From Prorocentrum cordatum (Eukaryota; Sar; Dinophyceae; Prorocentrales; Prorocentraceae), in NCBI GenBank assembly GCA_963575745.1, contig CAUYUJ010001447.1, positions 1,132,180 through 1,196,179 on the forward strand: a stretch of DNA of 64,000 nt, given 5' to 3'. Every line of letters begins with the position of its first letter. Position 1 is the first letter of the stretch. The notes under the pieces are model-generated. The model saw only the letters and a program-made list of their open reading frames with translations, had not been told where the DNA came from and did no database searches. Below, piece by piece: positions 1 through 64,000 of the stretch. The position numbers were made by a program, and so were the translations under genes.

Positions 1-1035
1 TTCTGCTGGGTTCGCATGCGGTTCAATCCCCAGTGTACCAGTGTATACACACCTTTGACACGCTTCGTGGCCACATAGGGAAGTCTACCGATGGCCCCAC
101 TGGCAGGGTTCGCATGCGGTGCCACCCCCAATGTCGGCAAACCCCCCACACGTTCCGTGGCCCCTAGGGGATCTTCGTGGCCACATAAGGAGCTCAAGCG
201 AAGGCCCCAGTGGCAGGGCTCGCATGCGGCTCCACCCCTGATTTCAGCACCCCCTCACACGCTTCGTGACCCCATGAAGAGCTCCACCGAAGGCCCCAGT
301 GGAAGGGTTCGAAAACGGTTTCACCTCCATGTCGGCACACCCCTCATAAGCTTCGTGGCCCCATTGGAGCTCCACCAAGGGCCCCACTGGTAAAGCTTGC
401 ATGCGGTTCAACCCCGATGTCCGCACATCCCTCAAACTCTTAACTCTTAACTGCCCCGATACGCAACTCGCAAAACGCAGCGCATTGACACGGAACCCAA
501 CACGTAGAGTGCGGTCTGGCACGGTGTATTCACAAAACACCTGGACCAATACGTACCGAGCCAAAATGCAACGTGATAGCGTGGAGGTTCTGAACACGGC
601 GCGTGTAGCGTTTCATCGCGGGCGTACTCAGGAAGATGAGCTCGCACGCTTCGTGGCCCCATAGGGAGCTCCACAGAAGGCCTAAGTGGCAAGGTTCGTA
701 TGCGGTTCCACCCCTATTTCGGCGCACCCCTCACACGTCTCGTGGCCCCATACTTCTGAAACTCTCCGAAGGCCCCAGTGGCAGGGTTCGCATGCGGTTC
801 CACCCCCATTTCGGCACACCCCTCACACGCTTCCTGGCCACATGGGAAGCGCCACCGAAGGCTTCAATGACAGGTCCGCATGCGGTTCCACCCCGATTTC
901 GGCGCACCCCTCACACGCCTCGTGGCCCCAGAGAGAGCTCCACCGAAGGCCCCAGTGGCACGGTTCGCATGCGGTTCCAGCCCCATTTGGGCACATCTAT
1001 CACACGCTTCGTGGCCTCATGAGAAGCTTCACCGA
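1..1035. repeat. ~89-bp satellite, array 1 (diverged)
   Basis: Imperfect tandem units run through this segment. The word CGCATGCGGT or a near variant recurs at about 13, 111, 221, 399, 697, 789, 877 and 966, followed each time by CACGCTTCGTGGCCCCATA and then GAGCTCCACCGAAGGCCCC. The basic spacing is 88-92 bp, with some longer units. Positions 430-640 are non-satellite sequence that interrupts the array. The short open frames here exist in several phases and do not look like genes. The same satellite returns near 33.5 and 34.4 kb. Confidence 0.9.
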
Positions 1036-1100
1036 AGACGATACCTACAAATGCGGCACCCGCACCTGCTTATGGTTGGGTCCACCGCCGGACTAAATTC
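1036..1100 (+). repeat. conserved 3' flank of the 89-bp satellite array
   Basis: Directly after the last unit comes a segment with CACCTGCTTATGGTTGGGTC. Related wording closes the other two arrays: GCAGCTGCATATGGTTGGGC near 34,300 and GCAGCTGCAGACGGTTGGGC near 35,040. A shared non-satellite end suggests the arrays spread with a common flank rather than arising independently. Confidence 0.6.
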
Positions 1101-1237
1101 AGTTTAGCGCGCATTGTTTGCCTCCGCAGGGCCAACAGCCACATCCCCGAGCAATGCCAGGGGATGGAGGGACGGGGAGGGAACGGCGGGAGAGAGGGGA
1201 AGCAAGGCAGGAGATTAATGAGACGGGCACACACAGA

Positions 1238-1277
1238 CACGCAAACACACACACACACATACACACACACACACGCC
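1238..1277. repeat. CA/TG dinucleotide repeat at LINE 3' end
   Basis: A CA-rich tract on the plus strand, TG-rich on the minus strand. It sits just past the last recognisable C-terminal coding of the minus-strand LINE. Many LINEs end in a short simple repeat, so this may be the element's tail. It could equally be an independent microsatellite. Confidence 0.7.
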
Positions 1278-1299
1278 ACGATGGCGCCTCGGCACCGGC

Positions 1300-1575
1300 T
1301 GGCCGAAAACTCAATCCTCGTTGTCCTGGTAAGCCTTTTACACAATCCGCCCATCTTTTGCGCGGACTTTCTGGCCTTCTAGTAGAATCAAACGGTTCCC
1401 AATTGCACGCCACTTGTGCCCAACATATGATTTCTGTGCCCATGCGTTTTGACCATGGTACGGCGGCTTTGCGATGCTCAACCACCCTATCCCGCAATCC
1501 CAAATAAGAAAGCTTCTGTTCCGCACAATGCGTCGCACGAACAATAACATCTTCCCATGTTTCCAAGGTGTCCAC
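1300..1575 (-). pseudogene. LINE C-terminal segment
   Basis: The frame from 1,575 contains ETWEDVIVRATHCAEQKL, then a basic stretch, then NWEPFDSTRRPESPRKRW. A Trp-rich region ending in a PR-KRW-type motif typically follows the reverse transcriptase in these LINEs. The frame runs on into the TG repeat, where the coding ends. Confidence 0.65.
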
Positions 1576-1676
1576 TTAAGAAGGAGAGGAGCCCGATGAA
1601 TAACAAGAGTTGGATGAAGAAGATGTCGACTTGGAACTGGTTGGTCCCCGCGCTCTGCGTCTCGATATGTGGACGA

Positions 1677-2760
1677 TCATCCGTACCATTCGCCTCTGTG
1701 TTCCTCAAGCTCGCGCGTGAGCACCCATGTGGCAGCACCGTACAAGACCGTGGTGATCAATGTCGGATAAAAAAAAAACCAGAAGCGTGAATTTGTGGAA
1801 TGCTGCCGGCGAGTTAGCGCTGCACGGTATCCATGAACATCCCCACGCATTGTGAATACGATTGTTGATTTCAACGTCGCGCGGGGGATCCAAGCCCACC
1901 ATCCGACCCAAATGTTTGACGCTGCCGTTGCACAATACAACATCGACCACCATGCCGTCAATATTCACCTTCGGGTCCGTCGGTCTGCCAGTGCCCCCGG
2001 GTAGCGTTGCTCAAGATTTTCGTCTTGCCGGGATGCAGTTCCAGACCAAAATTAGCTGCGGCACCTGCGATATATTTCAACATGGCCTTGGTCTGCCTGA
2101 TAGTACTGGCAACGATGAGGACGTCGCCCGCGAAACGCAATTGGTCAGTTGAGTGTCCGCGGTTAAACTCAGTTTCAGACCACTACCACTTCGATAAGAC
2201 AGGTTGGACAAAAGAGCGCTCAAATGATCCGTGCGTGCTCGGCCTGTTTGCCCTGTGTAATGCTAGCTTCTAAAGTAAAGCAATCTACCCATAATGAACT
2301 AACTTCTTGTCTAGCCAGAGCACGCCTAAGACAAGAAGGTTGAACGCGACCGAACGCCTTTTTGAAGTCAAGCGCGGCAAACCACAAGCTGCGCTGCCAC
2401 TCGCGGCGCTTCTCTTGGAACATGGACACCGCGATCATGTGATGTGCAATGCTGAGTCCCTTTCTAAATCCGGCCTGGTCCTTGTTCTGATGCTTGTCCA
2501 ACATAGGATACAACCTGCTGTAAAGTAGTTGTGGGGGAAACTTTTGTAATATTGGGGTGATGGTGATGAGGCGGTGATTGTTCACATCAGCAGTGCCCCA
2601 AGCTTTGTGCAATACTGATACAGCTGACTTCTTCCACGATTCAGGCGGGAGTGAGTGAGCTCGGACAAATTATGTTGTTGCAGAGGTCCGAAAGGAGAGA
2701 CTCGTATGCGCACGCATCAGTTCCATCGCAACACTTCCCATTCTTAATGCTTAAGGATCT
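1677..2760 (-). pseudogene. LINE reverse transcriptase remnant, active site altered
   Basis: From 2,612 the frame reads LITITPILQK, then KDQAGFRKG, then AALDFKKAF (about 2,375-2,352), which holds the first catalytic Asp. After a stop the frame resumes at 2,140 with MRFAGDVLIVAS. The family motif here is FADD, so the first Asp of the pair is replaced by Gly. Next comes LELHPGKTKILSN, then a shifted frame with TTVLYGAATWVLTRELEE near 1,740. The order is that of a non-LTR reverse transcriptase. Both the frame breaks and the FAGD change argue it is inactive. Confidence 0.85.
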
Positions 2761-2832
2761 TCAGCTGTTCCCGTAACTCTTCCGTTGTAGAAAGGGCCCA
2801 ATCATGCCGAAGACCGCATTGGAGCTGCATGT

Positions 2833-3382
2833 CTATGTCTGTTGCGCCATGCTTGCACTGTACAAGTTGCCATTACAATCCGCAAATTCATTTGCAATAT
2901 TTTGCCTATATGTATGCGTGTTCCCCACGCTGTTCGTCATCTGCGTGATAAGCTGCTTCTGCTTGATGCTTTTGGACTTTGATATGCTCTTGGTGTCCTT
3001 GAATGCCGTGAAGACCGCTTGTATTCGCTTTGTCGCCTGGCTTCTCCTGATATCCCGTACTTGTTTGCCAATGCTCTTACTCAATTATGTCCTCTCTGGC
3101 CCTGCCGTGTTTTGTAACCCCTTCCGTTGCGTAAGGAAGCGCTGCAATTCCACCTCGTCTTCCGACGGTTGAGTACGTGCACCATGATCCACGTATGCCC
3201 AGGCAGCAGAATCCACCAATAACTTCGGAATAAGCTTGCAGTCCCCATCCGGGTTCCCTGTGGTCTTCACGTTTTGACCATCGCCTGAGCCTCATCAGTA
3301 TACCGGGCTGTAGCAACACGTTTCTACGATACTTTCTGCGTACGCTTGTTCTTCTTTGCTTTAGGCTCGGACGAATAGGCAA
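2833..3382 (-). pseudogene. LINE linker between endonuclease and reverse transcriptase
   Basis: A Lys/Arg-rich open segment at 3,084-2,833 contains GKQVRDIRRSQATKRIQ and RQNIANEFADCNGNLYSAS. This type of sequence joins the endonuclease and reverse transcriptase in these LINEs: a basic helix, then a stretch on programming which element residues enter the polymerase. The segment upstream (3,382-3,085) is open in two overlapping frames, consistent with a frameshift. Confidence 0.6.
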
Positions 3383-3429
3383 GCCGCAATTTGAGAACCA
3401 TTGCGTTGCGGCGGGAAACCATGTTCACA

Positions 3430-4293
3430 ATACCATGTTCACAACAATTTGAAATCAACCAAAATATACTCTATTGGGCGCTTGTTACCTTTTGCCCCGC
3501 AATGAGTAATTATGTGCACGTCCCTCTTCGAAAAGAAAATGCTCGCGATGCTAAGCCTTTCCGCTGATCGTGCGTCCCGTAAGGGCCAATGCATTTCAGT
3601 ACGTCGCCGCCCTCGCGCCAACCCACCTAGGCATTCAAGTCGCCAGCGGAGATAAAACGAAGACCACTATGTTTGGCTTTCCGGTGTAGCTCGGATATTT
3701 CATCGTATAACGGCTGTACGCGGCAGTAAGGATAGCCGCAATGCGGAAAACACGCTGCCGCGATGCGGAAATTCTCGCTCTTGAGCTGTACATCGATGTT
3801 CCCCAGGCGCTCTGAAATACGACCGAGATTGACAACATCTTTGGTTCATTTCTTGCCAATCAAAAAGGCTACTCCTCTGGCTCCTTCCCTCCCCCCGCAA
3901 CCTGCAAAGACGTGCCCGCCATCGCATGCAAAGTGCTCTCGTTGATCAGCGCGCCATGCTTCGTCGAGGCAAATGAAATCCCAACTTCCCGATCGAAGCA
4001 AGCTCATGCATGTACTCTTCAACTCGGCTGTATGACATAAGTCCCCTCACATTCAGATGAAGAAACACTCCATATGAATTCACCGCCCTCGTCAATGCTG
4101 CAATAGACGTCGCCCTCTGTGTTGGTGACTGCAACCTCGCTGCCGCGAGAAGCTGCTGCCGGGAAATCGCCAGCAACGTTTGAATATGCGCCCCTGCCTC
4201 CACCACAGCTGTAGACACTATCATGACAATGTCCCCACCCTGTACTTTACTGCGGGCCCGTGTTGCCCGGCTCCACACTTTTTCTTCCGCCAC
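3430..4293 (-). pseudogene. LINE endonuclease domain remnant (EEP family)
   Basis: The stretch starting at 4,293 carries NVRGLMSYSRVEEYMHEL (about 4,053-4,000), the usual opening of a LINE endonuclease. After frame changes come GDLNA (3,644-3,630), the metal and substrate-binding motif, then IGPYGT (near 3,580) and finally RPIEYILVDF (near 3,460), the domain's C-terminal strand. These four landmarks are in canonical order. Stops and frameshifts separate them, so the enzyme is dead. In a live element it would nick target DNA to prime reverse transcription. Confidence 0.8.
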
Positions 4294-4593
4294 CTACCTT
4301 GGTAATCCATTCGTTCATGTACTCTTGCGCGCCGCTCTTCACGTCCATGCCCTCGCCCTGGTACTGCATGTCGCCCCCCTCGCACCATGCCACCCTCTTA
4401 CATTTGAGCTCGACGGCTGCCTCGCCTCATTTGGCTGTTATGTCGTTTAAGTGGTGCCCCTTTTTGAAGACCTGATGTTCTACTTGCCCCGGCTTTTTGT
4501 CGTTTTTCCTTGTGGGTAGGGTGCGGTTGCTCGTGAAATACATATCCCCACCGTTTGCCCATTTAGTCTCGGAAAGCCAAGCGCGCTTGAAAG

Positions 4594-4715
4594 GACGGGG
4601 GGGGGAGGACGGGGAGGGCGGGGAGGACGGTGGGAGGAGGATGGCGGCGACAGAGAGGAGATGGAGGAAGAGGGAGGGGGGGGGGAGGAGGAGGGGGGAG
4701 GTGGTGGAGGAGGAG

Positions 4716-4747
<32 letters not shown>

Positions 4748-4850
4748 GGAGGAGGAGGAGGAGGAGGAGGAGGAGGAGAGAAGTGGAGGAAGAGGATAAG
4801 GACGAGGAGGACGAGGAGGAGGAGGAGGACGAAGGGGAGGAGCGACCGAG
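4594..4850 (+). repeat. GAG trinucleotide block
   Basis: A purine-only tract of GGA/GAG units with scattered GAC and GGG interruptions. Frames on both strands stay open because neither GAG nor CTC phases give stops. They translate as Glu, Gly or Arg runs on the plus strand and Leu, Ser or Pro runs on the minus strand. I read this as simple sequence, not a gene. Confidence 0.95.
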
Positions 4851-5519
4851 CGAGCCAACTCGGCAGCGGTTCGGCATGGACGCTTACGAAAGGCTCGAGC
4901 CTGGGGAATGGGCGCCTGTCAGCGTGCTTCCGTTGCTGCTGGTCCAGTCCAAGGCGGGTCGGAAGGGCGCCTGAGGCAACCCGCTGGGGCATGTTGAACC
5001 TTGGGCCCCTCATCGGCCACAGGCCGTCTCGAACTTTCGAATGTGCGCAACAAAAAAGAGAAGGCGAAAAGCTGGGCTCAACCCTCCCACGCCTGCAGTA
5101 CGACTTGAACTACATGCTAGTGGACGCTAGGGCATGGAGAACGCACGCTCGACTCCAATGCGCATCGCGTGCCCCATTGCGCATGCTGGCCCACGCGATT
5201 GAGACATGTTATGTTGCGTACGTGTGACGCGCAAACCGTTCCCACAATCACACGAGCAAACAGAGAGATCCTCGGCGTGGGTGTCGAGGGAAAACGGGGG
5301 CAGGAATTGCTGGGGCAATCGATGGGCACGACGCAACACTCTATCAGCACAAGAGACGTCCATGCCTTGATGTCGGCGCCGCCGTAGGTAGTGCACGCTG
5401 CATAAAATATGAAACCTGATGTGCGCTAGCTTGGCATGGGGGGGGGGGGGGGGCGGAGACTGGGGCGACCCCAGGAAGCACACTCCTTGTGAGTGACCCC
5501 GTGCGTCCCGCGAACTGAC
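4851..5519. other. No feature recognised; G-run at 5,439-5,453
   Basis: Mixed-composition sequence without a recognisable domain. Short open frames overlap in several phases. A poly-G run near 5,445 could form a G-quadruplex or cause assembly errors. Confidence 0.6.
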
Positions 5520-5705
5520 GCCTGTGGCGACGCTCAACCTGGGCAGCCCTGATGGCACACCCAGAATTTGCGTTCTGACGCCGTGGCGACTTGAACCTGG
5601 GTTGCCCTGTTGGCGCAGCCAGGTTCGCGATCCAACATCTGGCGACGACGATCCTGGGCAGCCCCAGTGGCACACCCAGGATATGCGTTCTACCTGCGGT
5701 ATCCC
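5520..5705. repeat. ~60-bp tandem repeat, three units
   Basis: Three imperfect units share a GGCGACG start, then CCTGGGCAGCCC or a variant, then TGGCACACCCAG and TGCGTTCT. Unit starts are near 5,526, 5,586 and 5,641. The last unit ends about 80 bp from the stop of the minus-strand candidate gene at 5,788. Confidence 0.7.
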
Positions 5706-5787
5706 ATCTTTTGTAGCAGCTCGCGAGCCCGAACACTGCTTTTGTCGGCCTGCCTGCGCAACCAAACTACATTGACTGCTGCGTATA

Positions 5788-6777
5788 TCATATCTGGCGG
5801 TCGCGTAGATGGCTCTGGATGGCCCTCCCCAGTGCTGTCGGCGGCGCGGACCCCTGGATCGGGTTGGCCTTCAGATGAACCATTGCCCCTTTTACGGCCC
5901 GGCGGAACTGCTGAACGGTGGTCGGCGGCGGCTTGATGGCTTCCAGCGCTCCGTCCGCGCTCTGAGCCCTGGCTTCATTGACGGCCTTGGTCAGACCCTC
6001 GTCCTGGAACGGCTTGGCTACGACTGCGTTGTGCATGGTCTGCACCTTGTACTTCTTCTCCTGCCCCTTCTCCGCGCGCGCCGCCTTGATGCGGAATTGT
6101 GGGATCGGGTCTCCGGCGTGCAGGCGCGACATGCTGTTCACCAAAATATCGAACATGGCGGGGATCTCGCTGGATGGGTTCGGCAACTCCGATTGCGCCA
6201 GGCCCCTTAAGAAGGCGACCCCGATATGAATGCGCGGGCTGCACAAGCCGCTCTCGCCCGCCATGACCGTCTTCTCCGCGCGCGCCGTCCCCAAGTTGGC
6301 CCCCTGCTCCGTCGCGGCCGCCTCTGGCATCGGGTAGAAGCCCCAGATTGCCCCCGCAACGCGCCAAGCCACCTGCACGATGTTGAGCGTCGCCCTCTGC
6401 AGCGTCGCCACCCCGTCGCTGTCTGCTGGCAGTCCGCGTCCAGCGGGCGCGCGGCGTTGCCGGGGTCCACGCGCTTCAGCTCCTTGACGTGCTCGTTGCG
6501 CTGGCGGTGCCGCGGCGGCACCTGCCGCCTCCATGGTGTCTGACCTCTGGCGGGCCCCCGCCCCCGTCAGCATCCACCCGGCGGGGTGCATCGTCTCCCT
6601 CAGGTCCTGGGACGTGCTCTCTTGAACGTGCTGCAAGTGCGCGCGTAGGCCTCCATGCGCGACGCAGCAGTGCCCGCGCGCGTGTGGGGGATCAGGCTCG
6701 GGCCGAAAGCCAGAGGACACGGTTCTAGATGGACACTTCCGTGGCGTCTTGGCCTTCATCGTCCAGGCATGTCTCAA
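5788..6777 (-). CDS. Unrecognised protein, 329-codon frame, probably frameshifted
   Basis: I do not recognise a family. The last ~190 residues look like real protein: mixed composition, alternating hydrophobic and charged residues, and stretches such as MFDILVNSMSRLHAGDPIPQ and EKKYKVQTMHNAVVAKPF. Between about 6,525 and 6,400 the frame turns Arg/Ala/Gly-rich, while the overlapping minus frame at 6,521-6,400 reads NEHVKELKRVDPGNAARPLD, which is more protein-like. Two compensating frameshifts (mutation, sequencing error or unseen introns) would explain this. The frame opens 11 bp downstream of another minus-strand candidate. Retroelement ORF1 or host gene are both possible. Confidence 0.45.
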   Translation of the reverse strand: MRHAWTMKAKTPRKCPSRTVSSGFRPEPDPPHARGHCCVAHGGLRAHLQHVQESTSQDLRETMHPAGWMLTGAGARQRSDTMEAAGAAAAPPAQRARQGAEARGPRQRRAPAGRGLPADSDGVATLQRATLNIVQVAWRVAGAIWGFYPMPEAAATEQGANLGTARAEKTVMAGESGLCSPRIHIGVAFLRGLAQSELPNPSSEIPAMFDILVNSMSRLHAGDPIPQFRIKAARAEKGQEKKYKVQTMHNAVVAKPFQDEGLTKAVNEARAQSADGALEAIKPPPTTVQQFRRAVKGAMVHLKANPIQGSAPPTALGRAIQSHLRDRQI

Positions 6778-6787
6778 GCACGAAGCC

Positions 6788-7463
6788 TTACTTGCGAACT
6801 ATACCTGGCACCAGGGACACGTTGTGGCAATGGCGAGCGAGTGCTCGCTTCGAGGCTGACGTGTGAAAGCGACGCGGGCGTTCAGGGCCTTCATGGCAGC
6901 ATGCGCGGCCCCGCAGCCAGCCCCGCCCCTTCATCCCGTGCATGCATAGGCGCTCCCCCTCGTACTTCTTCATCCTCCCCGTGCAGTCGGTGCCCGCGTG
7001 CCGCTCGCTTTCTGTCACGTGCGCGCTCTGGCCATGTTCTGCGCTGGTCGACCTCAAGATTCTTAAGTGCTGCTGCTGCTGCTGCTGCTGCTGGGACATC
7101 TCTCGAGAGCCCCTTGATGTTTCGTGGGCCATGCCTACTCGGCGCCCCCTGCTCCAGTCCATGGCGTACCTTGTCCTGTGCAAGATCTTCGGCACCGCCT
7201 GTTTTCTGAGCCCTCCGGCCGCCCGAGGCCCCGCCCGCCCGCGCCCTGTCTCCCCAATTAGGGCTACCCGCGTCCCGTTTAGCTCTTGACCGGAAGGGGC
7301 CCGCTCCCGACCCGCAAACCAAACAAGTGCCATGCCATCCGCTCGTGCAGTCTACGTTCGGGCACGCGCCCTTTCTCTGGTAGTGGTCCTCTCTGTGCAC
7401 CTCGGTGGACTTAGCTGCATGTTCATATCTGCAAACTACTGTTTTGCCCACGGGGCACTGTGC
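6788..7463 (-). CDS. Cys/His-rich and polyQ coding stretch, frame broken
   Basis: At the start (about 7,463-7,320) one minus frame reads CPVGKTVVCRYEH, then KGACPNVDC and GTCLVCGSG, a spacing of Cys and His that suggests a small zinc-binding module. No known finger fits exactly. A second minus frame (7,333-6,788) carries QELNGTRVALIGETGRGR, an eight-Gln run from a CAG repeat at 7,093-7,068, and a Cys/His-rich tail ending in SLVPGIVRK. Neither frame spans the whole stretch, so an intron or frameshift lies between them. It may belong to the same gene as the downstream frame at 6,777-5,788. Confidence 0.35.
7068..7093. repeat. CTG/CAG repeat encoding polyQ on the minus strand
   Basis: Eight to nine perfect CTG triplets on the plus strand. 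In the minus frame used by the putative gene they give MSQQQQQQQQHLRIL. It is the only clean CAG-type tract in the window, against dozens of GAG/CTC tracts. Confidence 0.9.
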
Positions 7464-7620
7464 TCATACTCCCTGCCCGCGCTGTCTAGTCTGCGACGCC
7501 TCATGCTTTTGTCAAGCTGCGTGGTCCCGAATACTCCCATGAGAACGTGCTCGTGATTTGCGGGGTCCCTGGCGGTGGTCCGAATCCACCAAAGACGCTG
7601 CGACTGAAGCTGGACTGCTG

Positions 7621-7836
7621 TGGGAGGACGAGGGAGGAGGAGGAGGAGGAGGAGGAGGAGGAGGAGGAGGAGGAGGAGGAGGAAAAGGAGGAGGAGGAGG
7701 AGGAGGAGGAGGACGAGGGAGGAGGGAGGAGGAGGAAGAGGAGGAGGTGGAGGAGAAGGTGGAGGAGGAGGAGGAGGAGCAGAAGGAGCAGGAGGAGGAT
7801 GGAGGAGGAGAGATTGGGAACAGGAGGATGAGATAG
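7621..7836 (+). repeat. GAG trinucleotide block
   Basis: GGA/GAG repeat with GAC, AAG and GTG interruptions. It is open in many frames, as expected for purine-only triplets. Confidence 0.95.
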
Positions 7837-8103
7837 GGAGGATCGACGTCTGTGGCTCCCCCGCCTCCCTCGCCTCCCCCTCGCGCCCGCGCAGCAAGTC
7901 AAAAACTGGGGGCCGGCCTGGTCGGCCAGCTCCTGGCCCTTCTCCGCCTCGCGGGGGGGGGAATCTCCCTCGCCCCCTTCCTCCTCTGCTCCCCCATCGC
8001 GTCCTCCTGGCCATCGGCTCCTCGCCAGCTTCCTCCCTCGTCCTCCGCACTGCTCCCACTGCTCCTCCCTCGTCGAGTCCTTCTCTCTTGCGGCGCGCAC
8101 AAG

Positions 8104-8260
8104 GGGGTAGGGGGAAAGGGGGCGGCTCCTTAGAAGGAGGCTGCTTCTTGGACGGCGCCGGCCTTACGTCCATAAACAGAGCCCGCGCCTTCAAAGAAGC
8201 AGGGGCGCCGCTGAGAAGCCTCCCCCACCCTCCCTCGACCCTTCTCTGCGCGTGGCCGAT
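8104..8260 (+). repeat. Dispersed repeat shared with 61.07-61.22 kb
   Basis: The order GGCT-CTTAGAA-GAGGCTGCTTCT, then GCCGGCCTT, then CCTTC-AAG-AGCAGGGG, then CCCTCC and CGCGTGGC recurs near 61,083-61,215 in the same orientation. The copies differ at many positions, so this is an old dispersed family. The flanks to 8,840 are C/T-rich and hold no recognisable gene. Confidence 0.65.
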
Positions 8261-8474
8261 CCTCCTCGTCCTCGTGCATCTTCCTCGTAATCATCCGTCG
8301 TCATCTTCGTCGCCTTCCTCTCCTTCTCTCTTCCCCCCCTTGCCTCGGTCCTACGCCTCCATCCCGCTCTGGAGCATCCTCGCCCTCGACTGCCTCGGCA
8401 CTCTCTCATCCTCGACATCTTCCCTGCAAGCATCCTCGCCCTCATCCCCAAACCCCATCGAGTCATGAACAAAA

Positions 8475-8565
8475 ACGTCGGGGGGTCGCCATGTTCGGCC
8501 TCGGGTGGCCCTCGCCGGGCCTCGGGACCGTGGGTCAAGTCTGGGTGTCGACGTTGTAAACAAAA
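8475..8565 (+). repeat. Dispersed GCCCTCGCCGGGCCTCGGGAC-type repeat
   Basis: Contains GGCCCTCGCCGGGCCTCGGG with AACGTCGGGGG nearby. The same two words lie together near 11.79-11.92 kb, and weaker versions near 25.78, 29.1 (reverse) and 32.7 kb. Confidence 0.55.
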
Positions 8566-8845
8566 CAACAAAAACTGATTGGGTCTGGGTCCGCGTCCTC
8601 CTCCTCCTCCCAGCGATTTGAATCATCGTGTTTAATGTGTGCCTCCGCCTCCTCGTTCCTCGTCGCATGAGAATCCCACCCTCCCTCTCCAACTCATTTC
8701 TCATATTGTTACGCCCGCTCCGCCTCCCTCGTCGTCGATGCCCCCCTCTCTTCCAACAGCGAGGTTGCACCCCCCTGCATGTTTTTAGACGTTGGGCGCG
8801 CCAGAGACATGAAACGCTGGGCGCGTTACGCGAGGGAGTCGGAGG

Positions 8846-9095
8846 CGTGGGGGAGGAGGAGGAGGAGGAGGAGGAGGAGGAGGAGGAGGAGGAGGAAGGA
8901 GGATGATGATGAGGAGGAGGAGGACGAGGAGGAGGAGGGAGGAGGAGGGAGGAGGAGGCAGAGAAGGAGGACGAGGAGGAGGAGGGAGGAGGAGGGAGGA
9001 GGAGGAAGAGGAGGAGGAGGAGGAGAAGGAGGAGGAGGAGGAAAGAGGAGGATGATGAGGAGGAGGAGGAGGAGGGAGGAGGAGGAGGAGAAGGA
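8846..9095 (+). repeat. GAG trinucleotide block
   Basis: A 250-bp purine tract of GAG/GGA with GAT and AAG variants. The long basic or acidic frames crossing it on either strand are explained by the repeat. Confidence 0.95.
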
Positions 9096-9455
9096 CCATC
9101 ACATGCTACGGGGGAAGGCTAAGGTTTGGACGACCCGACCCAAACCTTCACCTTGGGGTTACATCCGCTCTCTCCTTCAATCGCCCTGCATCACCGCCCC
9201 AACTTTGAGGAGCAGGACGGCAGGGATGGGCAGGGAAAAACGGGGGGCAGCCTTCAAACTGCTGTTCCATCCTGCCAGCTTTTCACGAAGCTCCCCGCCG
9301 GGCCTCTTCCGTGAGAGGGCGGCGGCGGGGCAACTGGCAGGACAATCTCCGTATCTTCATGTGCGAGCACAGATGTCACATGCAACAAGCAAGGCGTGCG
9401 CACAACAGAGAAGAGCTCAGCATATGCGAGCAACAATACCAGAGCACACTGCCTA

Positions 9456-9785
9456 CTACAGCCGCGGCGGCCCATTCGGAAGAGGGTGCATAGGGTACTG
9501 GTGTTCACTACCTGGCAGAGCTGATGATCTGCTTCTGATGTCACGACGCTCTGATACACCTCGGCCCCCTGCTGGTCTGAAGTACCCAGCCTTGAATGTG
9601 ATAACGAGGCGCGCGTCGAGCATGTCGACCTTCGCGACGTGTTGGCTGCTGTCGAGGAGGTGCTCCAAGTACTTCGTTTCGATCTTATCGTGCTGGCTTT
9701 TGTCGTTCACGCTCTGCCAGTTCCCGTTAGAGTCCTTGTAGCTCCAGCATAAGACAATGGCAAGTGTAGACTCCACCTGCGTGCC
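9456..9785 (-). CDS. WWE-like domain segment
   Basis: The minus frame below 9,776 reads LCWSYKDSNGNWQSVND, then DKIETKYLEHL, then LDARLVITFKAG and RPAGGRGV. That is the layout of a WWE domain: first Trp, an acidic turn with GNW, an IE-aY helix, then a beta strand of the V-I-F type. WWE domains bind ADP-ribose units or serve as adaptors in ubiquitin and PARP proteins. The frame is the same as the acidic repeat protein upstream, from which one TGA (9,788-9,786) separates it. The coding look fades after about 9,560, so an intron or end probably lies there. Confidence 0.55.
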   Translation of the reverse strand, partial: GTQVESTLAIVLCWSYKDSNGNWQSVNDKSQHDKIETKYLEHLLDSSQHVAKVDMLDARLVITFKAGYFRPAGGRGVSERRDIRSRSSALPGSEHQYPMHPLPNGPPRL

Positions 9786-10631
9786 TCACGCCTTCTCCTC
9801 CTCAACGTCGTTCTGCTTCTCGAAGAGCTTCTCCCCCTCGACAGTATCAATGAGCTTCTCCTCCTGCAGGGTTGCGCGCATGGTGCTGCCGTCTGTCTCA
9901 CCGCTCTGCAGCACGTGCGGCGCCTCCATGGCCAGGAAGTCGATGTCCTTGTCCTCTGGAAGCTTCTCCTCCTGCAGGGTGTTGCTCATGGTGGTCTCCG
10001 CGGTGGAGCCGTAGTTCTCGATGTCTGGCGGCACGCACTGCGCCTCCTTGTTAGAGTCGTGGTTGCCTCCGCCCTCGAAGGCGTTCTTGAGTTTTTCCTC
10101 CTGCAGGGTGTCTCGCATGATGAAGCCGTAGTTCTCGACGAAAGATGGCACGTAGGGCGCCTCCCTGGTCGAAGGCTCGAGGTCTCCATCCTCGGAGTTC
10201 GCGGTGATCTGGTCCTCCTGCAGGGTCCCGCGCTTGGTGATGGTGTAGTCCTCGACGACAAGCGGCATATTCGGCGCCTCCGTGGTGAGGAAGTTGGTGT
10301 CCTCCTCCTCGTCGCCCCTGTGGAGCGGGGCGGTCGTCGGCACGGACGGCGCGATCCCGAGCGTGTCCAGTACTAGGTCGTACTGGGCGTCCGTATCGCG
10401 TGCCTGCTCGATCGGCAGCTCGAGGCCGTACGCGGTGTCCGCGAAGCGCGTGTTCTCGAAGCCGAGGTCCAGTCCGGGCGGGGTACTGCACCCCAGCAGG
10501 CGGCTCACGGCCAGCGCCTGCACTTGCGCATGCCGGATGGCCACCTTTCGCGCCCGAGCCCGACGGGCGGCGCTGCCAGAGGTCTGCCGGGGGGCCGCAC
10601 GCGGATGGGCGGCGCACAAGACATCCAGCAT
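9786..10631 (-). CDS. Acidic protein with four ~39-residue repeats
   Basis: A 281-codon frame with convincing protein character. Residues 1-105 are basic, then mixed. From residue 118 an acidic repeat appears four times, with the pattern EAP-x-VP, then ENYG, then MRDTLQEEKL: about 118-141, 157-181, 196-224 and 236-260. In the DNA the word CTCCTGCAGGGT marks each unit on the plus strand. The end is EKQNDVEEEKA, then TGA, after which the same frame continues into a WWE-like domain. A stop lies four codons before the first Met, so that Met is the first possible start in this exon. No known family is recognised for the repeats. Confidence 0.6.
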   Translation of the reverse strand: MLDVLCAAHPRAAPRQTSGSAARRARARKVAIRHAQVQALAVSRLLGCSTPPGLDLGFENTRFADTAYGLELPIEQARDTDAQYDLVLDTLGIAPSVPTTAPLHRGDEEEDTNFLTTEAPNMPLVVEDYTITKRGTLQEDQITANSEDGDLEPSTREAPYVPSFVENYGFIMRDTLQEEKLKNAFEGGGNHDSNKEAQCVPPDIENYGSTAETTMSNTLQEEKLPEDKDIDFLAMEAPHVLQSGETDGSTMRATLQEEKLIDTVEGEKLFEKQNDVEEEKA

Positions 10632-10683
10632 ATGGAGGCTCTAGACGAGTACCGCCCAAGCCAGTGGAGAGCCGACTTGAGCC

Positions 10684-10819
10684 AGGAGGAGGAGGAGGAG
10701 GAGGAGGAGGAGGAAGAGGTGGAGGAGGAGGAGGAGGAGGAGGGGGAGGGGGAGGAGGAGGAGGAGGAGGAGGAGGAGGAGGAGGAGGAGGAGGAGGAGG
10801 AAAGGGAGTGGAGGAGGAA
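10684..10819 (+). repeat. GAG trinucleotide block upstream of the repeat-protein frame
   Basis: Nearly pure GAG/GGA, 50 bp upstream (in minus-strand sense) of the acidic repeat protein start. It may lie in its 5' region or an intron. Confidence 0.95.
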
Positions 10820-12850
10820 TGATCCCCAAACGACCCCCTGTGACTGCATTGGACCCATCCCATGTCATCACCTCGGGAAGCCCGTTCCGCTCATGGACGG
10901 TCGGCCAGGCTTCAGCAGTGCCTCCGCCCGCCTCAATTGGGCCATATGCGGAGGGCACCCATCGCCGAGGAGCAAAAAAGAACGAGCAAGAGAGCCTTCC
11001 ATCCGTGCTACGCTCCTCCTCCGGCTCCACCTCATCGTCCTTCCCGGCATTTCCTCGACGAAAGAGGGATCAAACAAATAACGATACACCATGGTATTCT
11101 CTGGAAATCTCCTGGGGTGCGTTCTAGCCGCTATTTTGACCAGAATCCGGCCGTTGCGGCGATGGCTCCCGTGGGACGAGTGAACATCGGTATCTCTCCC
11201 TCCCATGAAAGGGCGAAGCCGAGGAGGAGGACGAGGAGTCCAGGCTACCCCCGCGCTCTCCCCCGCTCCATCGGGCGGGAGGGAACCGGCTGCGCGCGAA
11301 AGAGTGCCCCCAGGCAAGAGAGATGACACTTGCCCCCTGGCGCACGGCTTCAGGGGGAGCAAAGGGGGGGGGGAGGAGGGGGGGGGGGGGAGGGGCAAGC
11401 CGAAGCGCGCCATCTGCCGCTATCGCATCGCACCCAGCGACCGGGGGGCCCAACGGGCGCGTACCCCACCCCACCCTGGCTGCGGTCGGGGGCGCTTGCT
11501 TGGGGTGTCGCGGCGGCGGTCCCAGGCAACACGCAGTGTGCCCTGTCAGGGGAGCGCGGGTCGCCTGGCTCCGCGGGACGGGCTCGGGCGACACGCCGCG
11601 TGCCCTGCTGCTGGAGGGCGGGTCGTTCCGCTCCGCGGGCGGCCGCGACAAGCTCGGGGCGCTGGCGCTTGGTGACTGGAGCGCGCTTGGCGCGCCACGC
11701 CAAAGGGGGGATCGACTGACCGGGGCCAATCCCAGACCTCCTCGCGTTGGGCAAACATCACGATGGGAGGTTTTGCGCTACTTTCAGCCTCCAAGGGCCC
11801 TCGCCGGGCCTCGGGACTGTCGAAAACGACTCAGGATGAAACGCTGGTCCCTGGGAAGGGGTCCAGGCTCCTGGGCGTCACGTCATGAACTAATCACAAC
11901 GTCGGGGGTTTGGGATCCGAGCCAGGGCCAGTCGGACTTTGCAGGATCCTGCAAAATCAGCAGGGTCGCAAGATCCGGCACTCTGACGGACCCCCGTCTG
12001 CACTGTAAGATGAAGCCAGGACGAGGATAAAATCGGGCGAGGATGAATCCAGAATCTCTGAGATCCAGCGGCTCTGGAGGATGTCTCGGGCGCCGCGGCC
12101 TTCTCAGAGCGCTCCGGAACGCTCTGAGAGCATTCCCTAACGCACTGGAACGGAATTGTCCTCGTCACAGCCCCGCCCGGCATTGACCCGGCCGACACGC
12201 CAAGGCTCCCGACCGACCCGCCAAGGTCCTCGCCACTCCCGACATTGACCCGCGCGACGTGATCCTCGTCTCAAGGCTCCTGACCGACCCGCCAAGCATG
12301 GACCAGGGACCAAACGTTCCAGCATTCCTATAGGTCTACCAATGAATGTTCTTAGAACAACAAGCAAAACCAATGTCTTATAACAGATACCAGATGTGTT
12401 ACAACAGGACAATCTCAGCATGAAATGCTCAAAAAGTGATTAGAGCATTCTTGGTGGGCCTATAGGCAAGCCAGGGCGCTCAACCACTGCTCGAAAGCGA
12501 ACGCTCTGGACCTCAGGATGCGGGCACAGCAATATGGAGTCTGGGGCTTCCTTCCCCAGAAACCAGAGGCGCCCATGCAACGAAAGCTCAAGACTAGGGA
12601 AACAAACAATGAGACCGAGATAAACAACAAAACTCGGAGGTCCGCGCAGATTTCTCGGATCGGCGTTGCACCCCCCTCCCTGGCGCGCAGAGCGCGCAAG
12701 GGGCGGACGTCGTACCCATTTTCTTCGTACCCTTTTCGGGCGTCCAAGACAAAGCTGCCGAGTCCCCAGCCCTGGACCCGTCTTTCAGCAGCAGTCGTTC
12801 TATGACGGTCCTGGGGCCAGGTGAGGGCCAACGGAGGCCGAAAATGGTTT
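10820..12850. other. No gene recognised; G-rich and dispersed-repeat sequence
   Basis: Overlapping open frames in four or more phases, Pro/Arg/Gly-rich, without recognisable domains. A long G-run lies at about 11,364-11,392. The words CTATCGCATCGC and CAGCGACCGGGGGG near 11,418-11,447 recur near 29,532-29,560. A short GACCGACCCGCCAAGG repeat lies at about 12,180-12,300. Confidence 0.6.
11757..11925 (+). repeat. Dispersed repeat TCACGATGGGAGGTTTTGCG
   Basis: Starts with the quoted word, continues through GGCCCTCGCCGGGCCTCGGG, then GGATGAA and GGGTCCAGG, and ends near AACGTCGGGGG. A shorter version starts at 29,813 (TCACGACGGGAGGTTTTGCG). A related copy is at 54,915-55,030, and another at 32,690-32,815. 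Confidence 0.6.
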
Positions 12851-12854
12851 AAGC

Positions 12855-13017
12855 AACATCGGCCCTGCAGTGGCGATGCATCGGCGACATCGGCGGTGCA
12901 TCGGCGACGCCGGCGTGGAGAAGATCGGGCTCCACATCGAGCCGCATCACCGATGCCTGGCCGATGCGGCGCGATCCTCTGACCCCATCTACCCGGACCC
13001 TATCTAGGAGGCCTAGG
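12855..13017 (+). repeat. Dispersed repeat with GATGCATCGGCGA words, copy 1
   Basis: Contains several CGATGCATCGGCGACAT-type words, then CGGCGTGGAGAAGATCGGG, CATCGAGCCGCATC, CCGATGC and finally CCCATCTACCC with TCTAGGAGGC. The same order recurs at 47,475-47,655. The words are partly self-complementary. Confidence 0.75.
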
Positions 13018-13345
13018 GTTCGGCCGGGCATGTCCCCCCACAGGCGGACGGAGTTCGGAAGGACCATGTGGCAGATCCCCCCAAATCTGCAAAAGTAGTG
13101 GAACACTCGTCCCCTGCCCATTCTTTGACTAGTCTTGAATCTTCCTCCCGTAGAGGCACGTGCCCGACTTCTTGAAGGGGCCCTGGGACACACAAATAAA
13201 TAGACACAGATAACAGGATTCCCCCACATTTCCCCATCTCTTCTTGGCTCTTTTGTCCGCCCCCCCCATTCCCATACCTTCCCATGCTTTCGGGGGACTC
13301 GAGGCACGGTGCCCGACTGTAGAGGCACGTGCCCGACTTAGGCCC
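13018..13345. repeat. Probable diverged relatives of the CTTAAG inverted-repeat family
   Basis: CCGGGCATGTCCCCCCACAGG starts near 13,023. An opposite end, CCGTAGAGGCACGTGCCCGACTT, lies near 13,148-13,170 and again near 13,320-13,340. The interior has TTTGACTAGTC, resembling the interior of the clean copies. No duplication of the target is clear, so this is a weaker call. Confidence 0.45.
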
Positions 13346-13493
13346 TGGAGGCAAGCGTGGCCCTCGTTGCGCGGCTTCCGGAAGGCCGCCGGGGGAGGCC
13401 GCAGACCAAAGCGCGCAGGCCAGCGCGGGGGGGGACTCCAGCGGGCCTGGGGCGCTGCTTGGTGCGGGGGCGGAGACACGTGCACCCTTCGTG

Positions 13494-14205
13494 CCCCTCT
13501 TCCTCCTCCTCCTCCTCCTCCTCCCCTCCTCCTCCTCCTCCTCCTCCTCCTCCTCTCATCCTCCTCCTCTCCTATCTCCTCCTCCTCCTCCTTCCTCCTC
13601 CCTTCTCTCCCCCCTCCCTCCTCCTCCTCCTCTCCTCCTCCTTCCTCCTCCTCCTCCTCCTCCTCTCCTCCTCCTCTCCTCCTCCCCTCCCTTCCTCTCT
13701 CCTCTCCTCCTCCTCCCCCTCCCCTTCTTCTCCTCCCCTCCTCTTCCTCCTCCCTCCTCCCTCCTCCTCCCTCCTCCCCTCCCCCTCCCCTTCTTCCTCC
13801 TCCTCCTCCTCCTCTTCCTCCTCCTGCTCCTCCTCCTCTCCTCCTCCTCCCCTCCCCCTCTCATTCCTCCTCCTCCTCCTCCTCTCCTCCTCCTCCTCCT
13901 CCTACTCCTCCTCCCCTTCCTCCTCCTCCTCTCCTCCCTACTCACTCCTCCTCCCCTCCCCTTCTTCTTCCTCCTCCTCTTCCCTTCCTTCCGCCTCCTG
14001 CTCCTCCTCCTCCTCCTCCTCTCCTCCTCCTCCTCCTCCTCCTCCTCCTCCCCTTCTTCCTCCTCCTCCTCCTCCTCCTCCTCCTCCTCCTCCTCCTCCT
14101 CCTCCTCCTCCCCTCCCCCTCCCCCTCCCTTCCTCCTCCTCCTCTCCTCCTCCTCCTCCTGATCCTCCTCCTCCTCCTCCTCCTGCCCCTCCTCCACCCA
14201 TCTCC
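13494..14205 (+). repeat. CTC trinucleotide block, 0.7 kb
   Basis: The longest uninterrupted pyrimidine block in the window: CTC/TCC units with CCTT, CCCT and CTCT interruptions that shift its phase often. Several plus-strand frames of over 200 codons cross it as Ser, Pro or Leu runs. They carry no other content. Its right end joins the composite repeat at 14,215. Confidence 0.95.
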
Positions 14206-14214
14206 CTCATGAGT

Positions 14215-15105
14215 AACCTCTCCCTGTCAAACCCCGAGGCCAGTTTTCAGGGCGGGCCGGGGGTTTCGCCTGAGACTTCATCGCCTTTCGTGACTCTGAA
14301 ACTTAAGCAGAGGCAGCAAATTCGCAAATGGAGGGCGGGTGGTTTCCAACATGTCGCTCTTGCCTTAGCGCAGCGCACACTCGTTTTGAACACTTGGACA
14401 GGTTTCATGGATTGAGGGGCGGGTCGTTTTCACAGTAATGCTCCCGACTTAGCGCCGTGCAAATCGTTTTGAACGTCTGGAAGAGCTGCACGGATTGAGG
14501 GCGGGCCGTTTTTCAACATGTGGCTCTCGCCTTAGCGCTCTGCACACTCGTTTTAAACATATTCACGAGTCTCACGGCTCAAGGGCGGGTGGTTTTCAAC
14601 ATGTGGTTCTCGCGTTAGCGCCGCGCATATTCGTTTTGAACATGTGCAAGAGTTGCACGGATTGAGGGCGGGTCGTCTTCAAAATGTGGTTCTCTTTTTA
14701 GCGCCGCGCACACTCGTTTTAAACATTTGGAAGGGCTTCACGGATTCCCATGATTGACGTACCAGAAATAATGTTTTGGAAGGATTTAGGATTATGCATT
14801 AGCTATGTTGATTCGCGGTTTAAGTCACAAGAAATGGCTTTCTGGCAAGACTCCGGACCGTCAAGGCGCAGCAGTCAGGTTGATCCGTGCCGTTGAAATC
14901 CCGAGCACTATGTTTTGGCATGGTTCAGGGTCTTCAAGCGGTTGTCTTCCAACGAAGAAGTTCCCTCAATGGAAATGAACCGTGTTGTAGGGGCCAATGG
15001 AAAAAGGAGCTTGGAAGGACGGTTACTTCCAGCATCGTTGATGATTCTTGGGTTTACAATGATCCTCCTCCTCCTCCTCCACCTCCTCGTCCTTCTCCTC
15101 TCTCC
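14215..15105 (+). repeat. Composite macrosatellite, copy at 14.2 kb
   Basis: In order: a junction segment with CCCCGAGGCCAGTTTTCAGG and TTTCGCCTGAGACTTC (14,225-14,290), five ~83-bp satellite units (14,331-14,750), a ~310-bp segment with GTACCAGAAAT, CTTCCAACGAAG and CATCGTTGATG (14,750-15,060), then a CTC tract (15,062-15,105). The same order recurs between 35.1 and 39.6 kb. The low-complexity tract is therefore a regular part of the repeat. Confidence 0.85.
14331..14750 (+). repeat. ~83-bp satellite, five units
   Basis: GAGGGCGGGT or a close variant begins units at 14,331, 14,414, 14,497, 14,581 and 14,664, spacing 83-84 bp. Each unit also has CAACATGTGGCTCTCGCC or similar, then TTAGCGC and CACACTCGTTTT. 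Confidence 0.9.
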
Positions 15106-15663
15106 TCGGCCGCGGGGCGCCCTGTTCGCATGGTGCAACACGTGTACTTCACCTGCCCCATTTTGACTCCCGAGGGCCCTTTACAGTCGGTATTGTTTGG
15201 ACAGGACCCGCGAGGGGACACGAGAGGCGTGGCAGAACTACTGCCACGGGCGCCTGCAGCCTGCTTTTCGAAATCAGTATGTGATTGAGTTCGAATCTAC
15301 TTTTTCGAACTGCACGTTTGGGGTGCAGGCGTCGCCCTGGGGGCCTGTGAGCGTGAGCGGCATCTCTAGGATGCTGCTCGCAAGTGAAGCAGCTCGAGCG
15401 AAACGGCAACGGAGACGGTGATACACCGTGCAAGAAAACACACAAAACAAACAACTATCGTAACGCACCTTCACCGCGGGGATCGTTCAACCTCGATCGG
15501 CCGTTTCGAAAAAGTCAAATCGTTCGACATCGACAGATCCTGGGACGCCGGCGGCGTGCAGCGTTGAACGCCAGCGGCTCGCGTGGGCCGCCAGCGGCGC
15601 CAGCACGCCACGTACGCAACGCGCAACGCCCGCCGAGTGGACAGGCATCGCAGGTGCCTCCAG
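15106..15663. other. No gene recognised
   Basis: Mixed sequence between two simple repeats. Short words ATCGTTCAACCTCGATCGGCC and AATCGTTCGACATCGAC (15,480-15,540) recur loosely near 24,920 and 25,090. No coding signal is convincing. Confidence 0.55.
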
Positions 15664-16048
15664 AGAGGCGGAGGAGAAGGAGGAAGAGGAGGAGAAGGAG
15701 GAGAAGAAGGAGGAGGAGGCACAGAAGGGGGAGGAGGATGAGAAGGACGAGGAGGAGAAGGAGGAGAAGAGGGGGGAGGAGGAGGAGGAGGAAGAGGAGG
15801 GAGGAGGAAGGTGGGGGGGGAAGGGGGGGGGGGGGAGGTTGGGGGGGAAAAAGGGGGGTAGAAGGGGGAAGGATGAGAAGGAACGAGGAGGAGGAGGAGG
15901 AGGAGGAGGAGGAGGAGGAGGCGGAGCGGATGAGGAGGAGGAGGAGAAGGAGCAGGAGCAGAGGAGGAGGGAGGAGGAGGAGGAGGCAGGGCCGGAGGCG
16001 CGGAGCAGGAGGAGGAGGAGGGAGGAGGAGGAGGAGGAGGAGGAAGAG
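15664..16048 (+). repeat. GAG trinucleotide block
   Basis: GAG/GGA with G-runs near 15,815-15,860. It passes at 16,048 directly into a TAG repeat. Confidence 0.95.
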
Positions 16049-16356
16049 TAGTAGTAGTAGTAGTAGTTAGTAGTATAGTAAGAGGTAGTAGTAGTTAGTC
16101 GTAGTAGTAGTTAGTAGTAGTAGTAGTAGTAGTTATGTAAGTAGTGTAAAAAAAAATAAACACAGTGGAGTAGTAGTAGTAGTAGTAGTAGAGTAGTAGT
16201 AGTAGGTAGTAGTAGAGTAGTAGTAGTTAGTAGTACGTAGTAGTTAGTAGTAGGTAGTAGTAGTAGCCATAGCAGTAGCAGTAGATAGCAGTAGCAGTAG
16301 CAGTACAAGCAGTAGTAGATAGTAGAGTCGTAATAGTTAGTTGGAGTAGTAGTAGA
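16048..16356 (+). repeat. TAG/GTA trinucleotide block
   Basis: About 300 bp of TAG units, with CAG variants at 16,265-16,310 and one AT-rich break (about 16,138-16,163). It is bracketed by GAG blocks on both sides. On the plus strand one phase is solid stop codons, so no plus-strand reading frame crosses it in that phase. Confidence 0.95.
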
Positions 16357-16475
16357 GGCGGAGGAGGAGGAGGAGGAGGAGGAGGGTGAGGGAGGAGGAG
16401 AGGGCGAGGAGGCGAGAGGAGGGCGAGGAGGAGGAGGAGGAGGGCGAAGGAGGGCGAGGAGGAGGAGGAGGCCGC
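16357..16475 (+). repeat. GAG trinucleotide block
   Basis: GAG/GGA with GGCGAGG variants, merging into the 101-bp duplication. Confidence 0.9.
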
Positions 16476-16648
16476 GTGGCTGGGGCCCTCCGACGCCGGG
16501 CCGGCGCGGCGGGCCGGGCGGCGCGGCGAGGGGCGGGCCTGCCAGCGAAGGAGGGCGAGGAGGAGGAGGAGGCCGCGTGGCTGGGGCCCTCCGACGCCGG
16601 GCCGGCGCGGCGGGCCGGGCGGCGCGGCGAGGGGCGGGCCTGCCAGCG
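16444..16648 (+). repeat. 101-bp perfect tandem duplication
   Basis: The segment starting GCGAAGGAGGGCGAGG and ending GGCGGGCCTGCCAGCG occurs at 16,444-16,547 and again from 16,545. I saw no difference between the units, so the duplication is recent or is an assembly artefact. The period is not a multiple of three. Confidence 0.9.
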
Positions 16649-16727
16649 CGAGAGCGCCTGCACCCGCTCCGCGAGCCGGGCGTTGTCCTCGTGCGTGCGC
16701 TCGCCGAGGGCCTGCGCGGCCGCTCAG
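16649..16727 (-). CDS. Coiled-coil-like coding fragment
   Basis: The minus frame reads QALGERTHEDNARLAERVQA, then LSRWQARP, a charged heptad-like stretch of about 30 codons. It follows a TGA and runs into the 101-bp duplication. It is too short to name. It may be an exon remnant. Confidence 0.3.
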
Positions 16728-16730
16728 TCG

Positions 16731-17140
16731 TCGTCGTCCTCCTCCTCTCCCTCCTCGTACTCCCCCTCCTCGTCGTCGTTCTCCTCCGCCTACTCTTTCC
16801 TCCTCCGTGCTCCTCCTCTTCCTCCTCCTCCTCCTCCTCCTCCTCTTCTCTCCCTCTCCTCCGCCTCCTCCTCGTCTCCTCGCTTCTCCTCCTTTCCTCC
16901 TCCTCTTCCTCCTCCTCCTCTCTCCTACTCCTCCCAGCCTCTTTCCTCCTCCTCTTTCCTCCTCCTCATCCTCGTCGTTGTCCTCCTCCTCGTCCTCCTC
17001 CTTTTTTTCTTTCTTTGTTTCCTCCTCCTCCTTCTCCTCCTCCTCCTCCTCCTCCTTCTCCTCGCCCTCCTCCGCCTCCTCCTCCTCCTCCTCCTCCTTC
17101 TCCTCCTCGTCCTCCTCCTCCTCCCCGCCCTCCTCCGCCG
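16731..17140 (+). repeat. CTC trinucleotide block
   Basis: CTC/TCC with CGT and TTT interruptions, about 400 bp. Confidence 0.95.
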
Positions 17141-17725
17141 CCCCGCTCGGCCTCCCACCCGGCCAGGGTATTGGAGGGTCGGCGCGGGTAGGGGCCTTCC
17201 CCTCCTCTCCCTCCTCCTCTCCCTCCCGCCGCCGCCCCGCCCAGTCCGCAGCGCGGGCTCCTCGCCGGCCGAGGTCCTGGGGGGTCGGCAGGGGTAGGGG
17301 CCACGCCCTCTTCTTCCCCCTGCTCTGCCTCCCACCGCCGTCCCGCTCAAGCCCACCGCGCGGCCTCACACCCGGCCGATTCTTTGGGGGGTCGGCGTGG
17401 GTGGGGGCCTCTTCCCCCCCTTCTCGCTCCTCCTCTCCCTTCCACCGCCGTCCCGCTCAGACCGCTACACGGTTTCTTGCCGCCGAGGTCTTAGGGGGTC
17501 GGCGGGGGGGGGGGGGGCCCGCCTTTCCCTCCCTCATGCCCTCCCTGCCCCCATGCCGCTTAGGCTCGTAGCGCGGCCCGCTAGCCGGCGCAGTCTCCGG
17601 GATTGGCAGGGGCGGGGTCCCCCCTGCCTCATCCCCCCCTCTGCCTCCAGCCGCCGCCCCGCTCGGACCCGCAGCACGGCTTTCTAGCCCGCCGGGGTTT
17701 GGGGGGTCGCTGGGGACCTCCTACT
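17141..17725 (+). repeat. ~105-bp tandem repeat, six units
   Basis: GGGTCGGC or a variant begins units at 17,176, 17,282, 17,389, 17,496, 17,600 and 17,704, spacing 104-108 bp. Each holds a C/T-rich half and a GC-rich half with CCGCCCCGCTC and GCGCGG. A further relative, CCCAGACCCGCAACGCGGCC, lies at about 18,140. Confidence 0.85.
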
Positions 17726-17730
17726 CATCC

Positions 17731-17852
17731 TCCCCTTCCTCTTCCTCCTCCTCCTCCTCCTCCTCCTCCTCCTCCTCCTCCTCCTCCTCCGCCTCCCCTT
17801 CCCTCCTCCTCCTTCTCCTTATCCTCTTCCTCCTCCTCCTCCGCCTCGCTTG
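17731..17852 (+). repeat. CTC trinucleotide block
   Basis: Largely pure CTC. Followed by a short repeat of GCTCGCTCGCTCGTTCG. Confidence 0.95.
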
Positions 17853-17889
17853 CTCGCTCGCTCGTTCGCTAACGAAGGGCTGGAGATGT

Positions 17890-18048
17890 TCGAAGCCCAT
17901 GCCTGAAAGAGAAGAGGAGAGCGAAGACAGTACCCCCTAACATGCACATGCAACGAGAGGAAAGCGAAGACAGTACCCCCTAACATGAAACGGGCAGATC
18001 ATGCTGCTGTGAGTTTCCCTGGATCTTCCCTGGATCTGACCTTTTCAC
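17890..18048 (+). repeat. Direct duplication GCGAAGACAGTACCCCCTAAC
   Basis: The word GCGAAGACAGTACCCCCTAA occurs twice, ~43 bp apart (about 17,921 and 17,964), within otherwise unremarkable sequence. Confidence 0.7.
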
Positions 18049-18050
18049 GC

Positions 18051-18124
18051 CTCCTCCTCCTCCTCCTCCTGCTCCTCCTCCTCCTCCTCCTCCCTCCTCC
18101 TCCTCCTCTCCCTCCTCCTCTCCT
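18051..18124 (+). repeat. CTC trinucleotide block
   Basis: Short pure CTC tract. The following 400 bp are G/C-rich, with C-runs at 18,221-18,230 and G-runs near 18,250, and show no recognisable gene. Confidence 0.9.
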
Positions 18125-18543
18125 TCCCGCCGCGGCCCCACCCAGACCCGCAACGCGGCCTGCTCGCGGGTTGCCGGCCAACGGGCCCGGCGACCCGACC
18201 CGCGGGGCCTCCGAGGACCCCCCCCCCAGGGGGCCGGGCAGCCGGGGGGGCGGGGGGGGGATGGGGCCGCAAGCGGTGCATCGTTGCCCTCCCGGCAACC
18301 AACCCCCAGGGGTGGCCTGCGTGCCCTCGAAGCAGCCACGGTCGGCTCGGCGGGCCCTCGCACCCCACCCCCCTCTCTCTCCCCTCGACCATTCACCCCT
18401 GGGGGGTTGGACGGACCGCTGTGCGGTGACGTCCACCACCCCTGGCGTGGCAGCCGTAGGCCTAGTGGGGCGGTAGCTTGTCCACGCCAGGGTCTTAAAG
18501 CGGCCTGCGGGCAGGAGTCCCACCCGCAAGTTCGATACGCAAG

Positions 18544-18622
18544 TCCTCCTCCTCCTCCTCCTCCTCCTCCTCCTCCTCCTCTTCCTTCTTCTTGTTCTTC
18601 TTCTCCTCCTCCTCCTCCTCTG
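18544..18622 (+). repeat. CTC trinucleotide block with CTT variant
   Basis: CTC units passing into TTCTTCTTG and back. Confidence 0.9.
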
Positions 18623-18705
18623 AAAAGGGAGAAGAGGAATCGGTAACGCATTCGTCGCGTCGTTGACGACAACGAAAGCGATTGGCGACGACCACGCCCG
18701 CGACA

Positions 18706-18965
18706 AATGTATGGCGTGATGGCGTGATGGCGTAATGGCGTAATGGCGTAATAGTGTAATGGTGTAAGTCTTACCCTATTCCCAGGTCTGGTGTAATGGC
18801 GCAAAGGTGTAATTATGACGCCTGTGTCAAAATGATGTAGTGGTGTCATGGTGTAGTGTTTTACGCGTACACTATTCTGGGAATGGTGTTATGGTGTAGT
18901 GGTGCAGCGGCGCACCCTTCTACATAATGGTGTAAAGGTGTAGTGGTGTAAGTGTGTAAATGTGG
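18706..18965 (+). repeat. GTGTAATG-type minisatellite
   Basis: Short units of 8-9 bp (GCGTAATG, GTGTAATG, GTGTAGTG, GTGTCATG) repeat irregularly over ~260 bp. The composition is A/T-richer than the surroundings. Confidence 0.85.
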
Positions 18966-19199
18966 AATGTTGCAAGCTTCAATTACCAGAGTCAGGTTGC
19001 AACCAAAAGGTCCTGGACGACAAGAAAGTGCTCTCTGGGGCGGCTCCTTGGGATCTTTCAAACTACAATGAATCGGTCGACAACTCTACCTGGGGAGCCC
19101 GAGCCTAGGAAACGGCTGTCTCGGACTCCCTCGCAGGGATCAGATGTAACCAGTACCAGGCCCCCCGCACTGTAGCTACTCGTACCTCTGCGTTGCCAG

Positions 19200-20560
19200 C
19201 CGGATGTCCGCAGGAAGGCAGTGGTGCAGGATGTTGCGCAGCCCCCCTCTGCCATGCAGCAGTGCTGTCTCCCGCCAGTGGATGTCTGGGTTGTCAACAA
19301 GCCCAGTTTGCAGCCGCCGAGCTTCACTGACGATCTCCTGCTGCCCAGCCACAGCAGCAGCCAGAAACATCTCACCATTGATCGCGTCAGGGCCTCAGCT
19401 AGCATGCGCCAAGCGATCGTCCACGACCTCAACCGTGCACTCGCCAGCCACCTGGCTGCTGCTGTGGCCTCGTCGCCGGCGATCCGAGCCGATCCGGCCT
19501 CGCGCCTTGGGCAGGTGGGGCCGGGCCAGCTGCTGCCGACGGCAGCCGCGCGCCGTCGGCCGCCAACTTAGGTGCAGCGTTCGCTGCAGGTGCCAGACTT
19601 AGGAGCCGAGCCAGGAGGACATTCAAAGGACGTGCTGCCATCCAGCTAAAAGTCTCGGCAGCGCAGGCTGCGTGCTCCCAGACTGGCTGGTGCTGATGCC
19701 AGGAAGCTTTGGAATACGGGGCTTCCACAAGCAGGCGACTTTGGAACGGAAGTCTTGGGATTATGTCAACGAGCCCGAGATCGATTTCTGAAAATTGATG
19801 GACCCAAGTGTGCTACGCGTTCTCGGAGCCCTCCAGGAGCTACCTTTCTGGGCCTGGGCCTGGGCCCGCTCGTTCCTTTTCACCAGCCAAACAGAAGAAC
19901 AGTCCCCTGTACCTACGACCTCGCTGGCCCTTTTGAAGAGCTTCCTGGTTGCAGCCTGGAAGGAGGATCTCGCAGGTGTTGCAGCAAGGAAGATAGACAC
20001 CGACGCCATGGACCTCTCCTATGCTCTGCAGGCGCTTGGCAGAAAGGACCCACCCAGCAACGAGCGCAGCACCCTCCTCGCCATCCTCGCCGAGCCGATC
20101 TGGACCCTCAGACGCCTCAGAGAAACAGGATCTGATACCCCCACTCAGTGCATTTGTGGAGCCCCGAAGGATGACCTCAGGCAGTGCAGCGCGTCAGCCC
20201 CCCTCACAAATAATCAGCTGGAACCTGACGACCTGATCGCTCTAAGTCGCCGTGAGGCCTTTGCTGAATGTGCTTGCTTTCCTGAGCCTCCCCTTAAGGT
20301 CCACAGGTCCACAGGCCGCCAGGACTCGGTCTGGATGTTTCTGATTTCTGGTCTGTCGAAGGCCTTTCGGCCGAAGAAGCCTTTTGCGGGGGAGATGTAT
20401 GTAGACGGCAGTGTAACCAGGGACGGCCATCCTTGGTTTCACGCACATGGCTGGGCCCTGATAGGCTGAGGGCCCGACGGTTCTGTCTCAGCTTATTCGT
20501 GTAGGCCCGTGAGGGGTGGTCCCCCCCCGACCTGGCCAGCAACCGAATGTCCAGCTCACC
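19200..20560 (+). mobile_element. Retroelement remnant with RNase H-like end
   Basis: The plus frame 19,795-20,469 looks like genuine protein and ends in FAGEMYVDGSVTRDGH, then HGWALIG. After one TGA (20,467-20,469) the same frame reads GPDGSVSAYS and TWPATECPAH. DGS, GWA and a later TEC-type Glu are landmarks of an RNase H fold as found at the C-terminus of some retroelement polyproteins. A Cys-rich stretch, CICGAPKDDL, precedes it, like the zinc-knuckle segment in such elements. The upstream part (19,200-19,600) is open but less clear. No reverse transcriptase motif is visible here. Confidence 0.5.
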
Positions 20561-21385
20561 CTGCCTCCGGCAAAGTCAAAATTATTACCACGGTGCATTC
20601 AAATTTCAATGGGGGTTGTAGACTTCCGCAACACCCCCAGTTTCGCCAATTCGATGTCTCAAGTTCCATTGGCAAGCGGGGTGAAACCTGCCGTGACAGC
20701 AGAGGATTCCGTGTAGATGCGGCCAAAGCCCACCATGCAATCAGCGAGCTTGAGCCCCTGTCGGATCGTGGGTGGCACGCCACGGGAAGTTTCGGAAGCT
20801 GACAGTGCGGCCAAAGATGGCTGCAAATAAATAGGCCCCCTCGGCCCTCCGATCAAGAGCGTGCCGAATCCGAGGAGCTGGCCAGAATTATGAAACGGTT
20901 CCTCGAGTACGTTCCGAAGGCCCTCGCCCTGCGGCCCAGCGTGGCCCCCAGTGTGTGGGGGGCAGGGGGCTGGAGGCCGTTGTGCAGGCCACCGGCCCCA
21001 GAAGCAGGAGCAGCGTCGATCCCGGAATCGTGGCAAGGCAGAGCCATGAGAGTGGGTCCTCCTGGGCCTGGGGCTGCGGCGACCCCTCCCCACCCCCCCT
21101 CGGGCCCCTCGGACCGTCCACACCGCGCACGCGTGGCGCCGCCAGAAAAGCCGATGGCTCTGTATGATCTGCCACTCGAGATGTAGCGAGGAAGCCTCCA
21201 TGAAGGCACAAGAGAACGAGAAGTGCCCCAGCAATGCAGCAGGCCTTGCCAAGCTAACCGACCACGAGCGATATTAATCACCAGGGGGAAATCAAGTTCG
21301 GGGGTTCGGCGGGGATAACAACGGAGTTGCCCGGGGAAGGTAAGTTATGATGGTGATGAGGAGGATCATGATGGTGATCCTGGGC
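20561..21385. other. No gene recognised
   Basis: Open frames on both strands overlap without recognisable motifs. The sequence directly after the RNase H remnant may be the rest of the same element, but I cannot show it. Confidence 0.5.
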
Positions 21386-21632
21386 GCTCGGCACAACACT
21401 GACTCGAGAGATCTCGAGGCTCGTGGCTAGACAAATTGCCATCAGGCGTCCGGCACAAGACTGACCCGAGAGATCTCGAGACTCGTGTCTAAACAACTTG
21501 CCAGCAGGCGTTCGGCACAAGACTGACTCGAGAGATCTCGAGGCTCGTGGCTATACAACTTGCCAGCAGGCGCTCGGCACAAGACTGGTGCCAGAGACCT
21601 CGTGGCTCGTGCCTACAACTTGCCAGCGCAAG
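21386..21632 (+). repeat. 62-bp tandem repeat, four units
   Basis: Each unit runs GGCGCTCGGCACAAGACTGA, GAGATCTCGAGGCTCGTGGC, then CAACTTGCCAGCA, starting near 21,386, 21,446, 21,508 and 21,570. The last unit is diverged. The middle of the unit holds the self-complementary CTCGAGAGATCTCGAG. Confidence 0.9.
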
Positions 21633-21973
21633 AGAGGTCCTTGGTCGTTCTGGCCCATACATATGGGCACCAACACTCTGTTATTGATAAGATTGAAGAC
21701 GATTCCTTCGCCCTTGCTTGTAAGGTGGGGGAAGCACACGGGGTGTACGTTCAAAGGCCTCCACCAGCGTTGCATCATCATATCCAACTCCACTTTCAGC
21801 CAAAGTGCGTGGCAAACTTTGTGTGACGGGAGGCACCCAAAAGGCTCGAAGAGAAGCCCAGCGGTGTTCAAAGCCCCCATTCCGATTGCTAGGGCCTGCC
21901 CAAGCGCAGCCTCGCAAACGCTCGAGCCGCCCTAGAAGGGCGGAGTCGAACCCGTCTTGAAGTCATGCGATGG

Positions 21974-22220
21974 TCCTCCTCCTTCTTCTTCTACTCATCC
22001 TCTTTCTCCCTCCTCCTGATGCTTCTCCTCCTCCTCCTCCTTCTCCTCCTCCTCCTCCTCCTCCCTCCTCCTCCTCCGAGGAAGCAAAGGGGGGGTGGGA
22101 GGAGGAGAAGAGGAGGAGGAGGAGGAGGAGGAGGAGAAGGAGGAGGAGGAGGAGGAGGAGGAGGAGGAGGAGTGGCGAGGGGAAGGAGGAGGAGGAGGAG
22201 GAGGAGGAGGAGGAGGAGGA
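21974..22220. repeat. Facing CTC and GAG blocks (inverted repeat)
   Basis: A CTC tract (21,974-22,079) is followed after ~17 bp by a GAG tract (22,097-22,220). Because GAG is the complement of CTC, the pair can fold into one long hairpin of about 100 bp per arm. Such a switch may also reflect an inversion or misassembly. Confidence 0.85.
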
Positions 22221-22375
22221 GGGACAGCGGCCGGGCGGGGGAGAGCAGCGGCAGCGGGGAGCACGGGCGCCTCGCGCGCGCGCGCCTCCTTGAGGAGAAG
22301 GCGCCCCGTCTCCTCCACCTCGGGGCAATTAGGGCTAAAGAGGGGCGGCGGAGATCGGCCTGACATCCCCCTCTC

Positions 22376-22660
22376 GTCCTCCTCCTCCCTCCTCCTTCCT
22401 CCTCCTCCTCCTCCCTCCTCCTCCTCTCCTCCTCTGTCCCTCCTCCTCCTCCTTCTCCTGCGCTCGTCCCTCCTCCTCCTCCTCGTCCTCTCCTCCTCCT
22501 CCTCCTACGCCTCGTCCTCCTCCCCCCTTTTTCCCTCCCGCCCCCCCCCCCCCTCCTCCGTTCTCCTCCTCCTTCTCCTCCTGCTCTCCTCCTCCTGATC
22601 CTCTTGCTCCTGTACATATCCTCATCCTCCTCCTTCTCCTCCTCTTCCTCCGCCTTCTCT
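22376..22660 (+). repeat. CTC trinucleotide block
   Basis: CTC/TCC tract with a C-run near 22,538. Passes directly into the CAT repeat. Confidence 0.95.
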
Positions 22661-23620
22661 TCATCATCACCATCATCAGCATCAGCATCATCATCAGCAG
22701 CATCATCATCAGCATCATCATCAGCATCATCATCATCACCACCATCATCGTCATCGCCATCGTCGTCAACATCAGCATCAACATCATCAGCAACATCAGC
22801 AACATCATCAACACCGCCACCATTATTATCCTCATCATTCCCCTCCGTCTTAGCAACATTATCATCAGCATCATCTTCATCATCAGTCTCATCATCATCA
22901 TCATCATACTCATCATCATCAGCATCATCATCATCGACATCCTCATCGTCATCATCATGAGCAGCATCGTCATCAACATCGTCATCATCAGATCGATCAT
23001 GAACATCATCATCAGCATCACAGTCATCCTGAGCATCCTCTCCTTCTCCTCCTCAATCTCACTCCCCCATACTCATGATATTCAACAGCCTCGGCACCAG
23101 CATACGCATCAGCATCGACATCAGCATCACCACCATCATCCTCAGCATCATCGTTGGCATCAGCAACATCATCTTCACCATAATCAGTATCAGCATCAGC
23201 ATGGACACCATTACTATCAGAATCGTCACCATCACCGTGTGCATCATCATCCGCACCATCATCATCAGCATCATCATCCACATCCTCAATACCATCATCA
23301 TCAACACCATCATGTTCATCATCATGAGCACCATCAATATCATCATCATCACCATCATCATCCTCCTCCTCCTCATCATCGTCATCCGCATAATCGTACT
23401 AACCGTCATCGTCAACATACCTGGCATCCTCAGCATCATCAGCGACTTCAGCACAGCTGTCACCATTTTAATCACCATCGTCATCAACAACACCACAATC
23501 ATAATCCCCCTCATCAGCATCAACATCATCATCATCATCATCAGCATCATCATCAGCATCATCATCATCAGTGTCAGCATCATCATTATCATTATCATCA
23601 TCATCATCATCAGCAGCATC
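22661..23620 (+). repeat. CAT/ATC trinucleotide block, ~1 kb, interrupted
   Basis: ATC and CAT units with many AGC, ACC, GTC and TCC variants. Long frames on both strands translate as His, Ile, Ser or Met, Asp, Leu runs. The variants change in all three phases, so the apparent His-rich or Met-rich proteins are not supported as genes. Confidence 0.95.
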
Positions 23621-23689
23621 CTAGTAATCCCTCCTACCTCCTCTCGTCCTGCTCTTGGTCCTACTCCGGCTTGTGGTCTCTCCTCTTCC

Positions 23690-24292
23690 CCCTCCAGCTC
23701 CTCTTCTCCTCCTCCTCCCTCTTCTGCTCCGTCTCATCCCTCTCCTCCTCCTCCATCTCCTCCTCCTCCTCCTCCGCCTCCTCCCCTAACTCCTCCTCCT
23801 CCTCTCTCCTCCTCCTCTCCTCCTCCTCCCCTCCTCCTCCTCCTCCTCCTCCTCCTCCTGCCCCTCCTGCCCTCCCTCCTCCGCCCCCTCCGCCTCATTT
23901 CCTCCTCCCTCCTCCTCTTCCTCCTCCTCCCTTCTCCTCTCCTCTTCCTCCTCCTTTTCCTCCCTTATCCTGCTCCGCCTCCTCCTCCCCCTCCTCCTCG
24001 TCCCGCCTCCTCGTCCTCCTCCTCGTCCTCCTCCTCCTCCTCCTCAACCTCCTCCTCCTCCTCCCCCCTCTTGCCCCTCCACCTCCTCTCCTCGTCTTTC
24101 CTCCTCTCCTCCTCCTCCTCCTCCTCCTCCTCCTCCTCCTCCTCCTTATTCTGCTCCTGCTGCTGCTCCTCATCCTCCTCCTTATCCTGCTCCGCCTCCT
24201 CCTCCCCTTCCTCCTCGTCCTCCTCCTCCTCCGCCTTCTCCTCCTCCTCCTCCTCCTCCTCCTCCTCCACCTCCTCCTCCTCCTCATTTCTC
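23690..24292 (+). repeat. CTC trinucleotide block
   Basis: About 600 bp of CTC/TCC with CTG and CTT variants, completing a 1.9-kb simple-sequence run that starts at 22,376. Confidence 0.95.
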
Positions 24293-25110
24293 GGCCTGAG
24301 GGTTCGTCAACCGCGACCATCCCCACCCTCAGGGGCGTTCGCCTCTGAGGGAGACTGATCAAACTCAAGGGCTTGACGACTGCAGGGGCGGTCACCCCTG
24401 GATTCGCCGGCTACAGGATACATGTAGCCGAAAAGTAGACAGCAGTAGATCGAGGAGAAAAAGCCAGGAGGACCATCAGGGAGAAGGAGGAGAGAGGGTG
24501 GTGGCTGTGCCCCGGCTAGCGATGTGAGTGCGTGAAGCTTGACCACAGGGCTGTTTGGCATGAGTGGTATGACTGCGGCGCAGCCGCGTCAACCAATGTG
24601 GATGGCACAAGGGCCTTCTCCTCCTCCTCCCGCTCCTCCTCATCGTCTGTCTCCTCATCTTCCTGCTCCACCACCCCCTCCCGCTCGATCTCCTCCTCCT
24701 TCTCCTCCTCCTCCTCCTCCTCGTGCTGTTCCCCCTCTCTCCTTCCGCCCCTCCCCGTCCGCCCTCCCCGTGGGACACCAAATGGGGCGGTCGGCGAAGC
24801 AGCTCATGGAGCTGGTGCTCCGGGCGCGCCCCCCTAGCCCCGCGAGACCGCCTCTTCCACGAGGACAAGGCGGCAGGCCCGTGTCGTGCAGACCTCGGCG
24901 TGGATCTCTAGCACCGCGGGGACATCGTTCAACCTTGAGTGATCGGCCCCTCCTCGACAATCGCTGTCCCTTCCACCGCTCGCACAGTAGCTGCTCGCAA
25001 CTGGCCTGCGTCGGCCGCCCGGGAGTTACCTCTGCGAGTAGGCACTTCTAGGAGAAATGGAGCACGCTCGGCCCTTTCCGAAGCGTCACATCGTTCGACA
25101 TGGACCTCGC
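24293..25110. other. No gene recognised; CTC block at 24,618-24,724
   Basis: Apart from the CTC tract this is mixed GC-rich DNA. A short repeat, CGTTCGCCTCTGAGG-type words, lies near 24,330. No domain was recognised in any frame. Confidence 0.6.
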
Positions 25111-25230
25111 CATCGCTCGGACGTCCATTTCCTATGTTTTTTCGGTTTCGTGCGTGGTTATTTCGCCCAATCATCAAGGATGCTCCTCGATGGCCCTCGC
25201 AGAAGGAAAAATGCACACGTCCGAGCGATG
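25111..25230. repeat. 120-bp segment with 14-bp terminal inverted repeats
   Basis: CATCGCTCGGACGT at 25,111-25,124 is matched exactly in reverse complement at 25,217-25,230. The interior is not repetitive. This could be a small inverted-repeat transposable element. I see no clear flanking target duplication. Confidence 0.5.
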
Positions 25231-25844
25231 CCAAGGGACCCATTCTGGGTCGCCCGCGGCGTTCGCCTTGGAACACCGGCGGCGGGGTCGCCGCCGGTCG
25301 GCACCACGCGAGCCTGCCGTAACCTTTGCGGCGGGGCCGAGACCTGCGGCACGCGCCAGGTTTCGCACACGGCCCCATGTTCCCCGTTCTTGTTCGCGGC
25401 CGCCACTTTCGCTCGCTGTGGAAAAAAAGAATATGTGCGGTTCGCTTTGTGATCGTTTTCTTATTCAGAAGGAAAATCATTTATCATTAAAAGCATTAAA
25501 ACACTTGTTGTTGTACCAAAAAATGTTGCCCCCCAGAGGAGGGGCGTTTCGACATTGGGCGGAAGGGGGGGGTGGAGGGGGGTTCTGGCTCGGGACATCT
25601 GCTCCGTGCGACTGTTTGGAACCGTGCGTCTTATGGAGACTCCACCTGCTCGAAATAGGCGCCCAAAACAGCCAATCATCGACTCCATTTTGGGGGGAGG
25701 GGGGGGTGCGAGAACCCGCGCCGATCGACACAACAATGAATGAGACAACTATGACTTTGGGCTACTTTGCGCTACTTTGGGCTTCCAGGGGCCCTCACCG
25801 GGCACCAGGATCGTCATAAATTGCACTCAGGTCGGAGAGCCAGT
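25231..25844. other. No gene recognised; partial dispersed repeat at its end
   Basis: A lower-GC stretch (25,430-25,530) and a G-rich stretch (25,557-25,585, 25,688-25,708). At about 25,760-25,830 lies GGGCTTCCAGGGGCCCTCACC, a diverged copy of the dispersed repeat at 11.8 kb. Confidence 0.55.
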
Positions 25845-25995
25845 CTTAAGTCGGGCGTGTCCCCCTACAGGGGGATTTTCGACTAAGTCAAAAAGTATTA
25901 AACAAATTGCCCAAAAATGTTCAAAAAATCGTCCCAAGACTATTTTTTGACTATGTTTGAACATTCCTTCTGTAGAGGGACAGGCCCGACTTAAG
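25845..25995. mobile_element. CTTAAG-family inverted-repeat element, copy A (151 bp)
   Basis: Starts CTTAAGTCGGGCGTGTCCCC and ends in the matching complement, GGGGACAGGCCCGACTTAAG type. The interior is A/T-rich (TCAAAAAGTATTAAAC, CTATTTTTTGACTATG). It is flanked by GCCAGT on both sides (25,839-25,844 and 25,996-26,001), a perfect 6-bp direct repeat. It has no coding capacity, so it would depend on a transposase elsewhere. Confidence 0.85.
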
Positions 25996-26177
25996 GCCAG
26001 TCCCGAAAAAAGGGGGTCCGATCTCTGGGGGCCCACGCTGCGAGGAAGAAACTGCGGCATCGGAGGTCTGGTGACCCACCCTTCTCTCAAATCTCAGTCG
26101 TCGTGACTCCTTCGCAGCGTGGAGGAAGGGGGGGGGGGGACAGGAGAGAGGAGGGGGGTTGGGTGAGGGGAGCCGGG

Positions 26178-26233
26178 ATCATCACCATCTCCATCACCAT
26201 CACCATCACCATCGTCACATAACAATTCATCAA

Positions 26234-26316
<83 letters not shown>

Positions 26317-26371
26317 GCATCAGCATCAGCATCATCATCATCATCATCATCATCATCAGCATCAGCATCAG

Positions 26372-26441
<70 letters not shown>
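26178..26441 (+). repeat. CAT/ATC trinucleotide block, nearly pure
   Basis: About 264 bp, mostly perfect ATC/CAT, with two short CATCAGCATCAGCATCAGC breaks. It is far purer than the 1-kb block at 22.7 kb, so expansion here is likely more recent. Confidence 0.95.
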
Positions 26442-26479
26442 GGGAGCGCCCTGGATCGGCGGCACTGGCTGGAGGCCAC

Positions 26480-26610
26480 TACAATCTCAGTCGTCGTGAC
26501 TCGTTCGCAGCGTGGACGCCCAGGGGTCTAGACCCCCTCCCCCGAAAAAGCTTTGCATCCCGACTCCTTGTTTGAAAGTCCTGGGCCACGGGGAAGCCCG
26601 CAAAGGGCCA
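26480..26610 (+). repeat. Dispersed repeat with TTCGCAGCGTGGAC
   Basis: Contains AGTCGTCGTGACTCGTTCGC, GGGGTCTAGACCCCCTCCCC and GCATCCCGACTC. The first word also occurs at 26,095-26,125. A related order (TTCGCAGCGTCGACCCCCGG, GGTCTGGACCCCGTCCCCGG) lies at 29,055-29,110. Confidence 0.6.
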
Positions 26611-26869
26611 ACGCCTACCAAGAACCTCCAGTCGCCAGCCTCAACTTGCCGAGCCTTGCCCCCACATCTCGGCCACGGGGAAGGGCAACTCAAAAGGATC
26701 AGCAAGGGATTGCCGACGAAATGCGTCAAGCAGTTCCCTTGTCTCTGAACTGTGGGGTGGGTCCGGGTATGCACTCAGGGAGCGCACCAACAGAAAGATC
26801 GAAAAGGCACCCCCGACACATGGAAGATCCCACGAACCCTGAACCAAAAGATATTGTCATCTCTGGGGG

Positions 26870-26985
26870 GGTCGACTTTTCCTTCCGCCGGCTTCCGCCG
26901 AGCTTCCGCCGGCAGAGAGGCCGCCGTCTTACTTCCGCCGTCCTCCGCCGGCCTTCCGCCACCTTCCGCCGAGGAAGAGATGACA
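26870..26985 (+). repeat. CTTCCGCCGG short repeat
   Basis: CTTCCGCCGGCTTCCGCCGA and variants repeat about ten times at 9-11 bp spacing. A similar tract with CTTCCGCTGG is at 40,805-40,900. The translated forms (SFRRLPPSFRR or PAEGGRRPAEGG) are repeat by-products. Confidence 0.8.
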
Positions 26986-27280
26986 ACTCCTTCTAACCTC
27001 GAAGGCGAGGTCCGCTTTGGAACGCGCCACATGAACACAATGCCACCTGACTTGGCGACAGCGCGCGCCGATGTCGTACGGACGCTGATCCACGCGCCGG
27101 GAAGAAGAAACAGCGGCATATTAACGAACTTGTGGCGCTCCGCGCGGATCTCTCGGATCCGCGCTGGACCCCCCCCCTGGCGCGCAGAGCGAGCCTCCGG
27201 CGCCGCCCCTGGCGCGCCCCGCGCGCCAGGGGAGGGGGGCGCCCAGCGCGGGTCCGAGAGGTCCGCGCGGAGCGCCAAAA

Positions 27281-27450
27281 GTTATGTCGGGCGTGTCCCC
27301 CTACAGGGGGATTTTCGACGAAAATGCCCCAAAAAGGTCAAACAAATACTCAAAAATTAGTCCCCTAACTATTTGTTTATTAGTGTTTGGTTATTTGGGG
27401 GGTATTTTTTCGTTGAAAATCCCCCTGTGGGGGGACAGGCCCGACTTGAG
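27281..27450. mobile_element. CTTAAG-family inverted-repeat element, copy B (170 bp)
   Basis: Begins GTTATGTCGGGCGTGTCCCC and ends with the complement of CTCAAGTCGGGCCTGTCCCC. Inner arms are GATTTTCGACGAAAAT and its counterpart near 27,410. Flanks are CCAAAA at 27,275-27,280 and CCAAAA at 27,451-27,456, a perfect 6-bp direct repeat. The terminal TTAA seen in other copies is lost here, which shows the duplication is the outer 6 bp and not TTAA. Confidence 0.85.
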
Positions 27451-28030
27451 CCAAAAATTCAGATGCTTCTGCGCATTGTCTCCTTCGCGGCACCCTCGTC
27501 CGTGTTCGCGCTCCCCCGCCTTCCGCGACGAGGGGAGGCCCGAGCGCCGCGGCCCCCATCGCCCCTTCGCCCGCGGCCCTCTGCCGGCCCCAGGCCGCCG
27601 CCCTCTTTCCCCTCTGCCAGAGGCCACGGAGGCGGACAACCAGCAGCTGACGCGCGCGAATGCCAGAACCAGAGGCGAGGACCAGCGCAGAGCGAGAGCG
27701 AGCGAGGGCACGGAGCTGCCGAATGCCCGGGGTGCCCGGGGTGATCGGGACAACCAGCAGCTGACGCGCGCGAGGAGGAAGGAGAGGGGAAGAACGAGAG
27801 GCCAGGAAGGGGGGAAGGGAGGGGAGGGAGAGAGAGAGAGAGAGAGAGAGAAAAAAAAAAAGAGAGAACAATCAGGACCTGAAGCGTTCGCGGGAAACGA
27901 GCAAGGAGGCACGCGGGTAGCCGCGGACCCCCTCGCGAACCCAGGCCGCCGCTCTCCTCCTCGGTCTTCCACTGGGAACACAAGGGAATTACCGGTGCAA
28001 AGGGCACCCCGTACGAGCGAAGCCCTTCAT
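27451..28030. other. Possible coding fragment and GA tract
   Basis: A plus frame reads EADNQQLTRANART at about 27,633 and DNQQLTRAR again at about 27,750, from a 24-bp direct duplication (GACAACCAGCAGCTGACGCG). It is charged and helix-like, so a coiled-coil exon is possible. A GA dinucleotide tract with a poly-A end lies at 27,828-27,862. Confidence 0.35.
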
Positions 28031-28225
28031 TCAGCTCCGAGCGAGGGGGGGGAGGTGAGAAGCAGAAGCCCTGCGTAGAAGGCGGCGGGGCTTCTCGGAA
28101 GCCCTCGCGCCTTCTGAGAAGCGTCCTCCATCTTCGGGAGAGGCTTCGATCACACGTCAGACGGCCGGGAGACTTCCGAGCCTTCTGAGAAGGCCCGCCC
28201 CTTCTCGCTTCCCCCCGGGGCTCGC
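28030..28225 (+). repeat. Dispersed repeat with CTTCTGAGAAG words, copy 1
   Basis: Self-complementary words such as CTTCTGAGAAG and GGCTTCTCGGAAGCC recur, ending CTTCTCGCTTCCCCCC then GGCTCGCCGCCGATGA. The same order is at about 61,435-61,630. Confidence 0.6.
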
Positions 28226-29640
28226 CGCCGATGACTGGGGCACCTACCATGCAAAGAGTCGAACAGGGCAGGATTGCATGGCACCAGCTATGAAGGTGGG
28301 GCGTCTCTTCCTCCTTTTGTCCGTTCCCCTCCGCCTCGTGCTCGTGTTTCTGCATCCCCTCTGGATTCCCTTTCCACGCGCGCCCCAGAGCGGCGTTATC
28401 AAACAGTGTATGATTGAGAAATCGCATCGAGTCGGAATGCGCGTCGGATCGGCCTGCATAGGCACAATGCCGGCATCGCGTCGGACTGGCTGAGCCAAGA
28501 TGCACAACGGCGGTATGCGAGAATCTGGTCGCGTCAATTCGTCGGAATACAAGGATCGAATTGGATGGGCTCGAACCGATATCGAATCGGATCGATCGGT
28601 CCGAGCCCAGGGACTCAATGTCTGCTTTTCTCACTACGTGGTCCTCGGGAGCCCCGACACTTTCCCAAAGGCTGGTTTTTCATCGTGGACCGTTCTTGTG
28701 AGTGATGCTCCTGGCGCCGGCGATGGCCCCCAGAGGCCGAACACGACTGTACACAGCGCCAACAGATCGCGATAGGCCCCCGGCAGCGACACCGCACGCT
28801 CCTGTGGGGCATCGGCGACGGATGGGCGCTTGTAGGGAACCCACGAAGGACGTACGCGCCCGAACAAGTGCATGAGCACGGCCCCCCAGTCCGTGAGAAG
28901 GGCTGCGTGACACGAACGCTCGCGCCCTGCGCACCATAGAAAACAGTGTGGAGTCATGCCCGTATACGTTCTCCTTTCGCACCTGCATTCTGGGGCCCGA
29001 CGCCTCCGCCCCAGAGCCCAGTCTCCACCTCAGACCCCCGACGTCGTGTTTTGTTCGCAGCGTCGACCCCCGGAGGTCTGGACCCCGTCCCCGGGACTGG
29101 TTTTGTATCCTGGGTCTTTGTTGGACGGTCCCGAGGCCCGGCCAGGGCGCGCAGACGTATTGAAAGTAGCGAAAAACCTCCCGCCGTGATACTTTCACAA
29201 CGCGAGGAGGTCTGGGATGGCCCGTCCGATTCCCCCCTGCGGTCACGAGCTGACCCCTCGGCTACAGTCGGGGCGCTGACCTAAGGAACCCTAAATAAGG
29301 AACGAGGCCCCTATTTCCCATAAGTTAAACTTCGATTCCAGATAGAAAACCTATGGAAAAAACCTAAGGCAAGCTGTGAAACAATCAAGGAACACCGAGC
29401 CCCTCCCCAACGAAAAGGGTTCCTTCTCCTGGGCCCCGACTGTACACGCCAGAGTGACCCTGGACAAGAGTGACCTTTAGTGCGCGGATCACGGAGGCGC
29501 AGGGTGGCCAAACCCCAGCGCCCAAGCAGCCACTATCGCATCGCGCTCAGCGATCGGGGGGACCCCAAGGAGCCCGCACCAAAGGTCTCCGGCGAAGTGT
29601 CACTCTTACGTGTAGTGGAACCCCCCCGCGCCGCGCCTGC
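28226..29640. other. No gene recognised; dispersed repeat at 28,990-29,230
   Basis: Open frames overlap in three or more phases. The part at 28,990-29,230 is a reverse-orientation relative of the 11.8-kb dispersed repeat: GGTCCCGAGGCCCGGCCAGG, then AAAACCTCCCGCCGTGATA. Confidence 0.55.
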
Positions 29641-29750
29641 GCCGAGATGCCTCCGCACTCCGCCCTGCGCGCCGCACGGTCCGCCTGCAGCGCTGGCCGC
29701 CGCGGGCCGGCCGCCGCTGCGGCCGCCGCCGCCGCGGGTCGTCGGAGGCC
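29641..29750 (+). repeat. GCC-rich tract
   Basis: GCCGCCGCTGCGGCC-type palindromic low-complexity sequence, also open in many frames. It precedes a TCACGACGGGAGGTTTTGCG copy (29,813). Confidence 0.75.
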
Positions 29751-30290
29751 TGAGCCTTCCCCACCTCCCAGGCTTCCCCCCTCATTCCCAGACCCTCTCG
29801 CGTCGTGACAAGAATCACGACGGGAGGTTTTGCGCTATTTCGTCGGGGGGGGTGGGTTCCCGCCCCTCCTATATCCCTCCTGCCCCCTCTCCCTCCATCG
29901 CCTTCCCTCTCCCCTCGCGCCTCTGGGTCCTCCCCATCCCCATCGGCAGCCGGTGCTGCTGTTCCTCCTCCCCACACCCCCTCACCGTGGCCCTCCTTCG
30001 CCTCCACCTTATTCTCCGCCTCCTCGCGCTGCCACGCTCCCTCCTCCTCACTTATTCGCCCACCCCCACTTGAACTCCACTGGACTCTTGGCTCACACCG
30101 CGGGCCCCGGAGCCCTGGAACCCAGACCCATTCACGAGGTGACTGGCTTTTCGTCCTGCCAGTCGTCTCCCCGCGGGCCCGGGCTGCCCGGCGAGGGCCC
30201 CCGGAGGCCGAACAGGCTCAACATGGCTACGAGAGCCTCCCGTCAACAGTTGCTCCCCGAAGAGGGCGGGGACCTTCTCCCCCCTCCCGC
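29751..30290. other. No gene recognised
   Basis: C/T-rich sequence with plus frames rich in Pro and Ser. No domain recognised. A dispersed-repeat fragment starts at 29,813. Confidence 0.5.
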
Positions 30291-30425
30291 CCGCTGCCGC
30301 TGCTGCAGCCGCCGCCGCGGCGGCTGCCGCCGCCGAAGCGACCGCCGCGGCGGCCGCGGCCGCCGCCGCTGCGGCCGCCGCCGCCGCCGCTGCGGCCGCC
30401 GCTGCGGGCGCCGCCGCCGCTACCT
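30291..30425 (+). repeat. GCC/GCGGCC low-complexity tract
   Basis: Dense GCC, GCG and CTG triplets with many internal palindromes. The minus frame leading in at 30,560-30,430 reads LERQIENLRESTEAV, a possible coiled-coil fragment, before becoming Gly/Arg repeat. Confidence 0.8.
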
Positions 30426-31107
30426 GCCCGCAGGAGCCCGTCCCTGCCGCCCACCGCCTCCGTGGACTCCCTCAGGTTCTCGATTTGGCGCTCGAGGCCC
30501 TCGCGCCGCGGGCGAGGCAAGGGGAACGGGGGTTGGCCAGGGGCGAGGGGGATGGGATGCAACCCCTGGCACGCAAGAGGAGGAAAAGGGCCCCATGTCT
30601 CCCTCTACCCTCCCCGTTCTTTTTTGTAGGTCTCCACTGCACCCCAATCTTTACTCTTCAGAAGTCGCCATCAGCCTCCATGCAATATTTCGCTGCTGGC
30701 ATCCGTCCGTCCACCGCCTCTCTTCCGCCGCCGCCTCCTTACCCACCGCATTATGACTGTCATGTTGTGTTCCGCCCCCCTCATACTTCTCCTACACCTT
30801 CCACTGCTCCTCACCCTCTCCCGCCTCCTCCAAGTCGAGAAACCTCGGTGCGTCTGGGGCGAATTGGTGGTCGAGCTCGTGGGAAGTGGAACCCTGATCA
30901 GATTGCAACCAGAGCCTGACCAGGCCATTTATCAGCAGCCTTCGAACTCATCACAAGGAAGGGTCTCCTGAGGAGCCCGAACCAGGGGGCTCCCATTGTA
31001 TTGCACGACAGAGGAAAATTTCTATTAGACCACGCGGCGCCTTTCCAGATCACAAGGTCACTAGGCACCGAGCACTGCTCAGCAGAGGAATCTCCGAAAA
31101 AATCGCT
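30426..31107. other. No gene recognised
   Basis: Mixed sequence. Apart from the coiled-coil-like words at 30,500-30,540 on the minus strand, no coding signal stands out. Confidence 0.5.
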
Positions 31108-31405
31108 CCTCCTCCTTGCTCCTCCTGCTGCACCTCCTCCTCATCCTCCTCCTTCTCCTCGTCCTCCTCCTCGATCCTCCCCGTCACTCCTCTTCCTCCT
31201 CCTCCTCCCTCCTCCTCCTTCTCCTCCTCCTCCTCCTCCATGCTCGTAGCTGGCCTCCATGCTCGTTGCTGGAAGCGCTGGTGTCATCCTGACCTGACGC
31301 TGCCTGGCACCTCCTCCTCCTCCTCCTCCTCCTCCTCCTCCTCCTCCTCCTCCTCCTCCGCATCCTCATCCTCCTCATCATCATCCTCCTCGTCCCTCCC
31401 TCTCG
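31108..31405 (+). repeat. Two CTC blocks
   Basis: CTC tracts at 31,108-31,240 and 31,310-31,405, separated by 70 bp holding a short duplication, GCTCGTAGCTGGCCTCCAT with GCTCGTTGCTGGAAGC. With the GAG block at 31.57 kb they form a facing pair. Confidence 0.9.
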
Positions 31406-31427
31406 CCTCTCCTCCTTTCCCTCCGCC

Positions 31428-31572
31428 CCGCCCAGGCGAGGCCCGCAAGCCGGGGCGCCAGGGCGCAGTCCTGCTTCGCCGCCTCGCGCACGTTGCGCTC
31501 CGAGTGGATCAGCTGCGAGACGGCGTCCACCCTCTCGATGACCTCGCGGGGCGCCGCCGACGACGGACGAGG
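31428..31572 (-). CDS. Coiled-coil-like coding fragment
   Basis: The minus frame reads APREVIERVDAVSQLIHSER, then NVREAAKQDCALAPRLAGLA. The pattern of hydrophobic and charged residues fits an amphipathic helix and codon third positions are G/C-rich. It is bounded by CTC/GAG tracts on both sides. No family is recognised. It may be an exon of the same gene as the fragment at 32.05-32.35 kb. Confidence 0.4.
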
Positions 31573-32020
31573 AGGAGGAGGGAGAGGAGGACGAGGAGGA
31601 GGACATGAAGGAGGAGGAGGAGGAGGAGGAGGAGGAGGAGGAGGACGAGGAAGAGGACAAGGAGGATGATGGGGAGGAGGACGACGAGGACGAGGACGAG
31701 GATGTGAGGAGGAGGAGGAGAAGGAGAAAGAGGAGGAGGACGAGGAGGAGGAGGACGAGGAGGAGGAGGACGAGAAGGAAGATAGGATGAGGACGAGGAC
31801 GAGGAGGGGGAGGAGGACAAGGAGGAGGCGGAGGGCGAAGGAGGAGGAGGACGAGGACGAGGACGAGGAGGAGGATGACGATGAGGAGGAGAAGGAGGAG
31901 GAGGAGGAGGAGGAGGAGGAGCAGGAGGAGGAGAAGGAGGAGGAGGAGGATAGGAGGAAGACGAGAAGGAGGACGAGGTGGACGACGAGGACGCGGAGGA
32001 AGATGAGGTGGACACGGACG
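31573..32020 (+). repeat. GAG trinucleotide block, 0.45 kb
   Basis: GAG/GAC/GAT purine-rich tract. Frames give Glu/Asp runs on the plus strand and Ser or Leu/Val runs on the minus strand. Confidence 0.95.
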
Positions 32021-32345
32021 CTAACGAGGAGGTCCGAGGGCCCGCAGGCCCGTGGGGCCCCTGCGCGCGCGCGCGTGCCTGCAGCACGTTCTGCCGCGCC
32101 ACGTCCGAGGCGCTCTCCACGAGGCCGCTGAGCTCGGTGCGGAGGCGGTCGCGCAGGGTGTCCTCTCCGAGGGGAGGGTGCCCCCCGCCTCCTGTCGCCG
32201 GCCGCCGTCGTTCGCTTGGAAGAGCAAGATCGGTACCATCTTTTTTGAAACCTGACAATTGTATAAGAATCGGGCGCGGATTAACGGACACCCAGCAAAC
32301 CATCCCATTCCGTGACGTCGCTCTCGCCCCTCTGGCCGCACACAA
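32021..32345 (-). CDS. Helix-rich coding fragment before a polySer/Pro frame
   Basis: The minus frame contains TLRDRLRTELSGLVESASDV, then ARQNVLQARARAQG, a charged amphipathic helix. It then runs into the GAG/CTC block as Ser and Pro. Upstream (32,345-32,250) the frame is less convincing. It resembles the fragment at 31.43 kb in style, and both may flank an expanded tract inside one gene. Confidence 0.4.
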
Positions 32346-32960
32346 AAGTCTTGGGGCGAGGCGAGGAGGAGGTCACGGAAGGGGATGGCTTGCGAGGGGT
32401 CGGTCAGGCCGCCCCTGAAGAAAGAGTGAGAACGACAACTGAACGCAACTCTTGCCTATGCGGTCAGGACGCATTGCCGGCATCGGCGTCGCCGCGGACG
32501 TTGTCCACTAGAGACGAAACAATCGCCTGCCCAGCAGCGGCCCGCTGTCAGCTTAGGACAACGTCTGCTGTTGGGCATCGAGCATGTGTTGCCTCATATG
32601 TACCGAACTCAACAACATGAGGAGCAGCAGGACCTCCAACTAGTGTCCTTTTAAAACACAGGCATGCCAAATGTATGCTTTGCGCCCAATTCGGGGCCTC
32701 TGGAGGCCTCGCGGGCTGGGGGCCGTCCAAAGACGACAGGGGATGAACATCCGGCACGCGGGAAGTAATCCAGACCATGGGGGTCGACGTTAAAGAATCA
32801 AGACGTCGGGGATCTGGGGGGGGAGAACGAGGGGGGCTGACTCAGGGGGGAAAAGCGCTGGCTCGTAATCGGCGATGCATCGCCGAGGCGTCGGCGACAG
32901 GCTCTCCAGAGATCGGGGGGGTGGAAGCACGACGGGGGCGGGGGGGAAGAAAGGTACGAG
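32346..32960. other. No gene recognised; dispersed repeat at 32,690-32,815
   Basis: The segment 32,690-32,815 has GGCCTCTGGAGGCCTCGCGG, GGGGATGAACATCC and ACGTCGGGGATC in the same order as the 11.8-kb repeat. A small palindrome, CGGCGATGCATCGCCG, is at 32,869-32,884. Confidence 0.6.
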
Positions 32961-33130
32961 GCGAGAGGAGGAGGAGGAGGAGGAGGAGGAGGAGGAGGAG
33001 AAGGAGGAGGAAGTGGGGAGGAGGAAGAGGAAGAGGAGGAGGAGCGCAGCGAGGAAGAGGAGGAGGAGGAGGAGGAGGAGGAGGAGGAGAAAGAGGAGGA
33101 GGAGGAGGAGGAGGAGGAGGAGGAGGAGGG
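32961..33130 (+). repeat. GAG trinucleotide block
   Basis: GAG/GGA tract with a GCGCAGCGAGG break at about 33,042. Confidence 0.95.
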
Positions 33131-33309
33131 GAATACTGCCTGGCACGGGCCTGCGGGCCGCGCTTTATGCAGCTGATGCACAACGATCCTGGGCTGAGCG
33201 CGTGTGCTGCTCCAGCGTCTTGGACCCAATCGCCCCGCGGCCTTCCGCCCTTCCTCTCCTTCCTCCCCTCCTCAGAGGGCAGAAAAGCCACCCCGATAAT
33301 AACCACCCT

Positions 33310-33410
33310 GACACGCGAAGCCGTTTAGCAAACGCACCCAAAGAAGATATCAAACAGGGCAGGGCTGTTAAGTAAACGCACAGGGCCGTTTACTAAACGC
33401 CAATTGTCCG
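33310..33410 (+). repeat. Short palindromes CGTTTANNAAACG
   Basis: CGTTTAGCAAACG (about 33,322) and CGTTTACTAAACG (about 33,389) are near-perfect palindromes in a three-fold direct repeat containing AAACGCAC. They lie just before the second satellite array. Confidence 0.6.
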
Positions 33411-33479
33411 GTCCGGGTGGTTTTTCCACCCTTGCCTCCTGCCCCTCTCCGCCTCCGCCCTCCGTGGGTCTCTGCTTCC

Positions 33480-34085
33480 GCGCGCCCCTCTCACACGCTC
33501 CGTGCCCCCCCACGGGGAGCTCCTCCGGAGGTCCCTGGGACGGCTTGGGCAGACCTCCTCCACACCGTGTCCGCGCACCTTCACACGCTTCGTGGCCCCA
33601 CGGGGAGCTCCCCCGAAGGTCCCTCGGGCGGCTTTGGCAGACCTTCTCCACACCGTGCCGACTCGCACGCTTCGTGACCCCATGGGGAGCTCCACCTGAG
33701 GCCCCAATGGCTGCGTTCGCATGCCTTCTCCACACAATGTCGGCGCACCTCGAACATTTGCGTGGCCCCATGGGGAGCCCCACCTGAGACACCAATGGCT
33801 GCGTTCGCACGCCTCCCCCGCCCCATTTCTGGCGCACCCCTCGCACACGCTTCGTGACCCCATAGGGAGCTCCACGTGAGGCCCCAGTGGATACTTTCGC
33901 ATGCCATCTCCACACGAACCCCTTACACGTTTCGTGTTCCCATAGGGAGCTCCACGTGAGGCCCCAGTGACTGTGATCGCAGCGGTTGCGCCCGTATACC
34001 TCTTTCACACATTTTTCGGCACATCTCTCACACGCTTCGTGGCCCCATGGGGAGCTCCATTGAAGGCCCCTGGGGACCTACACCG
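33480..34085 (+). repeat. ~89-bp satellite, array 2
   Basis: Units share CACACGCTTCGTGGCCCCAT, GGGGAGCTCC and AAGGCCCC or GAGGCCCCAATGG. About seven units, more diverged at the left. Long minus frames exist only because the unit lacks stops in some phases. The terminal flank with TGCATATGGTTGGGCCC is at 34,290-34,312. Confidence 0.85.
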
Positions 34086-34439
34086 ACAACCCCGCAGCCT
34101 GCTGTCCCTCCCTGAGCCGCGCCGACAGACGCGCAAGTCAGCGGTAACTGGCTACACCAAGATGTGAACCCGTTACGGCCGACCTCCGCGATCCCATCAG
34201 CAACGTCGCTCCAACCCTTCCAACGGACGCCTGAGTCCTGTTACTAGCTCCCTCCCTTAGCGTGCACCTGCCGTGCGGTACTCGCAGCTGCATATGGTTG
34301 GGCCCTTCGCAAGTTTATCCCTAACCCATGACCATCATGTGGTGTTGGGCCCTCGTTTTGAAGAGACAGCGCCCCGCAGCTCACTCTTCCTTCCTTCTCC
34401 TCCGCTCTCCTCCCTCCTCCCATCCTTGCCTCTGCCATC

Positions 34440-35050
34440 CGATGTCCATGTCGGCGCGCCCCTCACGTGCTTCGTGGTCCAATAGGGAGCTCCATCTAAG
34501 GCCTCAGGGGGCGCGTCCGCATGCCGGCGCATTCCTCACACGCTTCGTCCTCCCATAGGAGCTCCATCGAAGGCTCCAGATGGCGCGTCCGCATGCAGTG
34601 CCCCGCCAATTTCGGCGCACCCCTCACACACTTCGTGCTCCCATAGGGAGCTCCATCGAAGGCTCCAGATGGCGCGTCCGCGTGCAGTGCCCCATAAGGA
34701 GGCCCCAGGGCGCGCGTTCGCATGCCGTTCCCCGCCCATTTCGGCGTCCCTCGCACGATCCGTGGCCACGCTCCATCTAAGGCCGCAGGGGCCGCGTCCG
34801 CATGCGGTTCCCCGCCAGTTTCGTCGCACCCCTCACACGCTCCGTGGTCTCATAGGGAGCTCCATCGAAACTCCAGGGGGGCGCGTCCGCATGCGGTTCC
34901 CCGCCCAGTTCGGCGCGCACCTACCGCACATCGTGGCCCAACGGGGAGCTCCATCTAAGGCCCCAGGGGGCGAGTCCGCATGCGGTTCCCCGCTCATGTC
35001 GTCGCACCCCGCGTATTCTTCGATCTGCCCCGCGTTACATGCAGCTGCAG
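34440..35050 (+). repeat. ~89-bp satellite, array 3
   Basis: About seven units with TCCGCATGCGGTTCCCCGCC, TTTCGGCGCACCCCTCACAC and GTGGTCTCATAGGGAGCTCC. Units differ from array 1 by shared changes (CCCCGCC for CCACCCC), so this is a separate subfamily. It ends with CAGCTGCAGACGGTTGGGCC. Confidence 0.85.
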
Positions 35051-35440
35051 ACGGTTGGGCCCGTCGCCCGCATAATTCAAGCTTCCAACCTGGAACAAGG
35101 GTAAAGAAGGCCGATTCGATTTCACAATGCGGCTCTCGCTTGAGACTCGTCAAATTTCTGGTATGCCGTTCCAAAACAATGAAACGGTTACACGGGTGGA
35201 GGGCGACTGCTTATTTCCAATCCCTCCTGTGAGGTGGGTCCTCAATCTGAATCCGCATCGCCGCGCGTTCCCTTCCTTCCGCTTCCTTCCGCCATCTCCT
35301 CCTCCATCCCGCTTCCTTGCGAAATAACTCCTCTATGTCGCTCTCCGAGACGGTCGGTAAAGATGGGCCGCGCGTATGGCCTGAGATATCATCATCACTC
35401 CTGATCCTGAAACGTGCCATTCGCGACAGCATTGCGGCTC

Positions 35441-35650
35441 GAGGGCGGGTGGTTCGGAACATGTGGCTCTCGCCATACCGCTGCGCGCATGTGCGTTCAA
35501 AGCTTGCAAGAGTTCACGGATGGAGGGCGGGTCGATTTCAAAAGTTGGCTTTCGCCTTGGTGCAACGCATATTCGTCTTAGACGAGTGCAACAGCTTGCC
35601 GGATGGAGGGCCGTGCCTTTTCACACTTGTGGCTGTCGCCTTCTCGCCGC
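35441..35650 (+). repeat. ~83-bp satellite, three units
   Basis: GAGGGCGGG or GAGGGCCG starts units at 35,441, 35,523 and 35,606. A diverged earlier unit may lie at 35,115-35,220. Confidence 0.85.
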
Positions 35651-35966
35651 GCACGACATGTTTTTCAGTTTGCAGAGGTGTCGAAACAGATCATGGTTGG
35701 TCTTCCGTTAGGGCTGTCAGGGCGCGAAAGACACGCCGGTTCGCGGAGTTGACATCCCAGGAATGGTGCGTTGGCGCAACAGTGACATTGATTCGCGGCT
35801 TTGGAAGCTCAGGAATGGTGTTGTGGTACGGTTGGATGTCCAAGCGGCTATCTTCCAACGAAGCTCTTCCCGCAGAGCAAATGACTCCTGCTAGGAACGC
35901 GAGAATGGGAAACTTCGAGGGAAGGATTATTGCAACATCGCTGGTGCGTCTGAAGTTTGCAGTGGT

Positions 35967-36117
35967 CCCTCCTCTTCGTCCTCCTCCTCTTCGTCCTCCT
36001 CCTCCTCCTCGTCCTCCTCTTCCTCCTCCTCCTCCTTCCGAGCCTCCTCCTCCACCTGCTCCCTTCTCTTCCTCTTTCCCCTCCTCCTCCTCCTCCTCCT
36101 CCTCCTCCTCCTCTTTA
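35967..36117 (+). repeat. CTC trinucleotide block
   Basis: CTC with CGT variants, starting directly after the composite-repeat segment. Confidence 0.95.
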
Positions 36118-36345
36118 CTGGGCTCAATGGACTCAGGATTTTCTCCCGACCGAACCCACTCGCACCAATTGGTGGCCGACTGCACCATCGCCAAAAACTT
36201 CCCCCGCCCAGAGGGGGGAGAGGGCCTGGAGGCTAATCGGAATTGGACGTCCTTGCCCTTCCAAGGTAGAAGAAAACGCGAAACACATTCCGATACTGTA
36301 CCGCCTTTCTGCTTCTTGCATGGGCCTCCTGTCGCTGATCCTCGC

Positions 36346-36462
36346 TGCTCCTCCTCGCTGCTCCTCCTCCTCTTTCACCTCCGCCTCCTCCTTCTCCTCC
36401 TCCTCCTCCTCCGCCTCCGCCTCCTCCTCCTCCTCCTTCTCCTCCTCCTGCTCCTCCTCATC
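36346..36462 (+). repeat. CTC trinucleotide block
   Basis: CTC with CGCCTC variants, ending 28 bp before the junction segment at 36,490. The 230 bp between the two CTC tracts are not shared with other copies and may be an insertion. Confidence 0.95.
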
Positions 36463-36600
36463 CATTCCTTTTCCTTGTTACGCAGTTTCTCCCTGTCGCA
36501 CCTTGAGGCCAATATTTAGTTCTGGTCGGGCGTTTGCCTGAAACTTCCTCACCACCTCTGACCCTGAAGCCCAAGACATTGGGCATCAACTGCACCGATA

Positions 36601-36930
36601 GAGGGCGGGTCGGTTTCAAAATGTGGCTCTCGCCTTAGCGCTGCGCATGCTCGTTTTTAACATTTGCAAGAGCTTCACGGATTGAGGGCGGGTGGTTTCC
36701 AAAATGTGGCTCTCGCTTTGGCGCCGCGCACACTCTTGTAAGCATTTCGGGGGCTTCGCGGATCGAGGGCGGCCCGTTTTCAAGCTGTGGCTCTCGCTCT
36801 GGCACCTCGTGCAACCGGTTAAAAGTTGCAAGAGCTCCGTGGATTGAGCGCGGCTCCTTTTCAAAATGTGGCTCTCGCCTTGGCGCCGCGCACATTCAAT
36901 TTTTGGTTTCACAAAAGCTGATAGAGTGTC
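36601..36930 (+). repeat. ~83-bp satellite, four units
   Basis: Units start at 36,601, 36,684, 36,765 and 36,846, spacing 81-83 bp, each with AAAATGTGGCTCTCGC or a variant. Confidence 0.9.
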
Positions 36931-37262
36931 CACGGCTTCCCACGACCAGCGTATCAGAAATGGGTTTTGAAAGGATCAGGGAAATCCATGGGGGTGCAGC
37001 ATGTACGTTGGCCCGCGGTGTTGAAGTCCTAGGAATGGCGTTCTGGCAAGATTCAGGACCGTCAAAGCGCAACGGTTAGGTTGATCCGCGGCGTTGGAAT
37101 CTCGAGAACGAGGTTTTGGCATGCTCCAGGGCCTTCAAACGGTTGTCTCCCAACGAGGCAGCTCCCTCACTAGAAATGAACCAGTGTAGGGGTCTGTGAA
37201 GAGGGAGCTTGGAGGGAGGGATTGTTTCAGCATCGTTGATGGCTCTTGGGTTTGCACTGGTA

Positions 37263-38368
37263 CTCCTCCTCCTCCTCCTCCTCCTCGTCCTCCTCCTCCT
37301 CCTCCTCCCCTCCACCTGTCCCTGTTCCTCCTCCTCCTCCTCCGGCTCCTCCTCTTCCTCCTCCTCGACCTGCGCCTCTCGCCGCCCTTGCTCCGCCTCC
37401 CCCCGTTTCTCCCCCCCGGCTTCTCTCATCCTCGCTCCTCCGAGCTCCTCTTCGCTGCTCCTCCCCCGTTCTCATCCCCGCGTCTCCTCCCCCTATCAAC
37501 CTCCTCCTCCTCCTCCTCCTCCTCCTCCTCGCTCCTCCCCCCTCCCCCCCGCGCGCGCGAGCGAGGGTCCTGCTCGGCCCTCTCGGCGCTGAGCCTCTCC
37601 TGTCAGGCGGCAGCGGGATACCCAGGGGGGGCTCCCGACGGACACCTCCGCGTCCTCCTTCCTGTCGTCCCGCTCGTCGTTCTCGTCGCCATCGTCCTCC
37701 ATCTGCCCCTCCCTCCGCGTCCTCGTAATCCTACTCCTCCTGCTCCCCCCCCTTCGCCTCCCACACTCCTCCTGCTCATCCACCTCCTCCTGCTCCTCAT
37801 CCGCAGCCTTCTGGTCATCCGCCTCTTCCTGCTCATCGTCCGCCTCCTTCTGCTCCTCTATCTCTCCCTCCCCTTCCTCTCGTGCTCCCTCTCTTCTGCT
37901 CTCTCCCTCTTCCTCCCCTCCCTTCTGCTCCTGCATCTGCCCTCTCGTCGTCCCTCTCGTGTTGCCCTTCATGCCCCCCCCTGTTCCTCGATACTCCAAG
38001 TTCGAGGTTCTGGGCTGTCCGGGGGGGGGGGCCTTTTTGGGCATCTGTGGAGTAGGTTGTGGCCTCCGTTTATGCCTCGCAGCACCGCTTTCCCATCCAC
38101 ATCCTCTTCCTTCCGAGTGCGCCCCACCTGTCCTTCTCCTCATATCTCTTCACCCTCCTCCTCCTCCAGACTCGCGGACGGAGAAGTCGAATCCCTGGGA
38201 GCCCCCTACTCGATTGGAGGGTGGGCCTGCTACTCTGACAAGACCACTAGCCGTCTTCGGTGTCCTGCCCCTCCTCCTCGTGCCTTCTCCTCCTCCTCCG
38301 CCTCCTTCTCCCCCCCTTTCCCCCTCCTCCTCATACCTCCTCCTGCTCCTCCTCCTCCTCGTACATTA

Positions 38369-38408
<40 letters not shown>

Positions 38409-38558
38409 CCTCCTCCTCCTCCTCCTTCCCCTCCTTCTCCTCCCGCCTCCCCCTCCTCCGAATCATCCTCCCTCTTCGCGTGCTCCTCCCCCTGGTCCTG
38501 CCCCTGCTGACCAGGCTCGGCTCCTGCTCCTCGCGCTCCGCCTCCTCCCTTCTCCTGC

Positions 38559-38605
<47 letters not shown>
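37263..38605 (+). repeat. Long C/T-rich stretch with CTC, CTG and CT tracts
   Basis: Separate CTC tracts at 37,263-37,372 and 37,499-37,534. CTCATC-type repeats lie at 37,740-37,870. A six-fold TCCTGC repeat is at 38,370-38,410, and a CT dinucleotide tract at 38,558-38,605. A 598-codon plus frame crosses nearly all of it as Leu/Pro/Ser. Its only non-repetitive parts show no domain. Confidence 0.85.
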
Positions 38606-38606
<1 letters not shown>

Positions 38607-38705
38607 GGGAGGGCTCCATGGGCGAAGCCGCCTGTCGCGCACTCCTCTTTGACGCTGGCCAGACCCTGGGCATCGATGCTCGCAGCGCTCGTGTAGCGAA
38701 CTCAT

Positions 38706-38856
38706 CTCTCTCCTCCTCCTCCTCCTCCTCCTCCTCCTCCTCCTCCTCCTGCTCCTCCTCCTCTTCCTCTTCCTCATCATCCTCCTCCTCCTCCTCTTCC
38801 TCCTGCTCCTGGTCCTCTTCCTCCTCCTCCTCCTCCTCCTCCTCCTCCTCCTCCTG
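38706..38856 (+). repeat. CTC trinucleotide block
   Basis: CTC with CTG and CTT variants. The minus frame just upstream reads RDEFATRALRASMPRVWPAS, but it is embedded in a polyGlu frame and is not supported alone. Confidence 0.95.
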
Positions 38857-39041
38857 CCCTGTATCGCTGTCCAACCCAACTCCTCGCCCGTCGTCCTCCC
38901 GCTCCACGTGCTCCCGCTCCCTCATCTCATGCCTCTCCTCTGGCAGAACGCCCGATCCAGGAGGGCCGTTTCGAAGCCAGCGAGGGTTGTAGACTCTCAT
39001 CCTTCGCCTCCAGCTGCTAGTTCCCCCTATCAGATGCCTGA

Positions 39042-39094
39042 TCCTCCTCCTACTCCTCCTGATCCTCCTCCTCCTCCTCCTCCGACTCCTCCTG
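39042..39094 (+). repeat. CTC trinucleotide block at composite junction
   Basis: Ends directly at CTGTCGCACCCCGAGGCCAG, the junction segment of the next composite copy. Confidence 0.9.
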
Positions 39095-39596
39095 TCGCAC
39101 CCCGAGGCCAGTTTGTAGGGCGGGCCGGGCGTTTCGCCTGAGACTTCCTCACCATGTATGGCCCTAAAGCTTTAAACATGACAACTGGAGGGCGACTGGT
39201 TTCAAAATAGAGCTCTCGCCTTAGCGCCGCGCACGCTCGTTTTTTATAGATATAAATAAATATGGAATTGCACGGGCTCCCATGATCAGCGTACCAGAAA
39301 TAGTGTTTTGGAAGGGCTCCGGATTGTGAGGGTGCACCAGTTACATTGGTTCGCGGTGTTGAAATCCCAGGAATGGCGTTCTAGCGCAATTCGGGATCGT
39401 CAAGATGCAACACTCAAGTTGATCCGTGGCGTTGGAATCCCGAGAAAAAGTTCTGGCATGCTTCAGGGTCTTCAAACGGATGTCTTCGAACGAGGCAGTT
39501 CCCTCAGTGGAAATGACTCGTGTAGGAGCCTGTGAAGAGGAAGCTTGGAGGGAGGGTTATTCCAACATCGTTGATGACACCTGGGTTTACACAAGT

Positions 39597-39640
39597 CCTC
39601 CTCCTCCTCCTCCTCCTCCTCTTCCCCCTCCTCGTCCGCA
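39597..39640 (+). repeat. CTC trinucleotide block
   Basis: Short tract right after CCTGGGTTTACACAAGTC, the fixed end of the composite unit. Confidence 0.9.
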
Positions 39641-40489
39641 TCCTCCCCCCGTGTTCTCTTCGCACTCTGGGGCGATGCGGTCTGGGCATGACTAGCGCCG
39701 CCAGCACGGTTCCACGCGGGCTCGGACACGGGACACCAGTACCGCCTCGCGGCCGTGCGAGCTTCGACTCCTCCTGCTCCTCGTCTTCCCGTCCCTCTGC
39801 CGCTCCTCGTCGTCGTCCTCCCCCCTCTGCAGATCCTTCGGGATCATATGCCCTTCCCCCTCCTTCTCCCCGTCGCCACCCCTCTTCCTCAAGCCTGGCT
39901 CCTCCTCGGCGCACCGCCAAACACGTCGACTACGCCTGGTGGTGCCACGCGCTGGCGTTCAGGGCGCTCCGCCCGGTGCCCGTCGCAGCGTGCCATCCCA
40001 GAGCTGGACACTTCCATCGGGTGCACGGGCGGAGCGCAGGGGGGGCCTCCGCGAACATTGGCCTCGCTGGCGCGCCGCGCTCATGCGCCATTATGGCTTC
40101 TGAAAGCAACTCGGATGGGTCAAAAAATCAGATGAGCACGCTGGTATCGCCTAATGTCCGCGCGCGTCCGTTTAAGCTTACCCTAACAATTGCAAGGGTG
40201 AAGCGGGCTACAACCGCGCAGCGCACAACGGATAGAATGAGGTTCTCGCCACAGCGCCGCACAGATGCGTACGACACATCTCCAACACCTACAGGGTTTG
40301 AGTGCGAGTCGCTTCCGGACAGTGGCTCTTGCCTCAATATCGCGAGCACTCGTGCTGGACGTTTCCACCAGCTACGTAGATGGAATGAGGGTGGTCTCCA
40401 AACTGTCCGCGCACATTTTCTTAAAACTTTCCGACACCTGTGTGCATGGAGCGGGGCACTTGCAACATCTGGCTCTACCCTGACACTCC

Positions 40490-42290
40490 CAGTGTCATGA
40501 AGCCTGCAACCCCCACTCCATGGTGGCAGGGGGTTCTTCATTACAAATGAGATGTGGCCTGGAGCTCCCATGCACAGGAAAGCCCCCAAAATTACAACTC
40601 TTCTGTGCAACAGATGCAGACGGGACGTAGCCAATCTAGGGCGTCCTCTGATGATCCTCGGCGGAATCCAAAACCAATAGACGTGCTCTATCCGAGAATC
40701 GTGGTCTCGTGGTGCCGCACTCTGTTCTCCCCCACGTTTCTACCAAGCATATGATGGGTCCGACAACATGGACCAACAAAACATGGCTGATTTTACTTGC
40801 GCCGCCACCCGCCGAGCTTCCGCTGGCTTCCGCCAGCGGAAGCGCCCCCTGCTTGCCGCTGCCGCCTTCCGCTGGCCTCCCGCCGCCTTCCGCACGGGCA
40901 GACCTGTCAGCTGCTTCGGCCCTCGCAGGCGACGAGGCCCTGCCTGGAGCGCGCCGTGCGGATCCCCTCTCGCGCCGAGTCGTAGCGGAGCGCTTCCGAG
41001 GCAGGCGGAGGGGGCCCCACCGCGCAGGGCTCTGGGCTCGCGACCCCTTTCTCTTCTCTCCCGGGTAACGCTCGGTACACGGGGGGGCAGGGGGGGCTTT
41101 CGGGCGGGTGGCAATAACGGCGGCCGCGGCGTGCACCCGCCAGAGTGCGTCGGCGCCACGGCGCATCAATCGCCTGTGTGCCCCGCAGCATGCAGGAGGG
41201 GCGGGGGGGTCCAGGCCCCCCCCCAGTACGATCGCTAGCGTTACCCTGGGGTGGGGGGGGTGGCCCGAGTGACAAGCGTTGCCCGTGGGTGAATACAATT
41301 GTGATCTCTCGAGCGCAGGGACAAGGATCACACGTGGGCGCAGGAATCAAGCTCTCCACGTCGGCGCGGCTCGCAGGAACGAGGGCGGGGAACACGCGGG
41401 TGTGGGACCGTTCGCTACGAACCGACACTCTGATGGGTCAGCGAGTGCGGCAGGGCGCGACCGACGTACAGTCAACCAGTACAGTAAGGGTCCATGATAA
41501 GAATGCAAGGGCCCTGGAAGGCCATGTCATGTCGAAATTTAGCAGGCGGGGTGCGGCCAGCGAAAGCGGTCAAGGATGGGCCGAAGAGGAAGGATGCAAG
41601 GGTAGCCATGGAAAATCACTCATCCTTACTGTGCGGGTTGACTGTGATGGAACTGCTTGTTTCAATTTCTCCTCTCGCCAAGAACTGCAGCGCTCTCTGC
41701 CCGGCTCCCACGAGGGCGCCGGGTCTTGCCAGAATCGGCGTTTTCTCCCACGAGGTCCACCAAGTCATCCCCCATGTAATCTCAGTCGGTAGAAATTCCT
41801 GCGAGCGCTCACATGTGGACACTCATGGTGGGAGGGCGGGGTTCTGTCCAGGAGGGCTTATTACAAGGAGAACTCTTGAAAAGGAAGGGCCCGCTGCAGC
41901 ATGGATCAAAGGCGCGCGGCGAGAAAGAAGGATGGGGAAGTAAGGGAGCAGGCGGAGGGTGAGGGGAGGAGGGGGACCGAGGACCGAGGCACAGGGGGCG
42001 GCGCTGTCCACACGGCGGCTGCGCCCCAAGCGCCGGCGCGATGGAGCAGGGCGCCGCACCGCCGAGTCGGGCATGCCCTGGCGTCCTGCCTCCAACGCTT
42101 GCTTGGAGCGGCTGCCGGGATGCACCAACCAGGCTGCAATACACCCTCCCGTCCGAAGCCCACTCCTCAGAGGTCCCGCGCCCGCGAAGGGCGAACGCCC
42201 GGGGGTCCTGCCGATGAGGCGGTGCCCCGCTCTGTGGAGGATCCGCCCTCCATCCTAAGACGTTTGCGACCAGGGGCGCAAAAAGGCAAT
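40490..42290. other. No gene recognised; CTTCCGCTGG repeat at 40,805-40,900
   Basis: Open frames on both strands are Ala/Arg/Gly/Pro-rich without domains. G-runs at 41,080-41,093 and 41,253-41,261. A short CTTCCGCTGGC-type repeat parallels that at 26.9 kb. Confidence 0.55.
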
Positions 42291-42356
42291 TAGGATGAAG
42301 TCGGGCCTGTCCCCCTACAGGGAGATTGTCGACGAACCAAAAAAAGATACCCCAAA

Positions 42357-43775
42357 CATGATCGACCCACGAACCCGGAAAGGAATATAGAAATGTAAGG
42401 CGTTGCAACATTTCAAAGACACCTGATTGGGCGACGGGCACATGCAATGCTGAATGTATCGATGATGATGTACTGTGCCGACGGCTGTGCTGTGCTACGC
42501 CGTGCTGAACTGCGATGTGCCATGCCGCGATTGTGCTCTATATAGCGTTGTGGATCGAGTCCTCCCTGGCATCCGAGTCCTCACCGAACTGATCTGGAGC
42601 GTAAGCTCGAGCTGCCTGAGCAGATGGTAGCTGCCCCAGAACTAATCGACAGAGGGAACATGCCAAGAGGACGCGCCGCGGAACGTCCCAAGGGACGCGC
42701 CAGGCGACGTGCCAGGGGACGTGCCATGGGCACGCACCGCGGGACGTGCCAAGGGGACGCGCTACGGAACGTGCCAATGGACGTGCCGAGGGACGTGCCA
42801 GGGGACGCGCCGCGCGACGTGCCAGGTGGACTCGCCACGGAACGCGCCAAGGAACGTGCCAAGGTGCATAGTTGAGTGTATCGATCTTGATGTACCGTGC
42901 CGACGGCTGTGCTGTGCTGGGCCGTGCTGAACTGCGATGTGCCATGCCGCGATTGTGCTCTATATAGCGTTGTGGATCGAGTCCTCCCTGGCATCCGAGT
43001 CCTCACCGAACTGATCTGGAGCGTAAGCTCGAGCTGCCTGAGCAGATGGTAGCTGCCCCAGAACTAATCGACAGAGGGAACATGCCAAGAGGACGCGCCG
43101 CGGAACGTCCCAAGGGACGCGCCAGGCGACGTGCCAGGGGACGTGCCATGGGCACGCACCGCGGGACGTGCCAAGGGGACGCGCTACGGAACGTGCCAAT
43201 GGACGTGCACCGCGCGACGTGCCAGGGGGACTCGCCACGGGACGCTCCGCGGAACGTGCCAGGCAACATGCCAGGCTGCAATGCTAAGGATATCGATCTT
43301 GATGTACCGTGCCGAGGGCTGTGCTGTGCCTTGGCGACCTGGACACGTGAAAACACGCGTTTCGCTCAAGACGTTCTCAGCACATCCTCATGCTAGACAT
43401 CCGCCTGGGCGACCTGGACACGTGAAAACAAGCCTCTGGTTCGAGACATCCTCAACAAATCCTCATGCTAGACATCTGTCAGGGACACCTGGAGGCGTGA
43501 AACCAAGCGTCTCGCTCGAGACATCCTCAAGACCTGGGCACGTGAAAACAAGCAATCCACTTGAGAAATCCTCTGAATTCAGGTCCCCAGGAGAGGACAA
43601 TATATAACACAAAACAAGCGTTTCGCTCGAGACATCCTCCACCAATTCTGAAAAACAAGCGTTTCGCTCGAGAGATCCTCAAATTCTAATTCGCCGGCCC
43701 TACTCCCGCATGTAATTCATCGCAAAATAACTTCGCCGGCCCAAGTCGCAGGGGGGCCGGGGGGTTAACCTACTA
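42357..43775 (+). repeat. 1.4-kb complex repeat, first copy
   Basis: Begins CATGATCGACCCACGAACCC and ends GGGGGGTTAACCTACTA-type sequence. Inside are two ~420-bp sub-units (marked by GTATCGAT--TGATGTAC near 42,455, 42,873 and 43,290). Each contains a run of 11-12-bp GGACGTGCCA or GGACGCGCCA words. After these come repeats of GCGTTTCGCTCGAGACATCC (43,355-43,690). Confidence 0.9.
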
Positions 43776-45160
43776 CATGATCGACCCACGAACCCGGAAA
43801 GGAATATAGAACTGTAACACATGGCAGCGTTTTCAAAGACACCTGATTGGGTGACGGGCAAATGCAATGCTGAGTGTATCGATCTTGATGTACCCTGCCA
43901 AGGGCTGTGCTGTGCTGCGCCGTGCTGAATTGCGATGTGCCATGGCGCGACTGCGCTCTATAGCGTCGTGGATCGAGTCCTCCTTTGCATCCGAGTTCTG
44001 ACCGAACTGATCTGGATCTTAAGCTCGAGCTGCCTGAACACATAGTAGCTGCCCCAGAGCTAATGGACAGGGGAACATGCCAGGAGGACGCGCCGCGAAA
44101 CGTCCCAAGGGATGCGCCAGGCGACGTGCCAGGGGACGCGCCATGGGGTCGCACCGTAGGACGTGCCAAAGGGACGCGCTACGGAACGTGCCAATGGATG
44201 TGCCACGGAATGTGCCAGGGGACGCGCCACGCGACGTGCCAGGGGGACTCGCCAAGGGACGCCCCACGGAACGTGCCAAGGAACGTGCCAAGTTGCAATG
44301 CTGAGTGTATCGATCTTGATGTACCCTGCCGAGGGCTGTGCTGTGCTGCACCGTGCTGAATTGCGATGTGCCATGCCGCGACTGTGCTCTATAGCGTCGT
44401 GGATCGAGTCCTCCTTTGCATCCGAGTCCTGACCGAACTGATCTGGATCTTAAGCTCGAGCTGCCTGAACACATAGTAGCTGCCCCAGAGCTAATGGACA
44501 AGGGGAACATGCCAGGAGGACGCGCCGCGAAACGTCCCAAGGGATGCGCCAGGCGACGTACCAAGATGAGCCATGGGGTCGCAACGCGGGACGTGCCAAG
44601 GGGACGCGCTACTGAACGTGCTGGGGACAAGCGTTTCGCTCGAGACATCCTATCACAATCATCAGAATTCCTACGCGCGGGACGCGGCACGCGCGAGACA
44701 TCCTCGGAATTCCTGCGAGCGGGACACGAAAATAAGCATTGCGCCTGAGATATCCTCTGAATTCTGGCCCCCCACGAGGCCCCCGCTCGAGATATCCCCC
44801 AATTTTGCAAAACCAGCGTTTCGCTCGAGACATCCTCAACAAATTATGAAAAACAAGCGTTTCGCTTGAGAAATCCTGTCAAACCCAAAGAAATCAAAAT
44901 TCCTGCGTGCGGGACGCGGCACGCGCGAGACGCGCTTTTCAGTGTCGCGGTCGGCTCTGCAAAACCAGCGTTTCGCTTGAGACATCCTCAACAAATTCTG
45001 AAACCAAGCGTTTCGCTCGAGACATCCCCAACTCTGCAAAACCAGCGTTTCGCTCGAGACATCCTCAACAAATTCTGAAACACAAGCGTTTCGCTCGAGA
45101 CATCCTCAAAAATAATTTCGCCGGCCCAAGTCGCAGGGGGGCCGGGGGGTTAACCTACTA
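43776..45160 (+). repeat. 1.4-kb complex repeat, second copy
   Basis: Same start, same sub-units (GTATCGATCTTGATGTACCC near 43,877 and 44,305) and same end as the first copy, length about 1,385 bp against 1,419. The GCGTTTCGCTCGAGACATCC repeats are more numerous here (about 44,630-45,110), often preceded by AAAACCA or ACA. Confidence 0.9.
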
Positions 45161-45230
45161 AAAGAGAACCCTGGGCCCGCGCCCTTTCCGGGAAAAAGAG
45201 AACCCTGGGCCCGCGCCCTTTCCGGGAAAA
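45161..45230 (+). repeat. 34-bp tandem duplication
   Basis: AAAGAGAACCCTGGGCCCGC followed by GCCCTTTCCGGGAA occurs twice in succession with no difference seen. Confidence 0.85.
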
Positions 45231-45471
45231 TAATCAAACAATAATCCAAACATAGCCTGGGAACTATTTGTTTACTACTTTTTGATTTTTTTGTTGGAAT
45301 TTGTAGGATTTCTGGTATTGTTTCGTAGAAGAGCCCCCTGTAGGGGGACATGCCCGACCTAAAAGTAGGAGGATCAGGGCCAGGAGCGTTTCTCGATCAC
45401 ACTCCCGTCCTGGGAAGAATGGGCCCCGCACCCGTGTGAACAATGCTTGATTTCCCAAAAGAGAGTCTAGA

Positions 45472-45666
45472 CTTAAGTCGGGCCTGTCCCCTTACAGGGG
45501 GGATTTTCGACGAAAAATAAAAGATACCCCAAAAATACCCCAACAAGGTCAACAAGTACTCAAAAAATACTCCCCAGACTATTTTTGGACTATGTTCTGA
45601 ATATGTTTGGGGTATCTTATATTTGTCGTCGAAAATCCCCTTGTAGGGGGACAGGCCCGACTTAAG
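45472..45666. mobile_element. CTTAAG-family inverted-repeat element, copy C (195 bp)
   Basis: The longest short copy. Arms of about 44 bp read CTTAAGTCGGGCCTGTCCCC, then ACAGGGGGGATTTTCGACGA, and are matched at the other end by the complement. Each arm also holds its own small palindrome (CCCC-TTACA-GGGG type). Flanks are TCTAGA (45,466-45,471) and TCTAGG (45,667-45,672). The interior is A/T-rich with AAAGATACCCC and TATTTTTGGACTATG. Confidence 0.85.
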
Positions 45667-45672
45667 TCTAGG

Positions 45673-47470
45673 CTCGGGTATCACATTTTGGGATGGAGCC
45701 GCCCCCCACCCATGTGCACACTGCACAGATGGGGGAACAACCTCGTAGTCTTTGAAGTCTGCAGCGGCAGCCGCATGGTGAACACGAGCCCGCCTCCATC
45801 TTTGTGACCTTGGGGTCGCGGGGTCCCCCGAAAACTCCAGCGATGACCGCCCATGGAAAAATGGCGGGCTGGCACTCATCAGTGCAGCTCATGAACATGA
45901 TCAACCGAATGTTCGCACCGCTAGGGCGAGGGCCGCATGCAGGAAACCACTGGCCCTCCATCCGTGTAACTGTCTGCATTTCTCTTTCGGACACTAAGTG
46001 CTTGTAAGGAAGAGGAGCTGAGGACAGCGGGGGAATGCAGGCAGAAGAGAAGGGGGGGGTGAAAGGAGGAGAATGAGAGGAAGGAGAAAAAATTGATGAA
46101 TGGACGGAGGGAGGGAAGGGGGAGGGAGAAGGGAGGTACGGGATGGACAGCAGGAGGGGGAGTAGCACGAGGACGGAGGCCGGACGGAAGGAGGGATAAA
46201 GAGAAAGGAGGATGGGAACGCTCGGAGCAGCATCTCTTCTCTAGGGTCCCTGGTCTCCTCGACCTCCTCGATGTGGCGGCCCATCCGCTCAACCTTCTCC
46301 ACCACGCCTGATAAAACCGGAGCAGTGACGAGAGGGGCGAGACGGTGATCTCCCCTACATGGCCCACTCCGTCACTCGTTCGCAGATTCCGTGGCGGCTT
46401 GGAATGTGCACGCTCGTGGAGAAACTCGCGCACGAGAAGCACGGAAAAGCTTTCGGACAGCACGCAAGGAGCAGGCGTCACTCCTCCGGAGGCACCACGA
46501 TCACAGCTTCGCTGGAAGGAGAAAAAGACATGGCTGGGGGACTTGTGGCTCAGGCCTCGGGGATCTTCTGACCCGGGTCGATCCAGACCAGGGTCAGCAG
46601 GAAACCAAAAAACTGCAATGCAGGAAAACAAAACTGCAACGCAGGTCTTCGCAAACCCGGGTCAGCCAATATGCGCGGCCGCCTCGCGGCCACGAGCGGC
46701 TCACTGACCCGAGTCAGCCAAGGGGGGTCTTTGCAGGATCCTGCAGGATCCGGTGCGCTGGCTCACCCCCGTTTGCATTGACCCCCGTCTCAAGGCTCCC
46801 GAAGGCCAGCTTCATGAGCCTCCTCAGTCTTCCCGCCTCCCGCCCTGCTCCTGATCCTCCACCGCCTCCTCCTCTCCCGGCCTCTGGCCCTCTCCTGTCT
46901 TTCTCATCCTGCTCCTCGTCATCCCATCCTCCTCCTCCTCCTCATCTTCCTCTTCCTCCTCCTCCTCATCCTCCTCCCATCCAATATCCTGTTTCGTCAT
47001 ATGGTTCCTCTTCCTCCTCTCCCCGCTTGCATCTCATGAAGAGAACGACGAGGATAAGCAGGGATGGTCTCTGTCGAAGATGAGAGGGACAGGGACAGAA
47101 GGAGGACGACGAGGAAGACCTTACTCTTCACTACGAGACTTGCCCCCTGGAAAGAGCAGCACCCTACGGGCTTGCCATGCTGGCGAGAAGCACTTTTGAA
47201 AAGGAACTGCTTTGCAGCGTGTTAGCGCATCATGAGCAATGCGAGGCAATGTTATACAGTCCCGCAGGTTGTTTAGCGAGGGCACCGTGTAACTGTTGCA
47301 AAAGCTTGTGCATCTGGCAATGAAATGGGAGCAAATCCCCGACCAGACTCTGATTTTGCAAAGGGACCGTCCCGCATCCGCCCATCTGTCTCAATCGCGA
47401 GAGCTTCATTTTGAAAAGGTGCGCCGTCCATCCGCGTAAGCAAAGGCCTCCTAGATAGGGCCGGAGAAGA
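45673..47470. other. No complete gene; CTC block and a helix-like fragment
   Basis: A minus frame at 46,305-46,240 reads MVEKVERMGRHIEEVEETRD, coiled-coil-like, then turns to low-complexity sequence. A CTC/CTT tract is at 46,848-46,985. TTTGCAGGATCCTGCAGG is at 46,733-46,750. The rest has no recognisable feature. Confidence 0.5.
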
Positions 47471-47657
47471 TGGTGTCGGAGGATCGCGCCGCATCGCGAT
47501 ACATCGGTGATGCATCGGCGATGCATTGGCGATGCACTGGCGACGTCGGCGCCGTCGGCGTGGAGGACATCGGGATCCGCATCGAGCCGCATCCCCGATG
47601 CATCGGCGGTGCGGCGCGGTCACCCGATTCCATCTACTCCCCATCTGGGAGGCATTA
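47471..47657 (+). repeat. Dispersed repeat with GATGCATCGGCGA words, copy 2
   Basis: Same ordered words as at 12,855-13,017: GATGCATCGGCGATGCATTG, then GTCGGCGTGGAGGACATCGG, CATCGAGCCGCATC and CCATCTACTCCCC. The repeated GATGCA core is expanded more here. Confidence 0.75.
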
Positions 47658-47717
47658 AAGTAAGCGCCGCGAGTGGCAACACTGGTGGTCCCATATACAT
47701 AGTTAGATGCACAGATA

Positions 47718-47890
47718 TATGAATATATATATATATATACACATACACATACACATACCCAAATATGTAGAGATGTGTATACATTGCATATACGTTGTTG
47801 TTTCATACAACATATAGGTATACGTATATGCGTGTATACTCATATACATATACGTATATACGTATATACATATGTGCATGACTATATAAA
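47718..47890. repeat. AT/CA/TACG-rich simple repeat
   Basis: Alternating TA, CA and TACGTATA words over ~170 bp, one of the few AT-rich stretches. Self-complementary TATACGTATA words occur several times. Confidence 0.85.
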
Positions 47891-49274
47891 TGTGTTTGGA
47901 ACTATCGCGCGCGCTTCGCGCGCTTTGGTTCTAGCCCAGGCAGGGGGGGGGTCGCTGGGAGATCTTGGACAATACTATTCAGCACAGGCGCGTGACATAG
48001 TCGTGCCTCCAGGGGGTTCGTTGGGACCTCTGGGTAATCGTGGGGGTATCCGAAGAGCTTCCTGGGGGTTCTTCATGCTTCCTCAATTGGCTGGTGGAGG
48101 CACCTCTTGGGTGCTTCTTGGTGTGTTGTCCTGGGGTTTCTTGGGGTCCCTTGGGAGCATCATAGGGGTTCCCTAGGCAGTCGAAGGTGATGGTCTGCAA
48201 TATGATGCCGTCATTAGCTGTTTTCTCTACGTGGAAGCCTGACTTGAAGCCACCTGGGGCCACGTAGAGGCAATCCAGAAGCCTCCCGGGGGCCTCCTGG
48301 AGGCAGTTTTGATGCATCGAGGGCACTGACTGTTGGGTTATCCTGAGGCCCCTTGTGCGTCTCCTGTGGGCCCCGCCTCTTGGGAGGTGTTTGGGCGCCT
48401 CGTCGGACCAGTTGGGGACTCTTGGGGCCTTCTCTGGGCCTCTTAAGCGGAAAGCTTTGCTGTTGGGTTCGCAATCCCCTTCCTGGGCCTCTCTTGGGAC
48501 CGTCTTGTGGCCCTCTCGGGCCATCTTGGGTGCCTCAGGCACCGTCTTGGGGCCCTCGTGGGCCGTCCTGGGGCGCCTTGGAGGCCTCTTCTGCTATATT
48601 GAAGCGGCCTTGGGGGCCTCTTGTGACGTCCTGGAGCGTCAGGGTGCCAAAAGGCTGAAAACTCTACGATGCGTCAACAACCGATGGGAAAACAATGAGT
48701 TGTGCCTCTTCGGCCCTTCTTGGGAGGCCTCTTGGAACCTCTTCGGCCCTCTGGGGAGCTCCTTGAAGGCCTCTTGAACCCTAGTGGGGGCCTCTTGGGG
48801 TTTCCTGAAAGCCTCTCGGGGCGGAAAGCTTGGATTTCCGGTTCGTTTTACCCCTCTGAGGCCCCTCTTAAGGCCGTCTTGGAGCCGTCTCAGGCCGTCT
48901 TGGGCGCCTCAGGCACCGTCTTGGGGCCCTCTTGGACTGTCTTGGGGCTATCTTGGAGCGGTCTTGGAGGCCTCTTGGGCCATCTTGGAGCGTCGGGGTG
49001 CCCCAAGACTGAAATCTCGAAAATCCATGAAAACCGATGGCAAGACAATGATGTTTGCCTCTTGGGGCCTCCGTGGGAGACCTTTTGGATCTTCTTCGGC
49101 CCCCTGGGGAGCGTCTTGGGGCCTCTCGGGGCCTGTTGGGGGCTTCTCGGGGTCTCTTGAGAGCATCTCGGGGTGGAAGGCTCGGATTCTCGGTTCGCGT
49201 TGCCCCTCTTGGCCCCCTTTTTGGGGCCGTCCTAGGCCCGTCTCGGACCTTTTTGGGCGCCTCTGGCGCCGTCT

Positions 49275-49490
49275 CCTCTCCTCCCCCCCCTCGCTCGGAA
49301 AAAGACTTGTGCAGCTCACCCTCGCGACGCGCTGGGACGAAGTGTCCGGCGTGTGTGCCCCGAGGCACTGTACTGGTTCGGCGTCCCATTCAATTTTCCG
49401 TGCATGTGCATGTAAAAGTACAGGTGCGTCTTCAAGTTACCTGCTTTGCCGATGCGCCGTCAGGGCGCGGCTTCTTGTCTGTCTGTCTGT
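49275..49490. mobile_element. 216-bp insertion flanked by 12-bp direct repeats
   Basis: Inside one G/T repeat unit a non-homologous 216-bp segment is bounded by CTGGCGCCGTCT on both sides (49,263-49,274 and 49,491-49,502). Neighbouring units have no such segment at the matching point. The right end is a short GTCT repeat. A terminal simple repeat plus a target duplication of this length resembles a SINE or a truncated LINE insertion. No internal promoter was identified. Confidence 0.65.
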
Positions 49491-49739
49491 CTGGCGCCGT
49501 CTTGGAGCCCTCTTGGGCTGTCTTGCGGCCGTCTTCGAGGCCTGTAGGGCTGTCTTGGAGAGGTCACTGGGGCATCTTCGGCCGTCGTGGAGCGCTGGGA
49601 AACTGAATAGGCGTGAAATCGAAAATGCATGAATCATTTTTGCCTCCTGGGGCTCCTGGGGCTCCTTGGGAGGCATCTTGGGCCTCCTTGGGAGGCATCT
49701 TGGAAGCTTTTTGGGGCATCGTGGAGGCCTCTTGGGCAA

Positions 49740-50600
49740 TCAAGGGCTGCTCCTGGGGCCGTCATTGCTCGTGCTCGCTGTCTGCTGGAACGCCATTTCT
49801 GGCGAACCGGACCCGTCTTCGGGCGATGTTGCAGAGGCCCCCGTCGCCCCGACAAGGCCCCGTCGAGAGCGCCGGGCGCCGTCGAGGGCCCCGTCCCGGG
49901 CCCCCCCGCCTCGTGACACGTACGTATCCGGGCATCCGAAAGTGGTGTTTGCAAGCAGGTGTCCGATCCCGCGGTGCCTTTCAGGTGGCCCGCACGTGCG
50001 ATTGCCTGATTTCCTGGCGGCCGCTTCGACCCTGAAGAAAGGGGCTGTGACGTACCGCGCATCGCTCTGGAGCGTTTCCTTGTCCAGGTCCATCCTTCTC
50101 CGTTCGGAGAGGTTTGCCTCCCCTCCCCTCCTCCCTTGATTCTGGACGGGGGAGGCGCGAGGAGGTTGAGATTCGAAGATGGCCTAAGATTGCCCCAATA
50201 GGGCCTGAGATAGTCTTCTACGCACATGGCCATTGTCCGCGCCACGCGACGCAGGGAGATGAAAGAAAGAATTGGGGATGAAAGGGTAGGGAAAATGTCT
50301 GGACCCCTGGGGGGGGCAGCCATTCGAACTCGCGAACACCCTATACGGCGAAGACCCTCCGACGCCGGAGGACATAGATTGGCAGGACGAGGAGAAGGGG
50401 AACAACAGAGATCGAAGGACAGAGAGAACAGGCGAAAGGCGAACAACAAGGGACAAGGGCGAGGGAAGGGCGAGGGAAAGGGGAAGAACAAGAGAAATGA
50501 AGAAAGAAAAGAGGAACAACAGAGATCGAAGGCGCAGGAGAAAAGGAGGCTGGATCATGCTCCAGCACCACCGGTCGGGAATCAAAGGCAGGCGCGGCTG
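49740..50600. other. Non-repeat segment within the G/T array
   Basis: About 860 bp interrupt the array. The word GAACAACAGAGATCGAAGG occurs twice (about 50,402 and 50,515) within a purine-rich stretch. No coding signal is recognised. Confidence 0.5.
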
Positions 50601-51271
50601 GGAACCGGAAATGGCGAAAGCTTGAAAACCCTTTCGAAAACCTACGGGGAATTAACGATGTTTGCCTCTTCGGGCGCTCTTGCGAAGCTTTTTGAAGGCC
50701 TATGAGGGCTTCTGGCCAGCCTCTTGGGGGCCTGTAGGGGCCTCTTGGGAAATCCTCTCTAGGTGGAAGCTCGGATTGTCGGGTCGGGTTGCCCAATCTG
50801 TGCCCTTTGTGGGGCCGTCTTGGAACGGTCTGGGCTCTCTTGGAGGCCTTGGAGCGTCGGGACACTGGAAAGGCGAGAACTCGAACATCCTGATCCTGCA
50901 AAAACCTTAGGAAAAGCAATGATGTGTGGCTCTTCGGGCCCTCTTGGGAGGCCTCTTGGGGCGTCTGGGACCTCGCAGTTCGTCTTCTACGACCCTCCGG
51001 GCACTTCTGCGTTCGCGTTCCCTTCCTGGGCCTCTCTTGGAGCCGATTCGGGGCCCTCTCGGGCTGCCTTGGGGTCCTCTTGGAAGCCTCTTGGGCTCTG
51101 CTGGAGCAGTCTTGAGGGCCTCTTGGACCGTCTTGGAGCGTCGGGAAAGTGAAACAGCGAAAACTCGAAAATCCTTCAAACAACAATGGAACATCAACGA
51201 TGTGTGCCTCTTCGGGCGCTCTTGGTAGGGCTCTTGGATGCCCCTTAGGGCCTCTGGAGCCTCTTGAGGAC

Positions 51272-52123
51272 CGATGAGAAAAGGAGGAGGAGGATCCGCG
51301 TTCAGGAAGGGGGAGAGAGAAGTCCCAGTCCACAGCAGCGCGCGGAGAGGAGAAGGAGGAGAAAGAGGACGAGGAGGAGGAGGAAGAGGATACTGACGAG
51401 GAGGAGGAAGAGGAGGAGGAGGAGGAGGAAAAGGAGGAGGAGCAGGATGAGGATAATGGGGAGCAGAATGAGGAGAAGGGGAATGATGATGATGATGAGG
51501 AGGAGGAGGAGGAGGAGGAGCAGGAGGAGGACGAGGACGAGGAGGATGAGGAGGAGGAGGAGGAGGAAGAGGCGGGAGAGGAGGAGAATGCCTGGAGGAA
51601 GAAGACGAGGAGGAGGAGGAGGGGGTGGAGGAGGAGGAAGGGGAGGAGGAGGAGGAGAAGGAGGAGGGGGAGGAAGAGGGGGAGGATTCGGGATGATGAT
51701 GAGGAGGGGAAGGAGGAGGAGGAGGAGGAGGAGGAGGAGGAGGAGGAGGAGGAAGAGGGCGGAGGAGGAGGAGGAGGAGGTTGGGGCGGGGCGGTCAGGA
51801 GGATCACAGGAGCTGCGGCGGCGAGGAGGACGAGCACGCCGAGGGCGCCCTGGAGGGGCGAGGAGGGTGAGGACGAGGAGGACGGCGTCAACGAAGAGAC
51901 CAAGGAGGAGGAGGAGAAGGAGGAGGAGGACGACGACGAGGACGAGGAGGAGGAGGAGGAGGAGCAAGAGGAGGAGAACGACGGCGACGAGGAGGAGGAG
52001 TAGCAGGAGGAGGAGGAGGAGGAGGAGGAGGAGGAGGAGAGGAGGAGGACGAGGCCAAGGAGGACGAGGCCAAGGAGGAGGAGGAGGAGGAGGAGGAGGA
52101 GGAGGAGGACGAAGACGAGGAGG
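51272..52123 (+). repeat. GAG trinucleotide blocks
   Basis: Two GAG-rich tracts (51,272-51,785 and 51,865-52,123) separated by ~80 bp of GC-rich sequence. A 600-codon minus frame crosses them as Ser/Pro/Leu and is a by-product. Confidence 0.95.
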
Positions 52124-52239
52124 GCCGCAGGATGGAATCTCTCCCAACGCACGATGGCCCTCCAGAGCGAGGACGGCTCCGGCGCCAGCCCAAGAGGCGG
52201 GCGACCAGCCTCCCAACGGAGGCAAGGAGCGGACGCGCG

Positions 52240-52490
52240 CGCGGGCGGGAGGAGGGGAGGAGGAAGGGAGGGAGAAGGGGCGGTCGGAGTGAGGAGGGAG
52301 AAGCGTGGGAGGAAGAGGGGAGGAGACGGGGGGGGGAGGGGGACAAAGAGGGGGAGGAGGGGGAGAGAAACGGGAGGAAGGAGAAGGAGGAGACAGGAGG
52401 AAGAGAGGCAGCAGGAGGCAAGGAGGATGAAGAGGAGGAAGCGATGAGAGGAGGAATGAAGGGGGGAGGAAGAAGAAGAGGAGGAGCAGG
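52240..52490 (+). repeat. G/A-rich tract
   Basis: GGGAGGA, GAAGGAG and related words without strict triplet order, 250 bp. The next 490 bp (to 52,985) are GC-rich and show no recognised gene. Confidence 0.85.
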
Positions 52491-52985
52491 AGGGGCCGAT
52501 GATCGGATTGCTTTGGCGGTTACTTGCCCAATCTGGGCACGTGGCCCCCTGGGGGTCTAAACGCCTTCCCAGGGCCCAGCGAGGGCCACTGGAGGCCGAG
52601 AATTGCCAGAAGCTTTGGTCGGAATCTCCAGCAGGAGGGAGGGAGAGGGGGAGGAGGGCGGAGGAGCACGGCCCGGACAGGGGTGGCCACGAGACTCAGG
52701 GGCCCCACCGCCTCGGCGGACCCTGCCCCTTCGGCCCGCCCTGCGGGTCCAGGAGGGGCAGGCACTCTGCGCAGGGCCCCCCCTTAGAACAGGACGGTGC
52801 TGACCGAGCCTCTGAAGACAACCCTCGCGGAAAACACGAGCGTCGGATAAGGGTCCGGCCCGCGGCCGTCGGCGCCTCGGGCGCGCGAGCGCCCTTCCTG
52901 GGCCTGGCCCACCAACGTCCCCCCGAACCTCCGGCGGTGAGATGTTCTCAGCGCGCGGCCCCCGGGGAGGCCCCGACCCCTACCC

Positions 52986-53093
52986 TGGAGGAGGAGGAGG
53001 AGGAGGAGGAGGAGGAGGAGGAGGAGGGAAAGAGGAGGAGGAGATGGAGGAGGAGGAGGAGGAGGAGGAGGAGGAGGAGGACGAGGAGGAACA
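52986..53093 (+). repeat. GAG trinucleotide block
   Basis: Nearly pure GAG/GGA. Confidence 0.95.
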
Positions 53094-53099
53094 GGACCA

Positions 53100-53500
53100 T
53101 GAGCATGACTGCGTGACAACGTCCAGTATGATCGCAGCGGCAGGCCTCCTTGGGCTTGGGAATTGCCCAGGAGTGCCTCGGGTACGCTTCCTGCACATAG
53201 AAGCCACCCTCTGACCGCCTCCAAGTCGATGAAGGAATTGCAGGAGACGTACACGGCAAACACCATAGAGATTGACAAAGTTCAACTGCGGTGAAGTCAG
53301 CTCGATGCGGCCCTTGTTCAATGATGTGACAACGCATGACTGGTCATCGGGCAACCTCCCAAAGGAGATCGCCTCCTCCACAGACAGCCCCACAATACCA
53401 ATTCCAAAAACCGTACCCGCGAACGAAAACGAATTGACTTCTTGACCTCGTCCAAGCCACTGCGCAAACGACCGCATCAGCCATACACGTATAAAGCCAG
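53100..53500 (-). CDS. Exon-like stretch, unrecognised protein
   Basis: One minus frame reads NSFSFAGTVFGIGIVGLSVE, then EAISFGRLPDDQSCVVTSLN and IELTSPQLNFVNLYGVC (about 53,440-53,250). This is typical protein composition unlike the nearby repeats. A different minus frame continues with MVFAVYVSCNSFIDLEAVRG (about 53,272-53,210). A frameshift or intron may join them. No family recognised. Confidence 0.4.
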
Positions 53501-53590
53501 AGAGAAAGTGGAAATGGACTGGGCGGGATGGGAAGAAGGCCCCACAACCCCCTAAAGCGTACCACGAGCCACCTTTCCAGTACCACTCTT

Positions 53591-53995
53591 GAAATACGCC
53601 CAGACCGCAGGCGGGTGGGTAAATGCCACCAGCTCCCCCCCATCGACCCTGCATCTGGAGCGGATACCCTCCACGACGGTCGTGACAGCAACACCGGCTC
53701 GCCTCAAATACGCCCAGACCGCAGGCGGGTGGGTAAATGCCACCAGCGACCCCCCATCGACCCTGCATCTGGAGCGGATACCCTCCACGACGGTCGTGAC
53801 AGCAACACCGGCTCGCCTCAAATACGCCCAGACCGCAGGCGGGTGGGTAAATGCCACCAGCTACCCCCCATCGACCCTGCATCTGGGGCGGACGTCCTCC
53901 ACGACGGTCGTGACAGCAACACCCGCTCGCCAGAGATACGCCCAGACCGCATGCGGGTCGGTAAATGCCAACGGCTCCCCCCATTGCCCCTGCAG
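53591..53995 (-). repeat. 114-bp tandem repeat (38 codons), three full units and a partial
   Basis: Units begin at 53,591, 53,705, 53,819 and 53,933 (AAATACGCCCAGACCGCAGG), spacing exactly 114 bp. Because 114 is divisible by three, every frame repeats in register. One minus frame gives LVAFTHPPAVWAYLRRAG and VAVTTVVEGIRSRCRVDGG per unit. The codon at the unit junction is TAG, TCG or GAG, so one junction is a stop. Whether it encodes protein or lies in an intron cannot be decided here. Confidence 0.85.
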
Positions 53996-53999
53996 TCTG

Positions 54000-54250
54000 G
54001 GGCGGGCAGATCGACGCACAGGAGCGCTTGACAACTCAGATACAACAAGACCGGTATGCACCCTGTCAGCACGAAAGCGACGTGAACGAAGTAAAACACA
54101 AAGTCGCACGTGGCCAGCACCGATGAAAAATCTGCTGGAGAAAAATGCCTGCATGAATCTTTCTCGGTCTTAGCCAACCCATCGAGAACAGCGAGACCCA
54201 CATCAGTGAATGCTGCAGGATCTCCAGGTTGCCACAAGCACGCCGCGATG
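54000..54250 (-). CDS. Exon-like stretch with a membrane segment
   Basis: The minus frame reads CLWQPGDPAAFTDVGLAVLD, then FSSVLATCDFVFYFVHVAFV and LTGCIPVLLYLSCQALL. The last part is a hydrophobic run long enough for one membrane span. It precedes the 114-bp repeat in the same orientation. No family recognised. Confidence 0.35.
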
Positions 54251-54272
54251 AGACGCCGCGAGTGGCTGCATG

Positions 54273-54371
54273 GGGAGGAGGAGGAGGAGACAGAAGAGAA
54301 GGAGGAGGAGGAGGAGGAGGAGGAGGAGGAGGAGGAGGAGGAGGAGGAGGACGGAGGAGGAGGAGGAGGAA
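54273..54371 (+). repeat. GAG trinucleotide block
   Basis: Pure GAG with a GGAGACAGAAG break. Confidence 0.95.
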
Positions 54372-54589
54372 CTGTTCTCAGGGCGAGGCCCCCGGCCTCG
54401 ACCCCTCCCCTAGGAGTGGCCCTTCGCCGCGGACCCACTCGATGGGGCAGGGTTGGCACAGGGTGTCGAACACGGGGGGCAAAGGGATTCTGGGCGCGTC
54501 ACTGAAAGGGGGGAGGGGGGAGAATCCTGACCTTCCAGGATAGCAGAAATTAGCATCAGGACCTCGATATCTGAATTCCTGTCGAGGGT

Positions 54590-54889
54590 TTAGGCAATCC
54601 ATGTAGGTCTGTAGGTCTGCAGGGCTATTTCTTGGCGAAGCAATGCACCGCCGGAGATGTGGGGATGTCCTGGTTTGTCACAGCCCCCGTTCCAGGGCGG
54701 GCCCTGCTCTGGGCCGCGGGCGCCGGCGCCGGCGCCCCAGTACCAACACGCGCGCCCCAGGAGGAAGAGCGCGGCGAGGCCGATGATGTTGCTGGCGAGG
54801 ATGAAGCCGACGGCCTGGGCGCGCCATCCACCCACCGCTCTCGTCAGGAGAGGACGAAGAGTGAACAAATAATACGGAGGGACCCCCAC
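54590..54889 (-). CDS. Exon-like stretch with a hydrophobic segment
   Basis: The minus frame reads WRAQAVGFILASNIIGLAAL, then FLLGRACWYWGAG, a likely membrane span bordered by Arg residues. The tail is less convincing. The plus strand is also open here, so the call is tentative. Confidence 0.3.
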   Translation of the reverse strand: MGVPPYYLFTLRPLLTRAVGGWRAQAVGFILASNIIGLAALFLLGRACWYWGAGAGARGPEQGPPWNGGCDKPGHPHISGGALLRQEIALQTYRPTWIA

Positions 54890-54904
54890 CTCCTCTCGGT
54901 CTCG

Positions 54905-55030
54905 CTGTGAGAGGGATCACGACGGCAGCGTTTTGGCAATCTGTGTCCTCCAGTGACCCTGGCCAAGCCCCAGGGACTTCAAACCTAATCCGGGATGAAC
55001 AACAAGTCCCTAGGAAGGTGTCTGGACCTC
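54905..55030 (+). repeat. Dispersed repeat, relative of the 11.8-kb family
   Basis: ATCACGACGGCAGCGTTTTG, then CCAGTGACCCTGGCCAAGCC, GGGATGAACAACAAGTCCCT and GGTGTCTGGAC follow the same order as at 11,757-11,870. Confidence 0.6.
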
Positions 55031-56227
55031 TTGGGGTCGGCGGTGCAAAGTATTGTAACAGCTGAGATCTGGGGCGGGCAGATGACGAGTGAGGAGGACG
55101 GAGGTGGCGGAGGGACAAGCCGCCCAGAGCCGTTTAGATCCTCAAACAACAAACCTCATATCACCCCACCGTCCGCCCAAAACAAACAGTCACGAGCTGC
55201 AACAAGTCGGCCACAACAATTCTATGCCGCACAGTTTGCGACAACACGTTGTGCGCATAACTTCCGCACACCTGCGGCGCAAAATTCGCTCGGCCGAGCG
55301 CGGCAACAAAAATGCGCAACAGGTCACCAACAAGCAAAACAATAACATCCAGCAAACTTCGCCACGTGCGTGCCCGCACTGGCAAAGCCGTCATGCGGCA
55401 CTTGTTGTAAAGCTTTTTACGGCGCTTTGTTCGGCGAGGGCCGTTTGGATTTGGCTCCATTTTTGGCGCGCGATTGCGAACGCTCGTTCGGGTCCTCCTT
55501 CGGCGTACTATGGTCAACGACTTTTGACGTGCTTTTTTGGTATACTGCCGCCTGCGCCAGTGACTGCAGGGGCGCGTCGGGTCAATGGCCCAGCTTGGGC
55601 CCCATGTCCTCGATGTCTAGCGCTGCTTGGGCCCACTCGGAATGGTGTGGCTGGGCCGTTACCCAATCCAAAATGTTGGGATCGGCCAAGAGGGGGGTGT
55701 CCAAGAGGGGGGGGGGGGATAATCATGACCGGCGGCATGTGCGCGGCCCAGCGGGGGGGGCAGGGACATAATGAAATGAGAAGAGGCGCCATGAAATCTG
55801 GGGAAACATCATGGCCACCGCGATGATACCCCCCCCCCTAGTCATCACCCCCCTCATTGCCGCCCCCGAAAACGCAAGGCTATGCTGGGCGTCGCACGCC
55901 GGTCTGCACAGCAGAAACAAGAATCGTCGGCCGACAAATCCCACGAGGGACCCACCGCCACGGAACACCCGGTGCAAGGCTCGTCATCTCCCTTGTCCGC
56001 CTCTGCTTGCTTCCCCAAACCCCCCCCCAGCAACCGCGCCTCCAACCTGGCCGCGCCCAGCCCCGGACCACCAGACCCATGCCTCCGAGCTCTCGAGCTG
56101 TTCGGGGGGCGCTTGAAAACGCTTGCCGCGCTCACGCGCCGCCCCTACTACTCGAATGCCTGCCCCCGCGTAACAGCCTGCACCACTTGCCCCACTCTAT
56201 CTCGCTGGCAGGCCCGTGTGGGCGCAC
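55031..56227. other. No gene recognised
   Basis: A lower-GC stretch (55,130-55,400) has open frames on both strands: Gln/Asn-rich on plus, and LLDVIVLLVGDLLRIFVAAL on minus. Neither matches a family I know. Two C- or G-runs at 55,707-55,719 and 55,828-55,840 face each other with ATAATCAT/ATGATA words, a loose inverted repeat. Confidence 0.45.
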
Positions 56228-56675
56228 TCGAATGTCAGAATGAAAGGGCCGCACGGTCATTCACTGTCCCTGGGTGCGTGGCTGAAGTGAGATTCTGAGG
56301 TGCGGGATGCTGTTGTTGGTGGTGGTAGAGTTGTTTGTTGCTGGTAAAATGTTACTTGTTCTTTGTTATCTGTCATTTATTATCGTCGTCCCGCCCGCGA
56401 CCCGGCCCCCCGCGACCCACCCGCGACCCACCCCGCGACCCACCCGTGACCCACGCGGGACCCACCCGCGACCCACCTGCGACTCACCCGCGACCCAGCC
56501 GCGACCCAGCCGCGACCCAGCCGCGACCCACCCGCGACCCGCCCGCGACACACCCACTTGCTTTGACGAAGAATCGGCGCCTACGGCGGGATTTTTTCAA
56601 AGCCTTGCAAGCTGCCGACAACCCCGCCGCCCCCTCACTCTTATCGGCAACTGCGGGGTGCAACAATGTGTCTTG
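56228..56675 (+). repeat. Composite CGACCCAC repeat element, copy 1
   Basis: In order: GGTCATTCACTGTCCCTGGG with GTGCGTGGCTGAAGTGAGA, a TTGTTG-type tract, then 11-12-bp CGCGACCCACC units (56,392-56,562), then CGGCGCCTACGGCGGG and CCGCCCCCTCACTCTTATCG, then CTGCGGGGTGC. Copy 2 shares the right parts at 59.46-59.91 kb. The left part recurs alone at 58.02 kb. Confidence 0.8.
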
Positions 56676-56991
56676 TTGGCGCTGCTGTTTCAGCTGTTTG
56701 TTCTCCAAATGTGTTTTTGATTGTTTCGTTGCCGCCCAAATCGCGTTGCATTAATCATTGTGTGTGCTTGGCTGTAGAGCCCGCTCTGCATGAAACTTTC
56801 CCAGCAGGCTGTGCAATCGGCCGCGACAACCCTCTACGCACGCCGCCACCGAATTGCCGACATACCGTTGTACTTGGCACTGGTGGCTACCCAGGCCCTG
56901 TCCACATTTCAAGCCAGCTGTGCACAGAGACGCGCTGACACTTGTCCTCCCAATTCTACACTCGCTGCCCGCCTAGCCCACAAGCAGTAGC

Positions 56992-57300
56992 GCACACACG
57001 CAAGCACACCCACAGGCACACACACACGCATTCACACACACACACACACACTCACGCACTCACACTGTTTGGCGTCGCGGCCCCTCGCGCGGCGACGTGG
57101 CGTAGAAAGTCAAGTACAAGCGGCGACACGCGCGTGAATACGCCAGACACACAATCACACCTACACTTTTGGAGGTCGAGGCCTCGCGCGGAGCGTCGAG
57201 GCGGAGTACACACATACACAGAGCACACGCGTACACATTGGCGTCACGGCCACGCGAGCGGTTAGGTCAAGTCAGGCTGGAGCGCGCGGCCCGGGCCAGC
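56992..57300 (+). repeat. CA dinucleotide tract and diverged GGCGTCGCGGCC repeat
   Basis: CA-rich DNA at 56,992-57,066, then three diverged segments (near 57,070, 57,168 and 57,238) with TTGGCGTCGCGGCC or TTGGAGGTCGAGGCC followed by CACAC words. This looks like a degraded tandem repeat of ~75-100 bp. Confidence 0.6.
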
Positions 57301-57651
57301 CCACGCTGCGCGGAGAAGACACACAACAAACTGGCTCTCTTGAGTTCCTCCTCCTTCTCCCATGCCAGCCAACATCCTGTTTGATTACTCTGTGCCCTTG
57401 TGGGCTGCGGTCAGGGTATTTGCTACACGTGTCGCGGCGGCGGCTCCTGCGACACGCAGTGCCTAGCGATCTGATAGCACGTCGCTCCGCTCCGCGAGCA
57501 GGGGGCTGGGGAAGGCTCGATACGCTGACGCTTGGGGACCGAGGCGTGGTGAGCGTGTCGCGCCGACGAGCGGTGTGCCAGAACCCCCGGCGAGACACGC
57601 TAAGCCAGGGCTGCTGACCGCGATCTTTCCCCAGGCAGTGCTTACACTGAC

Positions 57652-57832
57652 CCGGAGTTTCTTAATCAGCGTCGGGGGGGCGCCACCCCCGCCGACAGCT
57701 CCACGTCAACCCCCTGTCGCGGGCAGCCACCGCGCGCCGAAGGCGCTCCGACCCCGGTCGCGGCGCGAGGACGAGGCGAGGTTGACCCCGTGGGGGGGGT
57801 ACCCCCCAAGCATATTAAGAAACCCAAAGTCG
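57652..57832. repeat. ~180-bp segment with inverted ends GTTTCTTAAT
   Basis: GGAGTTTCTTAATCAGCGTC at the left is matched by the complement of GGGTTTCTTAATATGCTTGG at the right, with G-runs next to both. This is an imperfect inverted repeat of ~24 bp, possibly a small transposable element. Flanking duplications are not clear. Confidence 0.45.
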
Positions 57833-58009
57833 GGGTCCTTACTTCTCCATGCAGGCAAAACACAAAGTAGCCCGTGGCACCTCGTGGGCGCCTAATTCAC
57901 CGCACCCGGGGGGATGTGCCGACGTTTTTTGCCACGCTTCCGCCTCGTGGGCGCGGCGTGCCCTGAGCTCCCACGACACAGCTTCCACCACGTAGCTCAC
58001 AGCACATCA

Positions 58010-58110
58010 GAGTGAGGGGGCCGAACGGTCATTCATTGTCTTTGGGTGCGTGGCTGAAGTGAGAATCCGTGCTAAAGATTATGCTTGTTGTGTTGTCGTC
58101 GTCGTCGTTG
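58010..58110 (+). repeat. Left part of the composite CGACCCAC element
   Basis: GGTCATTCATTGTCTTTGGG, then GTGCGTGGCTGAAGTGAGA, then a GTTGTTGTCGTCGTCGTC tract, as at 56,258-56,335. The CGACCCAC array does not follow. Confidence 0.7.
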
Positions 58111-58249
58111 TTGTTTCTGGATGTTAATTACTGAACAATTAGTATTGTTGGATCCCTTACAGGCGCCCTGGCGCTCTCGCCGAGGCGCCGGCTACATTTT
58201 CACTGAAAGTGAGGCTCACGCTCAAGCGGTTTGGGGGATTCCCAACACC

Positions 58250-59250
58250 GGCCCCCCTGCAACAACAACGCTCCCGCTCGAGAGTTTCTCCTTTTTTACG
58301 CAGGGCAGGTGTTCTCGCTCGCCGCCGAAAGCCGCCGTCCTAACAAAACCAGCGCTCCCGCTCGAGACTTCTTCCCGTTTTACCTTGGACTGGCGCGCTA
58401 GTCTTTCTCTCATCGGCGCCGCCCCCAGCAAAAACAACGCTCCAGCTGGCGCCTTCCTCCCTTTCTAACTCAGGGCGGTGCTCGTTCTCGCCGCCGAAAA
58501 CCGCCGCCCAGACAAAACCAGCGCTCCCGCCCGAGACTTCCTTCCGTTTTACGCTGGACTGGCGCCCTACTCTCTTTTGAATTAACGCCGCTCCCAGCAA
58601 GAACAACGCTCCCGCTCAAAGTTCCCTCCCTTTTTTCCTGAAGACGGTGCTGTTCCTCGCCGCCGACAACCCCCGTCCCGACAGAACCACGGCTCGCGCT
58701 CGATGCTTCATCCCTTCTTACTCAAGGCGGTGTTCCTCCTCGCCGCCGAAAACCGCCGCGCAGACAAAACCAGCGCTCCCGCCCGAGATCTTCCGTTTTA
58801 CGCTGGACTGGCGCCCTAACTCTCTTTCGAATTGGCGCCGCACCCAGAAAGATCAACGCTCCCGCTCGAGATGTCCTCTCTTTTTCCTCGGAACGGTGCT
58901 GTTCTTCGCCGCCGACAGCCCCCGTCCTGACAAAACCACGGCTCCCGCTCGATGCTTCCACCTTTCTTACTCAAGGCGGTGTTCCTCCTCGCCGCCGAAA
59001 GCCGGCGTCCCAACAAAACCACCGTTCCCGCTCGAGACTTCGTTTTGCTTTACGCTGGACTAGCGCCCTACTCTTTTCAGCATTGGCGCTGCTACCAGCA
59101 ACAACAGCAGCCCTGCTGGAGACTCCCTTCCTTTCTATTCAGGGCCAGATACTTGCCTAACCGCCGACAGCCCCTATCCCCACCAAGGCAATCACGTCGT
59201 TCGATACTTCACTGTGCTTTACCCTTCGCTTGGGTTCCACTGGCGGTCTC
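58250..59250 (+). repeat. CCAGCGCTCCCGCTCGAGAC tandem repeat
   Basis: CCAGCGCTCCCGCTCGAGAC or a close variant begins units at about 58,349, 58,526, 58,774 and 59,020, each followed by CGTTTTACGCTGGACTGGCG. Between them are half-units with AACAACGCTCCCGCTCGA and TCGCCGCCGA. Unit spacing is 177, 248 and 246 bp. The short frames here follow the repeat. Confidence 0.85.
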
Positions 59251-59454
59251 GCATCGGCGCAGCAAAGCGCGGGCATGTGTTTTCGAGGCCGGATATATTG
59301 AAATTCCTCGGAGGAGGTGTTTGCAAGACCTCGTTGGGCGGGATATCAGGGACTGGGAATAACGGACCCCGCTATAGAACAAGAGTCCCCCAACATGTGG
59401 ATGGCCATCATGATGGTCGCATGTTTCGAATGGAAACATCGCGCATGAGGGTTA

Positions 59455-59910
59455 ACTGATTGTTGTTGTTGTTGTTGTTGTCGTCGTCCCCCCCGCGACC
59501 CACCCGCGACCCACCGCACGACCCACCCGGCGACCCACCCCGCGACACACCCGCGACCCAACCCACGACCCACCCGCGACTCACCCCGCGACCCACCCGC
59601 GACCCACCCGCGACCCACCTCGCAAACCACCTGCGACACACCCCGCGACCCGTCAGCGACCCGTCCGCGACCCGTCCGCGACCCACTTGCGACCCACCCG
59701 CGACCCACCCCGCGACCCACACGCGACCAACCCGCGACCCACACGCGACCCACCCGCGACCGATCCAACTTGGTTCGCAGAAAAGATCGGCGCCTGCGGC
59801 GGGCTCGTGAAACTTTGGCGCCTGCGGCGGGCGTCTCCAGAGTCTCGCAGACTGCCGACGACCCCACCGCCCCCTCACTCTTATCCGCATCTGCGGGGTG
59901 CTACGTAGCA
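59455..59910 (+). repeat. Composite CGACCCAC repeat element, copy 2
   Basis: TTGTTG tract (59,460-59,485), CGCGACCCACC units (59,490-59,762), then CGGCGCCTGCGGCGGG twice, then CCGCCCCCTCACTCTTATCC and TCTGCGGGGTGC. The part to 60,065 has loose CACCACGTAG-type repeats. Confidence 0.8.
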
Positions 59911-60231
59911 AACATTTCCCAGATTCCACCACGCCACCTCGCCTACACGGCATAGTTTGTCCCACATAGCTTGCACCACGTAGTTTCCACATTCATAGAG
60001 CACACCACCTAACTTGCACAATCGAGCGTTCACCACATACTTCCCGCTCACGGTGCAATAATGCACTGTGTCGCGTCCACGCTGGCCACCGCCTGCTTAC
60101 ATCTCTCCGTGCCTCTCCCGTTCCGGCGCTCGCCTGCAGCCTGCACTGAAACCACGTCGCCTAAGTCTGAATATTGAATTGTTGTATCGCTTCACAGACG
60201 CTGCGGTTCCAGACAACCCTGCCGACAAAGA

Positions 60232-60285
60232 GGGGGAGGAGGAGGAGGAGGAGGAGGAGGAGGAGGAGGAGGAGGAGGAGGAGCG
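60232..60285 (+). repeat. GAG trinucleotide block
   Basis: Pure GAG/GGA, with further G/A-rich sequence at 60,355-60,410. Confidence 0.95.
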
Positions 60286-60429
60286 AGGAGAAGCAAAGGC
60301 AAGTAGCATCAGGAAATAACTTGAAGCGTGACGAGGATAATCGGCGGGTACAGGGGTGGGAGGAGGAGGAGAGAAACAAGCAGAGAAGGAGAACGAGAGG
60401 CAAGAGGGGGAGAGCTCGCACTACCGACA

Positions 60430-60712
60430 ATGCCTTATTCCTTCTCCCCTCTCCCTCTTCATCCTCCTCCTGCATCTCGCCCTCGCCCTTGCCCATGCCC
60501 CCCCCCACCGACCCCCTGACGACAACGCACGGGGCCTCCAACAGCATGCTGAGCTCCACCGCTGAGACGTCGCTCACCCAGCGCACGTACATGGCGTCCG
60601 GTGCGCTCGTGAGGCCGTGCATCACCTCCGCCTTCGCCACGGCAGCCGCAAACATGTCGGCGTGGCAGCCAGGGCACGGGAACCTTGCCATGGCCCCGTA
60701 AACGGGACTATG
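60430..60712 (-). CDS. Exon-like stretch with CPGC motif, unrecognised
   Basis: The minus frame reads YGAMARFPCPGCHADMFAAA, then VAKAEVMHGLTSAPDAMYVR and WVSDVSAVELSMLLEAPCVV, then an acidic segment EGEMQEEDEEGEG leading toward the GAG tract. Composition and register look like real coding. CPGC-x-H could bind a metal, but no known domain fits. Sequence on both sides does not extend it, so it would be one exon. Confidence 0.4.
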
Positions 60713-61069
60713 ACACACCAGGGCCTCGCCGCGCCCGAGAGAACCAGCCGTGGGCCGAGACCTGTTCCACTCTTCAGTCTCCGTGGCTGGAGTGTTCAAA
60801 CGTCCTGGCTTGCAGCGTCCTGATTTCAGGGCCCTGGGCCCATACACCTGACGATGTGATTTCCCCATGCGCGGCCCAAGAGGCCCCGAACCCTTCCCTG
60901 GTGGGGGTTGTTCGTCCCGGCTGCGTTTTTGATGGTCACGGGGACCAGTAATGGAACGCTGCGACTTCAACGAAAGCGTGGTCAGGAGCCTTTGCGTAGC
61001 GTGTCGCGGCGGCGGCACAGACGCCTCGTGCCTGGGGAGTGGGACGTGTTGGCGGTGCGCAGAGGAGGG

Positions 61070-61640
61070 TAGGGGAAGGGGGGACGGCTTCTTAGAATGA
61101 GGCTGCTTCTCCGAAAGAGCCGGCCTTCCAAGTATGGATTAGGCCCCTGCCTTCCAAGGAGCAGGGGGGCCTCTCACCAGCCTTCCCCCCTCCCCCTTAC
61201 CCTCCATCGCGCGTGGCTGATCCAGGGCGGGGGGGCCCTCCGCCGGGTTGGCCCCTTGCTGTGGGACGCGGCAGCCCCCGTCGTCCCATCCGCGGGAACC
61301 CGCGGTCGAGCATCACGACGCCGAAGCTGCCCTGGCGGCTCCTGCGTGGTTTGGGGGGAGCGCGGCAGGCGGAGGCGGAGCAGGCGGAGGGTCGCGGAGG
61401 AGCGGCCTGGGCCTGGGTGCTTCCAGTACGCGGCGAGCGGGGGGAAGTGAGAAGGAGAAGGCCTTCCCGGAAGGCCTGGAAGTCCCCCCGCCATCTGAGG
61501 TGTTCTACACCTTCCCTGAGGACGCAAAACACTTCTCAGACTGCGTGAGGGCTTCTGAGAAGTCCCCCTGCCTTCTGAGAGGGCCTTCTCCTTTTCACGT
61601 CCCCCCCCCTCGCTCGCCGCTGATCGAGGAGTCCGTATGA
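61070..61640 (+). repeat. Two dispersed repeats side by side
   Basis: The left part (61,083-61,215) matches 8,104-8,260 and the right part (61,435-61,640) matches 28,030-28,225, both in the same orientation. Between them is GC-rich sequence with no recognised gene. Confidence 0.6.
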
Positions 61641-61716
61641 TTTTTTTTCCCGCCGCAAGCGCCAACCACTTCTGCCCCTGCTGCGATCCCTCACATGCTC
61701 GCGCCCTGAAGCATAA

Positions 61717-61768
61717 CTCAGAGCGCGAGGTTTGGGGCCGTTTTGGGCCCCACACCTCGCGCTCTGAG
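61717..61768. repeat. 23-bp-arm hairpin
   Basis: CTCAGAGCGCGAGGTTTGGG with GCC is followed by a six-base loop and then its complement, with one mismatch. Directly after it, GCGAAATTGAGAGCCACGC occurs twice (about 61,777 and 61,802). The hairpin could be a structured RNA element or a transposon end. Confidence 0.85.
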
Positions 61769-61824
61769 CACGCGAAATTGAGAGCCACGCGTTGTGGGCC
61801 CCAGGCGAAATTGAGAGCCACGCT

Positions 61825-63051
61825 GCAGCGGGAGCATCTTTCTGAAACACCGAAGCAAGTTGGATCTCAACACAACCATCACAAGAAATCACCATCTGAA
61901 ATCCTGTGTGCGAGAAACTAATACGCGGAGAAGGCCGAATATCTCACAGAGGGAATTAGCGGAGAGAGGAGAGTAGTGTTCATAGTGTCTACGCGTCCGT
62001 CGGACAACGTAGGTAGAAACATGAAGTGGGAAGACGGATAAAGTAGATTGGACTCGAGCCCGCCCAAAGCATAACAGCCAACAGCAAACGCAGATCGATC
62101 CTGGAAATAAGGCGGGGATCTGGGAATACCTAGTAGACTGGGATCTGGGAATCTAGAAAGACCTACACTCTGCGACTGGCGTGCAAATGCGGAGATGACG
62201 GAGGAGATGGAGAGAGGGAGCGAACAGACAACGCCATCCGGGGCAGGGGTGGGGAGGCGGAGGGCGAGGAGCGGCCGTGGCAGGAAGGACGCCATCACCG
62301 GCGACGCGGCCGGCTGCGAGATCCCTGGATCCCCAAATCTTGCCGTCCCTGGACCTCCCGCGGGAGACAACTCCTGGGAGGCCTTCGCAAGAAAAAGCAG
62401 GCACTAAGAAACCCGATTCAGCGGGATTGGGCGGGATTAGGCCCCAGACTGGGGAAACCAAAATGTACCCATACCGCTACTCCCCAGACCTCTCCCGGGG
62501 TCCGTTCTGACCAGGCTTTCGAGGCGACTCCAGCAGTGGCGGCGGGCCCGCGGCCGACCCGACGGCGCCCGTCTTCCGTGGGGCGTCGGCCTCCGCTGCC
62601 TGCCGCTGCGGAGGCGAGGGCCGACACGGGCGAGACCCCTGCTGGAGCGCGGCGAGCGGGCAGCAGGAGCATCGCACCCGCGGTCCACGCCGGGGAGCCC
62701 CTGCCGATGCAACGGTCCCGACGGAGATCGAGGCGTGAAGACTGGCGTCGCAAACCGGCCGGGGCTCCGACGGAGACCACCGAAGCTCCTCGTCGTCGAT
62801 TGCTCTGGCTCGTGCCCTTCTTCCTGCTCGTTCTTGCTGCTGGTTACCGCCCCCCACAGGAGTCAGTAGGAAGATTGGGTGACGGGCCCCCGCTCAATGT
62901 GTACCACTGCAAACGGATGTACCATAGTGCTTGGTCGTTCGTTCCAGATCGCCGCGACTCGATCTCTACTGGGACACACGATCGAGGCCGAAACATGAGG
63001 GGGGATAGCGAGAAAGAGGAAGCAGAGAAACAGAAGAAGGGATGATGGTGA
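61825..63051. other. No gene recognised
   Basis: Mixed GC-rich sequence. Plus frame 62,536-63,045 includes LLWLVPFFLLVLAAGYRPPQ, a hydrophobic run that could be a membrane anchor, but the rest is Arg/Pro-rich and unconvincing. Confidence 0.4.
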
Positions 63052-63112
63052 AGTGGAGGAGGAGGAGGAGGAGGAGGAGGAGAAGGAGGAGGAGGAGGGG
63101 GAGGAGGAAGAA
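63052..63112 (+). repeat. GAG trinucleotide block
   Basis: GAG/GGA tract. Confidence 0.9.
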
Positions 63113-63292
63113 GAAGGTGCAGAGTAGACGGGGCAGGAGTATAACCATCTCCTCACGATCCTATCCTCCGCATCCTGGCCGATGGGCATCGAGCCCGCCA
63201 TTCTCATACTCGCGATAGCGCCCGTGACGGGCATCGCCCACGGTCACGTCACGATGCGCGACGGTAGGGAAGCAGCCATTACTGTGTGCAGG

Positions 63293-63443
63293 GCAGGTTT
63301 TAATACATAGGATTTTTAATAGATCGGAATAAACACATGGTTAGTTTATGAATAATTTAATGCATAAACTCACCCTTGCATGTATTAATCAACCCTTTAT
63401 TTTGAATACATGGTCCGCACGCGGAGCATGTATTAAAAACGGC
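63293..63443. repeat. 151-bp AT-rich segment with inverted ends and an inner hairpin
   Basis: GCAGGTTTTAATACAT at the left is complementary, 14 of 16, to ATGTATTAAAAACGGC at the right. AATACATG--CCGC--GCGG--CATGTATT at 63,405-63,434 is a near-perfect hairpin. It is strikingly AT-rich within GC-rich DNA. ACTGT occurs on both sides at slightly different distances, so a target duplication is only possible. Confidence 0.55.
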
Positions 63444-64000
63444 ACTGTATTCTCTGACGGCGCCGTCGCGAATCTCGACGTTCCCGGCCCCTTCCCACTC
63501 TCCCTCCTCCCCCCCCTGGTCACGCCTGTTATCGCCAGGGGAGAAAGACGGTCTCACGCAGAGACGCGTTGGGACACACTTGCGCCCCGATGCCAGGAGG
63601 AAGAGCAGGAGGGAGCAGGGGCCGTGGGAGCCAGAGTGCGCTGAGCAAGCGGCTGTGTAGGCACTCCCGCGGAGAAGGCGGCCAACGACAACTCATCCTC
63701 CGTGCCGTGCGACCTGGGGCTGTCAGCTGGTGCTCCGCCCAGGCCGCAGCAGGCCCCCCACCTCCACCGGCTTCTCCACCGGCTCTGGGGCTGCGACGAC
63801 GCCAGCGGCATTGCGCGATAGGGCATCGAGGAGGAGGAGCACGATCGCGTCACGCGCCACAGCCGAAGCCGCGGGGCGCAAACGGACAAAAAACACTGTA
63901 GCATGGCGCCCAGTCGGGCGATCATGGAAAGCAAGCGCGTCAGATCAAGCCGCGGCGGCGCACCGGGGGAAGAGGGGGGGTACTGAGGGGGGAAAAGGCC
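63444..64000. other. No gene recognised
   Basis: GC-rich sequence to the window end with overlapping short frames and no recognised domain. Confidence 0.5.

Follow-up and report, generated by a model that had tools for sequence, protein, structure and literature searches.

A probable nest of mobile elements in Prorocentrum cordatum: a MITE hosting a head-to-tail dimer of an unrelated dispersed family

Introduction

The large genomes of dinoflagellates hold many unclassified repeats. Among the mobile elements to which such repeats can be compared, canonical Helitrons carry 5'-TC and 3'-CTRR ends and insert between A and T, and Alu inserts into the A-tails of other Alus, A-run targeting leading to head-to-tail pairs.

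Other systems combine a mobile element with tandem repeats. According to the relevant section of PMC12628747, MITEs with an internal satellite are known from Xenopus (Xstir and miDNA4), and Helitrons with internal satellites are known, too. In the part of PMC4067079 that is used here, Helitron2 is described with asymmetrical terminal inverted repeats and palindromes at both ends; the subterminal inverted repeats of the mite families treated there measure 12-15 bp and are 2-4 nt away from the 5' end and 38-60 nt away from the 3' end, and a palindrome is placed near the end whose subterminal repeat lies further in. Here we analyse a locus of P. cordatum that is probably a nest of mobile elements, with a MITE hosting a head-to-tail dimer of an unrelated, dispersed family that is Helitron2/Helentron-like in its working.

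Results

The window, i.e. the whole stretch of 64,000 nucleotides analysed (G000:C1447:1132180-1196179), belongs to an assembly of 4.128 Gb in 21,875 contigs and has a GC content of 50-66% in 2-kb steps. In the window a tRNA search found no tRNA genes, Rfam gave no match at gathering level, and Pfam returned one sub-threshold match only among 10 ORFs taken from the 55 listed. Three short patterns had no exact match in viral contigs, near records possibly being omitted from that search.

Two halves of an inverted-repeat element (42300-42359 and 45299-45358) are 75% complementary and separated by 2,939 nt, in agreement with an earlier note on this DNA, which had described two correctly facing halves ~2.9 kb apart. 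For comparison 28 genomic copies of the family were fetched, and removal of two duplicates left 26 sister MITEs, one of them being the window neighbour at 45.5 kb. They are ~187-195 bp long (consensus 187 bp), and the left arm aligns to consensus positions 1-63, the right arm to 59-187. As the arms cover these two segments, they together make up one whole MITE, split in two, which bears out the suggestion that the halves are a single inserted element with a target duplication. The outer MITE comprises 42296-42356 plus 45229-45362, a total of 195 bp as read from the 26 sister copies. The MITE features of the window are:

42288 to 42295, + strand: left target-site duplication of the outer MITE, AATTAGGA (register of 8 bp set by the 26 sister copies)
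42296 to 42356, + strand: left part of the outer MITE, consensus 1 to ~60, ending in CCCCAAA (alignment to the 26-copy consensus)
45229 to 45362, + strand: right part of the outer MITE (alignment to consensus 59-187)
45363 to 45370, + strand: right target-site duplication of the outer MITE, AAGTAGGA (sister-copy register)
45473 to 45665, + strand: intact sister MITE (copy L001), duplications 45465-45472 GTCTAGAC and 45666-45673 GTCTAGGC (read, and sister-copy set)
25846 to 25994, + strand: sister MITE, duplications AGCCAGTC and GGCCAGTC (read; similarity search)
27282 to 27449, + strand: sister MITE, duplications GCCAAAAG and GCCAAAAA (read; similarity search)

The sequences flanking the outer MITE, AATTAGGA and AAGTAGGA, are identical in 7 of 8 positions, the chance of at least 7/8 being ~0.04% when calculated by hand. 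In the 26 sister MITEs left and right flanks agree with a frequency of 0.81-0.96 per position across exactly 8 positions; at the tested positions beyond, on both sides, agreement drops to 0.12-0.35, with one position inside the element at 0.50. Because the sister flanks agree across exactly 8 positions, we assign the outer MITE an 8-bp duplication. The near-identical flanks reported earlier are therefore a real duplication, but one of 8 bp and not of 6 bp; the 6-bp duplication was dropped as the terminal bases of the MITE were seen to match the outer flank. At least 5 of the 8 bases match in 25 of the 26 copies, and 7 or 8 match in 22; the remaining copy (1/8 matching) appears shifted by one base. 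The duplications have a preferred centre, CTAG, and the terminal inverted repeats, TTAAGTCGGGC...GCCCGACTTAA, are present in all 26 copies, point changes included. With terminal inverted repeats, a fixed-length duplication, a short, non-coding sequence and a high copy number the outer element has the properties of a MITE. An 8-bp duplication with a CTAG centre recalls the hAT/Buster pattern, but the start of the terminal inverted repeat does not.

The family is abundant. Allowing up to two mismatches, the window contains GTCGGGCNTGTCCCC 9 times where 1.25 occurrences are expected, and none of 100 shuffles contained at least 9. Besides the outer MITE the window holds four others, three of them clear and one, at ~13.0 kb, decayed; the latter was found by pattern and eye and had been missed by the similarity search. 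Genome-wide there are 7,859 first-look candidates. Six copies longer than 100 bp and three fragments of 31-47 bp were counted in 170 kb of non-N sequence from twenty 10-kb stretches, a non-random sample as most contigs came from MITE matches and three stretches lie beside the window. Extrapolation from this small, non-random sample puts the MITE load of the 4.13-Gb genome at roughly 1.5-2x10^5.

Between the two parts of the MITE lie two ~1.4-kb copies, U1 and U2, which are 87.8% identical across the first 854 aligned columns and form a head-to-tail dimer of 2.87 kb. The earlier note had rightly recognised two 1.4-kb copies, but they represent an interspersed family and not a slice of a regular satellite array. 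The interior is organised as follows:

42357 to 43775, + strand: main part of U1, A-type body, 5' end CATGATCGACCCACGAACCCGGAAAGG (97.8% to monomer L062_181 over 1,408 columns)
43776 to 45192, + strand: U2, B-type, 1,417 bp, within the terminal A-run of U1, CTACT-AAAA-GAG (93.6% to monomer L051_2224 over 1,416 columns; the junction recurs)
45193 to 45194, + strand: two extra A's accompanying U2 (A-run 1+5 against 4 in 17/19 terminator entries)
45195 to 45226, + strand: remainder of U1, its 3' terminator, which contains the hairpin GGGC-NNNN-GCCC (terminator found doubled at 40 places)
45227 to 45228, + strand: two extra A's accompanying U1 (A-run 3+4 against 5 in the MITE consensus)

If the MITE carried a satellite that had been amplified inside it, the whole would be a 3-kb composite transposon spreading satellite DNA, a reading to which the facing halves and the 7/8 duplication around the whole lend themselves. 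The copies of the interior elsewhere in the genome make it highly improbable. The inner family has 3,450 exact matches to its 27-base 5' end in the genome and 6,671 to its 3' end when the loop is left free; the reversed controls have none. All 20 fetched loci share the same sharp 5' end, CATGATCGACCCACGAACCCGGAAAGG, and the flanks preceding it end mostly in AAA. A query across the left junction gave 1,504 first-look candidates, 40 of which were scored, and the whole MITE part is covered in the window alone; of the 39 other scored matches, 38 begin at query positions 20-26, adjoining the first base of the element (query 28), and one, on C14645, begins at position 11. Among the 5' flanks of 19 fetched loci 13 belong to neither family, three to the inner family and three to a MITE, the last three being one duplicated locus, C2392. 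At C2392 the inner element sits at a different position of a different MITE copy, which has its own duplication, TCTTCGGC/TCTTGGGC. The three copies share the upstream outer flank, as well as the downstream one in the two that keep the 3' end, and are thus counted as one event that was later duplicated. In terms of distinct insertion events (n = 22), two lie in MITEs, five in the inner family and 15 elsewhere.

The exact MITE-interior junction was found once in 4.13 Gb, at the window. With 1-2 mismatches there are 13 further places (control 0). Some of these near-junction places resemble plain MITE sequence, which is able to read CCCCAAACATGATC. At E 1e-4 the inner family had no match in the 170 kb of sampled non-N sequence, with weak ones at a laxer setting. 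Since its copies start at the element's own first base and mostly have no MITE flank, the inner family is independent of the MITE: the interior is a separate mobile family, and the short MITE is its landing site, not its carrier. The idea of a satellite amplified inside or carried by the MITE is hence abandoned, as the interior exists without MITE in 16 of 19 tested 5' flanks and the MITE-hosted copy at C2392 occupies another position; 1.4-kb copies lacking these termini are part of what the earlier note itself had named as speaking against it.

The inner element begins with CATGATCG and finishes in a hairpin plus TTTCCGGG. Its end motifs are CATGATCGACCCACGAACCCGG at one end and GGGC-NNNN-GCCCTTTCCGGG at the other, copies ending ...GAGAACCCTGGGC-NNNN-GCCCTTTCCGGG, some with a base change, followed by A's. 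The GGGC/GCCC stem is constant and combined with 7 different loops in the 19 entries with terminator (in which window U2 and two duplicated loci each figure twice; the main part of U1, the remaining entry of 20, has none). A 10-bp subterminal inverted repeat, CCCGGAAAGG/CCTTTCCGGG, is present in 4/4 copies tested, and its length was reached once when the ends of one copy were shuffled 2,000 times; it is located at the very end on one side (2 nt in if AA is counted) and 17 nt from the other end. GGGC-NNNN-GCCC lies 8 nt from the GGG end, i.e. the end with the near-terminal repeat. The family carries internal minisatellites, and 17 complete monomers, two of which are duplicated loci, measure 1,103-1,667 bp. 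The length and identity tables leave out L060, L064 and L067 (no recognised 3' end in the fetched stretch), second copies cut by stretch ends, and L058, whose flank duplicates that of L050.

The 5' and 3' flanks of the fetched inner copies are mostly A-runs. At four sites a filled A-run could be compared with an empty one inferred from few relatives, namely the window MITE (3+4 around the insert versus 5), U2 in U1 (1+5 versus 4, the latter in 17/19 terminator entries), the MITE at C2392 (3+5 versus 6) and L053 (3+4 versus 5), each of them showing a net gain of two A's. For the window site a clean empty run was measurable in 5 of the 26 MITE copies, four with 5 A's and one with 6, and for C2392 in two of the 26, both with 6 A's; the empty run of L053 was measured on U2 alone. 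The A preference of the 5' flanks is partly built into the left-junction query, which has AAA before the element; of the five second copies that this query did not cover, four have AA at the end of the flank, window U2 being the exception. We had considered a duplication of 4-5 bp for the inner block but gave it up in favour of the two-A rule. Runs of at least four A's are plentiful in the MITE, at 32 per kb versus 3.0 in the window, and the ratio of such A-runs to T-runs is 8:0 in U1, 9:3 in U2, 7:1, 8:1 and 11:4 in three further copies of the family; the MITE has 6:6.

The two-A gain and the inverted repeat CCCGGAAAGG/CCTTTCCGGG could also suit an unclassified element moving by cut and paste, which would act through the 10-bp repeat and duplicate 2 bp, AA, of its target. 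We regard this as unlikely, though worth keeping in view, because the repeat is asymmetric (base 18 on one side versus the very end on the other), the hairpin has a variable loop, and dimers occur.

The last 32-34 bp of U1 are absent where U2 begins, and the same bases follow U2, so that the terminator of U1 and U2's own end appear as a doubled 34-bp repeat. With its tail rejoined, U1 is 95.2-97.8% identical to 12 of the 17 monomers and 88.5-94.4% to the other five. Insertion of U2 into CTACT-AAAA-GAG of U1 accounts for both the missing and the doubled terminator. This arrangement recurs: the dimer junction, CCTACTA followed by CATGATCGACC, has 14 exact places (reversed control 0 forward, 1 reverse), and a 251-bp junction query gave 2,337 candidates, of which all 40 scored cross the junction, 31 at full length (window included) and, self apart, at 81-96% identity; another two rows are fragments that stop at the junction. 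The doubled terminator occurs at 40 exact places genome-wide (control 0); at eight of them, the window being one, it follows a scored junction by 1.4-2.1 kb, with both on one contig and strand. The view of U2 as a one-off nested insertion was dropped, as both the junction and the doubled terminator recur. Because the junction recurs at all 40 scored places, the U1/U2 dimer probably moves as a unit.

Sequence at the outer ends was retrieved for four dimers. Those on C8225 and C6369 start with an A-type 5' end in unrelated flanks, and those on C14422 and C18000 have doubled terminators at their 3' ends, each followed by a different flank; the stretches retrieved do not reach the 5' ends of the latter two, nor the 3' end of the dimer on C6369. 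On C8225 the junction is followed by a single terminator at the end of the dimer, an arrangement compatible with read-through dimerisation and nesting alike. The alternative it raises is a rolling-circle read-through dimer, in which U1 lost its 34-bp terminator, replication continued and the doubled terminator arose by slippage; head-to-tail order would be expected from it. We nevertheless consider this origin improbable, for the bases missing from U1 follow U2, as insertion into the A-run of U1 predicts, U1 and U2 are of different subtypes, and the doubled terminator is found at many places, eight of them at the spacing given above.

In a repeat-rich genome with a hybrid Illumina/PacBio assembly, as described in the section of PMC10666404 on it (if this is the same assembly), unrelated pieces might be joined artificially. 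For this locus such an artefact is scarcely credible, given a base-exact nest of full MITE, U1 and U2 with an 8-bp duplication, and a dimer junction and doubled terminator that recur on many contigs.

Copies of the inner family are clustered. Exact 5' ends are expected once per 1.2 Mb, yet among the first 100 listed, 54 lie no more than 5 kb from another one, and their spacing is irregular. Among the listed 5' ends, neighbours less than 10 kb apart have the same orientation in 41 cases and the opposite one in none; at 10-100 kb the numbers are 12 and 1, and beyond that 2 and 2. For the listed 3' ends they are 51 and 2 below 10 kb (51/53), 14 and 1 at 10-100 kb, and 3 and 3 beyond, both lists being the first 100 places by contig number, with loci overlapping between them. 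In L084, 6 kb of one cluster, copies are nested in one another or lie beside one another's A-runs, and one self-insertion in opposite orientation was seen (L053_1881).

These clusters likely result from orientation-locked self-nesting in A-runs. Segmental duplication, as at C2392, could partly contribute to the shared orientation, and a contribution of unidirectional gene blocks is possible, most genes of P. cordatum being unidirectionally encoded according to the gene-organisation part of PMC10666404. That transposition alone, by an A-run-seeking element whose A-runs are nearly all on one strand, produces both head-to-tail clusters and dimers moving as units is a tentative proposal, about which we are slightly more doubtful than confident. 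The notion that mobile DNA seeds satellite-like arrays survives for the inner element, with its clustered ends and L084, but not for the MITE.

Discussion

We propose that the ~195-bp MITE would have inserted first, creating the 8-bp duplication, and that the 2.87-kb dimer of an unrelated family with no recognised genes later landed in one of its A-runs. The dimer itself would most likely have originated when a B-type U2 entered the terminal A-run of an A-type U1; having kept both ends of U1, it may have been copyable as a unit. The inner family may work as a non-autonomous rolling-circle element of the Helitron2/Helentron type, mobilised by a putative helper enzyme, that enters A-runs and adds two A's without any other duplication. 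With A-runs mostly on one strand and an insertion orientation following the A-run, self-insertion would nearly always be head to tail and could give rise to satellite-like clusters.

By its ends and targets the inner family appears to work like, and to be close to, the Helentron/HINE pattern, and we treat it as Helentron-like, not as a member. Like Helentrons/HINEs it sits in A-runs (on this strand) with no duplication beyond the two A's, but its subterminal repeat measures 10 bp and not 12-15 bp. It is set apart from canonical Helitrons as it starts with CATG, ends in CCGGG(AA) and inserts within A-runs. Nor does it take the form of a satellite, whose main form is a long regular head-to-tail array, because 15 of 22 events are flanked by sequence outside both families, the spacing is irregular and L084 consists of nested copies. 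A Rep domain (PF14214) gave 1,615 first-look candidates and 151 matches in this genome, with none in 14 control genomes; the rows listed are all over the cut-off, and most have no internal stop. A Rep-helicase partner with the ends of the inner family would be hypothetical, none having come up among the sequences analysed.

These results remove a MITE-carried route for satellite DNA and replace it by a testable one, fixed-orientation self-insertion. Two abundant families now have exact ends, target rules and counts, which makes them maskable and datable and usable for asking how satellite-like arrays begin, and their nesting provides a relative time order of families. In literature on self-insertion arrays and on dinoflagellate and Prorocentrum repeats, mostly open access, neither family was found described by title.

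Several known systems resemble parts of the locus. Unlike Alu, the inner family bears no sign of retroposition with longer target duplications, and its A-runs are internal as well as terminal. Head-to-tail, rolling-circle-like copies also make up the tandem Helitron arrays of plants (Xiong et al., as summarised in the section of PMC12628747 concerned), whereas insertion of the element into its own A-runs explains the arrays of the window and L084. Xstir and miDNA4, in the same section of PMC12628747, and the Tetris foldback element (PMC4079207) share an inverted-repeat element around tandem repeats; here, in contrast, the repeats belong to an independent mobile family, for which the MITE is no more than a landing site. 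A close likeness is to HINE/DINE-1 as portrayed in the part of PMC4067079 used here, elements that are likewise interspersed, gene-less and of high copy number, with subterminal inverted repeats, a palindrome, tandem repeats in a share of the copies, T-rich targets that are not duplicated and a variable number of terminal T's, from which the inner family differs in its 10-bp repeat, in the hairpin beside the near-terminal repeat and in its dinoflagellate host.

Possible recent Helitron activity and 3' ends of the inner family

A domain search of the assembly as a whole (G000) for the Helitron Rep domain PF14214 gave 1,615 first-look candidates; all among the matches listed exceeded the cut-off, their open frames were often long, and groups with identical scores were present, which together suggests recent Helitron activity in this genome. 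Among the first 100 of the 6,671 3' ends of the Helitron2/Helentron-like inner family the terminal hairpin has a 4-nt loop that is highly variable between copies, as if free to vary, and a constant stem, the latter being set by the search pattern. At G000:C4:390132, 390290 and 390449 and at G000:C63:10342-10568 such 3' ends follow one another at intervals of ~90-160 bp, a possible sign that the family also has tandem derivatives of far smaller unit length.

Further and possible nests and the edges of the MITE

Other loci resemble the nest of MITE and inner element or its junction:

G000:C2392:518176, 525794 and 569097, MITE plus inner element, three copies
G000:C14645:261987-262097, closer than most to the MITE/inner-element junction in sequence
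G000:C6113:222862-222883, likewise closer than most to this junction

As their outer flank is common to all three, the C2392 copies are one nest multiplied by segmental duplication. The C14645 and C6113 places may be additional insertions into MITE-like sequence.

Throughout the window there are long tracts of imperfect triplet repeats (CCT/GGA and CAT), the largest of ~1 kb, for example:

13496-14195
22661-24285
51347-52123

The left edge of the MITE is GT in 9 of the 26 genomic copies (loci L006, L012-L016, L018, L021 and L023) and in the window copy at 27281-27450, the G being common to the MITE and its target duplication; many copies terminate in TAAG. This MITE might be a source of introns. 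Introner elements have been reported for P. cordatum (PMC10666404).
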